In this document: one piece after another, positions 1-41,965 of the stretch
Layout: each line of letters begins with the position of its first letter
Numbering within the stretch: the first letter of the stretch is position 1
Origin: a virus
Reading direction: 5' to 3' (one strand)
Virus record (IMG/VR): IMGVR_UViG_3300029955_000060
Span: 1-41,965 of that record
DNA length: 41,965 nt
The notes under the pieces: generated by a model
Seen by the model: only the letters and a program-made list of their open reading frames with translations
Database searches by the model: none
What the model was told of the DNA's origin: nothing
Program-made: the position numbers and the translations under genes

Positions 1-413
1 CCAGCAATCGGTGGTACCTCTGCTGCTGCTGGTAACTTTACCGCTCTTGGAATATCTTCAACCCTCACGGTCAGCGGCAGCGGCGCGGTGAACTTGGGCA
101 GCGGGACCATTACCAGTACGGGGAGTGTGGTGATGAACTCAGCAACGGGTGGAAGTCAGGGCGCGGGGACGATCAATGCAACAGGCCTCTACGTGAACGG
201 CAGCTCGGTAAGTTCTTCGTTGGCATCCAACAACACATGGACCGGCACTAACACCTTCAACAACACGGTGAATGGCACGGGCATCACCGCACTCTTTGCC
301 TCCCCTCCAGCAATCGGTGGTACCTCTGCTGCTGCTGGTAACTTTACCGCTCTTGGAATATCTTCAACCCTCACGGTCAGCGGCAGCGGCGCGGTGAACT
401 TGGGCAGCGGGAC
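1..413. repeat. Direct repeat in the fibre gene (1-107 = 307-413, period 306)
   Basis: Bases 1-107 are identical to 307-413; the copies diverge at 108/414. The period of 306 bases equals 102 codons, so the repeat keeps frame and looks like a modular shaft unit. Because the window starts at the edge of this repeat, an assembler may have broken the molecule here and collapsed the number of units. Confidence 0.95.
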
Positions 414-918
414 GACGACGGTGGGAGGTAACTTGGCCGTCACGGGCCACACGACCTTTGAGGGCGTGACATCAACGGGCGCGACCGGAACGGGCAACCT
501 GGTTTATTCGGCGTCCCCCACCTTGACGGGTACGCCTGCGATCGCGGCAGCCACGGCGACCACGGCCGGCACCAACGATACCTCGACCAAGGTCGCCACG
601 ACGGCCTACGTGAGCCCGGCGACCTCGACGCCAACCGAATCGGCCGGCGCGGTTACGTTCGATGGATCTGTGGCCAGGACATTCTCGGTGACGCTAAACG
701 CCAATCTGACCACAGTGACCCTGAGCAACCTGATCGACGGCCAGTCCTACGTGTTCGCGCTGACCAACACGGCCTCGAACTATACAGTGACGTGGGGCAA
801 TTCGATTAAGTGGGTCGGTGGGTCCCAGCCAACGCAGACTATCGGTGCCCACACGGATGTTTGGACGTTGGTCAAGATCGGCACCACGCTCTACGGCAAC
901 GCCGTCCAGAACTTCTAA
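1..918 (+). CDS. Tail-fibre protein, C-terminal part (5' end off the window start)
   Basis: The reading frame is open from base 1 to the TAA at 916-918. It contains motifs familiar from phage fibre shafts: PPAIGGTSAAAGNFTAL (about residues 1-16, repeated about 102 residues later) and SPTLTGTPAIAAAT followed by DTSTKVATTAYV, which resembles the 'ATTaYV' segment common in fibre proteins. The last 90 or so residues form a beta-rich end with VTLSNLIDGQSYVF and VTWGNSIKWVGG. The first codons are not a start: the window's last 62 bases (41904-41965) are identical to 79-140 and in frame, so this is very probably the 3' part of the gene that begins at 40974. Joining them directly gives a protein of about 589 residues, or more if the 306-bp repeat occurs extra times. 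The role is probably host recognition at the tail tip. The GTG at 88 is only the first possible start codon inside an open frame. Confidence 0.85.
   Translation, partial: PAIGGTSAAAGNFTALGISSTLTVSGSGAVNLGSGTITSTGSVVMNSATGGSQGAGTINATGLYVNGSSVSSSLASNNTWTGTNTFNNTVNGTGITALFASPPAIGGTSAAAGNFTALGISSTLTVSGSGAVNLGSGTTTVGGNLAVTGHTTFEGVTSTGATGTGNLVYSASPTLTGTPAIAAATATTAGTNDTSTKVATTAYVSPATSTPTESAGAVTFDGSVARTFSVTLNANLTTVTLSNLIDGQSYVFALTNTASNYTVTWGNSIKWVGGSQPTQTIGAHTDVWTLVKIGTTLYGNAVQNF
79..140. repeat. 62-bp sequence shared with the window end (41904-41965)
   Basis: Bases 79-140 match 41904-41965 exactly and in the same frame, while the preceding bases differ (c78 against g41903). This supports a circular or circularly permuted molecule whose ends were placed inside the fibre gene. 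Because the match starts at 79 rather than at base 1, simple end overlap does not fully explain it; bases 1-78 come from the repeat copy also found at 307-384. Confidence 0.9.
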
Positions 919-921
919 GCC

Positions 922-1764
922 ATGAAGCGTGTTCTGAAGCGACTCCCTAGGTTTGTATCGGCCCTGCTGTTCACCGCGAGCTTTAGCTTCGCGTCGGCGT
1001 TTCCGTACTCGTTCTGGACAAAAACCACCAGCACCCCCACGGTCCACATGCTGCTTGTTGCGGCAGGTGGCGGAGGTGTATATGGCGGCGGTGGTGGGGG
1101 CGGCGTGGATCGGACCTATGATGTTGGCGGGTCAAACTTTTCGGTAGCTTCTGGAATCCCTCTCACAGTCACCATTGGGGGGACGAGCACAGCGGGAGCT
1201 TCTGGGGCCAACTCTGTTTTCTCAAGCGAAACGGCCACGGGTGGAGGCGCAGGGGGAACTGCTAACGGAAGCAGCGGGGGTTCCGGGGGAGGCGGTGGCA
1301 CCATTAGCAGCTCGGGCGGCTCTGGAACGGGCGGCCAAGGATCAAGCGGAGGCAGCGCCAGCGGGTCGGTTGGTTCTTCGGGCGGGGGCGGCGGCGCGAC
1401 GGCGGTTGGCGCTGCCGGTTCGGGCACCGTTGGGGCTGCGGGAGGGGCTGGATACACCTCTGCCATCTCCGGTTCTTCGACGACCTACGGCGGCGGCGGC
1501 GGCGGGATTGGCAGCACCGCTGGTGGCGCAGGAGGGTCAGGGGGGGGAGGGCCTGGTGGAACGGCTGGTGGCACCAGTGGCACGACGAACACGGGCGGCG
1601 GCGGCGGCGGCGGCACAGGTACGACAACGGGGGGTTCGGGCATCTGCATTATTTACTACCCGAACACCTACCGCCTGGCGACCGCCACGGGCACCTACAG
1701 CCAGAGCACTTCGGGCGGAAATTACGTTTTCATTTTCACCGGGTCAGGCACCTTTACGCCGTAA
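922..1764 (+). CDS. Glycine-rich secreted or fibre-tip protein with signal peptide
   Basis: 280 residues. The N-terminus (MKRVLKRLPRFVSALLFTAS...) looks like a Sec signal peptide: a basic start, a hydrophobic stretch and a likely cleavage site after ASA at about residue 26. The segment VHMLLVAAGGGG then opens a long Gly/Ser/Thr-rich region (about residues 42-240). The end, YVFIFTGSGTFTP, closely resembles the closing strand of glycine-rich phage adhesin domains (typically '..f..sGtft'). The gene starts 3 bases after the fibre stop and has no Shine-Dalgarno sequence. Its position suggests a receptor-binding tip or a protein that works with the fibre. A signal peptide on such a protein is odd, because virion parts normally assemble in the cytoplasm. 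Long reverse-strand frames over this region are composition shadows. Confidence 0.8.
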   Translation: MKRVLKRLPRFVSALLFTASFSFASAFPYSFWTKTTSTPTVHMLLVAAGGGGVYGGGGGGGVDRTYDVGGSNFSVASGIPLTVTIGGTSTAGASGANSVFSSETATGGGAGGTANGSSGGSGGGGGTISSSGGSGTGGQGSSGGSASGSVGSSGGGGGATAVGAAGSGTVGAAGGAGYTSAISGSSTTYGGGGGGIGSTAGGAGGSGGGGPGGTAGGTSGTTNTGGGGGGGTGTTTGGSGICIIYYPNTYRLATATGTYSQSTSGGNYVFIFTGSGTFTP

Positions 1765-1884
1765 CCCGGATACCATCCACACGACGACGACCCTCTCGAC
1801 CACGGTGTGCACGATTGTTTGGCTCCAGTAGGCTGACTAACTAACCTTGCAAAAAGCAGGTAAAGACCCCATACCATCTTTCCC
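1765..1884 (+). other. Noncoding gap between fibre and lysis genes
   Basis: 120 bases without a convincing gene. There is no hairpin followed by a T-tract, so no intrinsic terminator is visible. A TTGCAA box about 17 bases upstream of a TACCAT-like box could be a weak promoter for the lysis cassette, but this is speculative. Confidence 0.3.
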
Positions 1885-2121
1885 ATGAGCCCTACACTTA
1901 AGAAGTACCTGCACGCCTTGGAGTTCGCTGCCATGGGGGCGGCAATCCCGGTCGTTAACGACTGGCTTCTGTCCACGCATCCGATGGATGCCAAGACGGT
2001 GCTCCGTGCGGCGATCGGTGCCGCCGTGACGGGTGCCTACACTTTCGCGAGGGCCAACCCCCCGCCGATAGACCCTTCCGTAATCCAACCCATCACCCCG
2101 CCACCTTCCTCAAAACCATGA
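1885..2121 (+). CDS. Holin-like small membrane protein
   Basis: 78 residues with two hydrophobic segments (about 12-29 and 38-56) joined by a short polar turn containing THPMDAK, and a proline-rich tail (PPPIDPSVIQPITPPPSS). Size, two-segment layout and place at the head of a lysis-type cassette fit a class II-like holin, which would form pores in the inner membrane to time lysis. There is no sequence signature that proves this. No Shine-Dalgarno sequence precedes the ATG. The stop overlaps the next start as ATGA, so the two genes are translationally coupled. Confidence 0.6.
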   Translation: MSPTLKKYLHALEFAAMGAAIPVVNDWLLSTHPMDAKTVLRAAIGAAVTGAYTFARANPPPIDPSVIQPITPPPSSKP

Positions 2122-2588
2122 AAAACCTGATCGCAATCGCCATCATCGCCGCCGGCCTAACCGCCTGCAACACCGCCCAGATCCAAGCCTCCGCCGCCTA
2201 CATCGGCGCCGAGGTCGCCACCACGCAGCTCATCACCAAGAACCCGACGCTGATCCCCGTCGCGCAGGCCATCGTCAACGACTGGGCCAAGTTCCAGGGG
2301 GGCAAGCTGACCGCCGCCGATGAGGCCGGTCTCTTGCAGCAGGTCGTTGCCGCCACCAAGGGGCAGGTTACGCCGACCGAGGCCGCGCTCTTGGACGGTG
2401 CCGTGCAGCAGATCCTCGCCAACCAGAACGCCACGGCGCCGACGCCGCTGCAAGGCGCTGCCGGTGCGATTATTCAGACCGTCGTGAACGGCATTGAGCG
2501 CGCCATCGTGGTCGCGCAGACGCCCGCTCCGACCGCCGCCCGCACCCCGAATAGCCCGCTGCCCTATCAGGTGTTTGCCATGCGATGA
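2118..2588 (+). CDS. Predicted lipoprotein of the lysis cassette
   Basis: 156 residues. The N-terminus has a short basic start, a hydrophobic stretch and a lipobox, LTAC, with Cys17 as the probable lipidated residue, so the mature protein should be anchored in a membrane facing the periplasm. The rest is Ala/Thr/Gln-rich and helical, with a Pro/Thr-rich C-terminal part. Coupled by ATGA to the holin-like gene upstream and to the amidase downstream. It could be an outer-membrane spanin-like factor or an exclusion lipoprotein. It is longer than typical Rz1 proteins and not embedded in another gene, so the spanin assignment is only a possibility. Confidence 0.65.
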   Translation: MKNLIAIAIIAAGLTACNTAQIQASAAYIGAEVATTQLITKNPTLIPVAQAIVNDWAKFQGGKLTAADEAGLLQQVVAATKGQVTPTEAALLDGAVQQILANQNATAPTPLQGAAGAIIQTVVNGIERAIVVAQTPAPTAARTPNSPLPYQVFAMR

Positions 2589-3046
2589 GCGTCAAGGTCG
2601 CCCTTTTCTACGGGACAGTCTCGCGCATCTCGGTTGCCATCGAATGGTTCACGCGAAGCAAGTACTGCCACGCGGCCATCATTCAGTCCGACGGCAGCCT
2701 CATTGAGGCGATAGAGGGCGTGGGCGTGCACAGGCTGCCCGCGCTGCCCCCGGGCGATACCTGTGACCTTTTCACGGTTTGCGGGCCTTCCAGCCTATCA
2801 GAAATCTCCGTGGAGCGGTTCCTGGGGGCGCAGCTTGGCCTTCCCTACGCCAATCTGGACATTGTCGGCTTCCTGACGCGGTGCCCGGAGCAGAAGCAGG
2901 CGGGGGCGTGGTTCTGCTCGGAGCTGGTCTATGCGGGGATCCGCGCCGGCGGGGTGGACCTCTTGGCGCGGGTCGAGCCGTTTCAGGTATCTCCGGGGGC
3001 GCTCGCCATGTCGCCGTACTTAAAAATGCTTAGTCCGGGGCCTTGA
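2585..3046 (+). CDS. Permuted NlpC/P60 (YiiX/C92-like) papain-like amidase, possible endolysin
   Basis: 153 residues. A conserved His in YCHAAII (His29) comes before the Cys in WFCSELVYAGI (Cys111). This His-first order is typical of circularly permuted NlpC/P60 hydrolases such as the YiiX/YaeF group. IEAIEGVGVHRLP (about 40-52) matches the 'viea...GV' segment of that family. In this position, after a holin-like gene and a lipoprotein, it is the best candidate for the cell-wall lytic enzyme, probably cutting a peptide or amide bond. It has no signal peptide and no separate cell-wall-binding domain. Other family members act on lipids or ubiquitin-like substrates, so the substrate is uncertain. 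ATGA-coupled to the gene upstream. Confidence 0.7.
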   Translation: MSVKVALFYGTVSRISVAIEWFTRSKYCHAAIIQSDGSLIEAIEGVGVHRLPALPPGDTCDLFTVCGPSSLSEISVERFLGAQLGLPYANLDIVGFLTRCPEQKQAGAWFCSELVYAGIRAGGVDLLARVEPFQVSPGALAMSPYLKMLSPGP

Positions 3047-3070
3047 TTTAACCGAAACAAAAGCCACTCC

Positions 3071-3424
3071 ATGAGCGAAATCGAAGTGGAAGCCGCAAAA
3101 GCAATAGCCGTCGAGGCCGTCCGCACCCACCTGCAGAGCGTCGAAAAGAAGAAATTCGCGCTCTCGATGGGCACGGCCTGCGCGCTCATCGGGGCCATCT
3201 GCTACGGGACATGGATCTGCAACAACACGCTGCACGACCTGCGCGATGGCCAAGACCGCATTGAGCGAAGCCTGTCGTATCGTGTGAGTGTGGGGACGTT
3301 CAACTCGTGGGCGGTCAAGCTGGAACGCCAGAACCGCATGATTGACGGCGGCAAGGGCTTGCAGGTACCCGACCTCGACACGAAGCAACAGGCGGGAGCC
3401 GCAACTGCGCCAGAACAGAACTAG
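3071..3424 (+). CDS. Small membrane protein of the lysis region
   Basis: 117 residues. A charged helical N-terminus (about 1-29) leads to one transmembrane segment (about 30-50, FALSMGTACALIGAICYGTW) and then a charged helical region (about 53-90) and a Gln/Ala-rich tail. This is a single-pass layout like an inner-membrane spanin or an antiholin, but no family was recognised. The gene starts 24 bases after the amidase stop without a Shine-Dalgarno sequence. Its TAG stop (3422-3424) interlocks with the TAG of the reverse-strand gene at 3421 inside the palindrome CTAG, so two convergent operons meet here without spacing. Confidence 0.6.
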   Translation: MSEIEVEAAKAIAVEAVRTHLQSVEKKKFALSMGTACALIGAICYGTWICNNTLHDLRDGQDRIERSLSYRVSVGTFNSWAVKLERQNRMIDGGKGLQVPDLDTKQQAGAATAPEQN

Positions 3425-3588
3425 GCGCGAATCCAGCTCCGAAAATATCCTATCTTGGTCAGCACGCCGCGTTTGGCGTCGAAGCCTAGAACCGTCCAAA
3501 TCGCGTTTCCAACCCTGGCCTCCTTCTTTAGCTTCGGGACGGCATCCCAGCAGAGCCTTATCTCGGTGCCGCGCTTCGGGGCAGTCAT
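3421..3588 (-). CDS. Small basic protein, 55 residues, end of early operon
   Basis: Starts MTAPKRGTEIRLCWDAVPKL and ends FRSWIRA, then TAG. Its ATG overlaps the stop of the upstream 40-residue gene as ATGA. The protein is Lys/Arg-rich with a possible beta-rich core (AIWTVLGFDAKRGVLTKIGY). No family was recognised. The coupling and the uninterrupted frame up to the convergent stop make it likely to be real. Confidence 0.6.
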   Translation of the reverse strand: MTAPKRGTEIRLCWDAVPKLKKEARVGNAIWTVLGFDAKRGVLTKIGYFRSWIRA

Positions 3589-3707
3589 AAAGACCCTCCA
3601 CGTCTAAACAGCTTGCTCGTCTCGTCGGCAACACAGAGTGCGCCGAGGGCCAGCGTGAAGATGACGGCGACGAATATCGTGACGGTCCAGCGTAATGCGT
3701 CCTTCAT
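3585..3707 (-). CDS. Single-pass membrane microprotein, 40 residues
   Basis: Translates as MKDALRWTVTIFVAVIFTLA and continues to a short charged tail (DETSKLFRRGGSL). A hydrophobic helix covers about residues 8-27. ATGA overlaps on both sides couple it to its neighbours. Function unknown; single-pass microproteins at the end of an early phage operon could act in host takeover, superinfection exclusion or lysis timing, but nothing in the sequence decides this. Confidence 0.55.
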   Translation of the reverse strand: MKDALRWTVTIFVAVIFTLALGALCVADETSKLFRRGGSL

Positions 3708-3811
3708 AGCTTCTTAATCAGGTCGATTGTTGCTCTTGATCCGCATTTCCAGCCTGCCGCAAAACTGAGCGAGGCGCAGAGGAACGCGGCGGTTATGGTT
3801 AGGATGGGCAT
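3704..3811 (-). CDS. Single-pass membrane microprotein, 35 residues
   Basis: Translates as MPILTITAAFLCASLSFAAG followed by a basic end (WKCGSRATIDLIKKL). The first 20 residues form one hydrophobic helix or an uncleaved signal anchor. The stop overlaps the next ATG (ATGA). Just upstream, even shorter chained frames exist: an 11-codon frame (3799-3834) and a 7-codon frame (3831-3854). They may only serve to carry ribosomes along the mRNA. Confidence 0.5.
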   Translation of the reverse strand: MPILTITAAFLCASLSFAAGWKCGSRATIDLIKKL

Positions 3812-3850
3812 GGGGCGGTTGGCGTGAAGTTCATCCATTCGTGGAACCCG

Positions 3851-3925
3851 TCATCCCAAAGGACGCTTGGCTGAAAGCCGAACCGTGGGGATGTCACCGT
3901 ATCCGATGGCTGTGGGAGTGCTCAT
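3851..3925 (-). CDS. Possible 24-residue peptide
   Basis: Begins with ATG 3 bases after the stop of the 92-residue gene and reads MSTPTAIGYGDIPTVRLSAK to a TGA that overlaps another ATG. It fits the chain of coupled frames but is too short for any independent evidence. Confidence 0.3.
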   Translation of the reverse strand: MSTPTAIGYGDIPTVRLSAKRPLG

Positions 3926-3928
3926 AAG

Positions 3929-4207
3929 TTATTGCCCCCTTTCGCCGCTAACGGCGGGCGGGGTGGGCTTGATGATCCTGCCCTCGTCGTCACGCTCAAT
4001 GCCGACTTGGTTCTCAAAGCGGGTGATTAGCTCGTCTAGAAGCTGCTCCTCCCACGAGCCGAGATTGTGCGCCCTTCCCCAGACCTTATCCACGACCTGC
4101 TCGACCAACTCGATGTCGGACAGCTTCTTTGAACGCTCGTTGATTTCGAGGAAGCGGAGAACAACCACAGCCATCTTCTGCTTTTCCTGCTCGGTGTACT
4201 CTTTCAT
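3929..4207 (-). CDS. Hypothetical helical protein, 92 residues
   Basis: MKEYTEQEKQKMAVVVLRFL starts a charged, mostly helical protein ending in a proline-rich tail (IIKPTPPAVSGERGQ). No motif was recognised. ATGA-coupled to the upstream 229-residue gene and placed downstream of the recombination genes, so it belongs to the early operon. Confidence 0.65.
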   Translation of the reverse strand: MKEYTEQEKQKMAVVVLRFLEINERSKKLSDIELVEQVVDKVWGRAHNLGSWEEQLLDELITRFENQVGIERDDEGRIIKPTPPAVSGERGQ

Positions 4208-4893
4208 TTGGCAGACCCTCCAGCCGGCGCGGGCGCGAGCTTGGCCTTCGCTAACGCCTTCTTGAACGATTCCACGTCGGGTTCCGGGATGTCCTTCGTG
4301 TTGGCAACCATGTCATGCCAGTTGAACGGGTCGGGCCAGATATAGAAATCCTCTGTCGATGAGGAAGCCTGCGCTGCGTGAATGTAGAACTTGAACCCGC
4401 CGTCCGACATCTTCTGGGCACGGATATGATAATCTATGACCCCGTTGTTATTTGAATCTTCTAGGTAACGCCAAAGGGTAGGGTTCTTGGGTTCTGGAAT
4501 CTCCACAAGCCGCATTTCATGCAGATTCTTCCAAAACCGTGCGTCCCCCACCGCCTCCTCGCAGGCGCGACGGCTGGCCAAGAGGGCGTCATTAGCTGCA
4601 TCATATACCGATTTGGAAACACTCGTCTCAAACGTCTTTCGGTATAGCTTAACGTCCTCCAATGCCTCGGCCACCTCGTTGCTCTGGCACCACTTCTCAA
4701 ATATCTTCAACCGCGCAATCTCCGCGTCCTTCGCCGCAGTCTCGCGCTCAACGGCGGCGCGGGTGTGGGCGGCGATGGCGGCGGCAACCTTGGCTGTGTG
4801 ATAGGGTTCAGCGTCAGCCAAGAAGCCAACATCGGAGCAAATGCGTGCGGCCAACTCGCGGTCCTGCGCGTCGGCGTCGGGGGTGGTGCTCAT
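4204..4893 (-). CDS. Hypothetical early protein with coiled-coil N-terminal half
   Basis: 229 residues. Residues about 30-110 are Ala/Glu/Lys-rich and probably helical (ERETAAKDAEIARLKIFEKW). The C-terminal half is mixed and acidic with aromatic residues (FYIWPDPFNWHDM). Not recognised. ATGA overlaps link it to the YqaJ-like exonuclease upstream and to the 92-residue gene downstream. Confidence 0.65.
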   Translation of the reverse strand: MSTTPDADAQDRELAARICSDVGFLADAEPYHTAKVAAAIAAHTRAAVERETAAKDAEIARLKIFEKWCQSNEVAEALEDVKLYRKTFETSVSKSVYDAANDALLASRRACEEAVGDARFWKNLHEMRLVEIPEPKNPTLWRYLEDSNNNGVIDYHIRAQKMSDGGFKFYIHAAQASSSTEDFYIWPDPFNWHDMVANTKDIPEPDVESFKKALAKAKLAPAPAGGSAK

Positions 4894-5504
4894 GATTCAA
4901 GTTCTCCTATGGCCTTTAGCGCGGCGTCGTAGCGCGACAGGAACGCGGCCAGCGCCTCCTGTAGCTTCGCCTGGATTGATTCATCGCGGTCCACGCGGAT
5001 AACGAGCGCGGGCAGGCGCAGGTTGTAGGCGACGAAGGTCCACGCGGGGGCGCCGGTTACGAGCATGGAGAAATGCACCTGCGCCAGATAGTCCTCTGGC
5101 ACGCGACCGTCCAGAAGGTAGCGGATTTGGTTCGGGTCCTGCGGGCACTTGATCTCAAGGCCCGTGCCGTCGTCCAGAAGGCCGTCAGGCGAACAGCCGG
5201 CGCGCCCGTCGTCCGTAGTCACGAAGCCCACGCGCCGCACCTTGCGCGAATGCGTGAACTCGAACCACGGAATTGCGATCGTCTCAAGGATCTTGCCCTG
5301 ATCCATGCCGAACGTGTTGAGCTGGTCCGGAGAGTAGCCGACGAGCTTCTCGGCCACTTTGCGGCACAGATATGTCTCCACGCCGTCACCCTTGCGCACG
5401 GCCCACTTGGGCGTAATCAGGGCGTCAACCTCGCTGGCCGTGACTACGCCGAGGCGAGCCGCGTACCACGGCTGGGACCCCTGTTCGCACGCGATGATTT
5501 TCAC
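4890..5504 (-). CDS. YqaJ-type (lambda exonuclease-like) recombination nuclease
   Basis: 204 residues. QGSQPWYAARLGVVTASE near the N-terminus matches the opening motif of YqaJ/lambda-exonuclease-like enzymes. The metal-binding core is visible as GCSPDGLL (Asp107) and LEIKCP (Glu117, Lys119), with a possible upstream Glu in GKILE (Glu74). Such enzymes resect double-stranded ends 5' to 3' to make single strands for an annealing protein. The partner is encoded immediately upstream (ERF-like, ATGA overlap), giving a complete single-strand-annealing recombination pair. Likely uses are repair, concatemer formation or genome circularisation. Confidence 0.85.
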   Translation of the reverse strand: MKIIACEQGSQPWYAARLGVVTASEVDALITPKWAVRKGDGVETYLCRKVAEKLVGYSPDQLNTFGMDQGKILETIAIPWFEFTHSRKVRRVGFVTTDDGRAGCSPDGLLDDGTGLEIKCPQDPNQIRYLLDGRVPEDYLAQVHFSMLVTGAPAWTFVAYNLRLPALVIRVDRDESIQAKLQEALAAFLSRYDAALKAIGELES

Positions 5505-6256
5505 CGGCCACCCCGCTTCTTCTGTAGGGCCTTGAACAGCCCCTCGTAGCGTGCGCTCCCGATCTCCTCGAACTTGGACGCCCCTGCGTACTTGAGGAAC
5601 GCGGGCACGTCGGCCTTAACCTCTTCGGCAAGCTCCCTGAGTGTCTGGGCTTGCTCAAAGGTTATGGGCTCGCCCTCGAGCCGTGCATCGTTCGCGTCCA
5701 TGGCCGACATGCGCGACTTTAGCCCGAACATCTTCATGTTCAGGTGCCGCCACGCGGTTGTCGCAGCGCCCGAGTCCGCAGCGGTCGCATCCTTCATGGC
5801 GTTTGTCGCCCCTGCGCGTACCGTGAACTCGCGCACCTCCTGGTGCCCCTCCTCGTGGATGAGGGTCATTTCCACGGTGACGCGGCCCTCCGCCTCGCGC
5901 TGGCCGAAAAGCGTCGTGAACCCGTAGGCCATCAGGTGAGGCTCCAGCTTCTTGGAAATCTCCTCCTCGGAGCAGTAGCGGTAGGCCACGCCGCCGCTGC
6001 GGTCCTTCGCTTCCTTGTCCACGTAAATTTCCGGCATGTTCTTGCGAAGCTGGAAAAGCGACTTAGCGAACAATGCCTTGGCGTCTATTGCGCGCTGCTC
6101 GCGGATCATCTGCATCAGATCCTTGGCGACGCCGACCCGCTCCGGGGTTAGGTCGGGCGACTGGAGTACGCGCTCAAGAAGCATGATTGGCGAGGGAGTC
6201 GGCTGCGCGGCCACAAGGCGCGCCTCGTTGTCGAGGGGGAGTTCGTCGGCTTTCAT
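5501..6256 (-). CDS. ERF-family single-strand DNA annealing protein
   Basis: 251 residues from the ATG at 6256, which overlaps the upstream stop as ATGA; a longer frame exists but starts inside the previous gene. The segment YRYCSEEEISKKLEPHLMAY (about 92-111) and SGAATTAWRHLNMKMFGL resemble the ERF core of P22 Erf-like proteins, where the second stretch is usually 'GsYarRYal...lGi'. The protein would coat and anneal single-stranded DNA made by the downstream YqaJ-like nuclease. The C-terminal region (about 205-251) is the expected variable tail. Confidence 0.75.
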   Translation of the reverse strand: MKADELPLDNEARLVAAQPTPSPIMLLERVLQSPDLTPERVGVAKDLMQMIREQRAIDAKALFAKSLFQLRKNMPEIYVDKEAKDRSGGVAYRYCSEEEISKKLEPHLMAYGFTTLFGQREAEGRVTVEMTLIHEEGHQEVREFTVRAGATNAMKDATAADSGAATTAWRHLNMKMFGLKSRMSAMDANDARLEGEPITFEQAQTLRELAEEVKADVPAFLKYAGASKFEEIGSARYEGLFKALQKKRGGR

Positions 6257-7404
6257 AGTGCAGCCACCTTCTTTTCGAGCCACGCGATGAACGACTCTGC
6301 CTGACGCTCGATCTCGCCTTGCAGGGTGTCGTTCTTGAGTTTCGGAATGGTGTGGCGGATCGTGGCCGCGTAGTTATTGACCTTCTCGGCATCTCCTGCG
6401 CTCTCGGCCTTGCGCTTGGCTAGTGCCTCGGCTGCCGCCTTCTTTGCCTCGGCGTCACGCTGGGCCTTCAACTCGGCCTCGACCTTCTCGCGGGCCGCAC
6501 GTTCCTTGGCTGCCTGCGCGTCCGCTGCCGCCTTCTCGGCTCTTGCCTTGGCCTCTATTGCCTCGCGCTCCGCCTTGGCCTTCGCCTCCACGGCAGCGCG
6601 TTCCATCGCGGCTTTGGCTGCGGCTGCCTTCGCTTCGGCGTCAGCCTTGGCCTTTGCCTCTGCGGCGAGCCTTGCGGCCTCCGCCCGTTCTGCCGCCAGC
6701 TTCGCTTCCGCTGCCTCGCGCTCCGCCTTGGCCGCAGCCTCTAGGGCAAGAGCCTCCTGACGCAGCTTATCGTTCTCGGCCTTGATGCGGGCTTCCTCAG
6801 CTATGCGGGCCTTCTCCGCCGCGATCCGGTCGGCTTCGGCCTTTGCCGCTGCGGCTTCCGACTGCTCTTTGGCGGTCTTGACCCCGACAAGCAAAGCCTG
6901 GAATGCGGGCTCGGCCATGTCGCGCACAGCGTAGAGAGCCACGTCCTGAACGTAGGGGGAGAGCGCGGCCTTCCTGCCGGCCTCTATCCCGTCCTTGCGC
7001 GCAACCTCGGCGCGCTCCGCCGTGTCCTCGGCGTCCTGAAGCGCCTTTTCGACCGGGGCTAGGTCCGCCTCAAGGATGTTGTAGAATCCGTCCACCGCCT
7101 TTCCGTAGGCGAGCGCTGTTGCCTTCTGCGCCTTGCGCACCTTGTCGCCCTCGATGCGAACCTTGCGGATAGCGAGGCGGCAGGCGCGGGCCTTCCTGAT
7201 TTCCGAGACGCACGTTGCGTCCTTGACGGACTCGGCCACGCCCACCGCGTCAGCGAGAACCTGGCGGGACTCGACGAACACGGGGCGGAACGCTGCGACA
7301 AGCGGCGTTGTTGAAGTCTGCTCAAGGCCGGTCTTTCCAGCATAGGCGACGAGCTGGGCCTCGACGGGCTCAACGATTTCTAGTGTCTGTGTTTCAGTTG
7401 TCAT
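6253..7404 (-). CDS. Coiled-coil protein upstream of recombination genes
   Basis: 383 residues from the ATG at 7404. A further-upstream start would overlap the previous gene extensively and add an unrelated basic stretch. Residues about 1-180 form a globular or helical domain; about 180-345 is a long Ala/Lys/Glu/Arg coiled coil; the last 40 residues (NNYAATIRHTIPKLKNDTLQ) look globular again. Proteins with this layout often lie beside ERF/RecT-type genes in phages and are of unknown function. The overlap with the downstream erf-like gene is ATGA and with the upstream gene 11 bases. The Ala-rich plus-strand frame over this region is a shadow. Confidence 0.7.
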   Translation of the reverse strand: MTTETQTLEIVEPVEAQLVAYAGKTGLEQTSTTPLVAAFRPVFVESRQVLADAVGVAESVKDATCVSEIRKARACRLAIRKVRIEGDKVRKAQKATALAYGKAVDGFYNILEADLAPVEKALQDAEDTAERAEVARKDGIEAGRKAALSPYVQDVALYAVRDMAEPAFQALLVGVKTAKEQSEAAAAKAEADRIAAEKARIAEEARIKAENDKLRQEALALEAAAKAEREAAEAKLAAERAEAARLAAEAKAKADAEAKAAAAKAAMERAAVEAKAKAEREAIEAKARAEKAAADAQAAKERAAREKVEAELKAQRDAEAKKAAAEALAKRKAESAGDAEKVNNYAATIRHTIPKLKNDTLQGEIERQAESFIAWLEKKVAAL

Positions 7405-7603
7405 GTTGGGGGATTGAAAACTTTCCGTAAATGCGCCGGAACCGTCCGTGCGAGTCTCGCTCGTTGTACCGCTTCGGCTGCCAAGAGGCGATGATGCGAT
7501 CCGCCGCGGCCATATCCGCCTTCCGCCGCTTCGCACGCTGCCAGAGCCAGTCCGCGAGGCAGGCCAGTGCGAAGGCGAGGAGCGTGAGGCCGAGGGAGAT
7601 CAT
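7394..7603 (-). CDS. Small membrane protein, 69 residues
   Basis: The start at 7603 is chosen because it overlaps the upstream TGA as ATGA; an earlier in-frame ATG at 7642 would lie well inside the previous gene. MISLGLTLLAFALACLADWL is a transmembrane or signal-anchor helix, followed by a basic cytoplasmic-type tail (WQRAKRRKADMAAADRII). Not recognised. Confidence 0.6.
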   Translation of the reverse strand: MISLGLTLLAFALACLADWLWQRAKRRKADMAAADRIIASWQPKRYNERDSHGRFRRIYGKFSIPQHDN

Positions 7604-8475
7604 GGCTTTAAGGCGGTCTCGGCGCACTTTTTGGTTTCGCACGCTTTCTTGATCGCTTGGACAGCCATTTCTAAGAAGAGAGAATGGGCGTCGGCGTAGG
7701 CGGCGTCGTCGGCGGCGGCGGCGTAGGCGGCGTAGGCGGAGGCGGCGGCGGCGGAGGCGGCGTAGGCGTCGGCGGAGGCGGCGTAGGCGGCGGCGGCGTC
7801 GGCGGCGGCGTAGGCGGCGTAGGCGGTCCTATAGACGCCCCATAAAATATCGCGGACGGATCGGGCTTCCCGCGTCGCAAGCTCCGCGCTCGCACGATCC
7901 GTCACTTCGTTTATGGCGCGAAGGCGGGCGGCTTCCGCAGGTCGCTTCGCACGGTCGCACATTGCCGGGGCAACTGTCCGCACAGCCCAATCCGCAAAGA
8001 AGAAGCCGCGCCTTGCGGTCAAGGCCTTCGAGGTAGCGGCCTTCTGGATCTCGGGCAGCATCTCGCGGACAATCTTCTTCCCCTCGTCGCCGTATCGCTC
8101 AGCGATCCTGTCCGCAAACCGCATCAGGACTGGGCACGCCGTCTTGCGTGCAACAGCAAGATGCACGTCCAGGTACTCGGGGCCGCTGAAAATACCGGCG
8201 CCCTTGAGCATCCTAGAATGCTTGGCCGGGTCCGCGAGCAGCTTGCCCAAGGATTCATAATGGCGGGCAATCACCTTCTTTTGCACGGCGTTCGCCTCGC
8301 CGCGAATAGTGACGTTATCGCTGTTCGTTCCCTCGGCCTCCACAAAGAAGGGTGACTTGTTTGGCTCGTTCTCGCGCCACTTGGCGACGCTGACGGCGGT
8401 TGAATGGGAGTTGGTGGGCACGTGGGCCACCGCTCCGTCAGAAGCCCGGACGCAAATCGAATGGAATTCGCACAT
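7600..8475 (-). CDS. Ala/Tyr-repeat protein, possibly Imm-5-like
   Basis: 291 residues. The N-terminal two thirds is a mixed domain with RRGFFFADWAVRTVAPAM and RAINEVTDRASAELATREAR. Residues about 215-265 are a low-complexity helix built from AYAAYAAADAA-type units, then a normal C-terminus. Helical Ala-repeat tails after an 'A.wA....' domain recall the Imm-5 immunity-like family found in many phages, but this is a resemblance only. The DNA below the repeat (about 7690-7830) is a GGCGGCGTA-type simple repeat, prone to slippage. Placed between a small zinc-binding-type gene and a membrane protein in the early operon. Confidence 0.6.
   Translation of the reverse strand: MCEFHSICVRASDGAVAHVPTNSHSTAVSVAKWRENEPNKSPFFVEAEGTNSDNVTIRGEANAVQKKVIARHYESLGKLLADPAKHSRMLKGAGIFSGPEYLDVHLAVARKTACPVLMRFADRIAERYGDEGKKIVREMLPEIQKAATSKALTARRGFFFADWAVRTVAPAMCDRAKRPAEAARLRAINEVTDRASAELATREARSVRDILWGVYRTAYAAYAAADAAAAYAASADAYAASAAAASAYAAYAAAADDAAYADAHSLFLEMAVQAIKKACETKKCAETALKP
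7690..7830. repeat. GGC/GTA simple-sequence tract inside the Ala/Tyr-repeat gene
   Basis: Irregular tandem triplets of ggc, gga, gtc and gta on the plus strand, read as Ala, Ser, Asp and Tyr codons on the minus strand. Copy number is likely to vary, and gain or loss of triplets keeps the frame. Confidence 0.8.
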
Positions 8476-8487
8476 GGTAGAAGTTGG

Positions 8488-8814
8488 TTATTTGCGCACC
8501 CACCACGCGCCGGACGGGCCGCAGCGGTCGGGGAATGCCAATCGGGCACGCTGGCAGGAAAGGCGGTCGGTAGTGCCAGTGACAAGATCGGTTTCAGTGA
8601 ACGCCTTGGGGTGCCCACATCGCGGAAATTCGGGGGCATGTTGGTTCTCCGTGAAGTGCGCGCAAGTCTTGCAGAACTTCACGACCGGGTTCGCAGCAAG
8701 CTCGGCGTTCGCGTCCGGGTTCGTTTCGCGGGGCGCAGGCGCGGGACCGCTGCCGGGATTCGCGCATCCGGTGCGCTCTGCGAGAGTGGGGCCGTCGGGG
8801 TAGGTGTTGCTCAT
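8488..8814 (-). CDS. Small Cys-rich (putative zinc-binding) phage protein
   Basis: 108 residues. A Pro/Ala-rich start is followed by FCKTCAHFTENQHAPEFPRC then GHP, LVTG and a later LSCQRAR...CGPSGAWW. The CxxC, CGH and two further cysteines could bind a metal. Small proteins of this pattern (CxxC...CxHP...dLVTG...C...R....CGpeG) recur in early regions of phages with unknown role. Gap of 12 bases to the next gene. Confidence 0.7.
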   Translation of the reverse strand: MSNTYPDGPTLAERTGCANPGSGPAPAPRETNPDANAELAANPVVKFCKTCAHFTENQHAPEFPRCGHPKAFTETDLVTGTTDRLSCQRARLAFPDRCGPSGAWWVRK

Positions 8815-8892
8815 GGGAGTACCGTTTCAGATTCTTTCTTAGCTGGCAAGCATTATTCTTTGTGAGCTTTTGTAGCTACCTAGGATTTTACG
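8815..8892 (-). other. Short gap inside the early operon
   Basis: 78 bases without a gene, more A/T-rich than the surroundings. No clear -35/-10 pair or terminator hairpin could be assigned. It is the longest gap inside the early operon, so an internal promoter or operator is possible. Confidence 0.3.
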
Positions 8893-9030
8893 CTAGTTAT
8901 GCGATTTGTTGGCCCACCGCGCACCGTTAGCCTTGATGGCTATTTCCCGCCTGCGACGCTTGGAAAGCTTCTTTGCCCGGTTCCTGCCGCCCTTGCTTGC
9001 CGCCTCTTTTAGAAATTGGATGTGGTCCAT
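8893..9030 (-). CDS. Small highly basic protein, 45 residues
   Basis: Reads MDHIQFLKEAASKGGRNRAK then KLSKRRRREIAIKANGARWANKSHN and TAG. A good Shine-Dalgarno-like AAGGAAG lies just upstream, so the start is well supported. The pattern (GGRxRAKKLS..RR.EIA.KA..ARW) matches a widespread family of short basic proteins on plasmids and phages that are likely to bind nucleic acid. It lies directly downstream of the helicase-loader gene. Confidence 0.7.
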   Translation of the reverse strand: MDHIQFLKEAASKGGRNRAKKLSKRRRREIAIKANGARWANKSHN

Positions 9031-9062
9031 ATTGCTTCCTTAGCAGCTAAGATGGGCGCATG

Positions 9063-9848
9063 TCAAGCCGCCACGTCGTCGCAGAATTCGCGCAGCCGGC
9101 GAATGACCGCCCGCGCCGTATGCTCGTCATTGAATCGCTCCTCCAGGCTCGCCCCCGTGAACTGCGTCGTGATGATCGTCGGCTTTCCCCAATTCGAGCG
9201 ATAGCGGAGCACCTTGAGCACGACGGCCTCCCGGCTCGCGTTCATCTTGTCGTTGCCCAAATCGTCTATCACGAGGACCGGCGCGTGCATCATGTCCCTC
9301 ATGTTCTCGTCGGGCATGTCGATCGATTCGACAAAGGTGACGCCGACCCCCAGCTCCATGAGCTGCCGCGTCAGGTGCCAAGCGGCCCTCGTCTTGCAGG
9401 TTCCGCTCTTGCCATGGATCACGAGCCCGCGGCCCGTCTTGTGGTCGTAGGATCGAACGCGCCTAATCAGCGCCTCGTTGCCCTTCCTCGAATCCCAATC
9501 GCTGCGGAACGCGGGCGGGCAAATGCGCTGCCACTGCTCATTCTGCTTCCTGCGCGTCTCCGTGTCGCCCTGGCTGTTGGCATAGCACGCCTCGCAGCAA
9601 TTGATGGGATACCAGCCCCGGCACCCTGCAATCTGGCGCCAAAGCGGGTCAGGCAACAGGCAATCGCAGACCTTGCAACGCCCGCCAAAGGGGTGCTTAC
9701 CCTTCGCGGGATCTTCTATGCCGGGCGGGAAAATATCGCCTAGAGCCTCGGCAAAGCTCATCGGCTCCTTGCACGTGCGCCCTCCAAGCTCGGCCTGCGG
9801 GGAATAAGGCTCCAACGCCTCAAACGGTATTTCGGGTTCAGAATCCAT
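9063..9848 (-). CDS. DnaC-like AAA+ helicase loader
   Basis: 261 residues. A Cys cluster (about residues 58-88, including CKVCDC and CCEAC) suggests an N-terminal zinc-binding module. The ATPase core follows: Walker A GKSGTCKT (146-153), Walker B VLVIDD (191-196), a sensor-1-like TIITTQF (224-230) and paired arginines near RRLREF (about 250) that fit a DnaC/IstB-type arginine finger. Such proteins load the host replicative helicase DnaB at the phage origin. A strong Shine-Dalgarno sequence (GAGGAGGAA) precedes the start. The gene overlaps the initiator-like gene by 11 bases, an order (initiator then loader) similar to lambda O and P. Confidence 0.85.
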   Translation of the reverse strand: MDSEPEIPFEALEPYSPQAELGGRTCKEPMSFAEALGDIFPPGIEDPAKGKHPFGGRCKVCDCLLPDPLWRQIAGCRGWYPINCCEACYANSQGDTETRRKQNEQWQRICPPAFRSDWDSRKGNEALIRRVRSYDHKTGRGLVIHGKSGTCKTRAAWHLTRQLMELGVGVTFVESIDMPDENMRDMMHAPVLVIDDLGNDKMNASREAVVLKVLRYRSNWGKPTIITTQFTGASLEERFNDEHTARAVIRRLREFCDDVAA

Positions 9849-10563
9849 TTTTGTGTTCCTCCTCGGTTGTTTCGCGGCGCTGCCAAGGTAAGCGACTCGA
9901 ATGCCTCTTGTCGTCGGCTGTCTCTGGTTCTCGAATCCCCTGCCAGCCCTTTGCCACCGTGAATTTGATCGCCGCCACAGCGCGCTCCTCGCCCATGTCC
10001 TTTAGTTCAAGCAAGCATCTCTTTCTGGAAGTGGGTCGCAGTGGCTTCTTTAGCTCAACCCTGTGTTGCTCGAATTCCTTCCACACCTCGGCAAACCCCT
10101 CCGATCCGAAAGGCAAAGATTCAGATACAGATACAGATACAGATGCACTTGTTGACTCTTTGTTGACACCTGTTGACGGTTGTTTACTTGTGTTGACAGA
10201 TTGTTGACGGGTCCGGTGCTCCCGTTGCTTCTGTGCCAAGTACTCACGCCGCTCATCAGCCGACATGAGCCTGCGGTACTTCTCATGGTTAAGGATTCGC
10301 CAGCCTCCCTCAACAACCTCGATACGGCGCCCCTCATTGTCCGGCGTTCGGCTGTCAGGATCAGGCCCAAGAAACTTGTCGATCGCCCGCCTGCAAACCT
10401 CAACGTCGACCCTCGCCAAATGCGCGAGCCCTGGCACCGTCGCCCCGACAATCCCCCACTTGTCCTTGAGCGCCAGCATGGTGATCCAAACTATGCGCGT
10501 TTCATCCGGCTCGGCCCAAATCGTAGAGGTGATGATCTCCGAAAACAGCTTCGTGTAGCCCAT
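9838..10563 (-). CDS. Replication initiator-like protein (O-type), carries iterons in its gene
   Basis: 241 residues. The N-terminal 100 residues (MGYTKLFSEIITSTIWAEPD, later TVPGLAHLARVDVEVCRRAI) look like the winged-helix domain common to phage replication proteins that sit upstream of DnaC-like genes. A low-complexity Ser/Thr/Val/Gln linker (about residues 118-150, SVNTSKQPSTGVNKES then SVSVSVSES) follows, encoded by the phased TGTTGAC repeats and a CAGATA tract. The C-terminal domain (about 155-225) is helical and basic. By analogy with lambda O, the protein would bind iterons inside its own gene and recruit the loader. It is the first gene of the leftward operon. Confidence 0.75.
   Translation of the reverse strand: MGYTKLFSEIITSTIWAEPDETRIVWITMLALKDKWGIVGATVPGLAHLARVDVEVCRRAIDKFLGPDPDSRTPDNEGRRIEVVEGGWRILNHEKYRRLMSADERREYLAQKQREHRTRQQSVNTSKQPSTGVNKESTSASVSVSVSESLPFGSEGFAEVWKEFEQHRVELKKPLRPTSRKRCLLELKDMGEERAVAAIKFTVAKGWQGIREPETADDKRHSSRLPWQRRETTEEEHKNGF
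10122..10145. repeat. Hexamer tract CAGATA x3 + CAGATG
   Basis: Units at 10122, 10128, 10134 and 10140, directly beside the iteron array and within the replication gene, where they encode alternating Ser and Val. This stretch is more A/T-rich than the flanks and could be part of an origin's unwinding region. Confidence 0.85.
10150..10208. repeat. Phased iteron array TGTTGAC (candidate replication origin)
   Basis: On the plus strand TGTTGAC occurs at 10150, 10161, 10171, 10191 and 10202, with a one-base variant TGTTTAC at 10181. The spacings are 11, 10, 10, 10 and 11 bases, about one helical turn each, so all six sites face the same side of the DNA. The array lies in the low-complexity linker of the initiator-like gene. 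This matches the logic of lambda-type origins, where the initiator binds repeats inside its own coding sequence; the function here is inferred. Confidence 0.75.
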
Positions 10564-10707
10564 GCTTCTAGTCAGAACAGCCCGTAAACACTGTCAACAT
10601 TTGTCAACACTCTTGACAAAGGATCTCAATTAACAGACAAACAATCTCAACCCACTTCACAGGGGTTTTGATTTGACACGCAAACCATTCGCGCCAAAAG
10701 CCAGACC
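10564..10707. promoter_or_regulatory. Divergent control region with inverted iteron copies
   Basis: 144 bases between the leftward replication operon and the rightward morphogenesis operon. GTCAACA, the reverse complement of the iteron, occurs at 10593 and 10603, and the variant GTAAACA at 10584. TCTTGAC at 10611 is one mismatch from the iteron in the opposite orientation. The sites could let the initiator or another regulator control the early promoter. TTGACA at 10673-10678 resembles a -35 box for the rightward operon but has no good -10 partner at normal spacing. Confidence 0.6.
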
Positions 10708-10896
10708 ATGCCACAAGAAGCCAACAAGAAATGGGGTCAAGACAGCTTCGACAGCGACAAGAGCGCCGGCAAGTGCTCCCCGCACGTCCACGGCGCAGGC
10801 GACGCCCACCTGACCCAAGTCCTCAACCCGACCACCGTGAACGGCAAGCATGTCACGAACGAGTACCCGAAGCCCTCGGGCAACTACCCCAAATGA
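10708..10896 (+). CDS. Hypothetical 62-residue protein, first gene of rightward operon
   Basis: MPQEANKKWGQDSFDSDKSA starts a small polar protein with two His residues (SPHVHGAGDAH) and ending KPSGNYPK. Not recognised. No Shine-Dalgarno sequence precedes the ATG. The stop overlaps the next start as ATGA. Confidence 0.6.
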   Translation: MPQEANKKWGQDSFDSDKSAGKCSPHVHGAGDAHLTQVLNPTTVNGKHVTNEYPKPSGNYPK

Positions 10897-11231
10897 GCCT
10901 CGTCCCCAACTTCGCGGTCACATCGACCCGCGCCCTAGTCCTTTCCTCGAAGCCCGGCACCCGCCAGGTCAACTTCACGAACAACAACGTCGGCTCCGGC
11001 AGCGTCTACTACGGCCTTGTTGCGCGAGGCGCCACTTCAGCACTCACGACCGGCAACGGCACGCTGATCCCCTCGCAGCCGAACCCCTACGAGCTGATCC
11101 TCACGCCGGGCTTCCAAGCGTCCTACGCCTCGACTCTCCCGCCCGGCTCCAACGACCTTTCGCAGGGTTTCGACCTTTACCTGATTTCGAACACCACTGC
11201 ACAGGTCAGCGTTCAAACCGCTCCTTTCTGA
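10893..11231 (+). CDS. Hypothetical beta-rich structural protein
   Basis: 112 residues from the ATG that overlaps the upstream TGA (ATGA); the longer frame starting at 10731 would run across the previous gene. The sequence (MSLVPNFAVTSTRALVLSSK, later VSVQTAPF) is Ser/Thr/Asn/Gly-rich with alternating hydrophobic residues, typical of a beta-sandwich. It resembles in character the 129-residue protein at 16162. A head decoration role is possible but unproven. Confidence 0.6.
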   Translation: MSLVPNFAVTSTRALVLSSKPGTRQVNFTNNNVGSGSVYYGLVARGATSALTTGNGTLIPSQPNPYELILTPGFQASYASTLPPGSNDLSQGFDLYLISNTTAQVSVQTAPF

Positions 11232-11286
11232 GCGGCTACGTTCTGTTTTATCCTCCTCGGTTTTGGAGGCTGTCAAGCTCAATCCA
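11232..11286 (+). promoter_or_regulatory. Hairpin over the Shine-Dalgarno of the small terminase gene
   Basis: CCTCC at 11252-11256 can pair with GGAGG at 11265-11269 across an 8-base loop. GGAGG is the only good ribosome-binding sequence before the ATG at 11287, although it is farther from the start than usual. The hairpin could limit translation of the small terminase; it is short and may be coincidental. Confidence 0.35.
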
Positions 11287-11739
11287 ATGCCTGACACCGT
11301 TTACACCTCGGAAATAGCCGAGCGAATCTGCAACGAAATAGCTGAAGGCAAGAGCTTACGTTCTGTCTGTGAGGAGCTTGATATTCCACGCAGAACTGTA
11401 AGGGGCTGGGTTTTGGATGACCGTGAAGGATTTGCCGCCCAATACGCGCGAGCACGTGAGTTGCAAATGGAGGCATTTGAGGACGAACTGAACGAGATTG
11501 CCGACGATGGGCGCAACGACTGGATGACGATCAAGCGCGGTGGCGAGGATGTTGAGGTGCCCAACAACGAGGTGCTGCAACGCTCACGGCTTCGCGTGGA
11601 CACCCGCAAATGGATCATGTCGAAGATCCTTCCAAAGCGGTACGCTGACACGATCAAGCAGGAGCATAGCGGCCCTGACGGTAGCGCGCTTCGCGTTGTG
11701 CTCGAAAGCCCCTTGCCTCCCATAAAGCAAGATGCCTGA
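11287..11739 (+). CDS. terS: Terminase small subunit
   Basis: 150 residues from the ATG at 11287; a TTG at 11263 is possible but overlaps the ribosome-binding site. SLRSVCEELDIPRRTVRGWV (about residues 24-43) is a helix-turn-helix that would recognise the packaging site. A helical central region follows (YARARELQMEAFEDELNEIA), then VDTRKWIMSKILPKRYAD, which is very typical of phage small terminases ('rk.~.~akl.Pk.Yg'). The gene directly precedes and overlaps the large subunit by 8 bases. Confidence 0.85.
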   Translation: MPDTVYTSEIAERICNEIAEGKSLRSVCEELDIPRRTVRGWVLDDREGFAAQYARARELQMEAFEDELNEIADDGRNDWMTIKRGGEDVEVPNNEVLQRSRLRVDTRKWIMSKILPKRYADTIKQEHSGPDGSALRVVLESPLPPIKQDA

Positions 11740-13123
11740 TTGCGTCATCCCGTACACGGCGCGGGAAGCCTTCGTGCCGTTCCACCAGCGGACAGAGCGT
11801 GACGCGGTGCTGGTGTGCCACAGGCGGGCGGGCAAAACGGTGGCGCTCGTGATCGAGCTTATTTTGCGGGCGCTGGCAAACACGCGAACGCAGCCGCCTC
11901 CGCAATACGCCTTTTTCTACCCGACATGGAAGCGCGCGAAGGACATTGCGTGGCCGTACCTGAAATACTACACGAAGCCCATTCCTGGGCGCATTGTGCG
12001 CGAGGGAGACCTGTCGATCGAACTCTGGGACGGCGGGCCCAAGATCACGCTATACGGGGCCGCAAACAGCCGCGGCGTCGGCCTCTACTTGGACGGCGTG
12101 ATCTACGACGAGTGCGACGAGATCCCCAACACGGTCATTGCCGAGGTGGCGCCTGCGCTCATGGACCGGAAGGGCTGGAGCGTGTATGCAGGGATGCTCA
12201 AGGGGCGATACAACCTCTGGAAGCGGTATAGCGATCTGAACGGCAAACCGGGTGCATTTACGCTCTGCCTGCGAGCAAGCGAGAGCAAGATCTACTCTGA
12301 CGCCGAGCTGGTGCGTCTGCGCGCAACGATGGGCGAAAGCGCCTACGAGATGCAACTTGAGTGCAACCCGAACGCGGCCATTGCGAATGCCATCTACGGC
12401 AAGCAGATGGACGACATGCGGAAAGAGAATCGCATCAGGCGCTTGGCTGTCGTCGCTGATGTGCCGCTCTACGTGTTCTTCGACATTGGCCACTCCCTGC
12501 AAGGCGACGACTGGACGATGTGGGTCATGCAATTCGACGGGCGCGACGTGCTGGTTCACCGCTACCATGCGCGGACGGGCGAGCTGCCGGCCTACTACGC
12601 CAACGTGATCTTTGGCTTTGAGAGCGAACTGAGGGCGCGCGTCCACACGGTTTATCTTCCCCATGATGGCACGCGGCAGGACAGGCACGGGGCGAGCGCC
12701 AAGGATGATCTGGAGGCGGCAGGCCTGCGCGGGCGGGTCAGGACGGTTGCCCGCACGCCAAAGCTCTGGGATTCGATCAACGACGTGCGCGCCATGCTGG
12801 CCCGCGTGCATATCGACCAAGAGGGCTGCGGGCAGGGCTGGACCTTGGGTGAGAACGAGATGCCAAGCGGCATCGACTGCCTCGACTTCTACACGAAGAA
12901 GGTTGAGGCGCAGACGGGCATGATAACCGAGATTCCGGTGCATAACCAGTATTCGCATGGTGCCGATGCGTTTAGGACGTTTGTCGAGGCGCAGAAGAAT
13001 GGGCTGATTGACGGCGGCATGAGCAGCTACGAGCGCGGCGGGCCCGTGCATTCGATCAAGGTGAGCCGCGAGGCAAACCCCTACCAGCAGGCGGCGAGGC
13101 GGCGGCCAATCAGCGTGCGATGA
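11732..13123 (+). CDS. terL: Terminase large subunit (packaging ATPase/nuclease)
   Basis: 463 residues. The motor domain shows a Walker A-like CHRRAGKT (29-36) and Walker B GVIYDECDE (122-130, with Asp126 and Glu127). The C-terminal RNase H-fold nuclease shows FFDIGHSLQGDDWTMWVM (about 249-266) with Asp251 as a likely metal ligand, and HGADAFR near the end supplies the usual late acidic residue. It would pump genomic DNA into the procapsid through the portal and cut concatemers. It is of normal length for the family. Confidence 0.9.
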   Translation: MPDCVIPYTAREAFVPFHQRTERDAVLVCHRRAGKTVALVIELILRALANTRTQPPPQYAFFYPTWKRAKDIAWPYLKYYTKPIPGRIVREGDLSIELWDGGPKITLYGAANSRGVGLYLDGVIYDECDEIPNTVIAEVAPALMDRKGWSVYAGMLKGRYNLWKRYSDLNGKPGAFTLCLRASESKIYSDAELVRLRATMGESAYEMQLECNPNAAIANAIYGKQMDDMRKENRIRRLAVVADVPLYVFFDIGHSLQGDDWTMWVMQFDGRDVLVHRYHARTGELPAYYANVIFGFESELRARVHTVYLPHDGTRQDRHGASAKDDLEAAGLRGRVRTVARTPKLWDSINDVRAMLARVHIDQEGCGQGWTLGENEMPSGIDCLDFYTKKVEAQTGMITEIPVHNQYSHGADAFRTFVEAQKNGLIDGGMSSYERGGPVHSIKVSREANPYQQAARRRPISVR

Positions 13124-13428
13124 GCCCTTGGGAACGCATCGTCGCCAAGTACGCCGAGAAGGGCGAGGATCTGGGCAGGGCGCTCGACTTCAACCTGGCG
13201 CACGGCTTCGTGTTCTCGACGCCGGAGTATTTCATCATGGGGCGCCAAAGCGACTACTGCACATGGTTCATAGAGGCGTTCTCGGGCGACATGAGCAAGG
13301 CGTGGGCGATCCTGCCCTACGAGCTGCCCTACATCGCGTATTACCGTTTCGACAAATGCTTGCATCGGATGCCCCTTTCGGATGTAAGGCGATATACCAA
13401 ACGACATGAAATGGCGAAAGCAGGTTGA
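13120..13428 (+). CDS. Hypothetical 102-residue protein after terL
   Basis: MSPWERIVAKYAEKGEDLGR opens a mixed alpha/beta protein rich in aromatic residues (YFIMGRQSDYCTWF, LPYELPYIAYYRFDK). ATGA overlap with terL. Not recognised; position between terminase and portal is where small head or connector accessory genes lie in short-tailed phages. Confidence 0.65.
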   Translation: MSPWERIVAKYAEKGEDLGRALDFNLAHGFVFSTPEYFIMGRQSDYCTWFIEAFSGDMSKAWAILPYELPYIAYYRFDKCLHRMPLSDVRRYTKRHEMAKAG

Positions 13429-13663
13429 GCAAAGAAATATGGGTGGCGGTGGACAGCCGGCGAGCCCGGTGGTGCCGACGCCTACGGCTCCCGCGAGCCC
13501 GAACAACAGCGCCTCGCTTGCGGTCGAGCAGGCGACGTTTAGGCAGCAGTTGCGGCGCAAGTCCATCAATTCGACGATCACGGGCGCAGGCGGTGGCTAC
13601 ACGCCACCCGCCGGCGTTGGCCCGAGTTCCCCGGGTGGCAACGGGCCGATGTCACCGAAATGA
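13406..13663 (+). CDS. Small Pro/Gly-rich phage protein
   Basis: Up to 85 residues; a second possible start at 13439 (MGGGGQPASP) would avoid the 23-base overlap with the preceding gene. The region QLRRKSINSTITGAGGGY resembles the 'rrr.~~ST.ltG~~G' segment of a small protein often found just before or after the portal gene in BPP-1- and P22-like phages. The function of that family is unknown. ATGA-coupled to the next gene. Confidence 0.6.
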   Translation: MKWRKQVEQRNMGGGGQPASPVVPTPTAPASPNNSASLAVEQATFRQQLRRKSINSTITGAGGGYTPPAGVGPSSPGGNGPMSPK

Positions 13664-14076
13664 ACAGACGCACGTTTCTTAGCATGTTGGGATTGGCCCC
13701 CTTGCTGCCGCTCGCGGCGAGGCTGCCTGAGCCAAAACCCGCTCCCTTGGCGTGGGAGAGTTCCATTGGGTTCCAGTTCATTCGCACGAGGCTAGGCCCC
13801 ACGCCAAAGGAGGAGTTCGATAAAAGCCTAGAGGAGAATGGGCTATTGTCGTTTTCCGAAAGGATAGACGTACTGCCAATGCGGTGTAATGCCGTCCAGA
13901 TCATGCACACGGCAGACGCTGCGCGAATTCAGCGCATGACTTGGGTTGATGAGGACGACGACCTTGAGAAGGCAAAGGTCATATGCAGGGCAAACACACG
14001 CGTTTCCCTTCGTCGCTATTGGGCGCAGCAGGTCAGGTGGAATCGCAAAGCGCAGAGAGCCCGAGCACGCAAATGA
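13660..14076 (+). CDS. Unknown protein with twin-arginine-type leader
   Basis: 138 residues. The N-terminus, MNRRTFLSMLGLAPLLPLAA, has the twin-arginine motif (RRTFL) followed by a moderate hydrophobic stretch, as in Tat signal peptides; the mature part is polar with a basic C-terminus (NRKAQRARARK). This is surprising between terminase and portal genes. It could be a genuine exported protein, or the RR stretch could be an unrelated basic helix. ATGA overlaps on both sides. Confidence 0.6.
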   Translation: MNRRTFLSMLGLAPLLPLAARLPEPKPAPLAWESSIGFQFIRTRLGPTPKEEFDKSLEENGLLSFSERIDVLPMRCNAVQIMHTADAARIQRMTWVDEDDDLEKAKVICRANTRVSLRRYWAQQVRWNRKAQRARARK

Positions 14077-14366
14077 TCGACTTCCCCGAAGCCCACGGTT
14101 TCGAGAAGATCGTGCCCGATGCGTGGCATGAATATTTCAAGCGCGAGATGAAGCGCGGCATGGACGCCTTCGAGCTGCAGACCTTGGAGCGCATGAAGCA
14201 GGACTTGGAGCGGGCGAACGCAAAGCTCGTGAGGCACGGCGCGGGGCACTTGGTGCATGGGCACGAGGACCTGCTCGAATTGTTTGTGACGCGGGTAAGG
14301 GCGCACGAGGCAGAGGCCGCAACGAGGAAGATCATGGTGGGCTACACAGGAGGCCGCCGTGGCTGA
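14073..14366 (+). CDS. Hypothetical helical protein before the portal
   Basis: 97 residues from the ATG that overlaps the preceding TGA; a longer frame beginning at 13983 lies inside the previous gene. The protein is charged and helical (WHEYFKREMKRGMDAFELQT) with several His residues (RHGAGHLVHGHEDL). Not recognised. It overlaps the portal gene by 8 bases. Confidence 0.6.
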   Translation: MIDFPEAHGFEKIVPDAWHEYFKREMKRGMDAFELQTLERMKQDLERANAKLVRHGAGHLVHGHEDLLELFVTRVRAHEAEAATRKIMVGYTGGRRG

Positions 14367-16149
14367 CGACAAGACGAGTCTGGGGCTGCGGCTGTTCAAG
14401 CGGGCGGACAAGCTGCGCGAGAAGCGCTCAAGCGTCATGGACCCGCAGTGGCAGCAAATCAGCCAATACTTCTGGCCGGATGTGTCGGACATCAACACCG
14501 AGAAAACCGAGTCAACCGAGAACTGGTTCGACCGGATCTACGACACGGCGCCGGTTCGCGCCGGGCAGACATGCTCGGTTGGCGTTCGCAACTGGGTGAC
14601 GCCTTCCACCGAGCCATGGCTTGATTTGTCGCCGCCCTACAACCTGATGAAGCAGGCGGCCAAGTCGCAGAACCCGAGGCTGGAGCGTATCAGCAAGCCC
14701 GCGAGCGACCCCGTAGACGACCAGGGGCAGGACGACGCCACGCGCTGGACGGCTGACGCGGGTAGCCAGATCCTCAACTGGCTGAGCGAGTCGAACTTCT
14801 ACTCGGTCGTCCAGACGTACAACCGGAGCGCGTGCACGTTTGGCACGGGGCTCATGTTCATGGAGGAGGGCAAGGCGGCGACGTACAACTTCGAGCAGTT
14901 CAAGATCGGCACCTACGTCATATCCGAGAACGAGGAGAAGGTCGTGGATACGGTTTTCCGGTGGTTCAAGTTGACGGTGAGGCAGGCCGAGCAGCGGTTC
15001 GGTGAGGAGGAGCTTCCGCCCAAGATGAAGAAGGCGCTCAAGAGCCAGAAGTACGACGAGGAGTACAAGTTCATCCACTGCGTCTACCCGAACGCCGACA
15101 TGCGGAAGGGATCGGTGGGCGACGAGGGCATGGCCTTTAAGAGCGTCTATCTGGCCGAGGACGAGAAGAAGATCGTCATGGAGGGCGGCTACGAGGAGAT
15201 GCCTTACTTCTGCCTGCGCTGGTCGCGCTGGGGCAGCGAGAACTACGTCTGGGGCTGCTCGCCCGGTTTCGAGGTGCTGGCCGAGGCGCGGCAGATCAAC
15301 TACGTGACGCAGTACAATGACGCGCTCGTGGAGCTTAAGGCCTTCCCGCGCGTGTTCGTGCCGGACTCGGTTGACGGCAACGTGGAGATGGCCTCTGGCG
15401 CGGTCACTATACTGAAGGCCGACGACATGGCGCGCGGCGTCGAGCCCAAGGAATGGCTCACGGGGGGCGACACGCAGGAGATCGCCCTCATGCTGGAGCG
15501 TAAGGAGAAGGCGATCAATTCGGCCTTCTTCGTGGACATCTTCAAGGCCCTCGGCCAGTTGGAGGACAAAATTACCCAATCTACCTACGGTGCAATTGCC
15601 CTACTCCAAGGGGAGAAATTGGACCAATTCACCGGCACCTTTGACCAGTACCGGACCGAACTGATTAACCCGCTCGTGCGGCGTGCGATCGGTATCGCGT
15701 ACCGGAACGGCCTGTTGAAAGACCCGCCGCAGTCGCTCATGGTGAAGGGCAACGACCCGAAGGCCGAGCCCGAGCTGGCATCGCCCAAGATCACGATCAA
15801 GAGCCGGGTGACGCTGGCCCTGTCGCAGGCGAAGATCGTCGGCACCGAAAAGACGCTTCAGATGCTCGCGCCCTTGATGGAGCAGCGCCCGGAGATCGGA
15901 GACAATTTCAACTGGAACCAGCTCTCGCGGAACGTGGGGCGCGGAAACGGCATGGCCGAGAATGACTTCCTGCCGCTTAAGACCGTGCTCGAAAAGCAGG
16001 AGCAGCGCGTCAAGATGCAGAAGCAGGAGATGGCGCTAAAGGCGGCAGAGATCGCCGCCAAGAGCGCGGGCGCGATGGGCAAGGCGCCGCCACAGTTTCA
16101 ACAGAAGGCCGGCGACATGCTAGACAGCGCCGCACAACCAGCAGCTTAA
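14359..16149 (+). CDS. Portal protein (head-tail connector), T7/BPP-1 type
   Basis: 596 residues, start GTG, the only start that keeps the family-typical N-terminus (RLFKRADKLREKRSSVMDPQ). WQQISQYFWPDVSDIN, SVGVRNWVTPSTEPWLDL and the later EDKITQSTYGAIALLQ are consistent with the podovirus head-tail connector family. Twelve copies would form the ring at one capsid vertex, hold the packaging motor during filling and then the tail. The C-terminal part is a long Gln/Lys/Ala-rich helix (about 530-590), as expected for the portal barrel region. Confidence 0.85.
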   Translation: MADDKTSLGLRLFKRADKLREKRSSVMDPQWQQISQYFWPDVSDINTEKTESTENWFDRIYDTAPVRAGQTCSVGVRNWVTPSTEPWLDLSPPYNLMKQAAKSQNPRLERISKPASDPVDDQGQDDATRWTADAGSQILNWLSESNFYSVVQTYNRSACTFGTGLMFMEEGKAATYNFEQFKIGTYVISENEEKVVDTVFRWFKLTVRQAEQRFGEEELPPKMKKALKSQKYDEEYKFIHCVYPNADMRKGSVGDEGMAFKSVYLAEDEKKIVMEGGYEEMPYFCLRWSRWGSENYVWGCSPGFEVLAEARQINYVTQYNDALVELKAFPRVFVPDSVDGNVEMASGAVTILKADDMARGVEPKEWLTGGDTQEIALMLERKEKAINSAFFVDIFKALGQLEDKITQSTYGAIALLQGEKLDQFTGTFDQYRTELINPLVRRAIGIAYRNGLLKDPPQSLMVKGNDPKAEPELASPKITIKSRVTLALSQAKIVGTEKTLQMLAPLMEQRPEIGDNFNWNQLSRNVGRGNGMAENDFLPLKTVLEKQEQRVKMQKQEMALKAAEIAAKSAGAMGKAPPQFQQKAGDMLDSAAQPAA

Positions 16150-16161
16150 CCCACATACACC

Positions 16162-16551
16162 ATGGCAAACGTAGCACCACGCACACCCCTTCAAGCGACT
16201 TCCGGCGTCACGCCCCTGGCCTCCGCGTCACCCGTGCAGGTGTTCGCAGCACAGAGCATCGCCGCCCTCGGCGTCAACCCGACCGTGAGCAACACGGGTG
16301 CCGAGCCCCGGCCCCTGCGCATCTACGTGACGGACATCATCCTGACGAACAGCGCGGCCACGGCTGCGGTCGTATCTATCCTTGACGGCGCCACGGTGAT
16401 CTGGGCATGCAACGTCTCGGCCACGAGCGGATGGATCGACTGGAACGCCTCCACCGGTATACGCGGAACCCCGAACACGGCGCTCAGCATCCAGTCGTCC
16501 TCGGCGTCCGCCAACATAAACTGGGTGGTGACGGGGTACGCCGCGCAGTAA
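16162..16551 (+). CDS. Small beta-rich head protein
   Basis: 129 residues, Ala/Ser/Thr-rich with alternating hydrophobics (IYVTDIILTNSAATAAVVSI, then INWVVTGYAAQ), a beta-sandwich-like pattern. It could be a decoration or head-completion protein. No Shine-Dalgarno sequence; the leader is A/C-rich (cccacatacacc). Not recognised. Confidence 0.6.
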   Translation: MANVAPRTPLQATSGVTPLASASPVQVFAAQSIAALGVNPTVSNTGAEPRPLRIYVTDIILTNSAATAAVVSILDGATVIWACNVSATSGWIDWNASTGIRGTPNTALSIQSSSASANINWVVTGYAAQ

Positions 16552-16557
16552 ACTCCG

Positions 16558-16872
16558 ATGGCTGAATCCAACCAGCCCGCGGAGACGACGGCGCAGCGTT
16601 TGGCGAAGGCCTACCTGCAGGTGTTTGGTGCAGGGGACCGCGAGCGCAGCGCAGACCAGCGCCTCGTCTGGCGCGACATTGAATCCTTCTGCCACGCCTA
16701 CCGCTTGAACCCCGAGGTACTGACGGACGGCGAGTATAGTGCAAACAATATGCTTGTCAACGAGGGCAGGCGTTCCTACTGGTTGCGCGCGAGGGGGCAA
16801 ATCCTCGTGGCGACCGAGCCACCCGCCCCGCCTTTGACAGTCTCACGAAAGCGAAAGTCAGCGAAACCATAA
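16558..16872 (+). CDS. Bbp19-like small phage protein
   Basis: 104 residues. The segment LAKAYLQVFGAGDRERSADQ then RLVWRDIESFCHAYRLN resembles the short helical domain of Bordetella phage Bbp19-like proteins ('a~vF.t~~G~~vl~dL~~fc'). A basic tail (SRKRKSAKP) closes it. These proteins sit among head genes; exact function unknown. Confidence 0.55.
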   Translation: MAESNQPAETTAQRLAKAYLQVFGAGDRERSADQRLVWRDIESFCHAYRLNPEVLTDGEYSANNMLVNEGRRSYWLRARGQILVATEPPAPPLTVSRKRKSAKP

Positions 16873-16878
16873 TCCAAC

Positions 16879-17601
16879 ATGGCTGAGAAGAACACCGAAC
16901 TGGACATCAACGATAAGCACCAGCTTATCCTGCTTCACGGCGTCAACAAGGGGCGGCAGACCATCCTTGCGCGGCTGGACCCGCCCGGCGGCTACACGAC
17001 GATCTACTGGGTGAACCGCGACCTGCGCGACACCTACCACAAGAGCGTGACGGCGTTCCTGCCGACGCAGAACATCCACGTCTCGACCTTCCTGATCGAG
17101 GGGCAGAAACCCGACGTGATCCCGGCGAAGGCCCCGCCCCGTCCCAAGCAGCACAAGATGCAGGGCGACCTGACTCCCGACGAGCTTGACTGGGTGTACA
17201 AGTGGGCTCCGGTCGAGTTTGAGAACCGCATGGGGGTTAAGCTCCGCGAATTGAAGGCGGGCGAGGACGCCCCGAAGGATACGCGCGACCTCTGGGTGCG
17301 CGACAACGTGGTGCGCATCCACAACCAGCCCATCAAGGCGACCCACGGCGGCGAGTACCTGTCGGTCAAGTTCACGGCTGAGAACCAGATCATCGCCCGG
17401 CGAGCCTCGCACCTCACCTTCACCGAGAAGGAAATCTACCGGAGCGAGATCGACCCGGCGACCGGCGACACGGTCCAGGTCATGGCCGAGCCGTACAAGG
17501 ACATTTACTCACCCGAGGCGCTGGAGCAGATGGAGAAGAACGACAAGATCAAGGTCTTGTGGAAGCGCCCCGGCACGGCTTCAGCGGGATCGGTATTCTA
17601 A
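16879..17601 (+). CDS. Hypothetical protein upstream of scaffold
   Basis: 240 residues, mixed alpha/beta, fairly charged; recognisable landmarks are GGYTTIYWVNRDLRDTYHKS and KEIYRSEIDPATGD. No family was identified. It is preceded by TAATCCAAC rather than a Shine-Dalgarno sequence. The place between portal and scaffold suggests a head-assembly or virion role. Confidence 0.6.
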   Translation: MAEKNTELDINDKHQLILLHGVNKGRQTILARLDPPGGYTTIYWVNRDLRDTYHKSVTAFLPTQNIHVSTFLIEGQKPDVIPAKAPPRPKQHKMQGDLTPDELDWVYKWAPVEFENRMGVKLRELKAGEDAPKDTRDLWVRDNVVRIHNQPIKATHGGEYLSVKFTAENQIIARRASHLTFTEKEIYRSEIDPATGDTVQVMAEPYKDIYSPEALEQMEKNDKIKVLWKRPGTASAGSVF

Positions 17602-17805
17602 ATGTGGAAGCTGCTCAAGGTCACTGAGGTTAGGGACGGCAAGGCGACAGTGACCGAGCACGCGAAACCCGAACCCAAATCCAACAATGCCAGACGCACC
17701 ATCAGCGCCAGCGAGTCTCGACCCAAATGCCCCGCCCCCAGCAAGCCCGACCCCAGATTCAGGAAATACGGGCCCGGGGGCAGGGCCTCCCCCTTCACCG
17801 ACTAG
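17602..17805 (+). CDS. Possible small overlapping gene before scaffold
   Basis: 67 residues, beginning with ATG immediately after the previous stop. The first 28 residues (MWKLLKVTEVRDGKATVTEH...) lie in otherwise unassigned DNA and look protein-like. The remaining part overlaps the scaffold gene in another frame and is Pro/Arg/Ser-rich. It may be a real short gene or only a translational lead-in. Confidence 0.4.
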   Translation: MWKLLKVTEVRDGKATVTEHAKPEPKSNNARRTISASESRPKCPAPSKPDPRFRKYGPGGRASPFTD

Positions 17806-18685
17806 CGAGTATTGGGGCAAGGGCATCCTGAAGGAGGACGGCAGCTTTGACCACACGCGCTGGGACAAGGCTCCCGACGACATCAAGGATGTCGCCAAGG
17901 ACTTCAGCAAGTTCAAGAACTGGGATGAGGCCGCCAAGGCGTGGAAGGGCAAAAACGAGCTTCTAGGGCGCAAGGGCATCGCGGAGCCACTTCCGCCCAA
18001 TGCGACCCCCGAACAGCGCGCAGAGCACCTAGCTTTGGTCAGGAAGGCCCTTGGGGCGCCCGACAAGCCCGAGGGCTATACCTTTGAGTGGCCGAAGGAG
18101 ATCCCCGAGGCCATGCGGGATGTTAAGTCCGTAACCGAGTTTGCCAAGATCGCCCACGAGGAGGGCATCTCGCCGGCCGCCTTCCAGAAGGCCGTGAGCC
18201 TAGAGATCGCCCGCCAGAGCGAGGCCGCCAAGGCCAACGAGGCCAGCATCAAGGCCATGTGGGACGGTCAGGACAAGCTGATCCGCGAGTTTGCGGCCAA
18301 GGAGGGGATGGACTTTGGGGCGGCCAAGACCCTCGCCGAGAAGGCGGGCATGAAGTGGGGCGTGGACAAGGATTCGCCCCTCATGCAGAACGCGACGGTT
18401 TTTGCGCTCCTAACGCGCCTCGGAAAGGCCGGGGGCGAGGCCGGGCTCATCAAGGGCGACACGACCGACGACAACCTGGCCGCCCACACGCCCGAGACGG
18501 CCCAGAAGGCCCTTGAGAAGATCCGCGACGACAAGACGAACGCCGACTGGTTCGCCTACTGGAACCGCGACCCCGAGAACCCGTCCAAGGAGAAGGCGCA
18601 CCCGAGGCATGACGAGGTGGTCGCCAAGGCTAAGAAGCTCTCGGCGCTTGCCAATGCCAACAGGCCAATGAGGACCGGACGATGA
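17687..18685 (+). CDS. Scaffold-like protein
   Basis: 332 residues. A Pro/Ser/Ala-rich disordered N-terminus (about 1-40) precedes an acidic helical body with SEYWGKGILKEDGSFDHTRW, KDFSKFKNWDEAAKAWKGKN and EGYTFEWPKEIPEAM. The motif '..W....pddi~dva..f..f~~~d~~aKa~~g' recurs in podovirus scaffolding proteins. The end is basic (RPMRTGR), as is common for the capsid-binding tail of scaffolds. It would direct procapsid assembly. The expected next gene, major capsid, is unusually far away (25093). Confidence 0.7.
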   Translation: MPDAPSAPASLDPNAPPPASPTPDSGNTGPGAGPPPSPTSEYWGKGILKEDGSFDHTRWDKAPDDIKDVAKDFSKFKNWDEAAKAWKGKNELLGRKGIAEPLPPNATPEQRAEHLALVRKALGAPDKPEGYTFEWPKEIPEAMRDVKSVTEFAKIAHEEGISPAAFQKAVSLEIARQSEAAKANEASIKAMWDGQDKLIREFAAKEGMDFGAAKTLAEKAGMKWGVDKDSPLMQNATVFALLTRLGKAGGEAGLIKGDTTDDNLAAHTPETAQKALEKIRDDKTNADWFAYWNRDPENPSKEKAHPRHDEVVAKAKKLSALANANRPMRTGR

Positions 18686-18858
18686 CAAAGCCAAAGAAAG
18701 AGACAGTGATCGGCAGCCTCACTAGGCATGTAGGGTTTATCAAGGGAGACGTTACCGACCTGCAAAAGCGCGTGCAATACTTGGAGCAGATAATCCTGAA
18801 CCTGCCTAAGCCCGAGCCAAAGAAACGCAGCTTTTGGAATCGCTGGACTTGGCTATGA
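18682..18858 (+). CDS. Small coiled-coil protein, 58 residues
   Basis: Reads MTKPKKETVIGSLTRHVGFI and continues with DLQKRVQYLEQIILNLPKP to FWNRWTWL. A short leucine-zipper-like helix lies at about 25-40, and the end is Trp-rich. ATGA overlaps join it to the scaffold gene and to the next gene. Not recognised. Confidence 0.6.
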   Translation: MTKPKKETVIGSLTRHVGFIKGDVTDLQKRVQYLEQIILNLPKPEPKKRSFWNRWTWL

Positions 18859-19286
18859 GCGACGAGCACCTTTGGCGCGAAATGAAGGAGCAGGAGATGG
18901 CGGACGATGCCCGCTACCGGCAGAACCTTGCGCCTCAGCAGATCGGCAAACTGAAGGAGAAGCCGATCGACTACAACGCCGCCATGAAGCGGTTCGAGCA
19001 GGACTTTAAGCCCGTGTTCGAGCGGCGCGAGCGGGCGCGCACCTCGAAGGCCTACCGCCTGTTTTTGAAGGCCACCGGCCAGTGGACCGACATGGACGCC
19101 GCCGAGGCGATCAACCCCACGAAGGGGCTTGTCCCTGACGGCCTGACACCCGAGCAGCTCGCCAAGGAGATCCAGCAGAACCCGGAGGCCTACAAGCATC
19201 TGGCTAAGGCGGCACCGCGCGTCACGCCCGTCACCGCCGAGCACCGCACCATAACCCCCAAGTGGGATAAGGACGAAGGCAAATGA
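18855..19286 (+). CDS. Hypothetical helical protein between scaffold and GroES-like gene
   Basis: 143 residues from the ATG overlapping the previous TGA; a TTG start at 18834 would lie inside the preceding gene. Charged and helical (MSDEHLWREMKEQEMADDAR, AYRLFLKATGQWTDMDAAEA). No family was recognised. ATGA-coupled to the co-chaperonin gene, so both are expressed together. Confidence 0.6.
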   Translation: MSDEHLWREMKEQEMADDARYRQNLAPQQIGKLKEKPIDYNAAMKRFEQDFKPVFERRERARTSKAYRLFLKATGQWTDMDAAEAINPTKGLVPDGLTPEQLAKEIQQNPEAYKHLAKAAPRVTPVTAEHRTITPKWDKDEGK

Positions 19287-19561
19287 ACCACCCCCAAGCC
19301 CTAGGACAGTACATCTTCTGCATCAAGGACGCACCCAAGGAGTGCATGGAGGGCGGCATCCTGATCCCCGAGTCTTTGGAGCGCACACCCCGTTTCGGTC
19401 CATCAGTCCTTGCGACGGTGGTAAGCGTGGGGGCGCGTTGCACCGTGCTCAAGGCGGGGGACCGGATTTGCCTTAAAGACATCGCAGGAGACGACCTGAT
19501 CTACAATGATAACACCTACACAAGACTCAGAGAACGCGACATCATCGGAACCGTCAGTTGA
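19283..19561 (+). CDS. GroES-like co-chaperonin
   Basis: 92 residues, the normal length of GroES/Cpn10. GQYIFCIKDAPKECMEGGIL then IPES corresponds to the mobile-loop region ('GGIvlP'). VLATVVSVGARC and VLKAGDRICLKDIAGDDLIY match the 'G.VvaVG.G' and 'vkvGDrVl...y.G.ei.~' strands, and TYTRLRERDIIGTVS the final 'yl.~re.Dila.v' strand. It probably caps the host GroEL to fold a phage protein, as T4 gp31 does for its capsid protein. Placed in the head operon by ATGA coupling, which supports a role in capsid maturation. Confidence 0.8.
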   Translation: MNHPQALGQYIFCIKDAPKECMEGGILIPESLERTPRFGPSVLATVVSVGARCTVLKAGDRICLKDIAGDDLIYNDNTYTRLRERDIIGTVS

Positions 19562-20270
19562 GACCAAGACCAAGATCGGCGTGTTGGTCGCAACACCGAT
19601 GCGGTCGTTCTCGGGCTTCCACCCGCAGCACGAGGCGTTCCTAGCCGAGCTTGCCCGCCTATCCGAGGACCCCGACTGCCCGTATGAGTTCTGGCAGGCC
19701 GTGGTCGAGGGGGGCCGCACATGGGGGCGCTGCCGCATGGTGTCGAACATGAGGAAGCTGCGCCTGCAGTACCCCAACCTGAAGTGGCTGTACTGGCACG
19801 ACGACGACGTTGAGCAGACGGCAGAGGGCCTCTTGAAGCTCCTCTCCTACAAGCTGCCCGTCGTGGGCGCCATGTACGCCACCAAGGAGAAGGACTGCCA
19901 CTGGTGCGCCAACTTCCTGCACGAGGTGAAGCTCCAGCCAAACGGCCTACTGCAGGTCTACGAGCTGGCGGTCGGGGCGCTGCTCACCCACTACGAGGTG
20001 TACGAGAAGATTGAGGAGCGGTTCGCCGCGATCCTCTACACGGACAGGAACACGGGCGAGCGGCACCAGGGCTTCTTTCAGGAGGTCGTCATCGAGCGCG
20101 TCCCGTATTCGGAGGACTACTTCTTCTGCTACCTGATGCGCAACACAGGCATTGGCATCTTCGCCGACACGAACATGAAGCTGCGCCACCGCGGGGCGGA
20201 CGGCACGCTCTGGCCCGAGGAGTGGCCGCCTATACCGATCGACGAGGTGCACGAGGTTGCAACCGACTAG
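19506..20270 (+). CDS. GT-A-type glycosyltransferase-like protein 1
   Basis: 254 residues. WLYWHDDDVE (Asp99-Asp101) is a DXD-like metal- and sugar-nucleotide-binding motif after a Rossmann-like first half (IGVLVATPMRSFSGF). HWCANFLHE and SEDYFFCYLMRNTGI fit the acceptor half of GT-A enzymes; HRGADGTLWPEEW follows the expected late His. It overlaps the GroES-like gene by 56 bases; a later start at 19599 (MRSFSG) would remove part of the first strand, so the early one is kept. First gene of the glycan cassette. Confidence 0.7.
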   Translation: MITPTQDSENATSSEPSVETKTKIGVLVATPMRSFSGFHPQHEAFLAELARLSEDPDCPYEFWQAVVEGGRTWGRCRMVSNMRKLRLQYPNLKWLYWHDDDVEQTAEGLLKLLSYKLPVVGAMYATKEKDCHWCANFLHEVKLQPNGLLQVYELAVGALLTHYEVYEKIEERFAAILYTDRNTGERHQGFFQEVVIERVPYSEDYFFCYLMRNTGIGIFADTNMKLRHRGADGTLWPEEWPPIPIDEVHEVATD

Positions 20271-20271
20271 C

Positions 20272-20940
20272 ATGAAGCTGACGGCAATAACCTGCACGAC
20301 GCCTGCGCGAGCCGAGGCCCTTGAACTCTGCAAGGGATACGTCGCCCGCCAGACGCGCCAGCCGGACCAGTGGCTCATCCTTGACGGACCGGAGCTCATG
20401 CAAAACAAGCTGGCCGACGCGATCAGCGGCGGGAAGGTCGAGGGCGACTACATCGTGTTCGCCGAGGATGACGATTGGTTTAGCCCTCATTGGTTCAAGT
20501 GGTGCGAGGATCGTCTGGCGCGAGGATTCGACATGGTTGGGCAGGGTAACGCGCTGTACTATAACGTCGCTCACAGGTGGTGGTCCCACTGCGGCAACGT
20601 GCGCCATGCGTCCCTTTGCCAGACGGCGATCAGGAAGCGCCTCTTGGAGCACACGTATCGCATCATTGAGGACTTTGGATGCCCGTGGATCGACGTGCAG
20701 CTCTGGAACATCGAGTGCAACAAGTACCTGCATCTGCCGACGGAGAAGGAAATGCTGCTGATTGGCATCAAGGGCCTGTGCAGCGGCTACAGCCGCGAGC
20801 ACCGGCAGGTGGCGGGCGACCTGAACAAATTGGACTACGACCAGTCCAAGCTGCGCGAGTTGATCGGGGACGATGCCGCGCACTATGCCAAGTTCTTCCA
20901 CGGCGAGGAGGAGCTGCTACGGCTGGCCGGTGCTTTATGA
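20272..20940 (+). CDS. GT-A-type glycosyltransferase-like protein 2
   Basis: 222 residues from the ATG right after the previous stop; the in-frame ATG at 20257 would overlap the upstream gene. MKLTAITCTTPARAEALELC is the GT2-like opening strand and helix. QPDQWLILDGP and YIVFAEDDDWF (Asp66-Asp68) give the DXD-type motif often seen as 'fDDDDwy'. It probably transfers a sugar from a nucleotide donor; acceptor unknown. Confidence 0.75.
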   Translation: MKLTAITCTTPARAEALELCKGYVARQTRQPDQWLILDGPELMQNKLADAISGGKVEGDYIVFAEDDDWFSPHWFKWCEDRLARGFDMVGQGNALYYNVAHRWWSHCGNVRHASLCQTAIRKRLLEHTYRIIEDFGCPWIDVQLWNIECNKYLHLPTEKEMLLIGIKGLCSGYSREHRQVAGDLNKLDYDQSKLRELIGDDAAHYAKFFHGEEELLRLAGAL

Positions 20941-21665
20941 ACCTATGCGTTATAGGGCAGGGGGTGCTTGCCGCGACGACCAAGGAGGCGTGCGCGAAGG
21001 TGGGGCATACGCTGCAACCGATAGCTCACAAGGGGCTAGAGGTGCTCTGGGTGTGCTACGATACGCCGGTCACGGACAAGGGTGACGCCGACTACGAGTG
21101 GGTCATCAACCGGATGCAGGAGGAGTTCCAGAACCTTGAGGTTGACCCGGTGATCCTGATCTCCTCCCAGCTTCCGGTCCTGACGACGTTTCGGATGCGC
21201 GAGCGGTTCCCGCTTCGCTTCTTTGCGTGCAGCCCCGAGAACATCCGGGTCGCCTCTGCACTTCCCGACTTCATGCACCAGTCGCGCATCGTGGTCGGCA
21301 GGCCAAATTCCAGTCGGGATTCGATCCTAACCGCTTTGCTTTCCCCGTTCTCGAACGACCTCATGTTCACGAACTGCGAAACCGCCGAGATGGTAAAGCA
21401 CGCGCTCAACTGCTGGCTTGGCATGAACATCGCCTTCATCAACGAGATAGCTCGGGTATGCGACTACGTTAAGGCCGACGCCGAGACGGTCGCCGATGCG
21501 CTCTTAAAGGAGCGGCGCGTGGGGCCATCTGCCCCCCTGCGTCCGGGCAAACCCTTTGGCGGCGGGCACCTCATGCGCGACATCAAGCACCTGGAGTCCA
21601 TCAGCCGTGGCCGGGGCATGGCGCTTCCGATCATAACCCACATCCGCGAATCCAATGAAAGTTGA
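20937..21665 (+). CDS. Shortened UDP-sugar dehydrogenase-like protein lacking the catalytic Cys
   Basis: 242 residues, against over 400 in UDP-glucose/GDP-mannose dehydrogenases. The N-terminal MNLCVIGQGVLAATTKEACA is a reduced Rossmann motif, and the usual 50 or so residues before VCYDTPVTDKGDAD are missing. FACSPENIRVASALPDFM, then RIVVGR, match the family's 'PEFl~eG.a..D...P.RiviG'. AEMVKHALNCWLGMNIAFIN keeps the catalytic Lys (154) and Asn (158). In PFGGGHLMRD the position of the catalytic Cys ('GFGGSCFPKD') is His211. The C-terminal nucleotide-sugar domain is absent. Normal dehydrogenase activity is therefore unlikely. ATGA-coupled to glycosyltransferase 2. Confidence 0.75.
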   Translation: MNLCVIGQGVLAATTKEACAKVGHTLQPIAHKGLEVLWVCYDTPVTDKGDADYEWVINRMQEEFQNLEVDPVILISSQLPVLTTFRMRERFPLRFFACSPENIRVASALPDFMHQSRIVVGRPNSSRDSILTALLSPFSNDLMFTNCETAEMVKHALNCWLGMNIAFINEIARVCDYVKADAETVADALLKERRVGPSAPLRPGKPFGGGHLMRDIKHLESISRGRGMALPIITHIRESNES

Positions 21666-22398
21666 TGTCCACGTTCTGCGCTACGCCGACGACTGGCTGG
21701 TCCCGTACGTCATCCGGCACTACCTGACGTTTGCGGAAAAGGTCGTCATCCACGACGCGGGCGGCGGCGCTCCCATTCCGCTCCAACCGGGAGTCGAGGT
21801 CATCCCATGGGACTGCCCCGAGGTGAACGACCTGCGCTACGCCGAACTGCGCAACAACTGCTGGAAGGGCACGAAGGCTGATTGGGTCGTCGTGTGCGAT
21901 CTGGACGAGCTGCTCTGGTTCCCTGACGGCGCAGAGGCCACTCTGGGCGCCTACGAGAAGATGGGTGCCGCCGTGCCAAAGCCCCACGGGATCGAGATGT
22001 TCAGCGAGACGTACCCGGCCGGCGACGGCCAAATCTTCGACCAGATCAAGATGGGTGCGCCGGACAACAAGTGGTACTCAAAGGCCATCCTGTTCAACCC
22101 GCGCCTCGTGTCCGATATGCGCTATGGACTTGGAAGCCATGAGTGCGACCCGTATCTCCACGATGGAAGGTCATTCCATGTGGGTCCTCGCTGGCCCCAC
22201 GCGAAGCCCCCCTGCTACCTGCTCCACTGCCACCACATCGGGCCAGCCGAGGAAATCGGAGCCAAGTACGACGCGACGATAACGCGCATGTGCAAGGAGA
22301 ACAAGGCGAACCACTGGGGCAACTTGGCTCCGGGTCACATTCATGTTAAGGAAAAGCGCGCCAACATCGTTCCCAACCTCCGTCAAATCATACCGTAA
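21655..22398 (+). CDS. GT2/GT92-like glycosyltransferase protein 3
   Basis: 247 residues. VDVHVLRYADDWLVPYVIRH matches the opening of 'glycosyltransferase family 2' proteins that begin 'l...kdE...l.ewi.~h'. WVVVCDLDELLWF (Asp82-Asp84) is the DXD site, and the late LLHCHHIGPAEEIGAKY is typical of this group ('~~H....s.ee...K'). Overlaps the previous gene by 11 bases. Probably adds a sugar to a cell-surface or phage glycan. Confidence 0.75.
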   Translation: MKVDVHVLRYADDWLVPYVIRHYLTFAEKVVIHDAGGGAPIPLQPGVEVIPWDCPEVNDLRYAELRNNCWKGTKADWVVVCDLDELLWFPDGAEATLGAYEKMGAAVPKPHGIEMFSETYPAGDGQIFDQIKMGAPDNKWYSKAILFNPRLVSDMRYGLGSHECDPYLHDGRSFHVGPRWPHAKPPCYLLHCHHIGPAEEIGAKYDATITRMCKENKANHWGNLAPGHIHVKEKRANIVPNLRQIIP

Positions 22399-22898
22399 TG
22401 GGCTCCGTGCGCTTTGGCATCCCGAGGGAGTTGACGCTCGCCCTAAAGGCGAAGTGGCGGATAGAGGATTTCGTGGAGACAGGAACCCTTGTCGGCCACA
22501 CAGCTGCGTGGGCAGCGGATCACTTCGCTCGGGTCGTAACTGTGGATAATGAAATGGATTCGTATCACAAGATAGCCGGACCCCTCGTAAAGGATCATCC
22601 CAACATTCAGGCATATTGCGATCACTCCCCTTGGTTCCTTGCTGGACTGAGACTCAACTATCAACCAGTGCTCTTTTGGCTGGACGCCCATACCAACGAG
22701 GAATGTCCCGTGCTTGCGGAAATATCCGTAATCAACAAGTCGGGCCAACCCCACGTGATCCTCGTTGACGACGCCCGCCTCTTCGATGCACTGACGGCGT
22801 GGCCCCGCAAGGCCGATGTCATCGCAGCCTTGGAGAACGGCGGCAAACGCACGGTCTGGGAAGTCGAGGACGTTCTTGTAGCCGAGCCATGCCTCTAG
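22398..22898 (+). CDS. Class I methyltransferase-like protein
   Basis: 166 residues. EDFVETGTLVGHTAAWAADH with VVTVDNE is a SAM-binding first half. FWLDAHTNEECPVLAEISVI and HVILVDDARLF are characteristic of a small Rossmann methyltransferase group common in sugar clusters and phages. It is shorter than average and lacks a clear substrate domain. Joined to the previous gene by TAATG, where the stop and start share one base. Confidence 0.65.
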   Translation: MGSVRFGIPRELTLALKAKWRIEDFVETGTLVGHTAAWAADHFARVVTVDNEMDSYHKIAGPLVKDHPNIQAYCDHSPWFLAGLRLNYQPVLFWLDAHTNEECPVLAEISVINKSGQPHVILVDDARLFDALTAWPRKADVIAALENGGKRTVWEVEDVLVAEPCL

Positions 22899-23704
22899 TC
22901 CAGGCGATCATCGGCGGCGGTCTTGGCAACAAGCTCTTTGGCTACTGCTTCGCTAGGGCCTACGCCGAGAAGCATGGATGCGACCTGCACGTGCAAGGGG
23001 GCCTCTACCCGCAGAAGTGGAACATCGTTTTCCAAGGCACCGACCACCCTGCCGTATCCAGAGAACTGCCTATTCGACAGTCGTTCGACTTCGAGAAGTG
23101 GGAGGGGCAGACGGACATACGCATCGAGGGCTTTTGCCAGCACCAGAAGAACCTGATTTACACGCGCCGGCAGATCCGCGAATGGCTGCGCTTCACCCCC
23201 GAGGTCGAGGAAATGGTCGCGGGCATCGAGTCCGTCCAGATCCTTTGCAATCAGCGCCTTGGCGACTACTGCCTGCCGTGCAACCCGTTTGCGTGGGTGA
23301 GCCGCGAGAGCTACATCGAGTGCGCCAACCGCTTCGGGCTTGGCGCATCGAACATCACATGGCAGGACGGCGACACGCACTACCCTTGGCCGGGGATAGA
23401 CGCCTCCCTTTTCAAGCGCCACGAGCACCACGCCGAGTTCGATGAGCGCATGGACTTCCTGCCTGACTTTGTGGTTATGATGCGCGCCAAGAACCTGATC
23501 CGCGCCAACTCGACCTTTGGCTGGTGGGCTCACGAACTGGGCAGCAACGAGCGGGTGTTCTGCCCCGACGTGACAAAAGTTGATGCCAACCAGGGGGTCG
23601 TCGGCCTGAAGCGCGTCCCGCAGTTTGTGCCCTTTGTTGAGGGCAACCATATGCCCGTCGTGCCCGGCATCCCGTACCTGTCCGAGCTTCACCTTGCTCC
23701 ATGA
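22889..23704 (+). CDS. GT11 (alpha-1,2-fucosyltransferase)-like protein
   Basis: 271 residues from the ATG at 22889; the longer frame begins within the preceding gene. GGGLGNKLFGYCFARAYAEK (about 9-28) is the GT11 signature 'GGLGNqmFqYa~ar~la'. NLIRANSTFGWWAHELGSN (about 202-220) matches the 'isNSTFSWWaa~L' motif. NQRLGDY (121-127) takes the place of the usual HxRRGDY, which contacts GDP-fucose, so donor or activity may differ. Overlaps the upstream gene by 10 bases. Confidence 0.75.
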   Translation: MPLVQAIIGGGLGNKLFGYCFARAYAEKHGCDLHVQGGLYPQKWNIVFQGTDHPAVSRELPIRQSFDFEKWEGQTDIRIEGFCQHQKNLIYTRRQIREWLRFTPEVEEMVAGIESVQILCNQRLGDYCLPCNPFAWVSRESYIECANRFGLGASNITWQDGDTHYPWPGIDASLFKRHEHHAEFDERMDFLPDFVVMMRAKNLIRANSTFGWWAHELGSNERVFCPDVTKVDANQGVVGLKRVPQFVPFVEGNHMPVVPGIPYLSELHLAP

Positions 23705-24297
23705 CGATCGACGTAATCGTAGCCCGCTACAAGGAGGACCTGATGTGGACAAAGACGGTCCAGCCCGGCAAGCGCATCTTGGTCTACAACAAGTGCGGGA
23801 TAATGTGTAACTCGCTGCCCAACGTGGGGCGCGAGGCCCACACGTACCTGCATCACATCCTGCACGAATACCGGACACTGCCCGACTGGACGTTCTTCAC
23901 GCAGGGCGACCCGAACGCGCACTTGCCGAGGACGCGCATCCAGACGGTGCTTAACGGGTTTCCCGACAACCGGCTTAGGAGCGTCCTCATGCTGGAGGGT
24001 GGCCCCATCTTTTTCGTGGATGAGCCGGTTCGCCCGCTGGAGGCCGACCCGCAGAACGGGGACGCGCAAAACGACGTGCGCGGCCTGTGGGACGAGCTGT
24101 TTAAGAGCCCGTTCCCCGAGGACATCCTGTTTGCTCCTGCCGCAATCTTCGCCATTCACAAGAGCAACTTATACACGCGGAGCATGGCCTTCTACCATCA
24201 CGCCATGAACGCGGCGGCAAGGCGCCCCCGCGGCCCTTGGGAGTTCGAGCGCATCTGGGCCTACCTGTGGCGCGCCAAGGACACCCCACGCCTTTAA
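23701..24297 (+). CDS. DUF3431-like protein of the glycan cassette
   Basis: 198 residues. IVARYKEDLMW at the start, PNVGREAHTYLHHI (about 40-53), WTFFTQGDP (about 63-71) and an IFAIHKSNLY...EFERIWAYLW end match the pattern of DUF3431 proteins ('vvaRy.Edl.Wl', 'pNvGrE.~tyl.~I', 'ifl.QG.p'). That family has no proven activity but often lies with glycosyltransferases. ATGA-coupled to the GT11-like gene. Confidence 0.7.
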   Translation: MTIDVIVARYKEDLMWTKTVQPGKRILVYNKCGIMCNSLPNVGREAHTYLHHILHEYRTLPDWTFFTQGDPNAHLPRTRIQTVLNGFPDNRLRSVLMLEGGPIFFVDEPVRPLEADPQNGDAQNDVRGLWDELFKSPFPEDILFAPAAIFAIHKSNLYTRSMAFYHHAMNAAARRPRGPWEFERIWAYLWRAKDTPRL

Positions 24298-24298
24298 C

Positions 24299-24928
24299 AT
24301 GGACATCCTTTCCCGCTACAAGGTCCTGATCGAGAACACGGACTGCCCTGTCGTCATGGAAATCGGTGCCGCCGAGGGCGAGGACACGACGCGCTATCTT
24401 GACTGCCTGATCGCGCTCGGTCGCCCGTTCCGCTACATCGCCTTTGAGCCTGACGAGCGCAACGTCTGGCACCTGACTCGCCTCTTGGAGAAAAAGCCCT
24501 TTGAGCTGGTCCCGCACGCGCTGGGGGATAAGAGCGGCCTAGTGCCGTGGCGCTCATCGAACCACCCGTACAGCGGCAGCGTGAAGGAGCCCAAGGCCCA
24601 CCACGAACTCTGGCCGCACATCAGCTTTTCTGAGCCCACCATGATCTACATGGAGGAATTGGACAACGTGGCGGCACGGATGCAGATAGCCAAGGTGGAT
24701 TGGATCTGGTGCGACGTTCAGGGGGCCGAGGACTTGGTGATCGCGGGCGGGCTTAAGACGTTCGCCAGGACGCGCTTCTTCTACACCGAGTACATCGAGG
24801 TGGAGGCCTACGTCGGCCAGATTGGCCGCGACGAGATCCACCGCCGCCTGCCGGGCCGCTGGCGCATCGCCGAGGACTACCGTTCATGGGACAAGGGCGG
24901 GGATTGTTTGTTTGAACGCTTGACATAG
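24299..24928 (+). CDS. FkbM-family methyltransferase
   Basis: 209 residues. VVMEIGAAEGEDTTRYLDCL is the SAM-binding motif I, YIAFEPDE the acidic motif after strand 2, and HALGDKSGLVPW with DWIWCDVQGAEDLVIAGG the FkbM core ('~iDvEGaE~~vL~G'). YTEYIEVEAYVGQ follows as in FkbM proteins. They usually O-methylate sugars, so this may cap the glycan made by the preceding enzymes. Last gene of the cassette; no Shine-Dalgarno sequence, start in tttaacATG one base after the previous stop. Confidence 0.8.
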   Translation: MDILSRYKVLIENTDCPVVMEIGAAEGEDTTRYLDCLIALGRPFRYIAFEPDERNVWHLTRLLEKKPFELVPHALGDKSGLVPWRSSNHPYSGSVKEPKAHHELWPHISFSEPTMIYMEELDNVAARMQIAKVDWIWCDVQGAEDLVIAGGLKTFARTRFFYTEYIEVEAYVGQIGRDEIHRRLPGRWRIAEDYRSWDKGGDCLFERLT

Positions 24929-25092
24929 GCCACTCGTTGGCAATAGCAGTAGCGGCAGAGGAATGTGATGGACACTCGCGCCTAGCGCGACCCGGTGACT
25001 CCTCGGACTAACAAGCCGAGAACCAGACCGGACTTCCCGATACTCTGGCGGTAGGCCGATCAGGCAGTTAACCGCAGTATTTTCCTCTTACA
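24929..25092 (+). promoter_or_regulatory. Structured leader before the major capsid gene
   Basis: 164 bases without a reading frame of note. Several hairpins can form in a row: 24976-24990 (TCGCGC/GCGCGA, 3-base loop), 25002-25020 (CTCGG/CCGAG, 9-base loop), 25023-25048 (CCAGA/TCTGG) and 25048-25075 (GCGGT/ACCGC), which shares one base with the third. No Shine-Dalgarno sequence precedes the capsid ATG. The loop at 25007-25015 recalls a tRNA anticodon arm, but no acceptor stem or T-arm could be found. It could be a translation-control leader, a processed 5' end or the site of the capsid promoter. Confidence 0.5.
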
Positions 25093-26001
25093 ATGGCAAC
25101 AGGTGTACTCACAGTACAACCGCACTACGAGCCCGACTTCGACCGCGTGTGGCATGAAATCATGGCCCAGCAGATCGACCACCGGCTCGCGGGGTACTAC
25201 ATCAGCGACACAGTCGTTGGTAACTCGAAGCGGTACAGCCAGATGGGGTCACAGTCCTACGCGATGAGCCAAAAGACGGCTCGCGCCGCATGGACGGAAC
25301 CCTCTGACGTACCGACCGCAATCCGCTGGGTTCTCCCCACCGGATACCAGAAAGCAACTTGGATCGACGAGGATGACGCCGCCCTTCTGGGCTCGCTCCC
25401 CGATCCGCAGAATCAGGTGGCGATGAACCACGCGATTGCCGTCAATCGCCTGAAGGACCAGCTCATCATCAACAACCTGATTGGCATCAACTACACGGGC
25501 GCCTCGGCGCAGACCGCGACGGCGCTTCCGGCGCTCCAGCAGGTCGGCGTGCAGTTCCCGGCCACGACCAACACGGGCATGACGCTCGCCAAGATCCTTG
25601 AGTCGCTGTTCGTGCTCGACTCGAACGATGTCCCCGAGATGGACCGCGTCATGGTCTACGCCGCAAAGCAGCTCTACGATCTGCTCTTGAACGTGGATCA
25701 GGTTGACTCCGTCCTCTACAACGATGTCCGCGCGCTGATGAAGGGTCGCTTCGACGAGTTCGCCGGTTTCCGGTGGATTCGCACCCAGCTCCTCCCGACC
25801 GTCGGCACGCCGTCCATCCGCTCGTGCATCGCCTACCAGAAGAAATTCGCGCTCTTGGGCGAACTGAAGGGCATGAGCACGAAGATCGACATCCTGCCCC
25901 AGCAGTCCCACGCGATTCAGGTGCGCACGACCTACACGGCCAATGCCACCCGCATGGAAGAGGCTGGAGTGGTCGTGATCGCCTGCGACGAGACCCAGTA
26001 A
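25093..26001 (+). CDS. Major capsid protein
   Basis: 302 residues. Sequence features of podovirus HK97-fold capsids are visible: FDRVWHEIMAQQIDHRLAGY near the start, VAMNHAIAVNRLKDQLIINN (a long helix like the spine helix), FDEFAGFRWIRTQLLPTVGT (the 'Gf.~i.sn.lp' strand common to P22/BPP-1-like capsids) and a beta-rich end. No N-terminal delta domain is evident, in line with a separate scaffold. The gene has no Shine-Dalgarno sequence although capsid must be made in bulk, so the leader probably supplies other signals. Confidence 0.85.
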   Translation: MATGVLTVQPHYEPDFDRVWHEIMAQQIDHRLAGYYISDTVVGNSKRYSQMGSQSYAMSQKTARAAWTEPSDVPTAIRWVLPTGYQKATWIDEDDAALLGSLPDPQNQVAMNHAIAVNRLKDQLIINNLIGINYTGASAQTATALPALQQVGVQFPATTNTGMTLAKILESLFVLDSNDVPEMDRVMVYAAKQLYDLLLNVDQVDSVLYNDVRALMKGRFDEFAGFRWIRTQLLPTVGTPSIRSCIAYQKKFALLGELKGMSTKIDILPQQSHAIQVRTTYTANATRMEEAGVVVIACDETQ

Positions 26002-26027
26002 CGTTTTAACCAAAAGGACAAACTACC

Positions 26028-26669
26028 ATGGCAATACGTTACACACAGAACGTCGCAATCATGCAGGCGCCGTTCAGCCTCTCATCGGGGCCGGGCGACT
26101 TCATCGGCGGCGGCCCCATCGCGGGCCCCCAGTTCGGGGCCTTCCCCGTTCAGTACAATGACTCGGGCCTTGAGCTTGGACAGGTGGAGGAAGTCACCGC
26201 CATCTACCAGCTCTACGGCAACGAGTCGGTCAACGACATCATCAACATCTACCTGGCGCAGCCCGGTTCGATGCTGGACCCGGCGTACAGCTCTGTCTGC
26301 ACGACGGCCGGCAGCGCGACCCTGACGATCACGGTGGGCGACGACGACGTGACGGGCTTCGGCCTTGTCTCGTCCGGCGTGGCCTTTACCGCGACGCCGC
26401 TTCCGACGACCGTGACTCCGCTGGGCGCCAACGCCTCGCGGTACTCGACCTCGATCTCGGTCGCCTCCGGTGCCACGAATCCGGTCGCCTTCACGGGCGG
26501 CACGGCGTTCACGGACCCGTACGTCATCGGCACGCTCGCCATCGAGCCGGTCGGTGGCTCCCCGGGCACGGGCGTCTCGGGCTCGTGGATTCAGGCGACG
26601 ATCGGTTCGATCGTCACGCAGGCACCCGGCAAGGTGCTGATCTTTAGATTACGAATCATAAAGCCGTAA
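26028..26669 (+). CDS. Head protein after capsid (possible decoration protein)
   Basis: 213 residues, beta-rich and Gly/Thr/Ser-rich (GSATLTITVGDDDVTGFGLV, VASGATNPVAFTGGTAF), ending in a strand (APGKVLIFRLRIIKP). It follows the capsid gene with a weak Shine-Dalgarno sequence (AAGGAC). A decoration or head-completion role is likely from position; no family recognised. Its last codons lie in the first hairpin of the downstream terminator. Confidence 0.65.
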   Translation: MAIRYTQNVAIMQAPFSLSSGPGDFIGGGPIAGPQFGAFPVQYNDSGLELGQVEEVTAIYQLYGNESVNDIINIYLAQPGSMLDPAYSSVCTTAGSATLTITVGDDDVTGFGLVSSGVAFTATPLPTTVTPLGANASRYSTSISVASGATNPVAFTGGTAFTDPYVIGTLAIEPVGGSPGTGVSGSWIQATIGSIVTQAPGKVLIFRLRIIKP

Positions 26670-26736
26670 TCTAAAGTTAGTTATGATGGCCCCGTCTTGG
26701 ATGTGTTGGATCATCTGGGGCGGGGCCTAACTTTTT
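26642..26736 (+). terminator. Two-stage Rho-independent terminator after the head operon
   Basis: First hairpin: CTTTAGATTAC (26642-26652) with GTAATCTAAAG (26666-26676), an 11-base perfect stem over the gene's stop codon. Second hairpin: GGCCCCG (26688-26694) with CGGGGCC (26721-26727), which AAAGTTA (26673-26679) and TAACTTT (26728-26734) can extend, followed by TTTTT at 26732-26736. The extension competes with the first hairpin for 26673-26676. This separates capsid genes from tail genes. Confidence 0.8.
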
Positions 26737-26740
26737 CAAC

Positions 26741-27640
26741 ATGCAGCAATTATCACAGGTAGAAATCTGCAATCTGAGCCTGATGCAAATCGGCCAGAAC
26801 AAGATCCAGTCGATCACGAACCAGAACGACCCGAACGCCGTTGCGTGCAACGTGGCGTGGAGTCAGGCGTTCGGAAGCGTGGCGCGCGAGACGCCTTGGA
26901 ACTGCCTGAAGGCGATTGCGTCACTGGGGCAGGCCATCATCCCGAATCCGGCCTCTGCCACCTACGGGACCAACATCCCGAGCACGGCGACTACATGGAC
27001 GCCGGGGACGAACTACGCCGTCAATGCGTACGTGATCTATGCGGGCTACCTGTACCAGTGCCTGATCGCCAACACGGCGAGCGCCTCGTTCACGGTGGAC
27101 TTGACGAAGGGCTACTGGTTCCAGACGAACACCTACTCGCCGAGCTTCTTCGGGGTGCCCGCGGGCAACACCGTGAGCGGGGCCCCATGGAGCTACGCCT
27201 ACACGCTGCCGGCCGATTTCATCGCGTTGGTGAGCCTTAACGGCGGCGGGTGCTGGAGCGGATGGGGATGGTGGGCGGGATGGGGCGGCACGAGCGGTTG
27301 GCAGGGCGGGAACTCCTCGCAGGGCCAGCCCCATGAAATCTACGGACGCTACCTCTACACGAACGCCGCCTTGGCGAACATCGTGTACGTGCAGTACCAG
27401 ACCGACACCACGATCTACGACTCGCTCTTTACCGACTGCCTCGTCCTGAAGCTGTCGGCCATGATCGCCACGCATTTGCGGAAGGACGACATGGGGATCT
27501 CGCAGACCTTGGCCATGGCCTACCGCCAGCGGATACAGGACGCCCGGGTGAAGAACGCGGGCGACGACAGGCTGAAGCGGTTTAACCCGATCTCCTCGTC
27601 CCGCTTCGTTCAGGCTCGCAGGCGTTCCACAAATGGGTAG
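26741..27640 (+). CDS. Tail tubular protein A-like (gp11-type adaptor) with a carbohydrate-binding-like insert
   Basis: 299 residues. VEICNLSLMQIGQNKIQSIT and AWSQAFGSVARETPWNCLKA match the adaptor protein of T7-like phages that links portal and nozzle. The end (YRQRIQDARVKNAGDDRLKR) is also typical. Residues about 86-127 (WTPGTNYAVNAYVIYAGYLY to GYWFQ) look like a CBM5/12 chitin-binding-type module, and a Gly/Trp-rich loop (CWSGWGWWAGWGGTSGWQGG) lies at about 170-190. Starts 5 bases after the terminator T-tract with no Shine-Dalgarno sequence. Confidence 0.8.
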   Translation: MQQLSQVEICNLSLMQIGQNKIQSITNQNDPNAVACNVAWSQAFGSVARETPWNCLKAIASLGQAIIPNPASATYGTNIPSTATTWTPGTNYAVNAYVIYAGYLYQCLIANTASASFTVDLTKGYWFQTNTYSPSFFGVPAGNTVSGAPWSYAYTLPADFIALVSLNGGGCWSGWGWWAGWGGTSGWQGGNSSQGQPHEIYGRYLYTNAALANIVYVQYQTDTTIYDSLFTDCLVLKLSAMIATHLRKDDMGISQTLAMAYRQRIQDARVKNAGDDRLKRFNPISSSRFVQARRRSTNG

Positions 27641-30485
27641 CCTTAGCCCCATCGTTCAGTTCACGGGAGGCGAGTGGGCGCCCTCCATGGACACCCGCTA
27701 CGACCTTGAGGGCTACCGCAACGCCTGCCGGAAGCTGCAGAACGTCATCCCGACGAAGCAGGGCGGCGCCCAGCGCAGGCCCGGCACTCAGTGGATAGCG
27801 CAGGGCAAGATCAACTCGGCGGGAACGGCGTCCATTTCCAGTTTCCGCAAGTTTCAGGTGGCCCCGGGCGTCACCTTCCAGCTTGAGTTCTGCGACCAGG
27901 GGATTCGCTTCTGCGCGAACGGCGTGCAGATCACGGTCAATCCGACTTCGATGCCGAATTGGACCAACGGCAACAGCTACGCGGCGGGGGCGTTCGTGAA
28001 TGTGGGCGGCATCCCATACTACCTGTACAATGGCCCGCTCAACAATTCCATCGTGTCGCCCGGGTCTGACCCGACGCATTGGGTGCTTCAGGCGGTCTAC
28101 GAGGTCCCGGCTCCCTACAGCGGGACCAACTTCACGGCACCCAACTACTGGACCGCCGACGTGGCGAACGTGCAGCTTCAGGTGCTTAACGACGTGGCCT
28201 ACATCGTCCACCCTAACTTTCCGGTCTACAAGCTGACCCGCTACACGAACGTCTACACGGGGGTCCCAAACACGGGCTGGGTGATGCAGCAGGTGCAATT
28301 CCTCCTGCCGCCGATGCTGGACGAGAACGCGACGGACGAGACGCTGACGGCAAGCGCGGTATCGGGCAGCGTAACCTTGACCGCCGCGGCGAACAGCGCG
28401 TGGGCAGGCACAACGGTCTACGTCCCCGGCAACACGGTTTCCTCGGGCGGCGTGGTCTACAACTGCCTGCAGACGCATACGAGTGGCACCTTCGCCAACG
28501 ATGTGGCGAGCGGGTACTGGGCGACCGTGACCAACTTTGTGGCGGGGCACGTCGGGAGCTATTGGCAACTCGCTTACAACAGGCCCACGTCTTTCATCGA
28601 GTTTGACGCTACGGGCTCAAGTGCGAGCTACACGTTTTCGGGGGGCTCGTGGTATTCGAGCGGGGCCACGTTCAACGGGACCGCCGGCCAGTTCTTCCTT
28701 GTCGGCACATGGGAGGTGCAGACCTACGGCGTCTGGCAGAGCGACATCACGATTCAGGTCTCCTACGACAACGCCGTGACGTGGCAGACGATCACGATCC
28801 TGTCGAGTCGCGGGGATGCCAATTATTCCATTTCGGGGCAGGAGCTAAACGGAGGCGTCTACCGCTTCACGCTTGGAAACAACGTGGCATGGGCCTCCTC
28901 CACTCCTCCCCGCATTGTTTTGACCGCCGAGAACCAGTTCATCTACGGGCTGGTGAAGATTACCGCAGTTGCGAACGCCTACTCGGCCACGGCGACAGTC
29001 ATAGGCGCGCAGCTCTACAACACGGCCAGCACGATTTTCTGGAGCGAGGGGGCATGGTCCGCCGTCCGCGGCTACCCGCAGGCCGTCACCGTCTTTCAGG
29101 AGCGCGTCTGGTACGGGTACTCGGCCTATCAACCGCAAAACGTCTGGGCATCGCAAACCAATGACATCGAAAACTTCGCGCTCTACGATCAGAGCCAGTC
29201 TACCTACGGTCTTGCCTTCACTCTCAATGCTCCGGGGCGCGGTCCAATCCAGTGGCTTGCCGCTCAGACGGATCTCTTTGTCGGGATGGCGTCTGCAGAG
29301 TGGATCATCTCATCCGGGTCGGCGACATCGGCGATAACGCCCACGGCGATCCAGGCGCTTGAGCACACGGTGAACGGGAGCGCCCCCAACCTGCCCGCCC
29401 TCATCATCGGTCAGGCGTGCATGTACGTGCAGCGGAGGGCGCGGACCTTCCAGCAGATGATGTTCAGCGTGTTCACGAACAAGTACATGAGTCAGGACAT
29501 GCAGACGACCTCCCAGCATTTGACCAATGCCGGGATCGTGCAGTTCGACTACCAGCAGGAGTGGCAGAACCAGCCGATCATCTGGGCGGTCTGCGGCGAC
29601 GGGACGCTTATCTCCATGACCTACGCCATGGAGCAGAAGGTGTTCGCGTGGGCGGGGCACAGCACGGGTACGGACGCGGGTGACAAGGTGATTTCGGTTC
29701 AGGTGATCTACGGCGTCAACGGTGCCGACGACGAGGTATGGGTCACGGTGCTCCGCGACATCGGGACCAACAACGGCAAGGGGTGCCAGCTTGAGCGGCT
29801 TTGGCCGGTGGACTGGCAGGCCTACAACTCGGGCGCGCCTCAGCTTAACCAGATGTGCTACGCGGACTGCGCGACCTTCTTCACGTACGGAGCGCCGCCC
29901 TTTGCGAACACGAACTCCATCTATGGGCTCCCGCTTTGCCTTGTCGGTAGGACGCTTGTCGCCTCCATCGTTCCCGCGTCGGGCAGCGGGGCATGGGCGA
30001 TACGAAGCCTGACCTGCACCCTTCAGTCGAGCGGGCCGTTCCTCGGGTGGGCCTATGTGACGATCCCGAACTACCAGCCGGCGCAGGGGGATGTGGTCTG
30101 CGTCGGCCTGCCCATCAACTGGCAGATCGAGCCCATGCGGCTGGACCTTGACCCAAGAATGGGGCCCACGAGCGGGCTCACGAAGTCGATCGAGTCGCTT
30201 TACCTGCGGACGCTCAACTCCATCGGCGGGCAATGGTCCTGCTACGGGGCGCCGCCTGTGGCGGGGCAGTTGACGCAGGTGAAGGACATCGAGGCGTACC
30301 CGATCACGGCGAACACCAACACCCCTCCCGCCCTTCAGCCCAACGTGCCGCTGGATGTGGACATCGAGGTGGGCGGGCTGTTTGGCTATTCGCTCGACCC
30401 CGCCTTTGCCATTCAGGGCTATGATCCTTTGCCCTTCTATTTGCTTGGGATAACCGTTAAGAGCAACGTCGCCGGAAGGGTATGA
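27633..30485 (+). CDS. Tail tubular protein B-like (gp12-type nozzle) with two carbohydrate-binding-like inserts
   Basis: 950 residues. The opening IVQFTGGEWAPSMDTRYDLE and NVIPTKQGGAQRRPGTQWIA are hallmarks of podovirus nozzle proteins ('f~gGe~sp~l~~R.Dl', 'GGa~rRPGt'). WFSEGAWS-like and RVWYGYSAYQPQNVWASQTN strands follow as in the family ('R~~~ag~~~~pq~vw~S'). Two CBM5/12-like modules are visible at about 110-150 (WTNGNSYAAGAFVNVGGIPY to THWVL) and 257-299 (WAGTTVYVPGNTVSSGGVVY to GYWAT). Overlaps the adaptor gene by 8 bases. The nozzle would close the tail and, with these modules, may bind host or biofilm sugars. Confidence 0.85.
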   Translation: MGSLSPIVQFTGGEWAPSMDTRYDLEGYRNACRKLQNVIPTKQGGAQRRPGTQWIAQGKINSAGTASISSFRKFQVAPGVTFQLEFCDQGIRFCANGVQITVNPTSMPNWTNGNSYAAGAFVNVGGIPYYLYNGPLNNSIVSPGSDPTHWVLQAVYEVPAPYSGTNFTAPNYWTADVANVQLQVLNDVAYIVHPNFPVYKLTRYTNVYTGVPNTGWVMQQVQFLLPPMLDENATDETLTASAVSGSVTLTAAANSAWAGTTVYVPGNTVSSGGVVYNCLQTHTSGTFANDVASGYWATVTNFVAGHVGSYWQLAYNRPTSFIEFDATGSSASYTFSGGSWYSSGATFNGTAGQFFLVGTWEVQTYGVWQSDITIQVSYDNAVTWQTITILSSRGDANYSISGQELNGGVYRFTLGNNVAWASSTPPRIVLTAENQFIYGLVKITAVANAYSATATVIGAQLYNTASTIFWSEGAWSAVRGYPQAVTVFQERVWYGYSAYQPQNVWASQTNDIENFALYDQSQSTYGLAFTLNAPGRGPIQWLAAQTDLFVGMASAEWIISSGSATSAITPTAIQALEHTVNGSAPNLPALIIGQACMYVQRRARTFQQMMFSVFTNKYMSQDMQTTSQHLTNAGIVQFDYQQEWQNQPIIWAVCGDGTLISMTYAMEQKVFAWAGHSTGTDAGDKVISVQVIYGVNGADDEVWVTVLRDIGTNNGKGCQLERLWPVDWQAYNSGAPQLNQMCYADCATFFTYGAPPFANTNSIYGLPLCLVGRTLVASIVPASGSGAWAIRSLTCTLQSSGPFLGWAYVTIPNYQPAQGDVVCVGLPINWQIEPMRLDLDPRMGPTSGLTKSIESLYLRTLNSIGGQWSCYGAPPVAGQLTQVKDIEAYPITANTNTPPALQPNVPLDVDIEVGGLFGYSLDPAFAIQGYDPLPFYLLGITVKSNVAGRV

Positions 30486-30886
30486 AGATCACAACCTTTG
30501 AGACGGAAAAGCATTACGAGACCCTGAGTGGGTGGTGGGAACGCCATGCGGTGCCCGCCGTGCCGCTGGCAATCCTGCCAACCTTTGGCGCATTTGTGGG
30601 GGTGGGCGACACCAACATCGCCGTTGGATTCGTGTACTTCTCCAAGGACAACAAGCTGGGGGTTGTGGACTGGATCACGACGAACCCCGACATGGCCACG
30701 GGGCCCACGACACGCGAAGCCGTCGCCCGCCTGCTGGGGTACTTCGAGCATCTGGCCAAAAGCGAGGGATGCCACAATCTCATGTCATTCGTCGCAAAGG
30801 ACACGGGCCTTTACCGCTTCATGGTGCGCGCGGGCTGGCAGGACCCCAAGAGCACCGCACACGTTTACCTCTGTAAGTCATGGTAG
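30482..30886 (+). CDS. GNAT-type acetyltransferase-like protein
   Basis: 134 residues. VVDWITTNPDMATGPTTREA then VARLLGYFEHLAKSEGCHNL and GLYRFMVRAGW fit the second half of a GNAT fold (strand 4, helix 3, strand 5 and the 'y.~~GF' end), though the acetyl-CoA loop (Q/RxxGxG/A) is not preserved. Proteins like this lie between nozzle and internal virion genes in many short-tailed phages. ATGA-coupled to the nozzle gene. Catalytic activity is uncertain. Confidence 0.65.
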   Translation: MKITTFETEKHYETLSGWWERHAVPAVPLAILPTFGAFVGVGDTNIAVGFVYFSKDNKLGVVDWITTNPDMATGPTTREAVARLLGYFEHLAKSEGCHNLMSFVAKDTGLYRFMVRAGWQDPKSTAHVYLCKSW

Positions 30887-31368
30887 CAGCACTCGTCATT
30901 TCCGCAGTGGCAACGGCGGCATCTGCCGCAGAGCAGGCTCACGCCTCCTCCATGCAGGCCAAGGCGGCCACGCAGGCCGCCGACTACAACGCAAAGGTGG
31001 ATCAGGCCAACGCCCAGCAGATTGCGCTGAACGCCAACGCGAACATTGAGAAGCAGCGGCAGGACGACCAAGCCTACCAGTCGAACCAGCGGGCGGCGCT
31101 CGCGGCTTCGGGCGTCCTGTCCGACACGGGCAGCGCGATGCAGATCGAGGCTACGACTGCGGGGCGGCAGGAGCAGGACATCCAGACCTATTGGACGAGC
31201 GTGCAACAGAAGGAATCGGCGCTCTACTCGTCAGCCGAGGAGGGGGTCTACGAGGGCCAGATGCAGGCCGACATCTACCACCTGCAGGGGGCTGCCGACA
31301 TCTTTAACGGGATAGCCGGCGTGGCGAGCACAGGAGCCAAGGCGTACAACGTATCCCAAGGGGGCTAA
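30880..31368 (+). CDS. Internal virion protein, gp14-like
   Basis: 162 residues. A hydrophobic Ala-rich N-terminus (MVAALVISAVATAASAAEQA) precedes a helical body with AADYNAKVDQANAQQIALNA, AALAASGVLSDTGSAMQIEA and a Gly/Ala-rich end. The 'aasGv~~~~GSa~~v' motif is characteristic of gp14-type internal virion proteins, which are ejected first and may form the outer-membrane pore. Overlaps the upstream gene by 7 bases. Confidence 0.75.
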   Translation: MVAALVISAVATAASAAEQAHASSMQAKAATQAADYNAKVDQANAQQIALNANANIEKQRQDDQAYQSNQRAALAASGVLSDTGSAMQIEATTAGRQEQDIQTYWTSVQQKESALYSSAEEGVYEGQMQADIYHLQGAADIFNGIAGVASTGAKAYNVSQGG

Positions 31369-31369
31369 C

Positions 31370-32899
31370 ATGGCGAACATTCCCACAATCCCTGGAAGCG
31401 CCCGCGTCCAAGACCAGCAGATTGGCGCGAAGCGCGATGTGACGCCCCAGCTTCGGGCGCTCGGCCAGTTGCGGCAAACCGTTGGCGCGGCCAACAACGC
31501 CGTGCAGGAGGGCATGTCGGCCATCGTGGACTACGAGGAGAAGAAGCGGAAGGCCGAGGAGGCCTACGTGTTCAACTCTTCGTCGCTGTCATTCCAGAAG
31601 ATGCACTCGGACTTCCTTCACAACGTGAAGAAAACGCCTGACGAGCAGATTGTCCCAAACTGGACCGAGCAGACGCAGACATGGAAGCAGCAGCAGCTTG
31701 ACCAGTACGGGAGCAAGCTGTCGCCTCGGGCGACCAAGATTTTCAACATGAACCTGGACAATGCCATCGGGCAGTCCACGGCCAAGTTTCAGGTCGTCGC
31801 CGACAAGCTGGGGAGCCAGCGGCGCGAGGGGGCGGCGGTCGCCAACTGGAATGAGTTCCTGAAATCGGGCGACCCGGAGATGGCGACGAAGGCGATGAGT
31901 TCCATAAAGCTGGCGCAGGCGGCTGGGGACATCACCCCCGAGAAGGTCGCGTACTACCAGTCACAGGTGCAGCCGGTCCTCCAGAAGAACCAGATTTTGA
32001 ACGGGATAGACCATGACCCGTACGCCACGCTTAAGGACATCGACGCGGGCAAATTCAAGAGCGTGCCCGAGACCGAGCTTTCGACGCTGCGCAACACCGC
32101 CGAGAAGCAGGTGAACTACCTCCAGCGGACGACGGCGGGCGAGGCCGTGAACGACTACCAGACCAGCGGCCTGCCCAAGAGCGACAAGGAATTGGCAGAC
32201 CTGAAGGCCAGCGGCAAGGTGACGGGCGAGTTTGTGAAGAACTACAAGGCCATGGTGGCGCGTACCGACTACCACACGGCGCAGGACGAGCAGGCGCTTA
32301 TGCTCAATAGGCTCCGCGACATGGACCTAAGCGACTCGGACAACCCCGAAAAGGACGTGCGGCAGGTTACGGACGAGGCGGCCAGCCTGCCCCCGCAACT
32401 CCAGAAGGAGATCCACACGTTGGCGGATACGAAGCTCAAGGCTGCGAAAACAGGGCAGCGCAACGAGATGCACGCCGAGCAGCTTGACCTGATGCGGCAG
32501 GCCCACGAGGAGTCCATGGGGCGCATCCTGATTTCCCCGCGTACGGACACCGAGCCCGCCCGCAGCGCCGAGAGCGTGGAAAGCATTGAGCGCATGGACG
32601 ACGACAAGTTCGCCGCCGAGTTTGGCGAGAACGCTGACCGGAAGGACGTGCTCAAGACGGCCAAGGATTTCGAGGCCTCTGAGAAGCTGCGCTATGCCAA
32701 TGCCCAAAAGGCGTTTGTGAACTGGACCAAGACCAAGAAGGGCGCAGAGGCCACGCCCGAGCAGGCGGCCGCGGAGAGGGAGCGCCTCGGGTTTGGGCGG
32801 TACTCGACGACCGATGATGTCGCCGCCGCCTACAAGGCAGGCAAGGTGGACCGTGGAACGGCCAAGGAGATCCTTCTTAGGCAGTTCGGCGTACCCTGA
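31370..32899 (+). CDS. Internal virion protein, gp15-like
   Basis: 509 residues, almost entirely helical and charged. The start (IPTIPGSARVQDQQIGAKRD) and long helices with repeats of hydrophobic heptads fit internal core proteins of podoviruses that form the DNA-ejection channel across the periplasm. Placed between the gp14-like and gp16-like genes, the standard order. Starts in ctaacATG without a Shine-Dalgarno sequence; stop and next start share one base (TGATG). Confidence 0.7.
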   Translation: MANIPTIPGSARVQDQQIGAKRDVTPQLRALGQLRQTVGAANNAVQEGMSAIVDYEEKKRKAEEAYVFNSSSLSFQKMHSDFLHNVKKTPDEQIVPNWTEQTQTWKQQQLDQYGSKLSPRATKIFNMNLDNAIGQSTAKFQVVADKLGSQRREGAAVANWNEFLKSGDPEMATKAMSSIKLAQAAGDITPEKVAYYQSQVQPVLQKNQILNGIDHDPYATLKDIDAGKFKSVPETELSTLRNTAEKQVNYLQRTTAGEAVNDYQTSGLPKSDKELADLKASGKVTGEFVKNYKAMVARTDYHTAQDEQALMLNRLRDMDLSDSDNPEKDVRQVTDEAASLPPQLQKEIHTLADTKLKAAKTGQRNEMHAEQLDLMRQAHEESMGRILISPRTDTEPARSAESVESIERMDDDKFAAEFGENADRKDVLKTAKDFEASEKLRYANAQKAFVNWTKTKKGAEATPEQAAAERERLGFGRYSTTDDVAAAYKAGKVDRGTAKEILLRQFGVP

Positions 32900-35883
32900 T
32901 GTTCAACGCCGACGAACTACTGGACGGCAAGCCAGGGGCCACGCCTGGAGCGGGCGCGCCGGCTGCCCCTCCCATGCCTGCCGACGCCCTTCTGGACGGC
33001 GGCGATAAAGGCCAGGGTGCCACCACTGACTCGATTAGGGCGGCAACCCCCTACGAGGAGGCTGCTGACCATTTCGACCGCCTGACCTACCATCTGTTTT
33101 CGAGTGGACCCAAGGCCCGTCCGCAGCCTGAGGGTATAAAGATGGGGTGGGGGGATGTGCCCAATGCCGTTGCAGGCAAGGTTACAGAAATGGCCCTCAA
33201 TCCCGGCAACCTCCTGCTGGGTGCCTTCACGGGTGGCGCAGGTCCCCTAATCAAGGGTATCGTTGGCAAAGCGTATGGAGCGTATGCGGTTGCGCAGACC
33301 GCTAAACAAGTTCCCCAGCTTTACCGCGAAGTCGCAGACCCGAATGTCTCTGGGGCTCAAAAGACTGTGGATGTGACCAGTGCGACGGCACAGGCGGGAC
33401 TGGGGTATCTTGGGCTGCGTACCAAAATGTTCCCCAAGGTGGCGGCGGCGGCTCACGCCATGGGCCAAGTCCAGACGCTCGTTCCTGAGGCCGCCAAGGC
33501 CGCTGAGGCGGTTACCCCTGCCGAGGCCCCCCGCGTGCTGTCGGAAGCCTCGCTAGAGGCCGAGAAACCGCAGGAAAAGGCCGTCCTGATGCAGGCTGCT
33601 GAGGCCATCCATGAGGTAGCCCCGACAGAGCCCGTTCCAGAGGCCCCAGCTCCCGAGGTGAAGCCCGTTCCCCCAGAGGACGTTAAGACGGAGACCGCCC
33701 CCGAACCCAAGAAGGACGAGGGGAAACTCATTGGCATCAAGAACGTAGCCCGGGAGGAGGCCGCAACGGAACTCGGCGACGAGGCCCCCAAGCACGGTGA
33801 GGAAACGACCGATGAGGCCGAGCAGGCTAAGGCGCAGGCCAAGCTGGAGGCGGACCCCCTCGCCGGCCGAAAGCTGATCGAGCGCCTTGCCCAGATCCTC
33901 GCCACGGGCAAGCCCACCAACGTCTCGACAGGCGATGTGTTCCTCGCCTCGCATGAAATGGTGACGGCCACCAACGAGCGCGCCGCCGCCGAGTCCGCGT
34001 ATCAGGACGCCCTCGCAAGCGGCGACAAGGAGGGCGCGCAGGATGCCGAGCAGCGAATCGCCCGCGCAAGGGACTACTACACAAAGGTTTCCAATGTCGT
34101 GACGCAGTTCGGAACCGAGCAGGCGCAGGCTTTCCGCGCGCGGGCCGTAATGTTCCGCGACGACTATTCGATTGCCTCAATGGAGCGGCAACTGGCCGCA
34201 GCCACGAAGGACGGCAAACTGACGCCCGAGCATGAGTCCTTTGTACGGCGCATCCAGAAGTCTTTCGTCAAGACGCAGGAGCAGCTTGCCGCCCATGAGG
34301 CCAAGCGCCTCGCCGCCGCCAAGCGCCGCGCCGAGATAGCTGCCGAGGAGATTGGAGCCAAGCTTCAGCGCGGCGACCTTTCCCCCAACCCCAAGCCGGA
34401 GCCCGTCCAGCAGGATGCCGAGCTTGAACGCTTGCAGGCGGCGCACGCCCGCGTAAAGCAAGAGTTCCAAGAGGCCGTGATACGCGAGCGCCTGGAGAAC
34501 CGCACGCCCTTCGAGAAGTTGCAGGATTTGGCGGTCAAGTGGCGGCGCGGTTTCGTGCTGTCGGGACCGGTCACGCTGGCCAAGCTGACGGCGGCAAGCG
34601 CCTTCCGCATGGTGTCCACCCCGTTGGAGGATGCCGTTGGGGCTCTGTACGGCAAACTGCCTGTCGTCCGCGAGATAGCCAAGGGCTCCCCGGTCGAGAG
34701 CGGATTCAATACCCGGGCACTCGCCAAGGCTTACAGCGAGGCATGGAGCAAGGGCCTGCGCGATGCCGCGCAAACGCTAAAGACCGGCCAGAGCGACTTG
34801 GATGTCCTGTTCGGAAAGGGCAAGGATGACGCCGTTGGCGAGGGTAGCGTCGTTGACAGGTCCATCATCGACTACGTCGGCAACATTCACGGCGCGCTCA
34901 AGGCCCCGCTCAAGCGGTTCAGCTATACGCTGGCGATGGAGAAGCAGTTTGACCACGCCATCAGGACGGAGGCTGACGCTGGAAATCCTGCCGTGCAGAC
35001 CGCCATGTCTAATCGCGCCTACCGCAAGGCGCAGGCAAACCTGTTCCTTCAGGATAACGTCTTTAACGATGCCATCAGCGCGGCGTTGGGGACCGTAGAG
35101 CATAGCAAGACCGCGCCGGGAATCGGCAAGGCTGTCGGTACTGCCGCCCGCATTGCCATGCCGATCCGCAAGGTGCCGACCAACATGGTGGGCGAGGGAA
35201 TCGAATACTCGACCGGGCTTGCGACAGGATCGTGGAAGATCGCCAAGGCCGCGCGTGCCGGGTTCGAGACGCTTACCGCCGACCAGAAAGATGTCATCAT
35301 GCGCAACTTGAAGAAGGGCACGCTGGGCGCGGGCGGTCTCGCCATGCTGCTTGGGTACTTCACCGCCAAGGATTCCCCCATCAAGTTCGGCGGCTTCTAT
35401 CAGGCGGGCGAGAAACGCAAGAAGGGCGACGTGGCGGCCGGCAGCATGTCCATCTACGGGGTTGAGCTGCCCTCATTCCTTCTCGACCACCCCATCTTTC
35501 AGACTTTCCAAGTAGGGGCGACCACCTACCGCGTTGCCAATTCCAAGATCAGGAAGGGCGATCGGGATGCGCAGGGCTGGCTGTCGGGGGCAGGCGCCGC
35601 CGCCATGGGCCTCGTTGACGAGACGCCGTTCGGGCGCACCGACGTTGAGCTTGGCAAGGTGATCGGCGGCGACCCCTCGGAGCGGCAGTACCAGTGGGGC
35701 GAGTTCGTCAAGGGGCTTGTCGTCCCGCAGGGCGTGCAAACCGCCGCCCAGATGACCGACAAGGACCGCAAGGGCGAGCCTGTGAAGCGCAAGGCCGACA
35801 CCGTCATGGAGCACGTCGAGAGCGGAATCCCTGGCCTTCGCCAAACGCTGCCCAAAAGGAAGATCGACCACAGTGAACGCTGA
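32899..35883 (+). CDS. Large internal virion protein, gp16-like
   Basis: 994 residues. FNADELLDGKPG and MPADALLDGG form a short internal repeat at the N-terminus; a Pro/Ala/Glu-rich disordered region (about 190-300) follows, then helical parts (ALAKAYSEAWSKGLRDAAQT, MEKQFDHAIRTEADAGNPAV) and hydrophobic segments (GTLGAGGLAMLLGYF, about 814-828). Position and size fit the inner-membrane ejection protein. No lytic transglycosylase motif was seen, unlike T7 gp16, so wall penetration may be done by another protein. Confidence 0.7.
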   Translation: MFNADELLDGKPGATPGAGAPAAPPMPADALLDGGDKGQGATTDSIRAATPYEEAADHFDRLTYHLFSSGPKARPQPEGIKMGWGDVPNAVAGKVTEMALNPGNLLLGAFTGGAGPLIKGIVGKAYGAYAVAQTAKQVPQLYREVADPNVSGAQKTVDVTSATAQAGLGYLGLRTKMFPKVAAAAHAMGQVQTLVPEAAKAAEAVTPAEAPRVLSEASLEAEKPQEKAVLMQAAEAIHEVAPTEPVPEAPAPEVKPVPPEDVKTETAPEPKKDEGKLIGIKNVAREEAATELGDEAPKHGEETTDEAEQAKAQAKLEADPLAGRKLIERLAQILATGKPTNVSTGDVFLASHEMVTATNERAAAESAYQDALASGDKEGAQDAEQRIARARDYYTKVSNVVTQFGTEQAQAFRARAVMFRDDYSIASMERQLAAATKDGKLTPEHESFVRRIQKSFVKTQEQLAAHEAKRLAAAKRRAEIAAEEIGAKLQRGDLSPNPKPEPVQQDAELERLQAAHARVKQEFQEAVIRERLENRTPFEKLQDLAVKWRRGFVLSGPVTLAKLTAASAFRMVSTPLEDAVGALYGKLPVVREIAKGSPVESGFNTRALAKAYSEAWSKGLRDAAQTLKTGQSDLDVLFGKGKDDAVGEGSVVDRSIIDYVGNIHGALKAPLKRFSYTLAMEKQFDHAIRTEADAGNPAVQTAMSNRAYRKAQANLFLQDNVFNDAISAALGTVEHSKTAPGIGKAVGTAARIAMPIRKVPTNMVGEGIEYSTGLATGSWKIAKAARAGFETLTADQKDVIMRNLKKGTLGAGGLAMLLGYFTAKDSPIKFGGFYQAGEKRKKGDVAAGSMSIYGVELPSFLLDHPIFQTFQVGATTYRVANSKIRKGDRDAQGWLSGAGAAAMGLVDETPFGRTDVELGKVIGGDPSERQYQWGEFVKGLVVPQGVQTAAQMTDKDRKGEPVKRKADTVMEHVESGIPGLRQTLPKRKIDHSER

Positions 35884-36001
35884 ACATTTCACCGACGACA
35901 TACAGGAGATAATCGACGCCGCAGAAACGGGCGAAAAAGGGTGCCTATTGCCCGAGCGAGACGACCCGAGAAAGGGGGAAGACGATGACGCTGGGGAATA
36001 A
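35873..36001 (+). CDS. Small acidic protein, 42 residues
   Basis: GTG start. Reads MNAEHFTDDIQEIIDAAETG then EKGCLLPERDDPRKGEDDDAGE and TAA. Strongly acidic. It overlaps the gp16-like gene by 11 bases and the ATP-grasp gene by 17, filling what would otherwise be a gap. It could be a substrate or partner of the ATP-grasp enzyme, but this is only suggested by position. Confidence 0.5.
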   Translation: MNAEHFTDDIQEIIDAAETGEKGCLLPERDDPRKGEDDDAGE

Positions 36002-37271
36002 GACCGCGCTAGTGGTTTGCTCTGGCCTGTTCGTCAGCATTGCCGAGCGGCTAGGCCGCGACTTCAAGAAGGTGTACCTCTACGTGCCCTACGCGGGCAA
36101 CTTCCCCACGATGTCAAAGGGGATGCTGGGGCACGGGCTTGAAAATGTCGAGCGGGTTGACGGGATTTTCGGACCTCACTTCGATTCGGTGGACCTTTTC
36201 GTGTTCGTGGACTTGGGCCACGCCGCCCTTCAAATTCACCTTGAGAAGCTCGGCAAGCGCGTGTGGGGTCCTCGCAACGCCGAGGAGCAGGAAATCTACC
36301 GCGAGCTGTGCAAGGAGCAGATGGAGAAGCTGGGCCTACCCGTGCAGCCGTGGAAGATCGTGAAGGGTGTTACGGAGCTGGAGAAGCACCTGACGGCCCA
36401 CAAGAACCAGCTTGTCAAGATCGACAAGTGGCGCGGCGTAACCGAGACGTTCTTCGCCCCGTCGTTCGACATCGTGGAACCCAAGGTCCACGCCATCGCG
36501 GAGACGCTCGGTCCGTTCAAAGAGGAGCTGGAGTTCATCGTCGAGAACGAGCTTCCTGATTGCGTCGAGGCGGGCATCGACACGTTCACGATAGACGGCC
36601 AATACCCTGCGCAAACCCTTGTTGGAATCGAGGTTAAGGACTGCGGATACCTAGGACAATTCGTGTCCTATGCCTCCATCCCTGAACCGCTGCGCAGGTG
36701 GAACGACGCCTTCGCCCCGCTCTTTGCCCAATACGGCGCGCGCGGCACGGTCTCCAACGAGGTCCGCATCGGCAAGGACAAGGTGCCGTACATGATCGAC
36801 GCCACGATCCGCGCACCGTCGCCGCCCTCCGAACTCATGCAGGAGCTTTGGACCAACTTTTCGGAGATCATTTGGGAGGGGGCAGGCGGCGTCTTGGTCG
36901 AGCCCATCCCCGCCGCCAAGTGGGGCGTCGAGGTGATCGTCAAGAGCGCATGGGCCGAGCACAACCTTCAACTCGTGGACTACCCGGAGGAGTTCGCCAA
37001 CCAGATCAAGCTCTACAACTTGGTGATCGTTGACGGCAAGCGGTACGTCGTATGCCAGGACGACGAGATGACCGAGATAGGTGCCGTGGTCGGTTGGGGC
37101 GACACCCCCGAGGAAGCGTTCGAGCACGCCAAGAAGGCGGGCGAATCGCTCAAGGGCTACCAAATCAAGTTCGAGATGGGCGCCGCCGACAAGGCATACG
37201 AGCAGATCGAGGAACTGGCTGAGCTTGGCGTCTCCCCGTTCAAACTTGAAAAGCAAGCCAATAACAAATAG
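35985..37271 (+). CDS. ATP-grasp enzyme (PurD-like ligase fold)
   Basis: 428 residues. The N-terminal domain (about 1-95) is Rossmann-like, with LFVFVDLGHAALQIHLEKLG and GKRVWGPRNAEEQEIYRELC resembling 'G~~v~Gp~~~aa~iE~sK'. An ATP-grasp core follows: LVKIDKWRGVTETFF (Lys145, where PurD has 'VvKadGla~GKGV'), ELEFIVENELPD (Glu187/Glu189, adenine hinge), IDTFTIDGQ, and NEVRIGKDKVPYMIDATIRA (Glu259, Asp272, Arg276, metal-binding end). Such enzymes make carbon-nitrogen bonds through acyl phosphates. Purine genes are absent, so an amino-acid or peptide ligase role is equally possible. Confidence 0.75.
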   Translation: MTLGNKTALVVCSGLFVSIAERLGRDFKKVYLYVPYAGNFPTMSKGMLGHGLENVERVDGIFGPHFDSVDLFVFVDLGHAALQIHLEKLGKRVWGPRNAEEQEIYRELCKEQMEKLGLPVQPWKIVKGVTELEKHLTAHKNQLVKIDKWRGVTETFFAPSFDIVEPKVHAIAETLGPFKEELEFIVENELPDCVEAGIDTFTIDGQYPAQTLVGIEVKDCGYLGQFVSYASIPEPLRRWNDAFAPLFAQYGARGTVSNEVRIGKDKVPYMIDATIRAPSPPSELMQELWTNFSEIIWEGAGGVLVEPIPAAKWGVEVIVKSAWAEHNLQLVDYPEEFANQIKLYNLVIVDGKRYVVCQDDEMTEIGAVVGWGDTPEEAFEHAKKAGESLKGYQIKFEMGAADKAYEQIEELAELGVSPFKLEKQANNK

Positions 37272-37280
37272 GAGAATCTC

Positions 37281-37997
37281 ATGAGCGTCTCATCCACCTT
37301 AGCCCGCTGCCAGTACACCGTAACCGTTCTGCCGCAGACCTTGGCCGTGACATTCCCCTTCAACACCTCCGCGGATCTGGCCGTCGTTGACGGGGCGGTG
37401 GCGTGCCTCTTGGGCGGGGACTACACGGTAACGGGGGGCGGCTACAACACCGCAAACCAGTTGCAGACGGGCTCCATCACCATTGTCTCGAACTCCTCGC
37501 CGGGCGCGGCCAACATCCAGATTGGCGACATCATCACGATTTACCGGAACATCTCGCCGGTCCAGACGACGGCCTTCGCCAGCACGGGGCTGCAAACGCC
37601 GCTGATGATCGAGAGCGACGACGACAAGCTGACGACGCTCGTACAGCAGCTTCTCCTCAACTACTTCAACCCGTTCCCGGTGGCAGGCGCCAACATGACC
37701 ACCTCGCTGGGAACGCAGGTCATATCGGGGACCACGTCCCCCATCTACTTGGGCTGGATCACGGCAGAAACGGGCGGGATAAAGACTTCGATAGACTCGC
37801 TCAATGTAACCTCTATCACCACGATCCAGCTCCCCCTCTTGCTTCAGGTAACGATCAGCTACCCGGGCGGCGGGTACGTCCTTGAAAACTGGATGCTGCG
37901 CCCGATGCAGATCGGCGACCCGAGTGCAAGCGTGGCGGGGGCGTTCATTGTTCCCGTGACGAACCCGAATAGTTTGATTTGGAATCGAGTCCTGTAA
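37281..37997 (+). CDS. Tail-fibre adaptor (T7 gp17 N-terminal-type) protein
   Basis: 238 residues. QYTVTVLPQTLAVTFPFNTS, LLGGDYTVTGGGYN and GDIITIYRNISPVQTTAF followed by DDDKLTTLVQQL closely match the N-terminal domain that fixes fibres to podovirus tails ('f~fpf~~~~~~~V~~~g..l..g~dYtv', 'G~~ItI~R~~p~~Q'). The rest is a beta-rich region. A clear Shine-Dalgarno sequence (AGGAG, 37270-37274) lies 6 bases before the ATG, one of few in the rightward genes. The fibre-binding partner is probably the next product. Confidence 0.8.
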   Translation: MSVSSTLARCQYTVTVLPQTLAVTFPFNTSADLAVVDGAVACLLGGDYTVTGGGYNTANQLQTGSITIVSNSSPGAANIQIGDIITIYRNISPVQTTAFASTGLQTPLMIESDDDKLTTLVQQLLLNYFNPFPVAGANMTTSLGTQVISGTTSPIYLGWITAETGGIKTSIDSLNVTSITTIQLPLLLQVTISYPGGGYVLENWMLRPMQIGDPSASVAGAFIVPVTNPNSLIWNRVL

Positions 37998-40462
37998 TGG
38001 CCAGCACGTCCAACTTTGCGCTAGCCTTTAACCAGACCGAGGTCCGCTCGGCTGGGGCGCATAGCAATGCGCAGACCCAGCAGCCGGCGTCAGGCGGAGG
38101 CGGTGGGGGCGGACCGCCTACGGGTGCCGCTGGCGGAGACTTAGCCGGAACGTACCCCAATCCTACGCTTGGAGCGATCGGCTCCGCGACGGGGCCGCTG
38201 CCGTCAACTGCAGCTAGGGTCCCGGTTGTCACCATTGACACGAAGGGTCGCGTCACTGCTTTGACTGACGAGGCTATCAACGGAGTGCCCTATGCGAACA
38301 TAACGGGGACGCCTACTTCCCTCCCGCCTAACGGCAGCGCTGGCGGAGACTTAGCCGGAACGTACCCCAATCCTACGCTTGGAGCGATCGGCTCCGCGAC
38401 GGGGCCGCTGCCGTCAACTGCAGCTAGGGTCCCGGTTGTCACCATTGACACGAAGGGTCGCGTCACTGCTTTGACTGACGAGGCTATCAACGGAGTGCCC
38501 TATGCGAACATAACGGGGACGCCTACTTCCCTCCCGCCTAACGGCAGCGCCGGCGGGGACCTGACCGGGACGTATCCCAACCCGAACGTGCAGGCGATCA
38601 ACGGACAGAAGCTCACCGCACTGGCCAACGGCATACTGACAAACGTGCTCGGCGTTCCCTCGGTCATCGTGCAGCCCACCGGGGCCGTCGTTGGCACAAC
38701 GGATGTGCAGACTCTTACGAACAAGAGCATAGCGGCGAGCGAGGTGAACACCGGCACCCTTGGTGCGGCACAGATGCCCGCCCTTACGGGTGACGTAACG
38801 ACAACGGCTGGGGCTGTTGCAACCACTCTGGCTACGGTCAACACGGTGACTCCCGGCTCCTACCCCTCAAGCGCGGCCCGCGTCCCCACGTTCACCGTGA
38901 ACGGCAAGGGCTTGGTGACGGCATCTGCTGATGAGGCGATCAATGGCGTTCCCTATGCGAACATAACAGGGACACCCTCAAGCCTTCCCCCAAACGGACC
39001 GGCGGGAGGGGACCTGACGGGAACATACCCGAACCCCACTGTAGCCAAAGTAAACGGTGCGGCGATCCCTGCCAACGCTGTCCTAATATCGAATAGCAGC
39101 GACCAGATCGTCTCTGAAGTCAGTGTGTTTGATGTCATGGCATACGGGGCAACGGGTGACGGCTCCGGGGGCGGTGGCGGAACGGCTGACAATACGGCGT
39201 TCGTCAACGCTCTGGCAGCCGCCATCACTTATCTTGGCACCAGTTCCCGAAGGGCGAAGCTACGCATTCCTGCTGGAACGTATAAGGCAACCGCGAGGTA
39301 CACAGCTACACTTCCCACGACGGCAGCCGGTCTTACAATCGAGGGCGACGGAGCCGGTTCATCCGTTATTATCTGGGAGTCGGCATCTGCTGGAAACAGC
39401 GGGTTTGCGATCACGCTTCAGTCGTCGCAGGGAGCCATGCCCAATACATCGCCCCTTACCATCAAAGGGCTTACCTGCGTCACGAAGGCGAACAACGTGG
39501 ATGACTGCTTCACGGTCTCGATGCCAGACTCGGCGTACACGCAGCAGCCCTTCTCGGTGTTCGAAGACTTGGCCTTCTGCGCCTACACAACTGGTGGCAC
39601 GCTCTTCAAGTCGTGCTTCAACATCACTAATCCGCAGTTCTGCCATTGGCACAGGATTATCGGAAACGCTGTGGCGGGCATCATCGCCTCCATATCGGGC
39701 TCCCAGAGCCTGGACGGCCTATGGGTCACCGACTCCTACTTCGTCACAACCAACAGGTGCTTGGACTTCGAGGGAGGCTTAACGGGCTTCCAGACTGTGG
39801 TCATCAAGGACTCGATGTTCATTAGTTCATCCACTGACTGCATCTACGAGACCGGAGCGGGCGCCTCGGGTGGAGCGGAAGACTGGGTTATCGACAACAA
39901 CTATATACTCACGCGCGGGTCGGCGACATATGGCCTCTCCATCAACGGCATGGCGGGGAACATGTGGATAACTGACAACGACTTTGACTACACGGCTGGG
40001 GAGGGAGGCTGCATCTACCTTCCCACAGGCGAGCGTCACGTTATCAGAGGCAATGAGTTTGCTGGTGGCGGCGGAGCGGAAATAGCGATCTTCCTTGCCA
40101 ACGGAGGAAGCGTTGCCCTGTGCAAGATCCACGACAACAACTTCTCCAACTTCGCGCACGACATCACCATTGGGACGAACGGATCGGACATCTGGACACA
40201 CCACAACACCTTCACCAATGGAGGCTCTTCAAACTACAGTCGCGCTCCTGTCCTCTCAGATTCTGGATTCAGGAACCTGTATGAAGACATAGCCGTTGCT
40301 GTTGCTGCACTTCCGGCTGTGGCCAACGCACCTACGGGGGTAAGGCTTTTCGTCAACAACTCTAACGCCACCCTCGCCGCAGGAATAGGGGCTGTCGTTG
40401 CCGGAGGTGGTGCAAACATCGTCCCGGTTTTCAACGACGGCACAAACTGGAGAATCGGATGA
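37997..40462 (+). CDS. Tailspike with pectate-lyase-like beta-helix
   Basis: 821 residues from the ATG that shares one base with the previous stop (TAATG). A Gly-rich linker ([12 protein letters not shown]) leads to shaft modules of about 70 residues ([17 protein letters not shown] ... [14 protein letters not shown]): two exact copies, then degenerate ones. [28 protein letters not shown] starts a pectate_lyase_3-type beta-helix (about 380-760) that would cut or bind surface polysaccharide. The end ([20 protein letters not shown]) is a short beta domain as in other spikes. The substrate cannot be told from sequence. Confidence 0.8.
38128..38550. repeat. Exact 210-bp tandem duplication in the tailspike gene
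   Basis: Bases 38128-38340 and 38338-38550 are identical, with a period of 210 bases (70 codons). Synonymous positions are also identical, so the duplication is recent or is kept uniform by recombination. Later copies (from about 38551 and 38851) are diverged. Confidence 0.95.
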
Positions 40463-40977
40463 AATACCTAAAAACGCTTGTCCCTGTATGCCTGATGTTC
40501 GCGCTGATCTTCGCGCCGTCCTTCCTCACGTTCGGTCAGGTCGTTGTCCCGATTGCGAGTGCGAGGCAGTACGCGATAGTCGTGACGGCCACCCCCACGC
40601 CCACCCCGTCGCCTACGCCGAGCCCAACTCCCACTCCTACACCGTCACCAACCCCAACGCCGTCGCCTACACCCAGCCCGACCCCGACCCTTTCGGTGAG
40701 CGCAAGCCCGACTTCCATCTTTGGGAGCGGGGTATTTAGCGCCAATACAACCAGCACGACGGCCACGGCAACGGGCGGCGTTGCGCCCTACACCTATTCT
40801 TGGGCTGTCACGAGCGGTCAGGCTGTCGGCCTTTATGGCGCCTTTACGAGTACGGTTTACGCCCAATTCGGCGGCGGGGCCGGAACGTACACCTCGACGC
40901 TTACCTGCACTGTGACCGACTCACTTTCCCATACAGCCACCACGACAGTCTCCTCAACAATCGTACTTTCACAATGA
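40459..40977 (+). CDS. Secreted protein with Pro-Thr linker and Ig/PKD-like domain
   Basis: 172 residues. A signal peptide ([20 protein letters not shown]) is followed by a long PT/PS linker (about 45-76, [12 protein letters not shown]-type) and a beta-sandwich domain of about 95 residues ([20 protein letters not shown], then [20 protein letters not shown]). 'pYtYsW' and the 'C.VtD' strand are typical of PKD/Ig-like domains. The linker resembles those of extracellular carbohydrate-active proteins. ATGA overlap with the tailspike gene and with the fibre gene after it. Probably binds a cell surface or matrix. Confidence 0.75.
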
Positions 40978-41965
40978 AGAAGCTACTCCCATTTCTCCTC
41001 GCGGCCCTGCTGCCGTTCTCAGCACAGGCGCAGCGTCAGGCAATCACGGTCGAACCCAACGGCACGGGGGCCGGCACCGTAAGCACGGCCGGCATCAACT
41101 ACTACTATATGGGGGCCAACACGTACGACTTCACCGGGAGCACCCTCGTTAGCGGGTCGCTGGTCGCGTCAACCACTGCCGTCTACTACAACGTGACGCA
41201 GGCCAACAGCTTTGTCGCAGGGCAGCCCGTGACGATAAACTCGGGGGGGACATGGGTCGGGGCTTCGGCCAACTCAACGCTGGCGGCGGCGAACGCCGTT
41301 GGCATCGTGTCCAGCACAGGCCTTTCGGCGGGAGCGTTTCAGGTGGTTGTTGACGGCATCTGCCCCATCGGCGGGTCTGCGCTAACGACGGGCAGCATCT
41401 ACTACGTTCCGTTGGCCGCTGGGATCGTGACATCCACCGCGCCGAGTGTGGCCGGCCAGTACGTCTACCCTCTGGCAACGGCCATCAGCCCGAGCATCCT
41501 TGTCGTCAGCATTTCGACGCCGTCCATCGTCAGCTCGCTTGCGGTATCGCTATCAGGCAACAACGTGTTGACGGGCACGAACCAATTCAACAATCGCGTG
41601 GAGATTGGGCCGAATGGAACTTCGACAACGAGTTACTTTTCAGTGGACCCCGCCATCACTGTACCTGGTGGTGTCTCGTCCAACATGGAGCAGCTTACCG
41701 GAGTGGGCACGGCGAGCGGAAACAGCTACGCCACCACCGGCCTTCTTATTCAGCCTAATTTCACCTTGGGGGCATTCACTGGCGGCAATGTTAATTTCGT
41801 GGACATTGAGGCTGGCGGATCTACGACGGGAACGCCTGCCAGCGGCTACATGCTTAAGGTGGGTGCCCCCCTGTCGGGCATGACCGGAGCTTTTGACGTT
41901 GTGAGCGGCGCGGTGAACTTGGGCAGCGGGACCATTACCAGTACGGGGAGTGTGGTGATGAACTC
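40974..41965 (+). CDS. Fibre protein with signal peptide, N-terminal part (runs off the window end)
   Basis: At least 330 codons, open at the 3' end. [20 protein letters not shown] is a textbook Sec signal peptide with cleavage after AQA (residue 19). A beta-rich domain with [20 protein letters not shown] and [14 protein letters not shown] follows, similar to the 'v~l~G~v~v~v~g' surface domain found in several phage fibre proteins. [17 protein letters not shown] then starts a shaft. The last 62 bases equal 79-140 in frame, so the gene continues with the frame that ends at 918. ATGA overlap with the previous gene. Confidence 0.8.
41904..41965. repeat. 62-bp copy of 79-140 at the window end
   Basis: Identical to 79-140. 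It marks the join between the two parts of the fibre gene and the probable circular closure of the molecule. Confidence 0.9.

Follow-up and report, generated by a model that had tools for sequence, protein, structure and literature searches.

Positions 10117–10208 of a 41,965-base uncultured virus record, analysed here over its full length as the window, most probably form a phage replication origin that lies within the codons for the linker of its own initiator. On this reading, to which we assign a probability of roughly 0.8, the initiator would bind the site through a basic helix, an adjoining tract would melt and a helicase loader would bring in the helicase. The iteron array, its helical phasing, the constraint at the DNA level, the matching sites upstream of the gene, the covariation between helix and motif, and the replication-gene context were each computed directly.

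The initiator gene and its neighbourhood

The initiator is an O-like protein of 241 residues encoded on the minus strand at 9838–10563, assigned from its open reading frame, a match to phrog_678 and AlphaFold2 models. The match, to 'replication initiation O-like' (E 4e-7), covers only residues 115–225, comprising the linker and the C-terminal domain. The models (pLDDT 83 and 87) place a winged-helix domain at residues 14–90, a long basic helix at 93–122, a linker predicted to be disordered at 123–154 and a helical C-terminal domain at 155–205; the iteron array is encoded in the linker. The next gene downstream (9063–9848, minus strand) encodes a DnaC-like helicase loader of 261 residues (phrog_50, E 6e-18). 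The first-pass annotation had called the gene initiator-like, and the O-like match together with the adjacent loader bears this out. The window initiator had no match in Pfam, and fold searches of the PDB returned generic winged-helix matches only, all with E above 0.08.

Between the winged-helix model and TubR there is a weak resemblance (6tey; TM 0.53 on the target, E 0.68). This would fit a centromere-like partition site for a ParR- or TubR-like, filament-forming protein, and plasmid partition proteins likewise recognise direct repeats spaced by about one turn. We nevertheless hold such a site to be very unlikely, since the genes nearby code for helicase, loader and primase and not for a partition motor, and the protein matches replication families.

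Cumulative GC skew reaches its minimum at 10–12 kb in the window; because the genes switch strand at the same position, we did not count this as evidence for an origin. Elsewhere in the window, an ERF-type annealing protein and YqaJ exonuclease pair is encoded at 4890–6283, downstream of the replication genes; GGC-rich repeats of 6, 9 and 15 bp occur at 7687–7826 within a leftward ORF (7600–8475) that has no family match; and a large rightward ORF contains a tandem repeat of a 210-bp unit (2.2 copies, 97% identity) at 38128–38580.

Six helically phased iterons in the linker codons

The first-pass annotation had described six TGTTGAC-type sites, 10–11 bases apart, within the initiator gene, and a motif search recovered each of them at the same position. 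On the plus strand at 10150–10208, TGTTGAC begins at 10150, 10161, 10171, 10191 and 10202 and the variant TGTTTAC at 10181, giving spacings of 11, 10, 10, 10 and 11 bp. Exact TGTTGAC occurs 12 times in the 42-kb window, where 4.0 copies are expected and no shuffle reached 12; the initiator gene or its promoter region holds seven of the twelve. The six sites fall in all three codon phases (1, 0, 1, 2, 0, 2), and the linker peptide is therefore not repetitive. When the linker peptide was synonymously re-coded 100,000 times, with the codon usage of the gene itself or of the family, six sites never arose; the maximum was five, reached two or three times. Chance and protein constraint are thus excluded as the source of the six-site array. 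Not every iteron is indispensable, because a relative with 98% identity has lost one of the six through a change of TGTTGAC to TGGTGAC.

A family of initiators with phased arrays

A first scan of viral contigs returned 65 relatives and later ones 242 to 294 each, of which 80 were kept every time. A further 16 loci came from metagenome-assembled genomes titled Verrucomicrobia, Planctomycetota, Acidobacteria, Gemmatimonadota and others; one Gemmatimonadota contig, JAOTVV010000018.1 (loci L112 and L113), has two initiator-domain matches, near its two ends. The relatives were reduced to 120 non-redundant genes and 56 held-out genes. The first ~117 residues of the initiator start with a strongly conserved YTKLFSSI motif. 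This N-terminal domain had no match in 50,697 phage records or 72,556 plasmid records, so that no experimental precedent was found among named phages or plasmids, and a search of the literature found no description of the family. Among 48 genes sampled downstream of the initiator in relatives, 30 match a DnaB-like helicase family and 7 a DnaC-like loader family, and primase families occur there too.

Across the linkers of the 120 genes, distances between identical 6-mers peak at 10, 11, 21, 31–32, 42, 53 and 63 bp, which is the helical period of DNA, ~10.5 bp; the strict phasing noted at first pass for the window thus extends to the family. We counted 652 6-mer pairs at 10 or 11 bp in these linkers, compared with a mean of 41 (maximum 72) when codons were resampled gene by gene and with 16 apiece for two control coding regions. 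A chain score at the 95% level of the null was reached by 75 of the 120 genes, about 45 lying under the array threshold. The iteron itself varies by lineage (GTTGAC, CGTTAC, GGGAC, CGTGAC, TCGGAC, GCTTAC, GTCCAC, GTTTAC and more), nearly always in the form NNNNAC. Conserved residues over scrambled repeats, which the first-pass annotation had held to speak against its reading, are the opposite of what we observed: residues and motif change, and the geometry of the array is kept.

A search by DNA pattern yielded 27 contigs, at least 8 of them with this initiator family; several of the remainder, seemingly unrelated, were excluded. In a 363 kb phage contig (L019), five exact tandem TGTTGACAAC units with 10-bp spacing lie at about 5904–5970 on the minus strand, in a seemingly unrelated context.

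A hexamer tract beside the iterons

The CAGATA tract that had been remarked beside the sites was located by repeat search at 10117–10147; it has a period of 6 bp and is a putative unwinding element. Calculation of duplex stability identified it as the weakest 30-bp stretch of the initiator gene (−1.16, compared with a mean of −1.48). A period-6 tract is present in the genes of 87 of the 120 relatives, usually within 15–20 bp after the iterons, and in 24 of 62 relatives, where 5.5 are expected, no other 30-bp duplex of the gene is weaker. Codon choice within the relatives' tracts is close to fixed: alanine is encoded by GCA in 97% of cases (18% elsewhere), threonine by ACA in 98% (22%), proline by CCA in 100% (23%), valine by GTA in 93% (17%) and aspartate by GAT in 89% (37%). 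The hexamer tract is constrained at the DNA level. In the window it lies on the opposite strand from that in nearly all relatives, with TCTG on the coding strand, so that its function may be strand-independent; the inverted tract encodes SVSVSVSES, and those of the relatives encode AE/TD repeats.

Fifteen relatives are short (under 165 residues), most stopping before or in the linker. In these the tract is found in flanking DNA in 9 of 15 cases, compared with 4 of 160 long relatives (Fisher p 9e-9); 131 of the 160 long relatives carry it inside the gene. Among the short relatives it lies upstream of the gene in L142, L187, L183, L083, L357 and L092 and downstream, past the stop codon, in L084, L256 and L354. 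Most of these tract-bearing flanks also carry iterons, and in L084 the downstream tract is accompanied by a GTAGAC array. Of all the evidence, these natural relocations argue most strongly that the element works as DNA.

The same observations bear on a simpler origin of the repeats, in a low-complexity protein linker or in codon slippage. The linker is predicted to be disordered, and period-6 tracts can arise by slippage. However, codon resampling does not reproduce the repeats, the codons of the tract are nearly invariant, and the tract also occurs in non-coding DNA; we give this explanation next to no credence. The suggestion at first pass that the linker residues are dictated by the DNA held up accordingly, as both codon resampling and tract codon choice indicate that the DNA pattern, more than the amino acids, is what has been conserved.

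A further iteron array ahead of the start codon

Our motif search revealed a further array at 10584–10609, 21 to 46 bp before the initiator start codon, which had escaped the first-pass annotation, as had the recognition helix described below. Its sites, on the minus strand and thus in the opposite orientation to the linker array, are TGTTGAC (10609–10603), TGTTGAC (10599–10593) and TGTTTAC (10590–10584), separated by aaa and ag; the array is a putative operator or second origin site. In the 75 genes that reached the chain-score level, the 150 bp upstream contained a mean of 1.11 copies of the gene's own motif, compared with 0.10 in the upstream regions of phages with other motifs, and 42 of the 75 had at least one copy. 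The 83 copies observed exceed the maximum of 50 found over 20,000 re-pairings, and far fewer were present in control regions and in the downstream DNA of the same genes. Recognition of the linker and upstream sites by one lineage-specific protein would fit these data.

Because each phage's motif tends to recur a short way ahead of its initiator's start codon, usually no more than 60 bp away, the arrays might be operators only, through which the protein controls transcription of the replication operon while replication starts elsewhere. We regard this as unlikely. The larger array and the weak-duplex tract occupy the central part of the gene, which is hundreds of base pairs from the promoter; where the linker is missing, the tract can sit downstream of the gene, as in the three short relatives listed above; and the origins of lambda and P22 occupy the same place in their initiator genes.

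Covariation of the probable recognition helix with the iteron

In a first covariation test the iteron motif was coupled most strongly to residues 109 and 112 of the initiator, and after stratification for domain identity the strongest columns were 112, 38, 109 and 115. Within the basic helix (codons for residues 105–117 at 10213–10251, minus strand) high values fall at 105/106, 108/109, 112/113 and 115/116, and at 107, 111, 114 and 117 the signal almost vanishes. This periodic i, i+3/i+4 profile scored 1.47 after stratification, compared with a null maximum of 0.39, and is what would be expected if one face of a helix made the contacts. Residues outside the basic helix also correlate with the motif after stratification, residue 38 strongly and 40 and 51 as well, and the signal at residue 38 weighs against the reading.

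The residues that covary across relatives, 109, 112 and 113, map onto particular bases of the motif. Base −3 tracks residue 112, with arginine accompanied by G in 55 of 57 cases, lysine by T in 22 of 22, tyrosine by T in 11 of 12 and alanine by C in 5 of 6. Bases −2 and −1 track residues 109 and 113, the residue pair N,Q going with TT, L,Q with TG, E,K with GG and K,Q with CC. From these three residues the exact core motif was predicted for 18 of 31 held-out genes, compared with 11 from domain residues 1–98 and 4.2 at random. Predictions for short relatives were counted where the training set contained the residue triplet three or more times; in all four such cases (L187, L183, L083 and L357) the relocated array contains the predicted motif. 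The prediction failed for L354, for which it rested on one training gene.

At least 49 motif switches were placed on the initiator-domain tree. In a tree test on independent pairs, in which few pairs were well supported and significance was not reached, 112 R/G, 109 L/TG and 113 Q/T lean in the predicted direction; when K and R at 112 were pooled against T, the same few pairs showed no trend, and the code would predict none. Shared descent, or hitch-hiking, contributes to the correlation between helix and motif, because the two are close neighbours. The repeated switching also bears on whether the array is read by a host factor such as DnaA instead of the phage protein. Host-factor sites do occur in the origins of several replicons, yet the motif has switched at least 49 times and follows residues of the phage protein, which makes a host reader highly improbable. 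On balance we favour the view that a large family of uncultured phage initiators reads its origin by a bZIP-like basic helix with a simple amino-acid-to-base code, in which residue 112 would pair with base −3 and residues 109/113 with bases −2/−1 of NNNNAC. This code would have been rewritten dozens of times with its target array in the adjacent codons, giving phages private, mutually incompatible origins.

Proposed mechanism and implications

From these features we infer physical binding, melting, loading and origin activity. Subunits of the initiator would sit on the 7-bp iterons at one per turn of the helix, lined up along a single face of the DNA, and bind through the basic helix (residues about 100–122), which comes after the winged-helix domain. 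The nucleoprotein array so formed would melt the adjoining period-6 tract, and the DnaC-like loader encoded nearby would bring in the replicative helicase. The initiator would also bind the promoter-region array, where it probably represses its own gene or ties the gene to the origin. Because the recognition helix and its target sites lie within about 50 bp, switches of specificity may travel as one cassette.

If this is correct, what textbooks present as a single case, the lambda ori within gene O, becomes a family with more than a hundred natural variants, whose origins and recognition helices diverge in concert. Co-evolution of initiator and origin would then be directly testable, as swaps at three residues should re-target the protein to predicted iterons. 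The 10.5-bp array together with the CAGA hexamer tract would offer a sequence signature for origins in uncultured phages, and the locus is a clear example of selection on DNA prevailing over protein sequence within a coding region.

Comparison with known systems

Lambda ori has its iterons in the middle of gene O, in the linker between the DNA-binding N-terminal and the C-terminal parts of the protein and beside an easily melted tract, with the loader gene P next (PMC7466680). Three features of this type of intragenic origin, which lambda shares with its lambdoid/Stx relatives, are found in the window: iterons inside the linker of the initiator gene, a candidate melting tract beside them and an adjacent helicase or loader gene. 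That the initiator would also bind its iterons is suggested by the covariation of helix and motif. The lambda-like layout with shorter units that was proposed at first pass is thus upheld, with iterons of about 7 bp at 10–11 bp spacing here, compared with 18 bp at 20–24 bp in lambda. The tracts also differ, being AT-rich in lambda and a GC-containing hexamer repeat in the window's family. Homology to lambda O was rejected for the whole profile (hhalign probability 0.2%), and none of 84 family members matched Phage_rep_O in Pfam.

P22 likewise has an origin annotated inside its initiator gene 18. The N-terminal domain of P22 gp18 and HK97 O is unrelated to that of the present family, and their repeat spacing is 14, 20 and 24; homology to P22 gp18 was also rejected for the whole profile. 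Some relatives (for example L080) have C-terminal domains homologous to those of HK97/P22-type O proteins, which points to modular exchange around the origin.

The basal unwinding system of bacterial oriC consists of DnaA boxes and DnaA-trios (PMC6669920). There, as here, initiator boxes lie directly beside a tract of short repeat units in fairly constant geometry. The likeness is in layout only: the oriC units are trinucleotides and those described here hexamers, and the present initiator is unrelated, lacks an ATPase domain and has its array inside a gene. In iteron plasmids of the RepA/Pi/RepE type, direct repeats at the origin are the target of the initiator, which often regulates its own gene through promoter sites as well, an arrangement that the linker and upstream arrays resemble. 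The plasmid iterons are longer (about 17–22 bp) and lie outside the coding region, in contrast to the intragenic array of the window. The plasmid records yielded no relative, and neither the window protein nor 84 family members matched a Rep family in Pfam.

Initiators with other N-terminal domains also have short linker repeats in isolated phages, namely GTGCACG in Pseudomonas phage MR15, CTGGTC in FP_Lagaffe and GTGCGG in Kapi1, and intragenic origins are therefore probably widespread. For the window, the comparisons above favour, as the best reading, a lambda-like intragenic origin that would belong to a separate family of initiators whose recognition code can be read.

Follow-up and report, generated by a model that had tools for sequence, protein, structure and literature searches.

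A putative glycan-modification cassette in a variable slot upstream of the capsid gene of an uncultivated phage

Described phage systems and the present locus

Phage-encoded glycosyltransferases are reported to glycosylate virions (Freeman et al. 2023, as cited in passages of PMC11256854 and PMC10877033). According to the same passages, the glycosyltransferases of the F1-type mycobacteriophages (Che8 and relatives) modify capsid and tail proteins, and the Che8 modification is reported as experimental; for the cassette described here, which likewise includes phage glycosyltransferases, such a role is predicted. The announced relative Maravista has two glycosyltransferases near the genome 3' end (PMC11256854), while in the window (the whole 41,965-nt stretch of viral DNA analysed) eight genes, here termed c1 to c8 and including methyltransferases, lie at the capsid gene. 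In pelagimyophages, glycosyltransferases and UDP-glucose dehydrogenase, the latter among the LPS-related genes, are found within or close to host-recognition clusters; these clusters resemble our locus in being variable islands with glycosyltransferases, but they belong to T4-like phages and are tail-fibre islands of large size (mean 44.6 kb), with GT8 as the most represented family, and the part of their description consulted mentions no capsid-adjacent slot (PMC7029224).

The T4-like cyanophages S-SRM01 and RN05-S combine, as the window does, an FkbM or other methyltransferase, a GT11/fucosyltransferase and a GT2 in one run. Their clusters, however, contain nucleotide-sugar synthesis genes, whereas our cassette lacks an intact sugar-nucleotide enzyme; the ~16.5 kb cyanophage stretches examined show no annotated head gene. 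Identity to the T4-like cyanophage homologues is 27–29% for c8 and 25–28% for c6. The gtrABC cassettes, responsible for O-antigen conversion by temperate phages, encode a multi-pass membrane flippase and membrane glycosyltransferases; they too are phage glycosyltransferase systems and alter a surface glycan, but no membrane segment is evident in c1–c8, since the maximum 19-residue hydropathy across them is only 1.21.

The first-pass annotation had regarded the make-up of the cassette as undescribed, which finds no support given the FkbM/GT11/GT2/methyltransferase clusters of cyanophages and, in the part of PMC7029224 consulted, the glycosyltransferases and UDP-glucose dehydrogenase of pelagimyophages. 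Modification of either the virion or the host surface has precedents; the novelty lies in the module itself, where it sits and how it plugs in. No literature on this cassette was found in open-licence full text.

Gene order and encoded proteins

Eight ORFs on the plus strand occupy nt 19506–24928, with spacings from c1 to c8 of +1, −4, −11, −1, −10, −4 and +1 bases, no gap being longer than 1 base, and a coding fraction of 0.9996 (99.96%), thus confirming the eight-gene, nearly gap-free run originally proposed (Table 1). The starts of c2, c3 and c6 are those corrected by alignment. At its 5' end c1 overlaps by 56 bases the GroES-like gene, which is found upstream of the capsid gene in related contigs where the region is visible. 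The proposed location between scaffold and capsid genes was right as to the capsid gene downstream, but a 150-aa gene and the GroES-like gene separate the supposed scaffold from the cassette, and the scaffold label is positional only, the PHROG match of that protein being without known function. Compared with the sister lineage L005, dN/dS was 0.10–0.34 for c1, c2, c4, c5, c6 and c8, indicating that these are not chance ORFs.

Table 1. Positions in the window of the cassette genes and of the features at its borders
Feature	Position (nt)	Strand	Evidence and remarks
GroES-like co-chaperonin gene	19283..19561	+	PHROG co-chaperonin GroES E 1e-8; left border of variable island
c1, predicted GT-A fold glycosyltransferase with DxD	19506..20270	+	phrog_1574; predicted fold
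c2, family 2 glycosyltransferase with EDDD motif, module core gene	20272..20940	+	PF00535 E 9e-4, under Pfam's own cut-off
c3, shortened UDP-glucose dehydrogenase relative	20937..21665	+	PF00984 E 2e-21; PF03721 E 2e-7
c4, family 2 (GT2_4) glycosyltransferase with DxDE, module core gene	21655..22398	+	PF13704 E 1e-5, under Pfam's own cut-off
c5, probable class I SAM methyltransferase	22398..22898	+	conserved motifs
c6, GT11-like (fucosyltransferase-like) glycosyltransferase	22889..23704	+	PF01531 E 0.0015; PHROG glycosyltransferase E 5e-9
c7, DUF3431 protein	23701..24297	+	PF11913 E 3e-13
c8, FkbM family methyltransferase	24299..24928	+	PF05050 E 2e-9; TIGR01444 E 3e-15
Conserved TTGACA at c8 3' end	24920..24925	+	candidate −35 element of capsid promoter
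Conserved structured leader RNA of capsid gene	24950..25071	+	covariation; right border of island
Major capsid protein gene	25093..26001	+	PF19821 E 3e-49

The reading of the run as glycan-modification enzymes is supported. The three expected GT-A-type glycosyltransferases were recovered, c2 and c4 through sequence families and c1 through its predicted GT-A fold. The one family that c1 matches significantly is a PHROG without known function, and the c1 profile gave chance-level matches only against PDB sequences; the predicted model (mean pLDDT 78.4) matched STIV A197 with Z 16.7 over 164 residues (rmsd 2.6) and LH3 with Z about 15, more distant fold matches including Gp87 of mycobacteriophage Ardmore (rank 39, E 7e-5). 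Residues D99 and D101 are invariant in 10/10 aligned sequences, the window counted in, and by modelled fold and DxD-type motif c1 is a GT-A glycosyltransferase. The acidic motifs of c2 (E65–D68) and c4 (D82, D84, E85) are invariant in 9 aligned sequences each, with homologues down to 40% and 34% identity, respectively. For c2, 281 relatives were found in IMG/VR, and tblastn against a 50,697-record phage collection gave no match. The anticipated GT11-like enzyme, c6, is a weak relative of that family and is named GT11-like only because its score of 18.2 bits is under the curated Pfam cut-off of 23.9. The DUF3431-like protein was likewise identified as c7, whose model is too poor (pLDDT 57.9) for a fold assignment; its top fold matches are glycosyltransferases, none significant, and a glycosyltransferase is possible. 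In open-licence full text DUF3431 occurs in fungal papers only.

Of the two methyltransferases claimed, c8 is FkbM by family, whereas c5, with no significant match in Pfam, PHROGs, NCBIfam or PDB sequences, is only a probable class I SAM methyltransferase, so called because its ETG...G and LDAH motifs are conserved without change in 5 aligned sequences. The UDP-sugar dehydrogenase relative, c3, held in terms of homology to the UDP-glucose/GDP-mannose dehydrogenase family (TIGR03026 E 5e-37, yet under that model's cut-off), but not as an intact enzyme: the NAD domain lacks about 45 residues and the C-terminal domain, which we take to be the UDP domain, is missing, residue 33 aligning with 3gg2 residue 78 and the alignment stopping at 298 of 450, and a His stands where the GGxCxPKD motif expects the presumably catalytic Cys. 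Being truncated, with Cys replaced by His, and largely deleted internally in the L005 lineage, where c7 also has an internal deletion, c3 is probably not a working dehydrogenase, and probably a relic. No lipid-carrier transferase, flippase or polymerase was among the family matches of the eight proteins (Pfam, PHROGs, NCBIfam), and none of the eight matched a defence family.

A variable slot and a recurring module

The interval between the GroES-like and capsid genes is visible in 22 related contigs, 11 of which have only 175–181 bp there, while the other 11 hold a variable cassette of 2.8–5.6 kb; relative to the cassette-free relatives the cassette is therefore an insertion, as the first-pass annotation had suggested checking. 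Close relatives carry differing versions or none, and the capsid protein is conserved (84%) with or without it. On this comparison the cassette is an accessory island in an exchangeable slot reaching from the GroES-like gene to the capsid leader, and resembles an interchangeable kit with which the phage would coat its particle or change the surface of its host. Phages that are otherwise closely related, some with a filled and some with an empty slot, provide a ready-made natural comparison. Retention of cassette genes elsewhere in cassette-free phages was considered and dropped, no c1 or c4 match being found in 11/11 contigs, all fragments of 5.9–30.7 kb. An ATP-grasp-like gene (nt 35985–37271) was also rejected as a cassette member, as the cassette-free G010, G011 and G014 carry it too; it matched 12/20 records, has homologues near the module in L107, L112 and L114, and its profile found no match among PDB sequences. 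An alignment scan for a host found no capsid relatives in genome contigs. The c2 scan retrieved a single contig, L075, from a fen bin assigned to Armatimonadetes, with the gene spacing of L061 and an identical g26028 protein; this may be a mis-binned phage contig, and no host is claimed.

At the right border, TTGAC is invariant in 13/13 aligned leaders, cassette-free ones included; no clear −10 box accompanies the TTGACA, and the site is absent from the sigma-70 scan output. The leader RNA has compensatory changes in 13/23 pairs and a covariation score equalled in 0/500 shuffles, and matched nothing in Rfam or in open-licence literature. Because the capsid gene of close relatives keeps both TTGAC(A) and the covarying leader, the cassette seems to close the upstream unit, and co-expression with the capsid gene would not be required. 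The notion that the cassette is expressed late with the capsid genes is thus only partly borne out: it runs in the direction of the late genes, but a TTGAC(A) and a leader of its own precede the capsid gene, and the module is reversed in some phages. The leader RNA at the cassette border is a separate testable object.

A GT2-methyltransferase-GT2 core recurs, with conserved order, in other uncultivated phages. Two more distant relatives, L066 and L067, have the cassette ahead of the terminase gene and on its strand; L076, which is HK97-type phage DNA, has a c2 homologue, a methyltransferase and a sialyltransferase-like gene flanked by head-tail adaptor and head closure genes; the c2 homologue of L080, a Stenotrophomonas contig, is flanked by portal and tape measure genes; and in L109 the module is upstream of a tail fibre gene. 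In L068 and L111 (one contig), L110 and L125 it forms an island whose strand is opposite to that of a neighbouring gene judged terminase-like by eye, and in L106 and L124 it is opposite in strand to the flanking large genes.

Possible targets of the cassette

We tentatively rank first the reading that the cassette is expressed late and assembles glycans on virion proteins. Glycosyltransferases encoded by the phage, as expected of a virion-glycosylation system, are present according to families and the c1 fold. Such soluble enzymes would draw on host nucleotide sugars and build a short glycan in the cytosol, started by c1 or c2, extended by c4, c6 and perhaps c7, and O-methylated by c8 and c5, with no dehydrogenase activity contributed by c3. 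Since variants are found repeatedly among the late structural genes of other phages, the glycan would most likely be attached to a protein of the virion (capsid, the product of the next gene, or a tail fibre or spike), leading to a decorated particle. The late structural position appears unsuited to expression during lysogeny and lends no support to early takeover. Ser/Thr enrichment of acceptor proteins was tried as a cassette signature and rejected: by this weak, self-chosen proxy, capsid proteins are not richer in cassette-bearing phages (8 with, 7 without cassette), and the g26028 proteins of the same set are mostly poorer. The opposite-strand islands, which would suit a free-standing moron, count against the virion reading, as does the conservation of the capsid protein irrespective of the cassette.

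Close behind comes late remodelling of the host surface, a plausible though somewhat less favoured account in which sugars are added and methylated on lipopolysaccharide or capsule precursors, blocking re-adsorption of progeny to debris and excluding competitors. Enzymes of the GT9, GT11 and FkbM types are typical of surface glycans, and in some phages the module comes with GT11 relatives and with a gene judged by eye to be GT9-like. In L013, L060, L061 and L064, spike-like genes, whose beta-helix features were recognised by eye, stand immediately before the scaffold; in L066 a spike-like gene with a pectate-lyase-like domain (Pfam, E 2e-7) comes after the cassette. Both the enzyme types and the spike-like neighbours suit this account and speak against a virion target. 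Quick gene turnover would fit variable host glycans, in several phages the module stands apart as an island, and the same role is proposed for the pelagimyophage host-recognition clusters in the consulted part of PMC7029224. On the other hand, the eight proteins include no membrane protein, flippase, ligase or polymerase partner, and the c2 homologues of L076 and L080 sit inside head/neck gene runs, where surface modifiers are unexpected.

That the cassette is a decaying moron with little present function, retained by chance, appears improbable. The internal deletions of c3 and c7 in the L005 lineage, the c3 lacking its catalytic Cys and the 11 related contigs with no cassette at the GroES-capsid site would agree with decay, as would cassette-gene dN/dS of 0.26–0.62 against L061 and L013, though there dS is near or >1, near saturation, and several structural genes are likewise high (0.49–0.70). 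Against L005, however, c1, c2, c4, c6 and c8 show dN/dS of only 0.10–0.25, the c2 and c4 acidic motifs are invariant in the aligned homologues, and the core order is kept in other phages. Glycosylation of a hydroxylated base of the phage genome as protection from restriction enzymes, a known use of phage glycosyltransferases (PMC7029224, in the part consulted), seems more improbable still: no hydroxymethylase, thymidylate-synthase relative or other base-modifying enzyme was found among 30 Pfam-scanned proteins (a subset of the window ORFs), and close relatives do without the cassette. We also know of no FkbM or GT11 enzyme from DNA modification.

Returning to the virion reading, a bolder and rather doubtful extension is that of a portable virion-glycosylation module, whose GT2-methyltransferase-GT2 core would be plugged by several uncultivated phage types into late structural runs (capsid, portal, terminase, neck, fibre), make O-methylated glycans on virion proteins and be re-tooled by transferase swaps. 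If so, environmental phages would wear changeable, partly methylated sugar coats. Were the virion the target, glycosylation of phage particles would extend from actinobacterial phages to an exchangeable module of uncultivated environmental phages, in the form of a small gene set that could be rebuilt in a laboratory strain; were it the host surface, small phages would have, linked to their late genes, a compact kit for remodelling it in several steps.

Enzymes encoded by the cassette

By family searches the window, a virus record of IMG/VR, was recognised as a phage of short-tailed type, with terminase subunits, a portal-type connector, capsid and tail proteins; its closest capsid relatives in the phage collection were Pelagibacter phages, e.g., HTVC010P, at ≈33% identity. 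The cassette consists of eight consecutive plus-strand genes (c1 to c8, 19506–24928), spaced by −11 to +1 bases, the first of which shares 56 bases with the GroES-like gene. Cassette and capsid genes have similar GC content, and similar third-position GC with the exception of c5 (0.67 vs. 0.79–0.88), so that composition by itself would not betray an island.

Genes c2 and c4 were identified as family 2 type glycosyltransferases and c6 as GT11-like, all scoring below the Pfam curated cut-offs. Family searches assigned c7 to DUF3431 and c8 to the FkbM methyltransferases, and motifs suggest that c5 is also a methyltransferase. For c1, the sole significant family was a PHROG with no assigned function. 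Structure prediction gave it a GT-A fold, with top agreement to STIV A197 (Z 16.7, 164 residues), followed by LH3, Mimivirus R699, Mnn9 and collagen galactosyltransferase (Z 13–15). Several enzymes of this group act on proteins; the likeness of a modelled fold reveals no acceptor for c1. The acidic motifs were invariant in 10/10 (c1), 9/9 (c2) and 9/9 (c4) aligned sequences, the window counted.

The first-pass annotation had described c3 as a UDP-sugar dehydrogenase relative. Homology to UDP-glucose dehydrogenase was borne out by family searches, but activity is doubtful because the C-terminal domain is missing, the GGxCxPKD motif is replaced by GGGHLMRD and, in the related contig L005, the bulk of c3 is deleted, as is that of c7, with the ends of both kept. 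In an alignment with 3gg2, an enzyme of solved structure, c3 residue 33 pairs with residue 78 and the alignment stops at 298 of 450. Judged from its sequence, c3 is no normal dehydrogenase.

Between window and L005, dN/dS was 0.10–0.34 for c1, c2, c4, c5, c6 and c8, and 0.09–0.45 for about ten neighbouring genes. Against the contigs L061 and L013, cassette values reached up to 0.26–0.62, with dS near or above 1, and those of structural genes up to 0.16–0.70. The c3 genes of window and L025 are one synonymous base apart, which is uninformative on selection.

Occupied and empty states of the GroES–capsid interval

Twenty-six related contigs were compared, four of which do not display the GroES–capsid interval. 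In the other 22, the interval measured 175–181 bp (11/22) or 2.8–5.6 kb (11/22, the length in L075 being extrapolated from a partial capsid match); since several contigs are near-identical (L005/L007/L021; L064/L065; L061/L075), these are not 22 independent events. Cassette versions are listed in the table. In the more distant L066 and L067 (capsid 45–48% identical) the cassette sits upstream of the terminase gene, and their GroES–capsid interval gave no cassette match. Window, L004 and L005 cluster in the c1, c2 and c4 trees as in the capsid tree, joined by L053 in the c1 tree; many deeper forks are unresolved, thus the order of gain versus loss cannot be set. The GroES-like protein may help in capsid folding.

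Features of the window and of compared contigs
Feature	Contig	Position	Remark
GroES-like gene	window	19283–19561	adjoins capsid gene or cassette in the lineage
Partial capsid paralogue gene	window	13660–14076	small, upstream of portal
Structured leader RNA	window	24950–25071	directly upstream of capsid gene; also L004, L005, L009, L013, L020, L060, L061, L064
Full eight-gene cassette	L003, L004
c1, c2, c4, c5, c6, c8 + c3/c7 relics	L005, L007, L021		L007, L021 by same match pattern
c1, Methyltransf_24 gene, c2–c4 fusion	L013
c1, c2, methyltransferase, c4	L064, L065		seen as L097, L098
c1, c2, c4, methyltransferase, c6, two DUF3431 genes	L060, L061
Spike-like gene	L013	3171–5210	parallel beta-helix features by eye
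Spike-like gene	L060	1225–2778	as above
Spike-like gene	L061	2925–4202	as above
Spike-like gene	L064	2488–4305	as above
c2-type glycosyltransferase beside gene of PHROG named sialyltransferase	L076	7520–9172	bacterial-genome locus, among head and neck genes
c2-type glycosyltransferase beside gene of PHROG named sialyltransferase	L078	7445–8654	bacterial-genome locus

The spike-like genes lie in a second variable slot, between g16879 (upstream of the scaffold gene) and the scaffold gene, where the window has none. The middle part of the partial paralogue resembles the capsid C-terminal part (33% over 66 aa, pairwise E 7e-7), preceded by a Tat signal-like N-terminus (by eye); L025 carries a counterpart at 95%. 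The protein encoded at 35985–37271 resembles an ATP-grasp ligase by eye only, with no match in Pfam, PHROG, NCBIfam or PDB; homologues occur in the phage lineage whether or not a cassette is present, and L107, L112 and L114 have them close to the sugar module. The last ≈60 bases of the window recur at 79–140 inside fibre-like repeat sequence, hence the real genome ends may fall within a repetitive fibre gene.

Capsid leader RNA and putative transcription units

The leader forms a 23-pair structure with compensatory changes in 13 pairs. Compensatory cells numbered 41 (shuffled mean 14.7) and the covariation score was 0.508 (0.170 shuffled), with 0/500 shuffles as high on four of five measures, 5/500 on the number of pair types, and slid structures scoring 0.02–0.10; these controls are biased in its favour, the structure being built from the same 10 sequences as tested, two near-identical pairs among them. 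A covariance model found the leader in 9/18 sources, only L004 (leader same as the window's) and L020 lying outside the model; the model did not find it in the more distant relatives L040–L042, L066, L067, L073 and L074, nor in L068 or in L022, where the beginning of the capsid gene is truncated. No Rfam family matched. The leader may act in cis to regulate expression of the capsid gene.

TTGAC occurs upstream of the capsid gene in 13/13 aligned leaders, with or without cassette. Since the site has no clear −10 box and is unlisted by a sigma-70 scan, we only infer a putative capsid promoter here. A strong terminator-like hairpin lies at 26688–26727, past the gene after capsid, in a scan yielding overall no more than shuffles; L073 shows, by eye, a hairpin then T-rich sequence ahead of the capsid leader. 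Given TTGAC, leader and hairpins, capsid and neighbour gene look like a separate unit and the cassette like the end of the upstream one.

Related modules and the possible target of the glycans

Pattern matches in IMG/VR (434) included 281 c2 relatives. Among the best 80 of these, which were retained, c4 was also present in 26 and none was shown in 54. The order c2, Methyltransf_24, c4 occurred in 14 of these 26. Twelve of the 26 belong to the window's own lineage or to the two more distant relatives, and the remainder include duplicates. In the phage collection (50,697 records), c2 had zero tblastn matches and c5 and c6 none; c4 matched two unannotated uncultured records (five with the L066 homologue as query), c1 44 records (43 Synechococcus phages, ≈23%), c3 16 and c8 12.

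That the cassette acts on virion proteins is a reading we put forward tentatively. It is favoured by soluble enzymes and by modules among head and neck genes of several phages, as in L076 (HK97-type DNA), with others between portal and tape measure (L080) or ahead of a fibre gene (L109). Phage virion glycosylation has a precedent in Freeman et al. 2023, as cited by PMC11256854 and PMC10877033. Ser/Thr content gave no support for the capsid or g26028, the protein encoded directly after it, as acceptor. Remodelling of the host surface, which is only slightly less likely, would agree with families typical of surface sugars, with the four contigs in which a spike-like gene lies close to the cassette, and with modules that stand as free islands; host O-chain modification is proposed in PMC7029224. 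Such islands run opposite to a terminase-like gene (by eye) in L068, L110 and L125, and to other large genes in L106 and L124, which weakens any position-based argument.

Phages with clustered glycosyltransferase and methyltransferase genes were already known, among them cyanophages with FkbM/GT11/GT2 runs. Within the searches made, what is new is the slot beside the capsid gene, filled in some contigs and empty in others, a recurring core with a c2 gene that had no match in the phage collection, and the leader RNA bordering the cassette.
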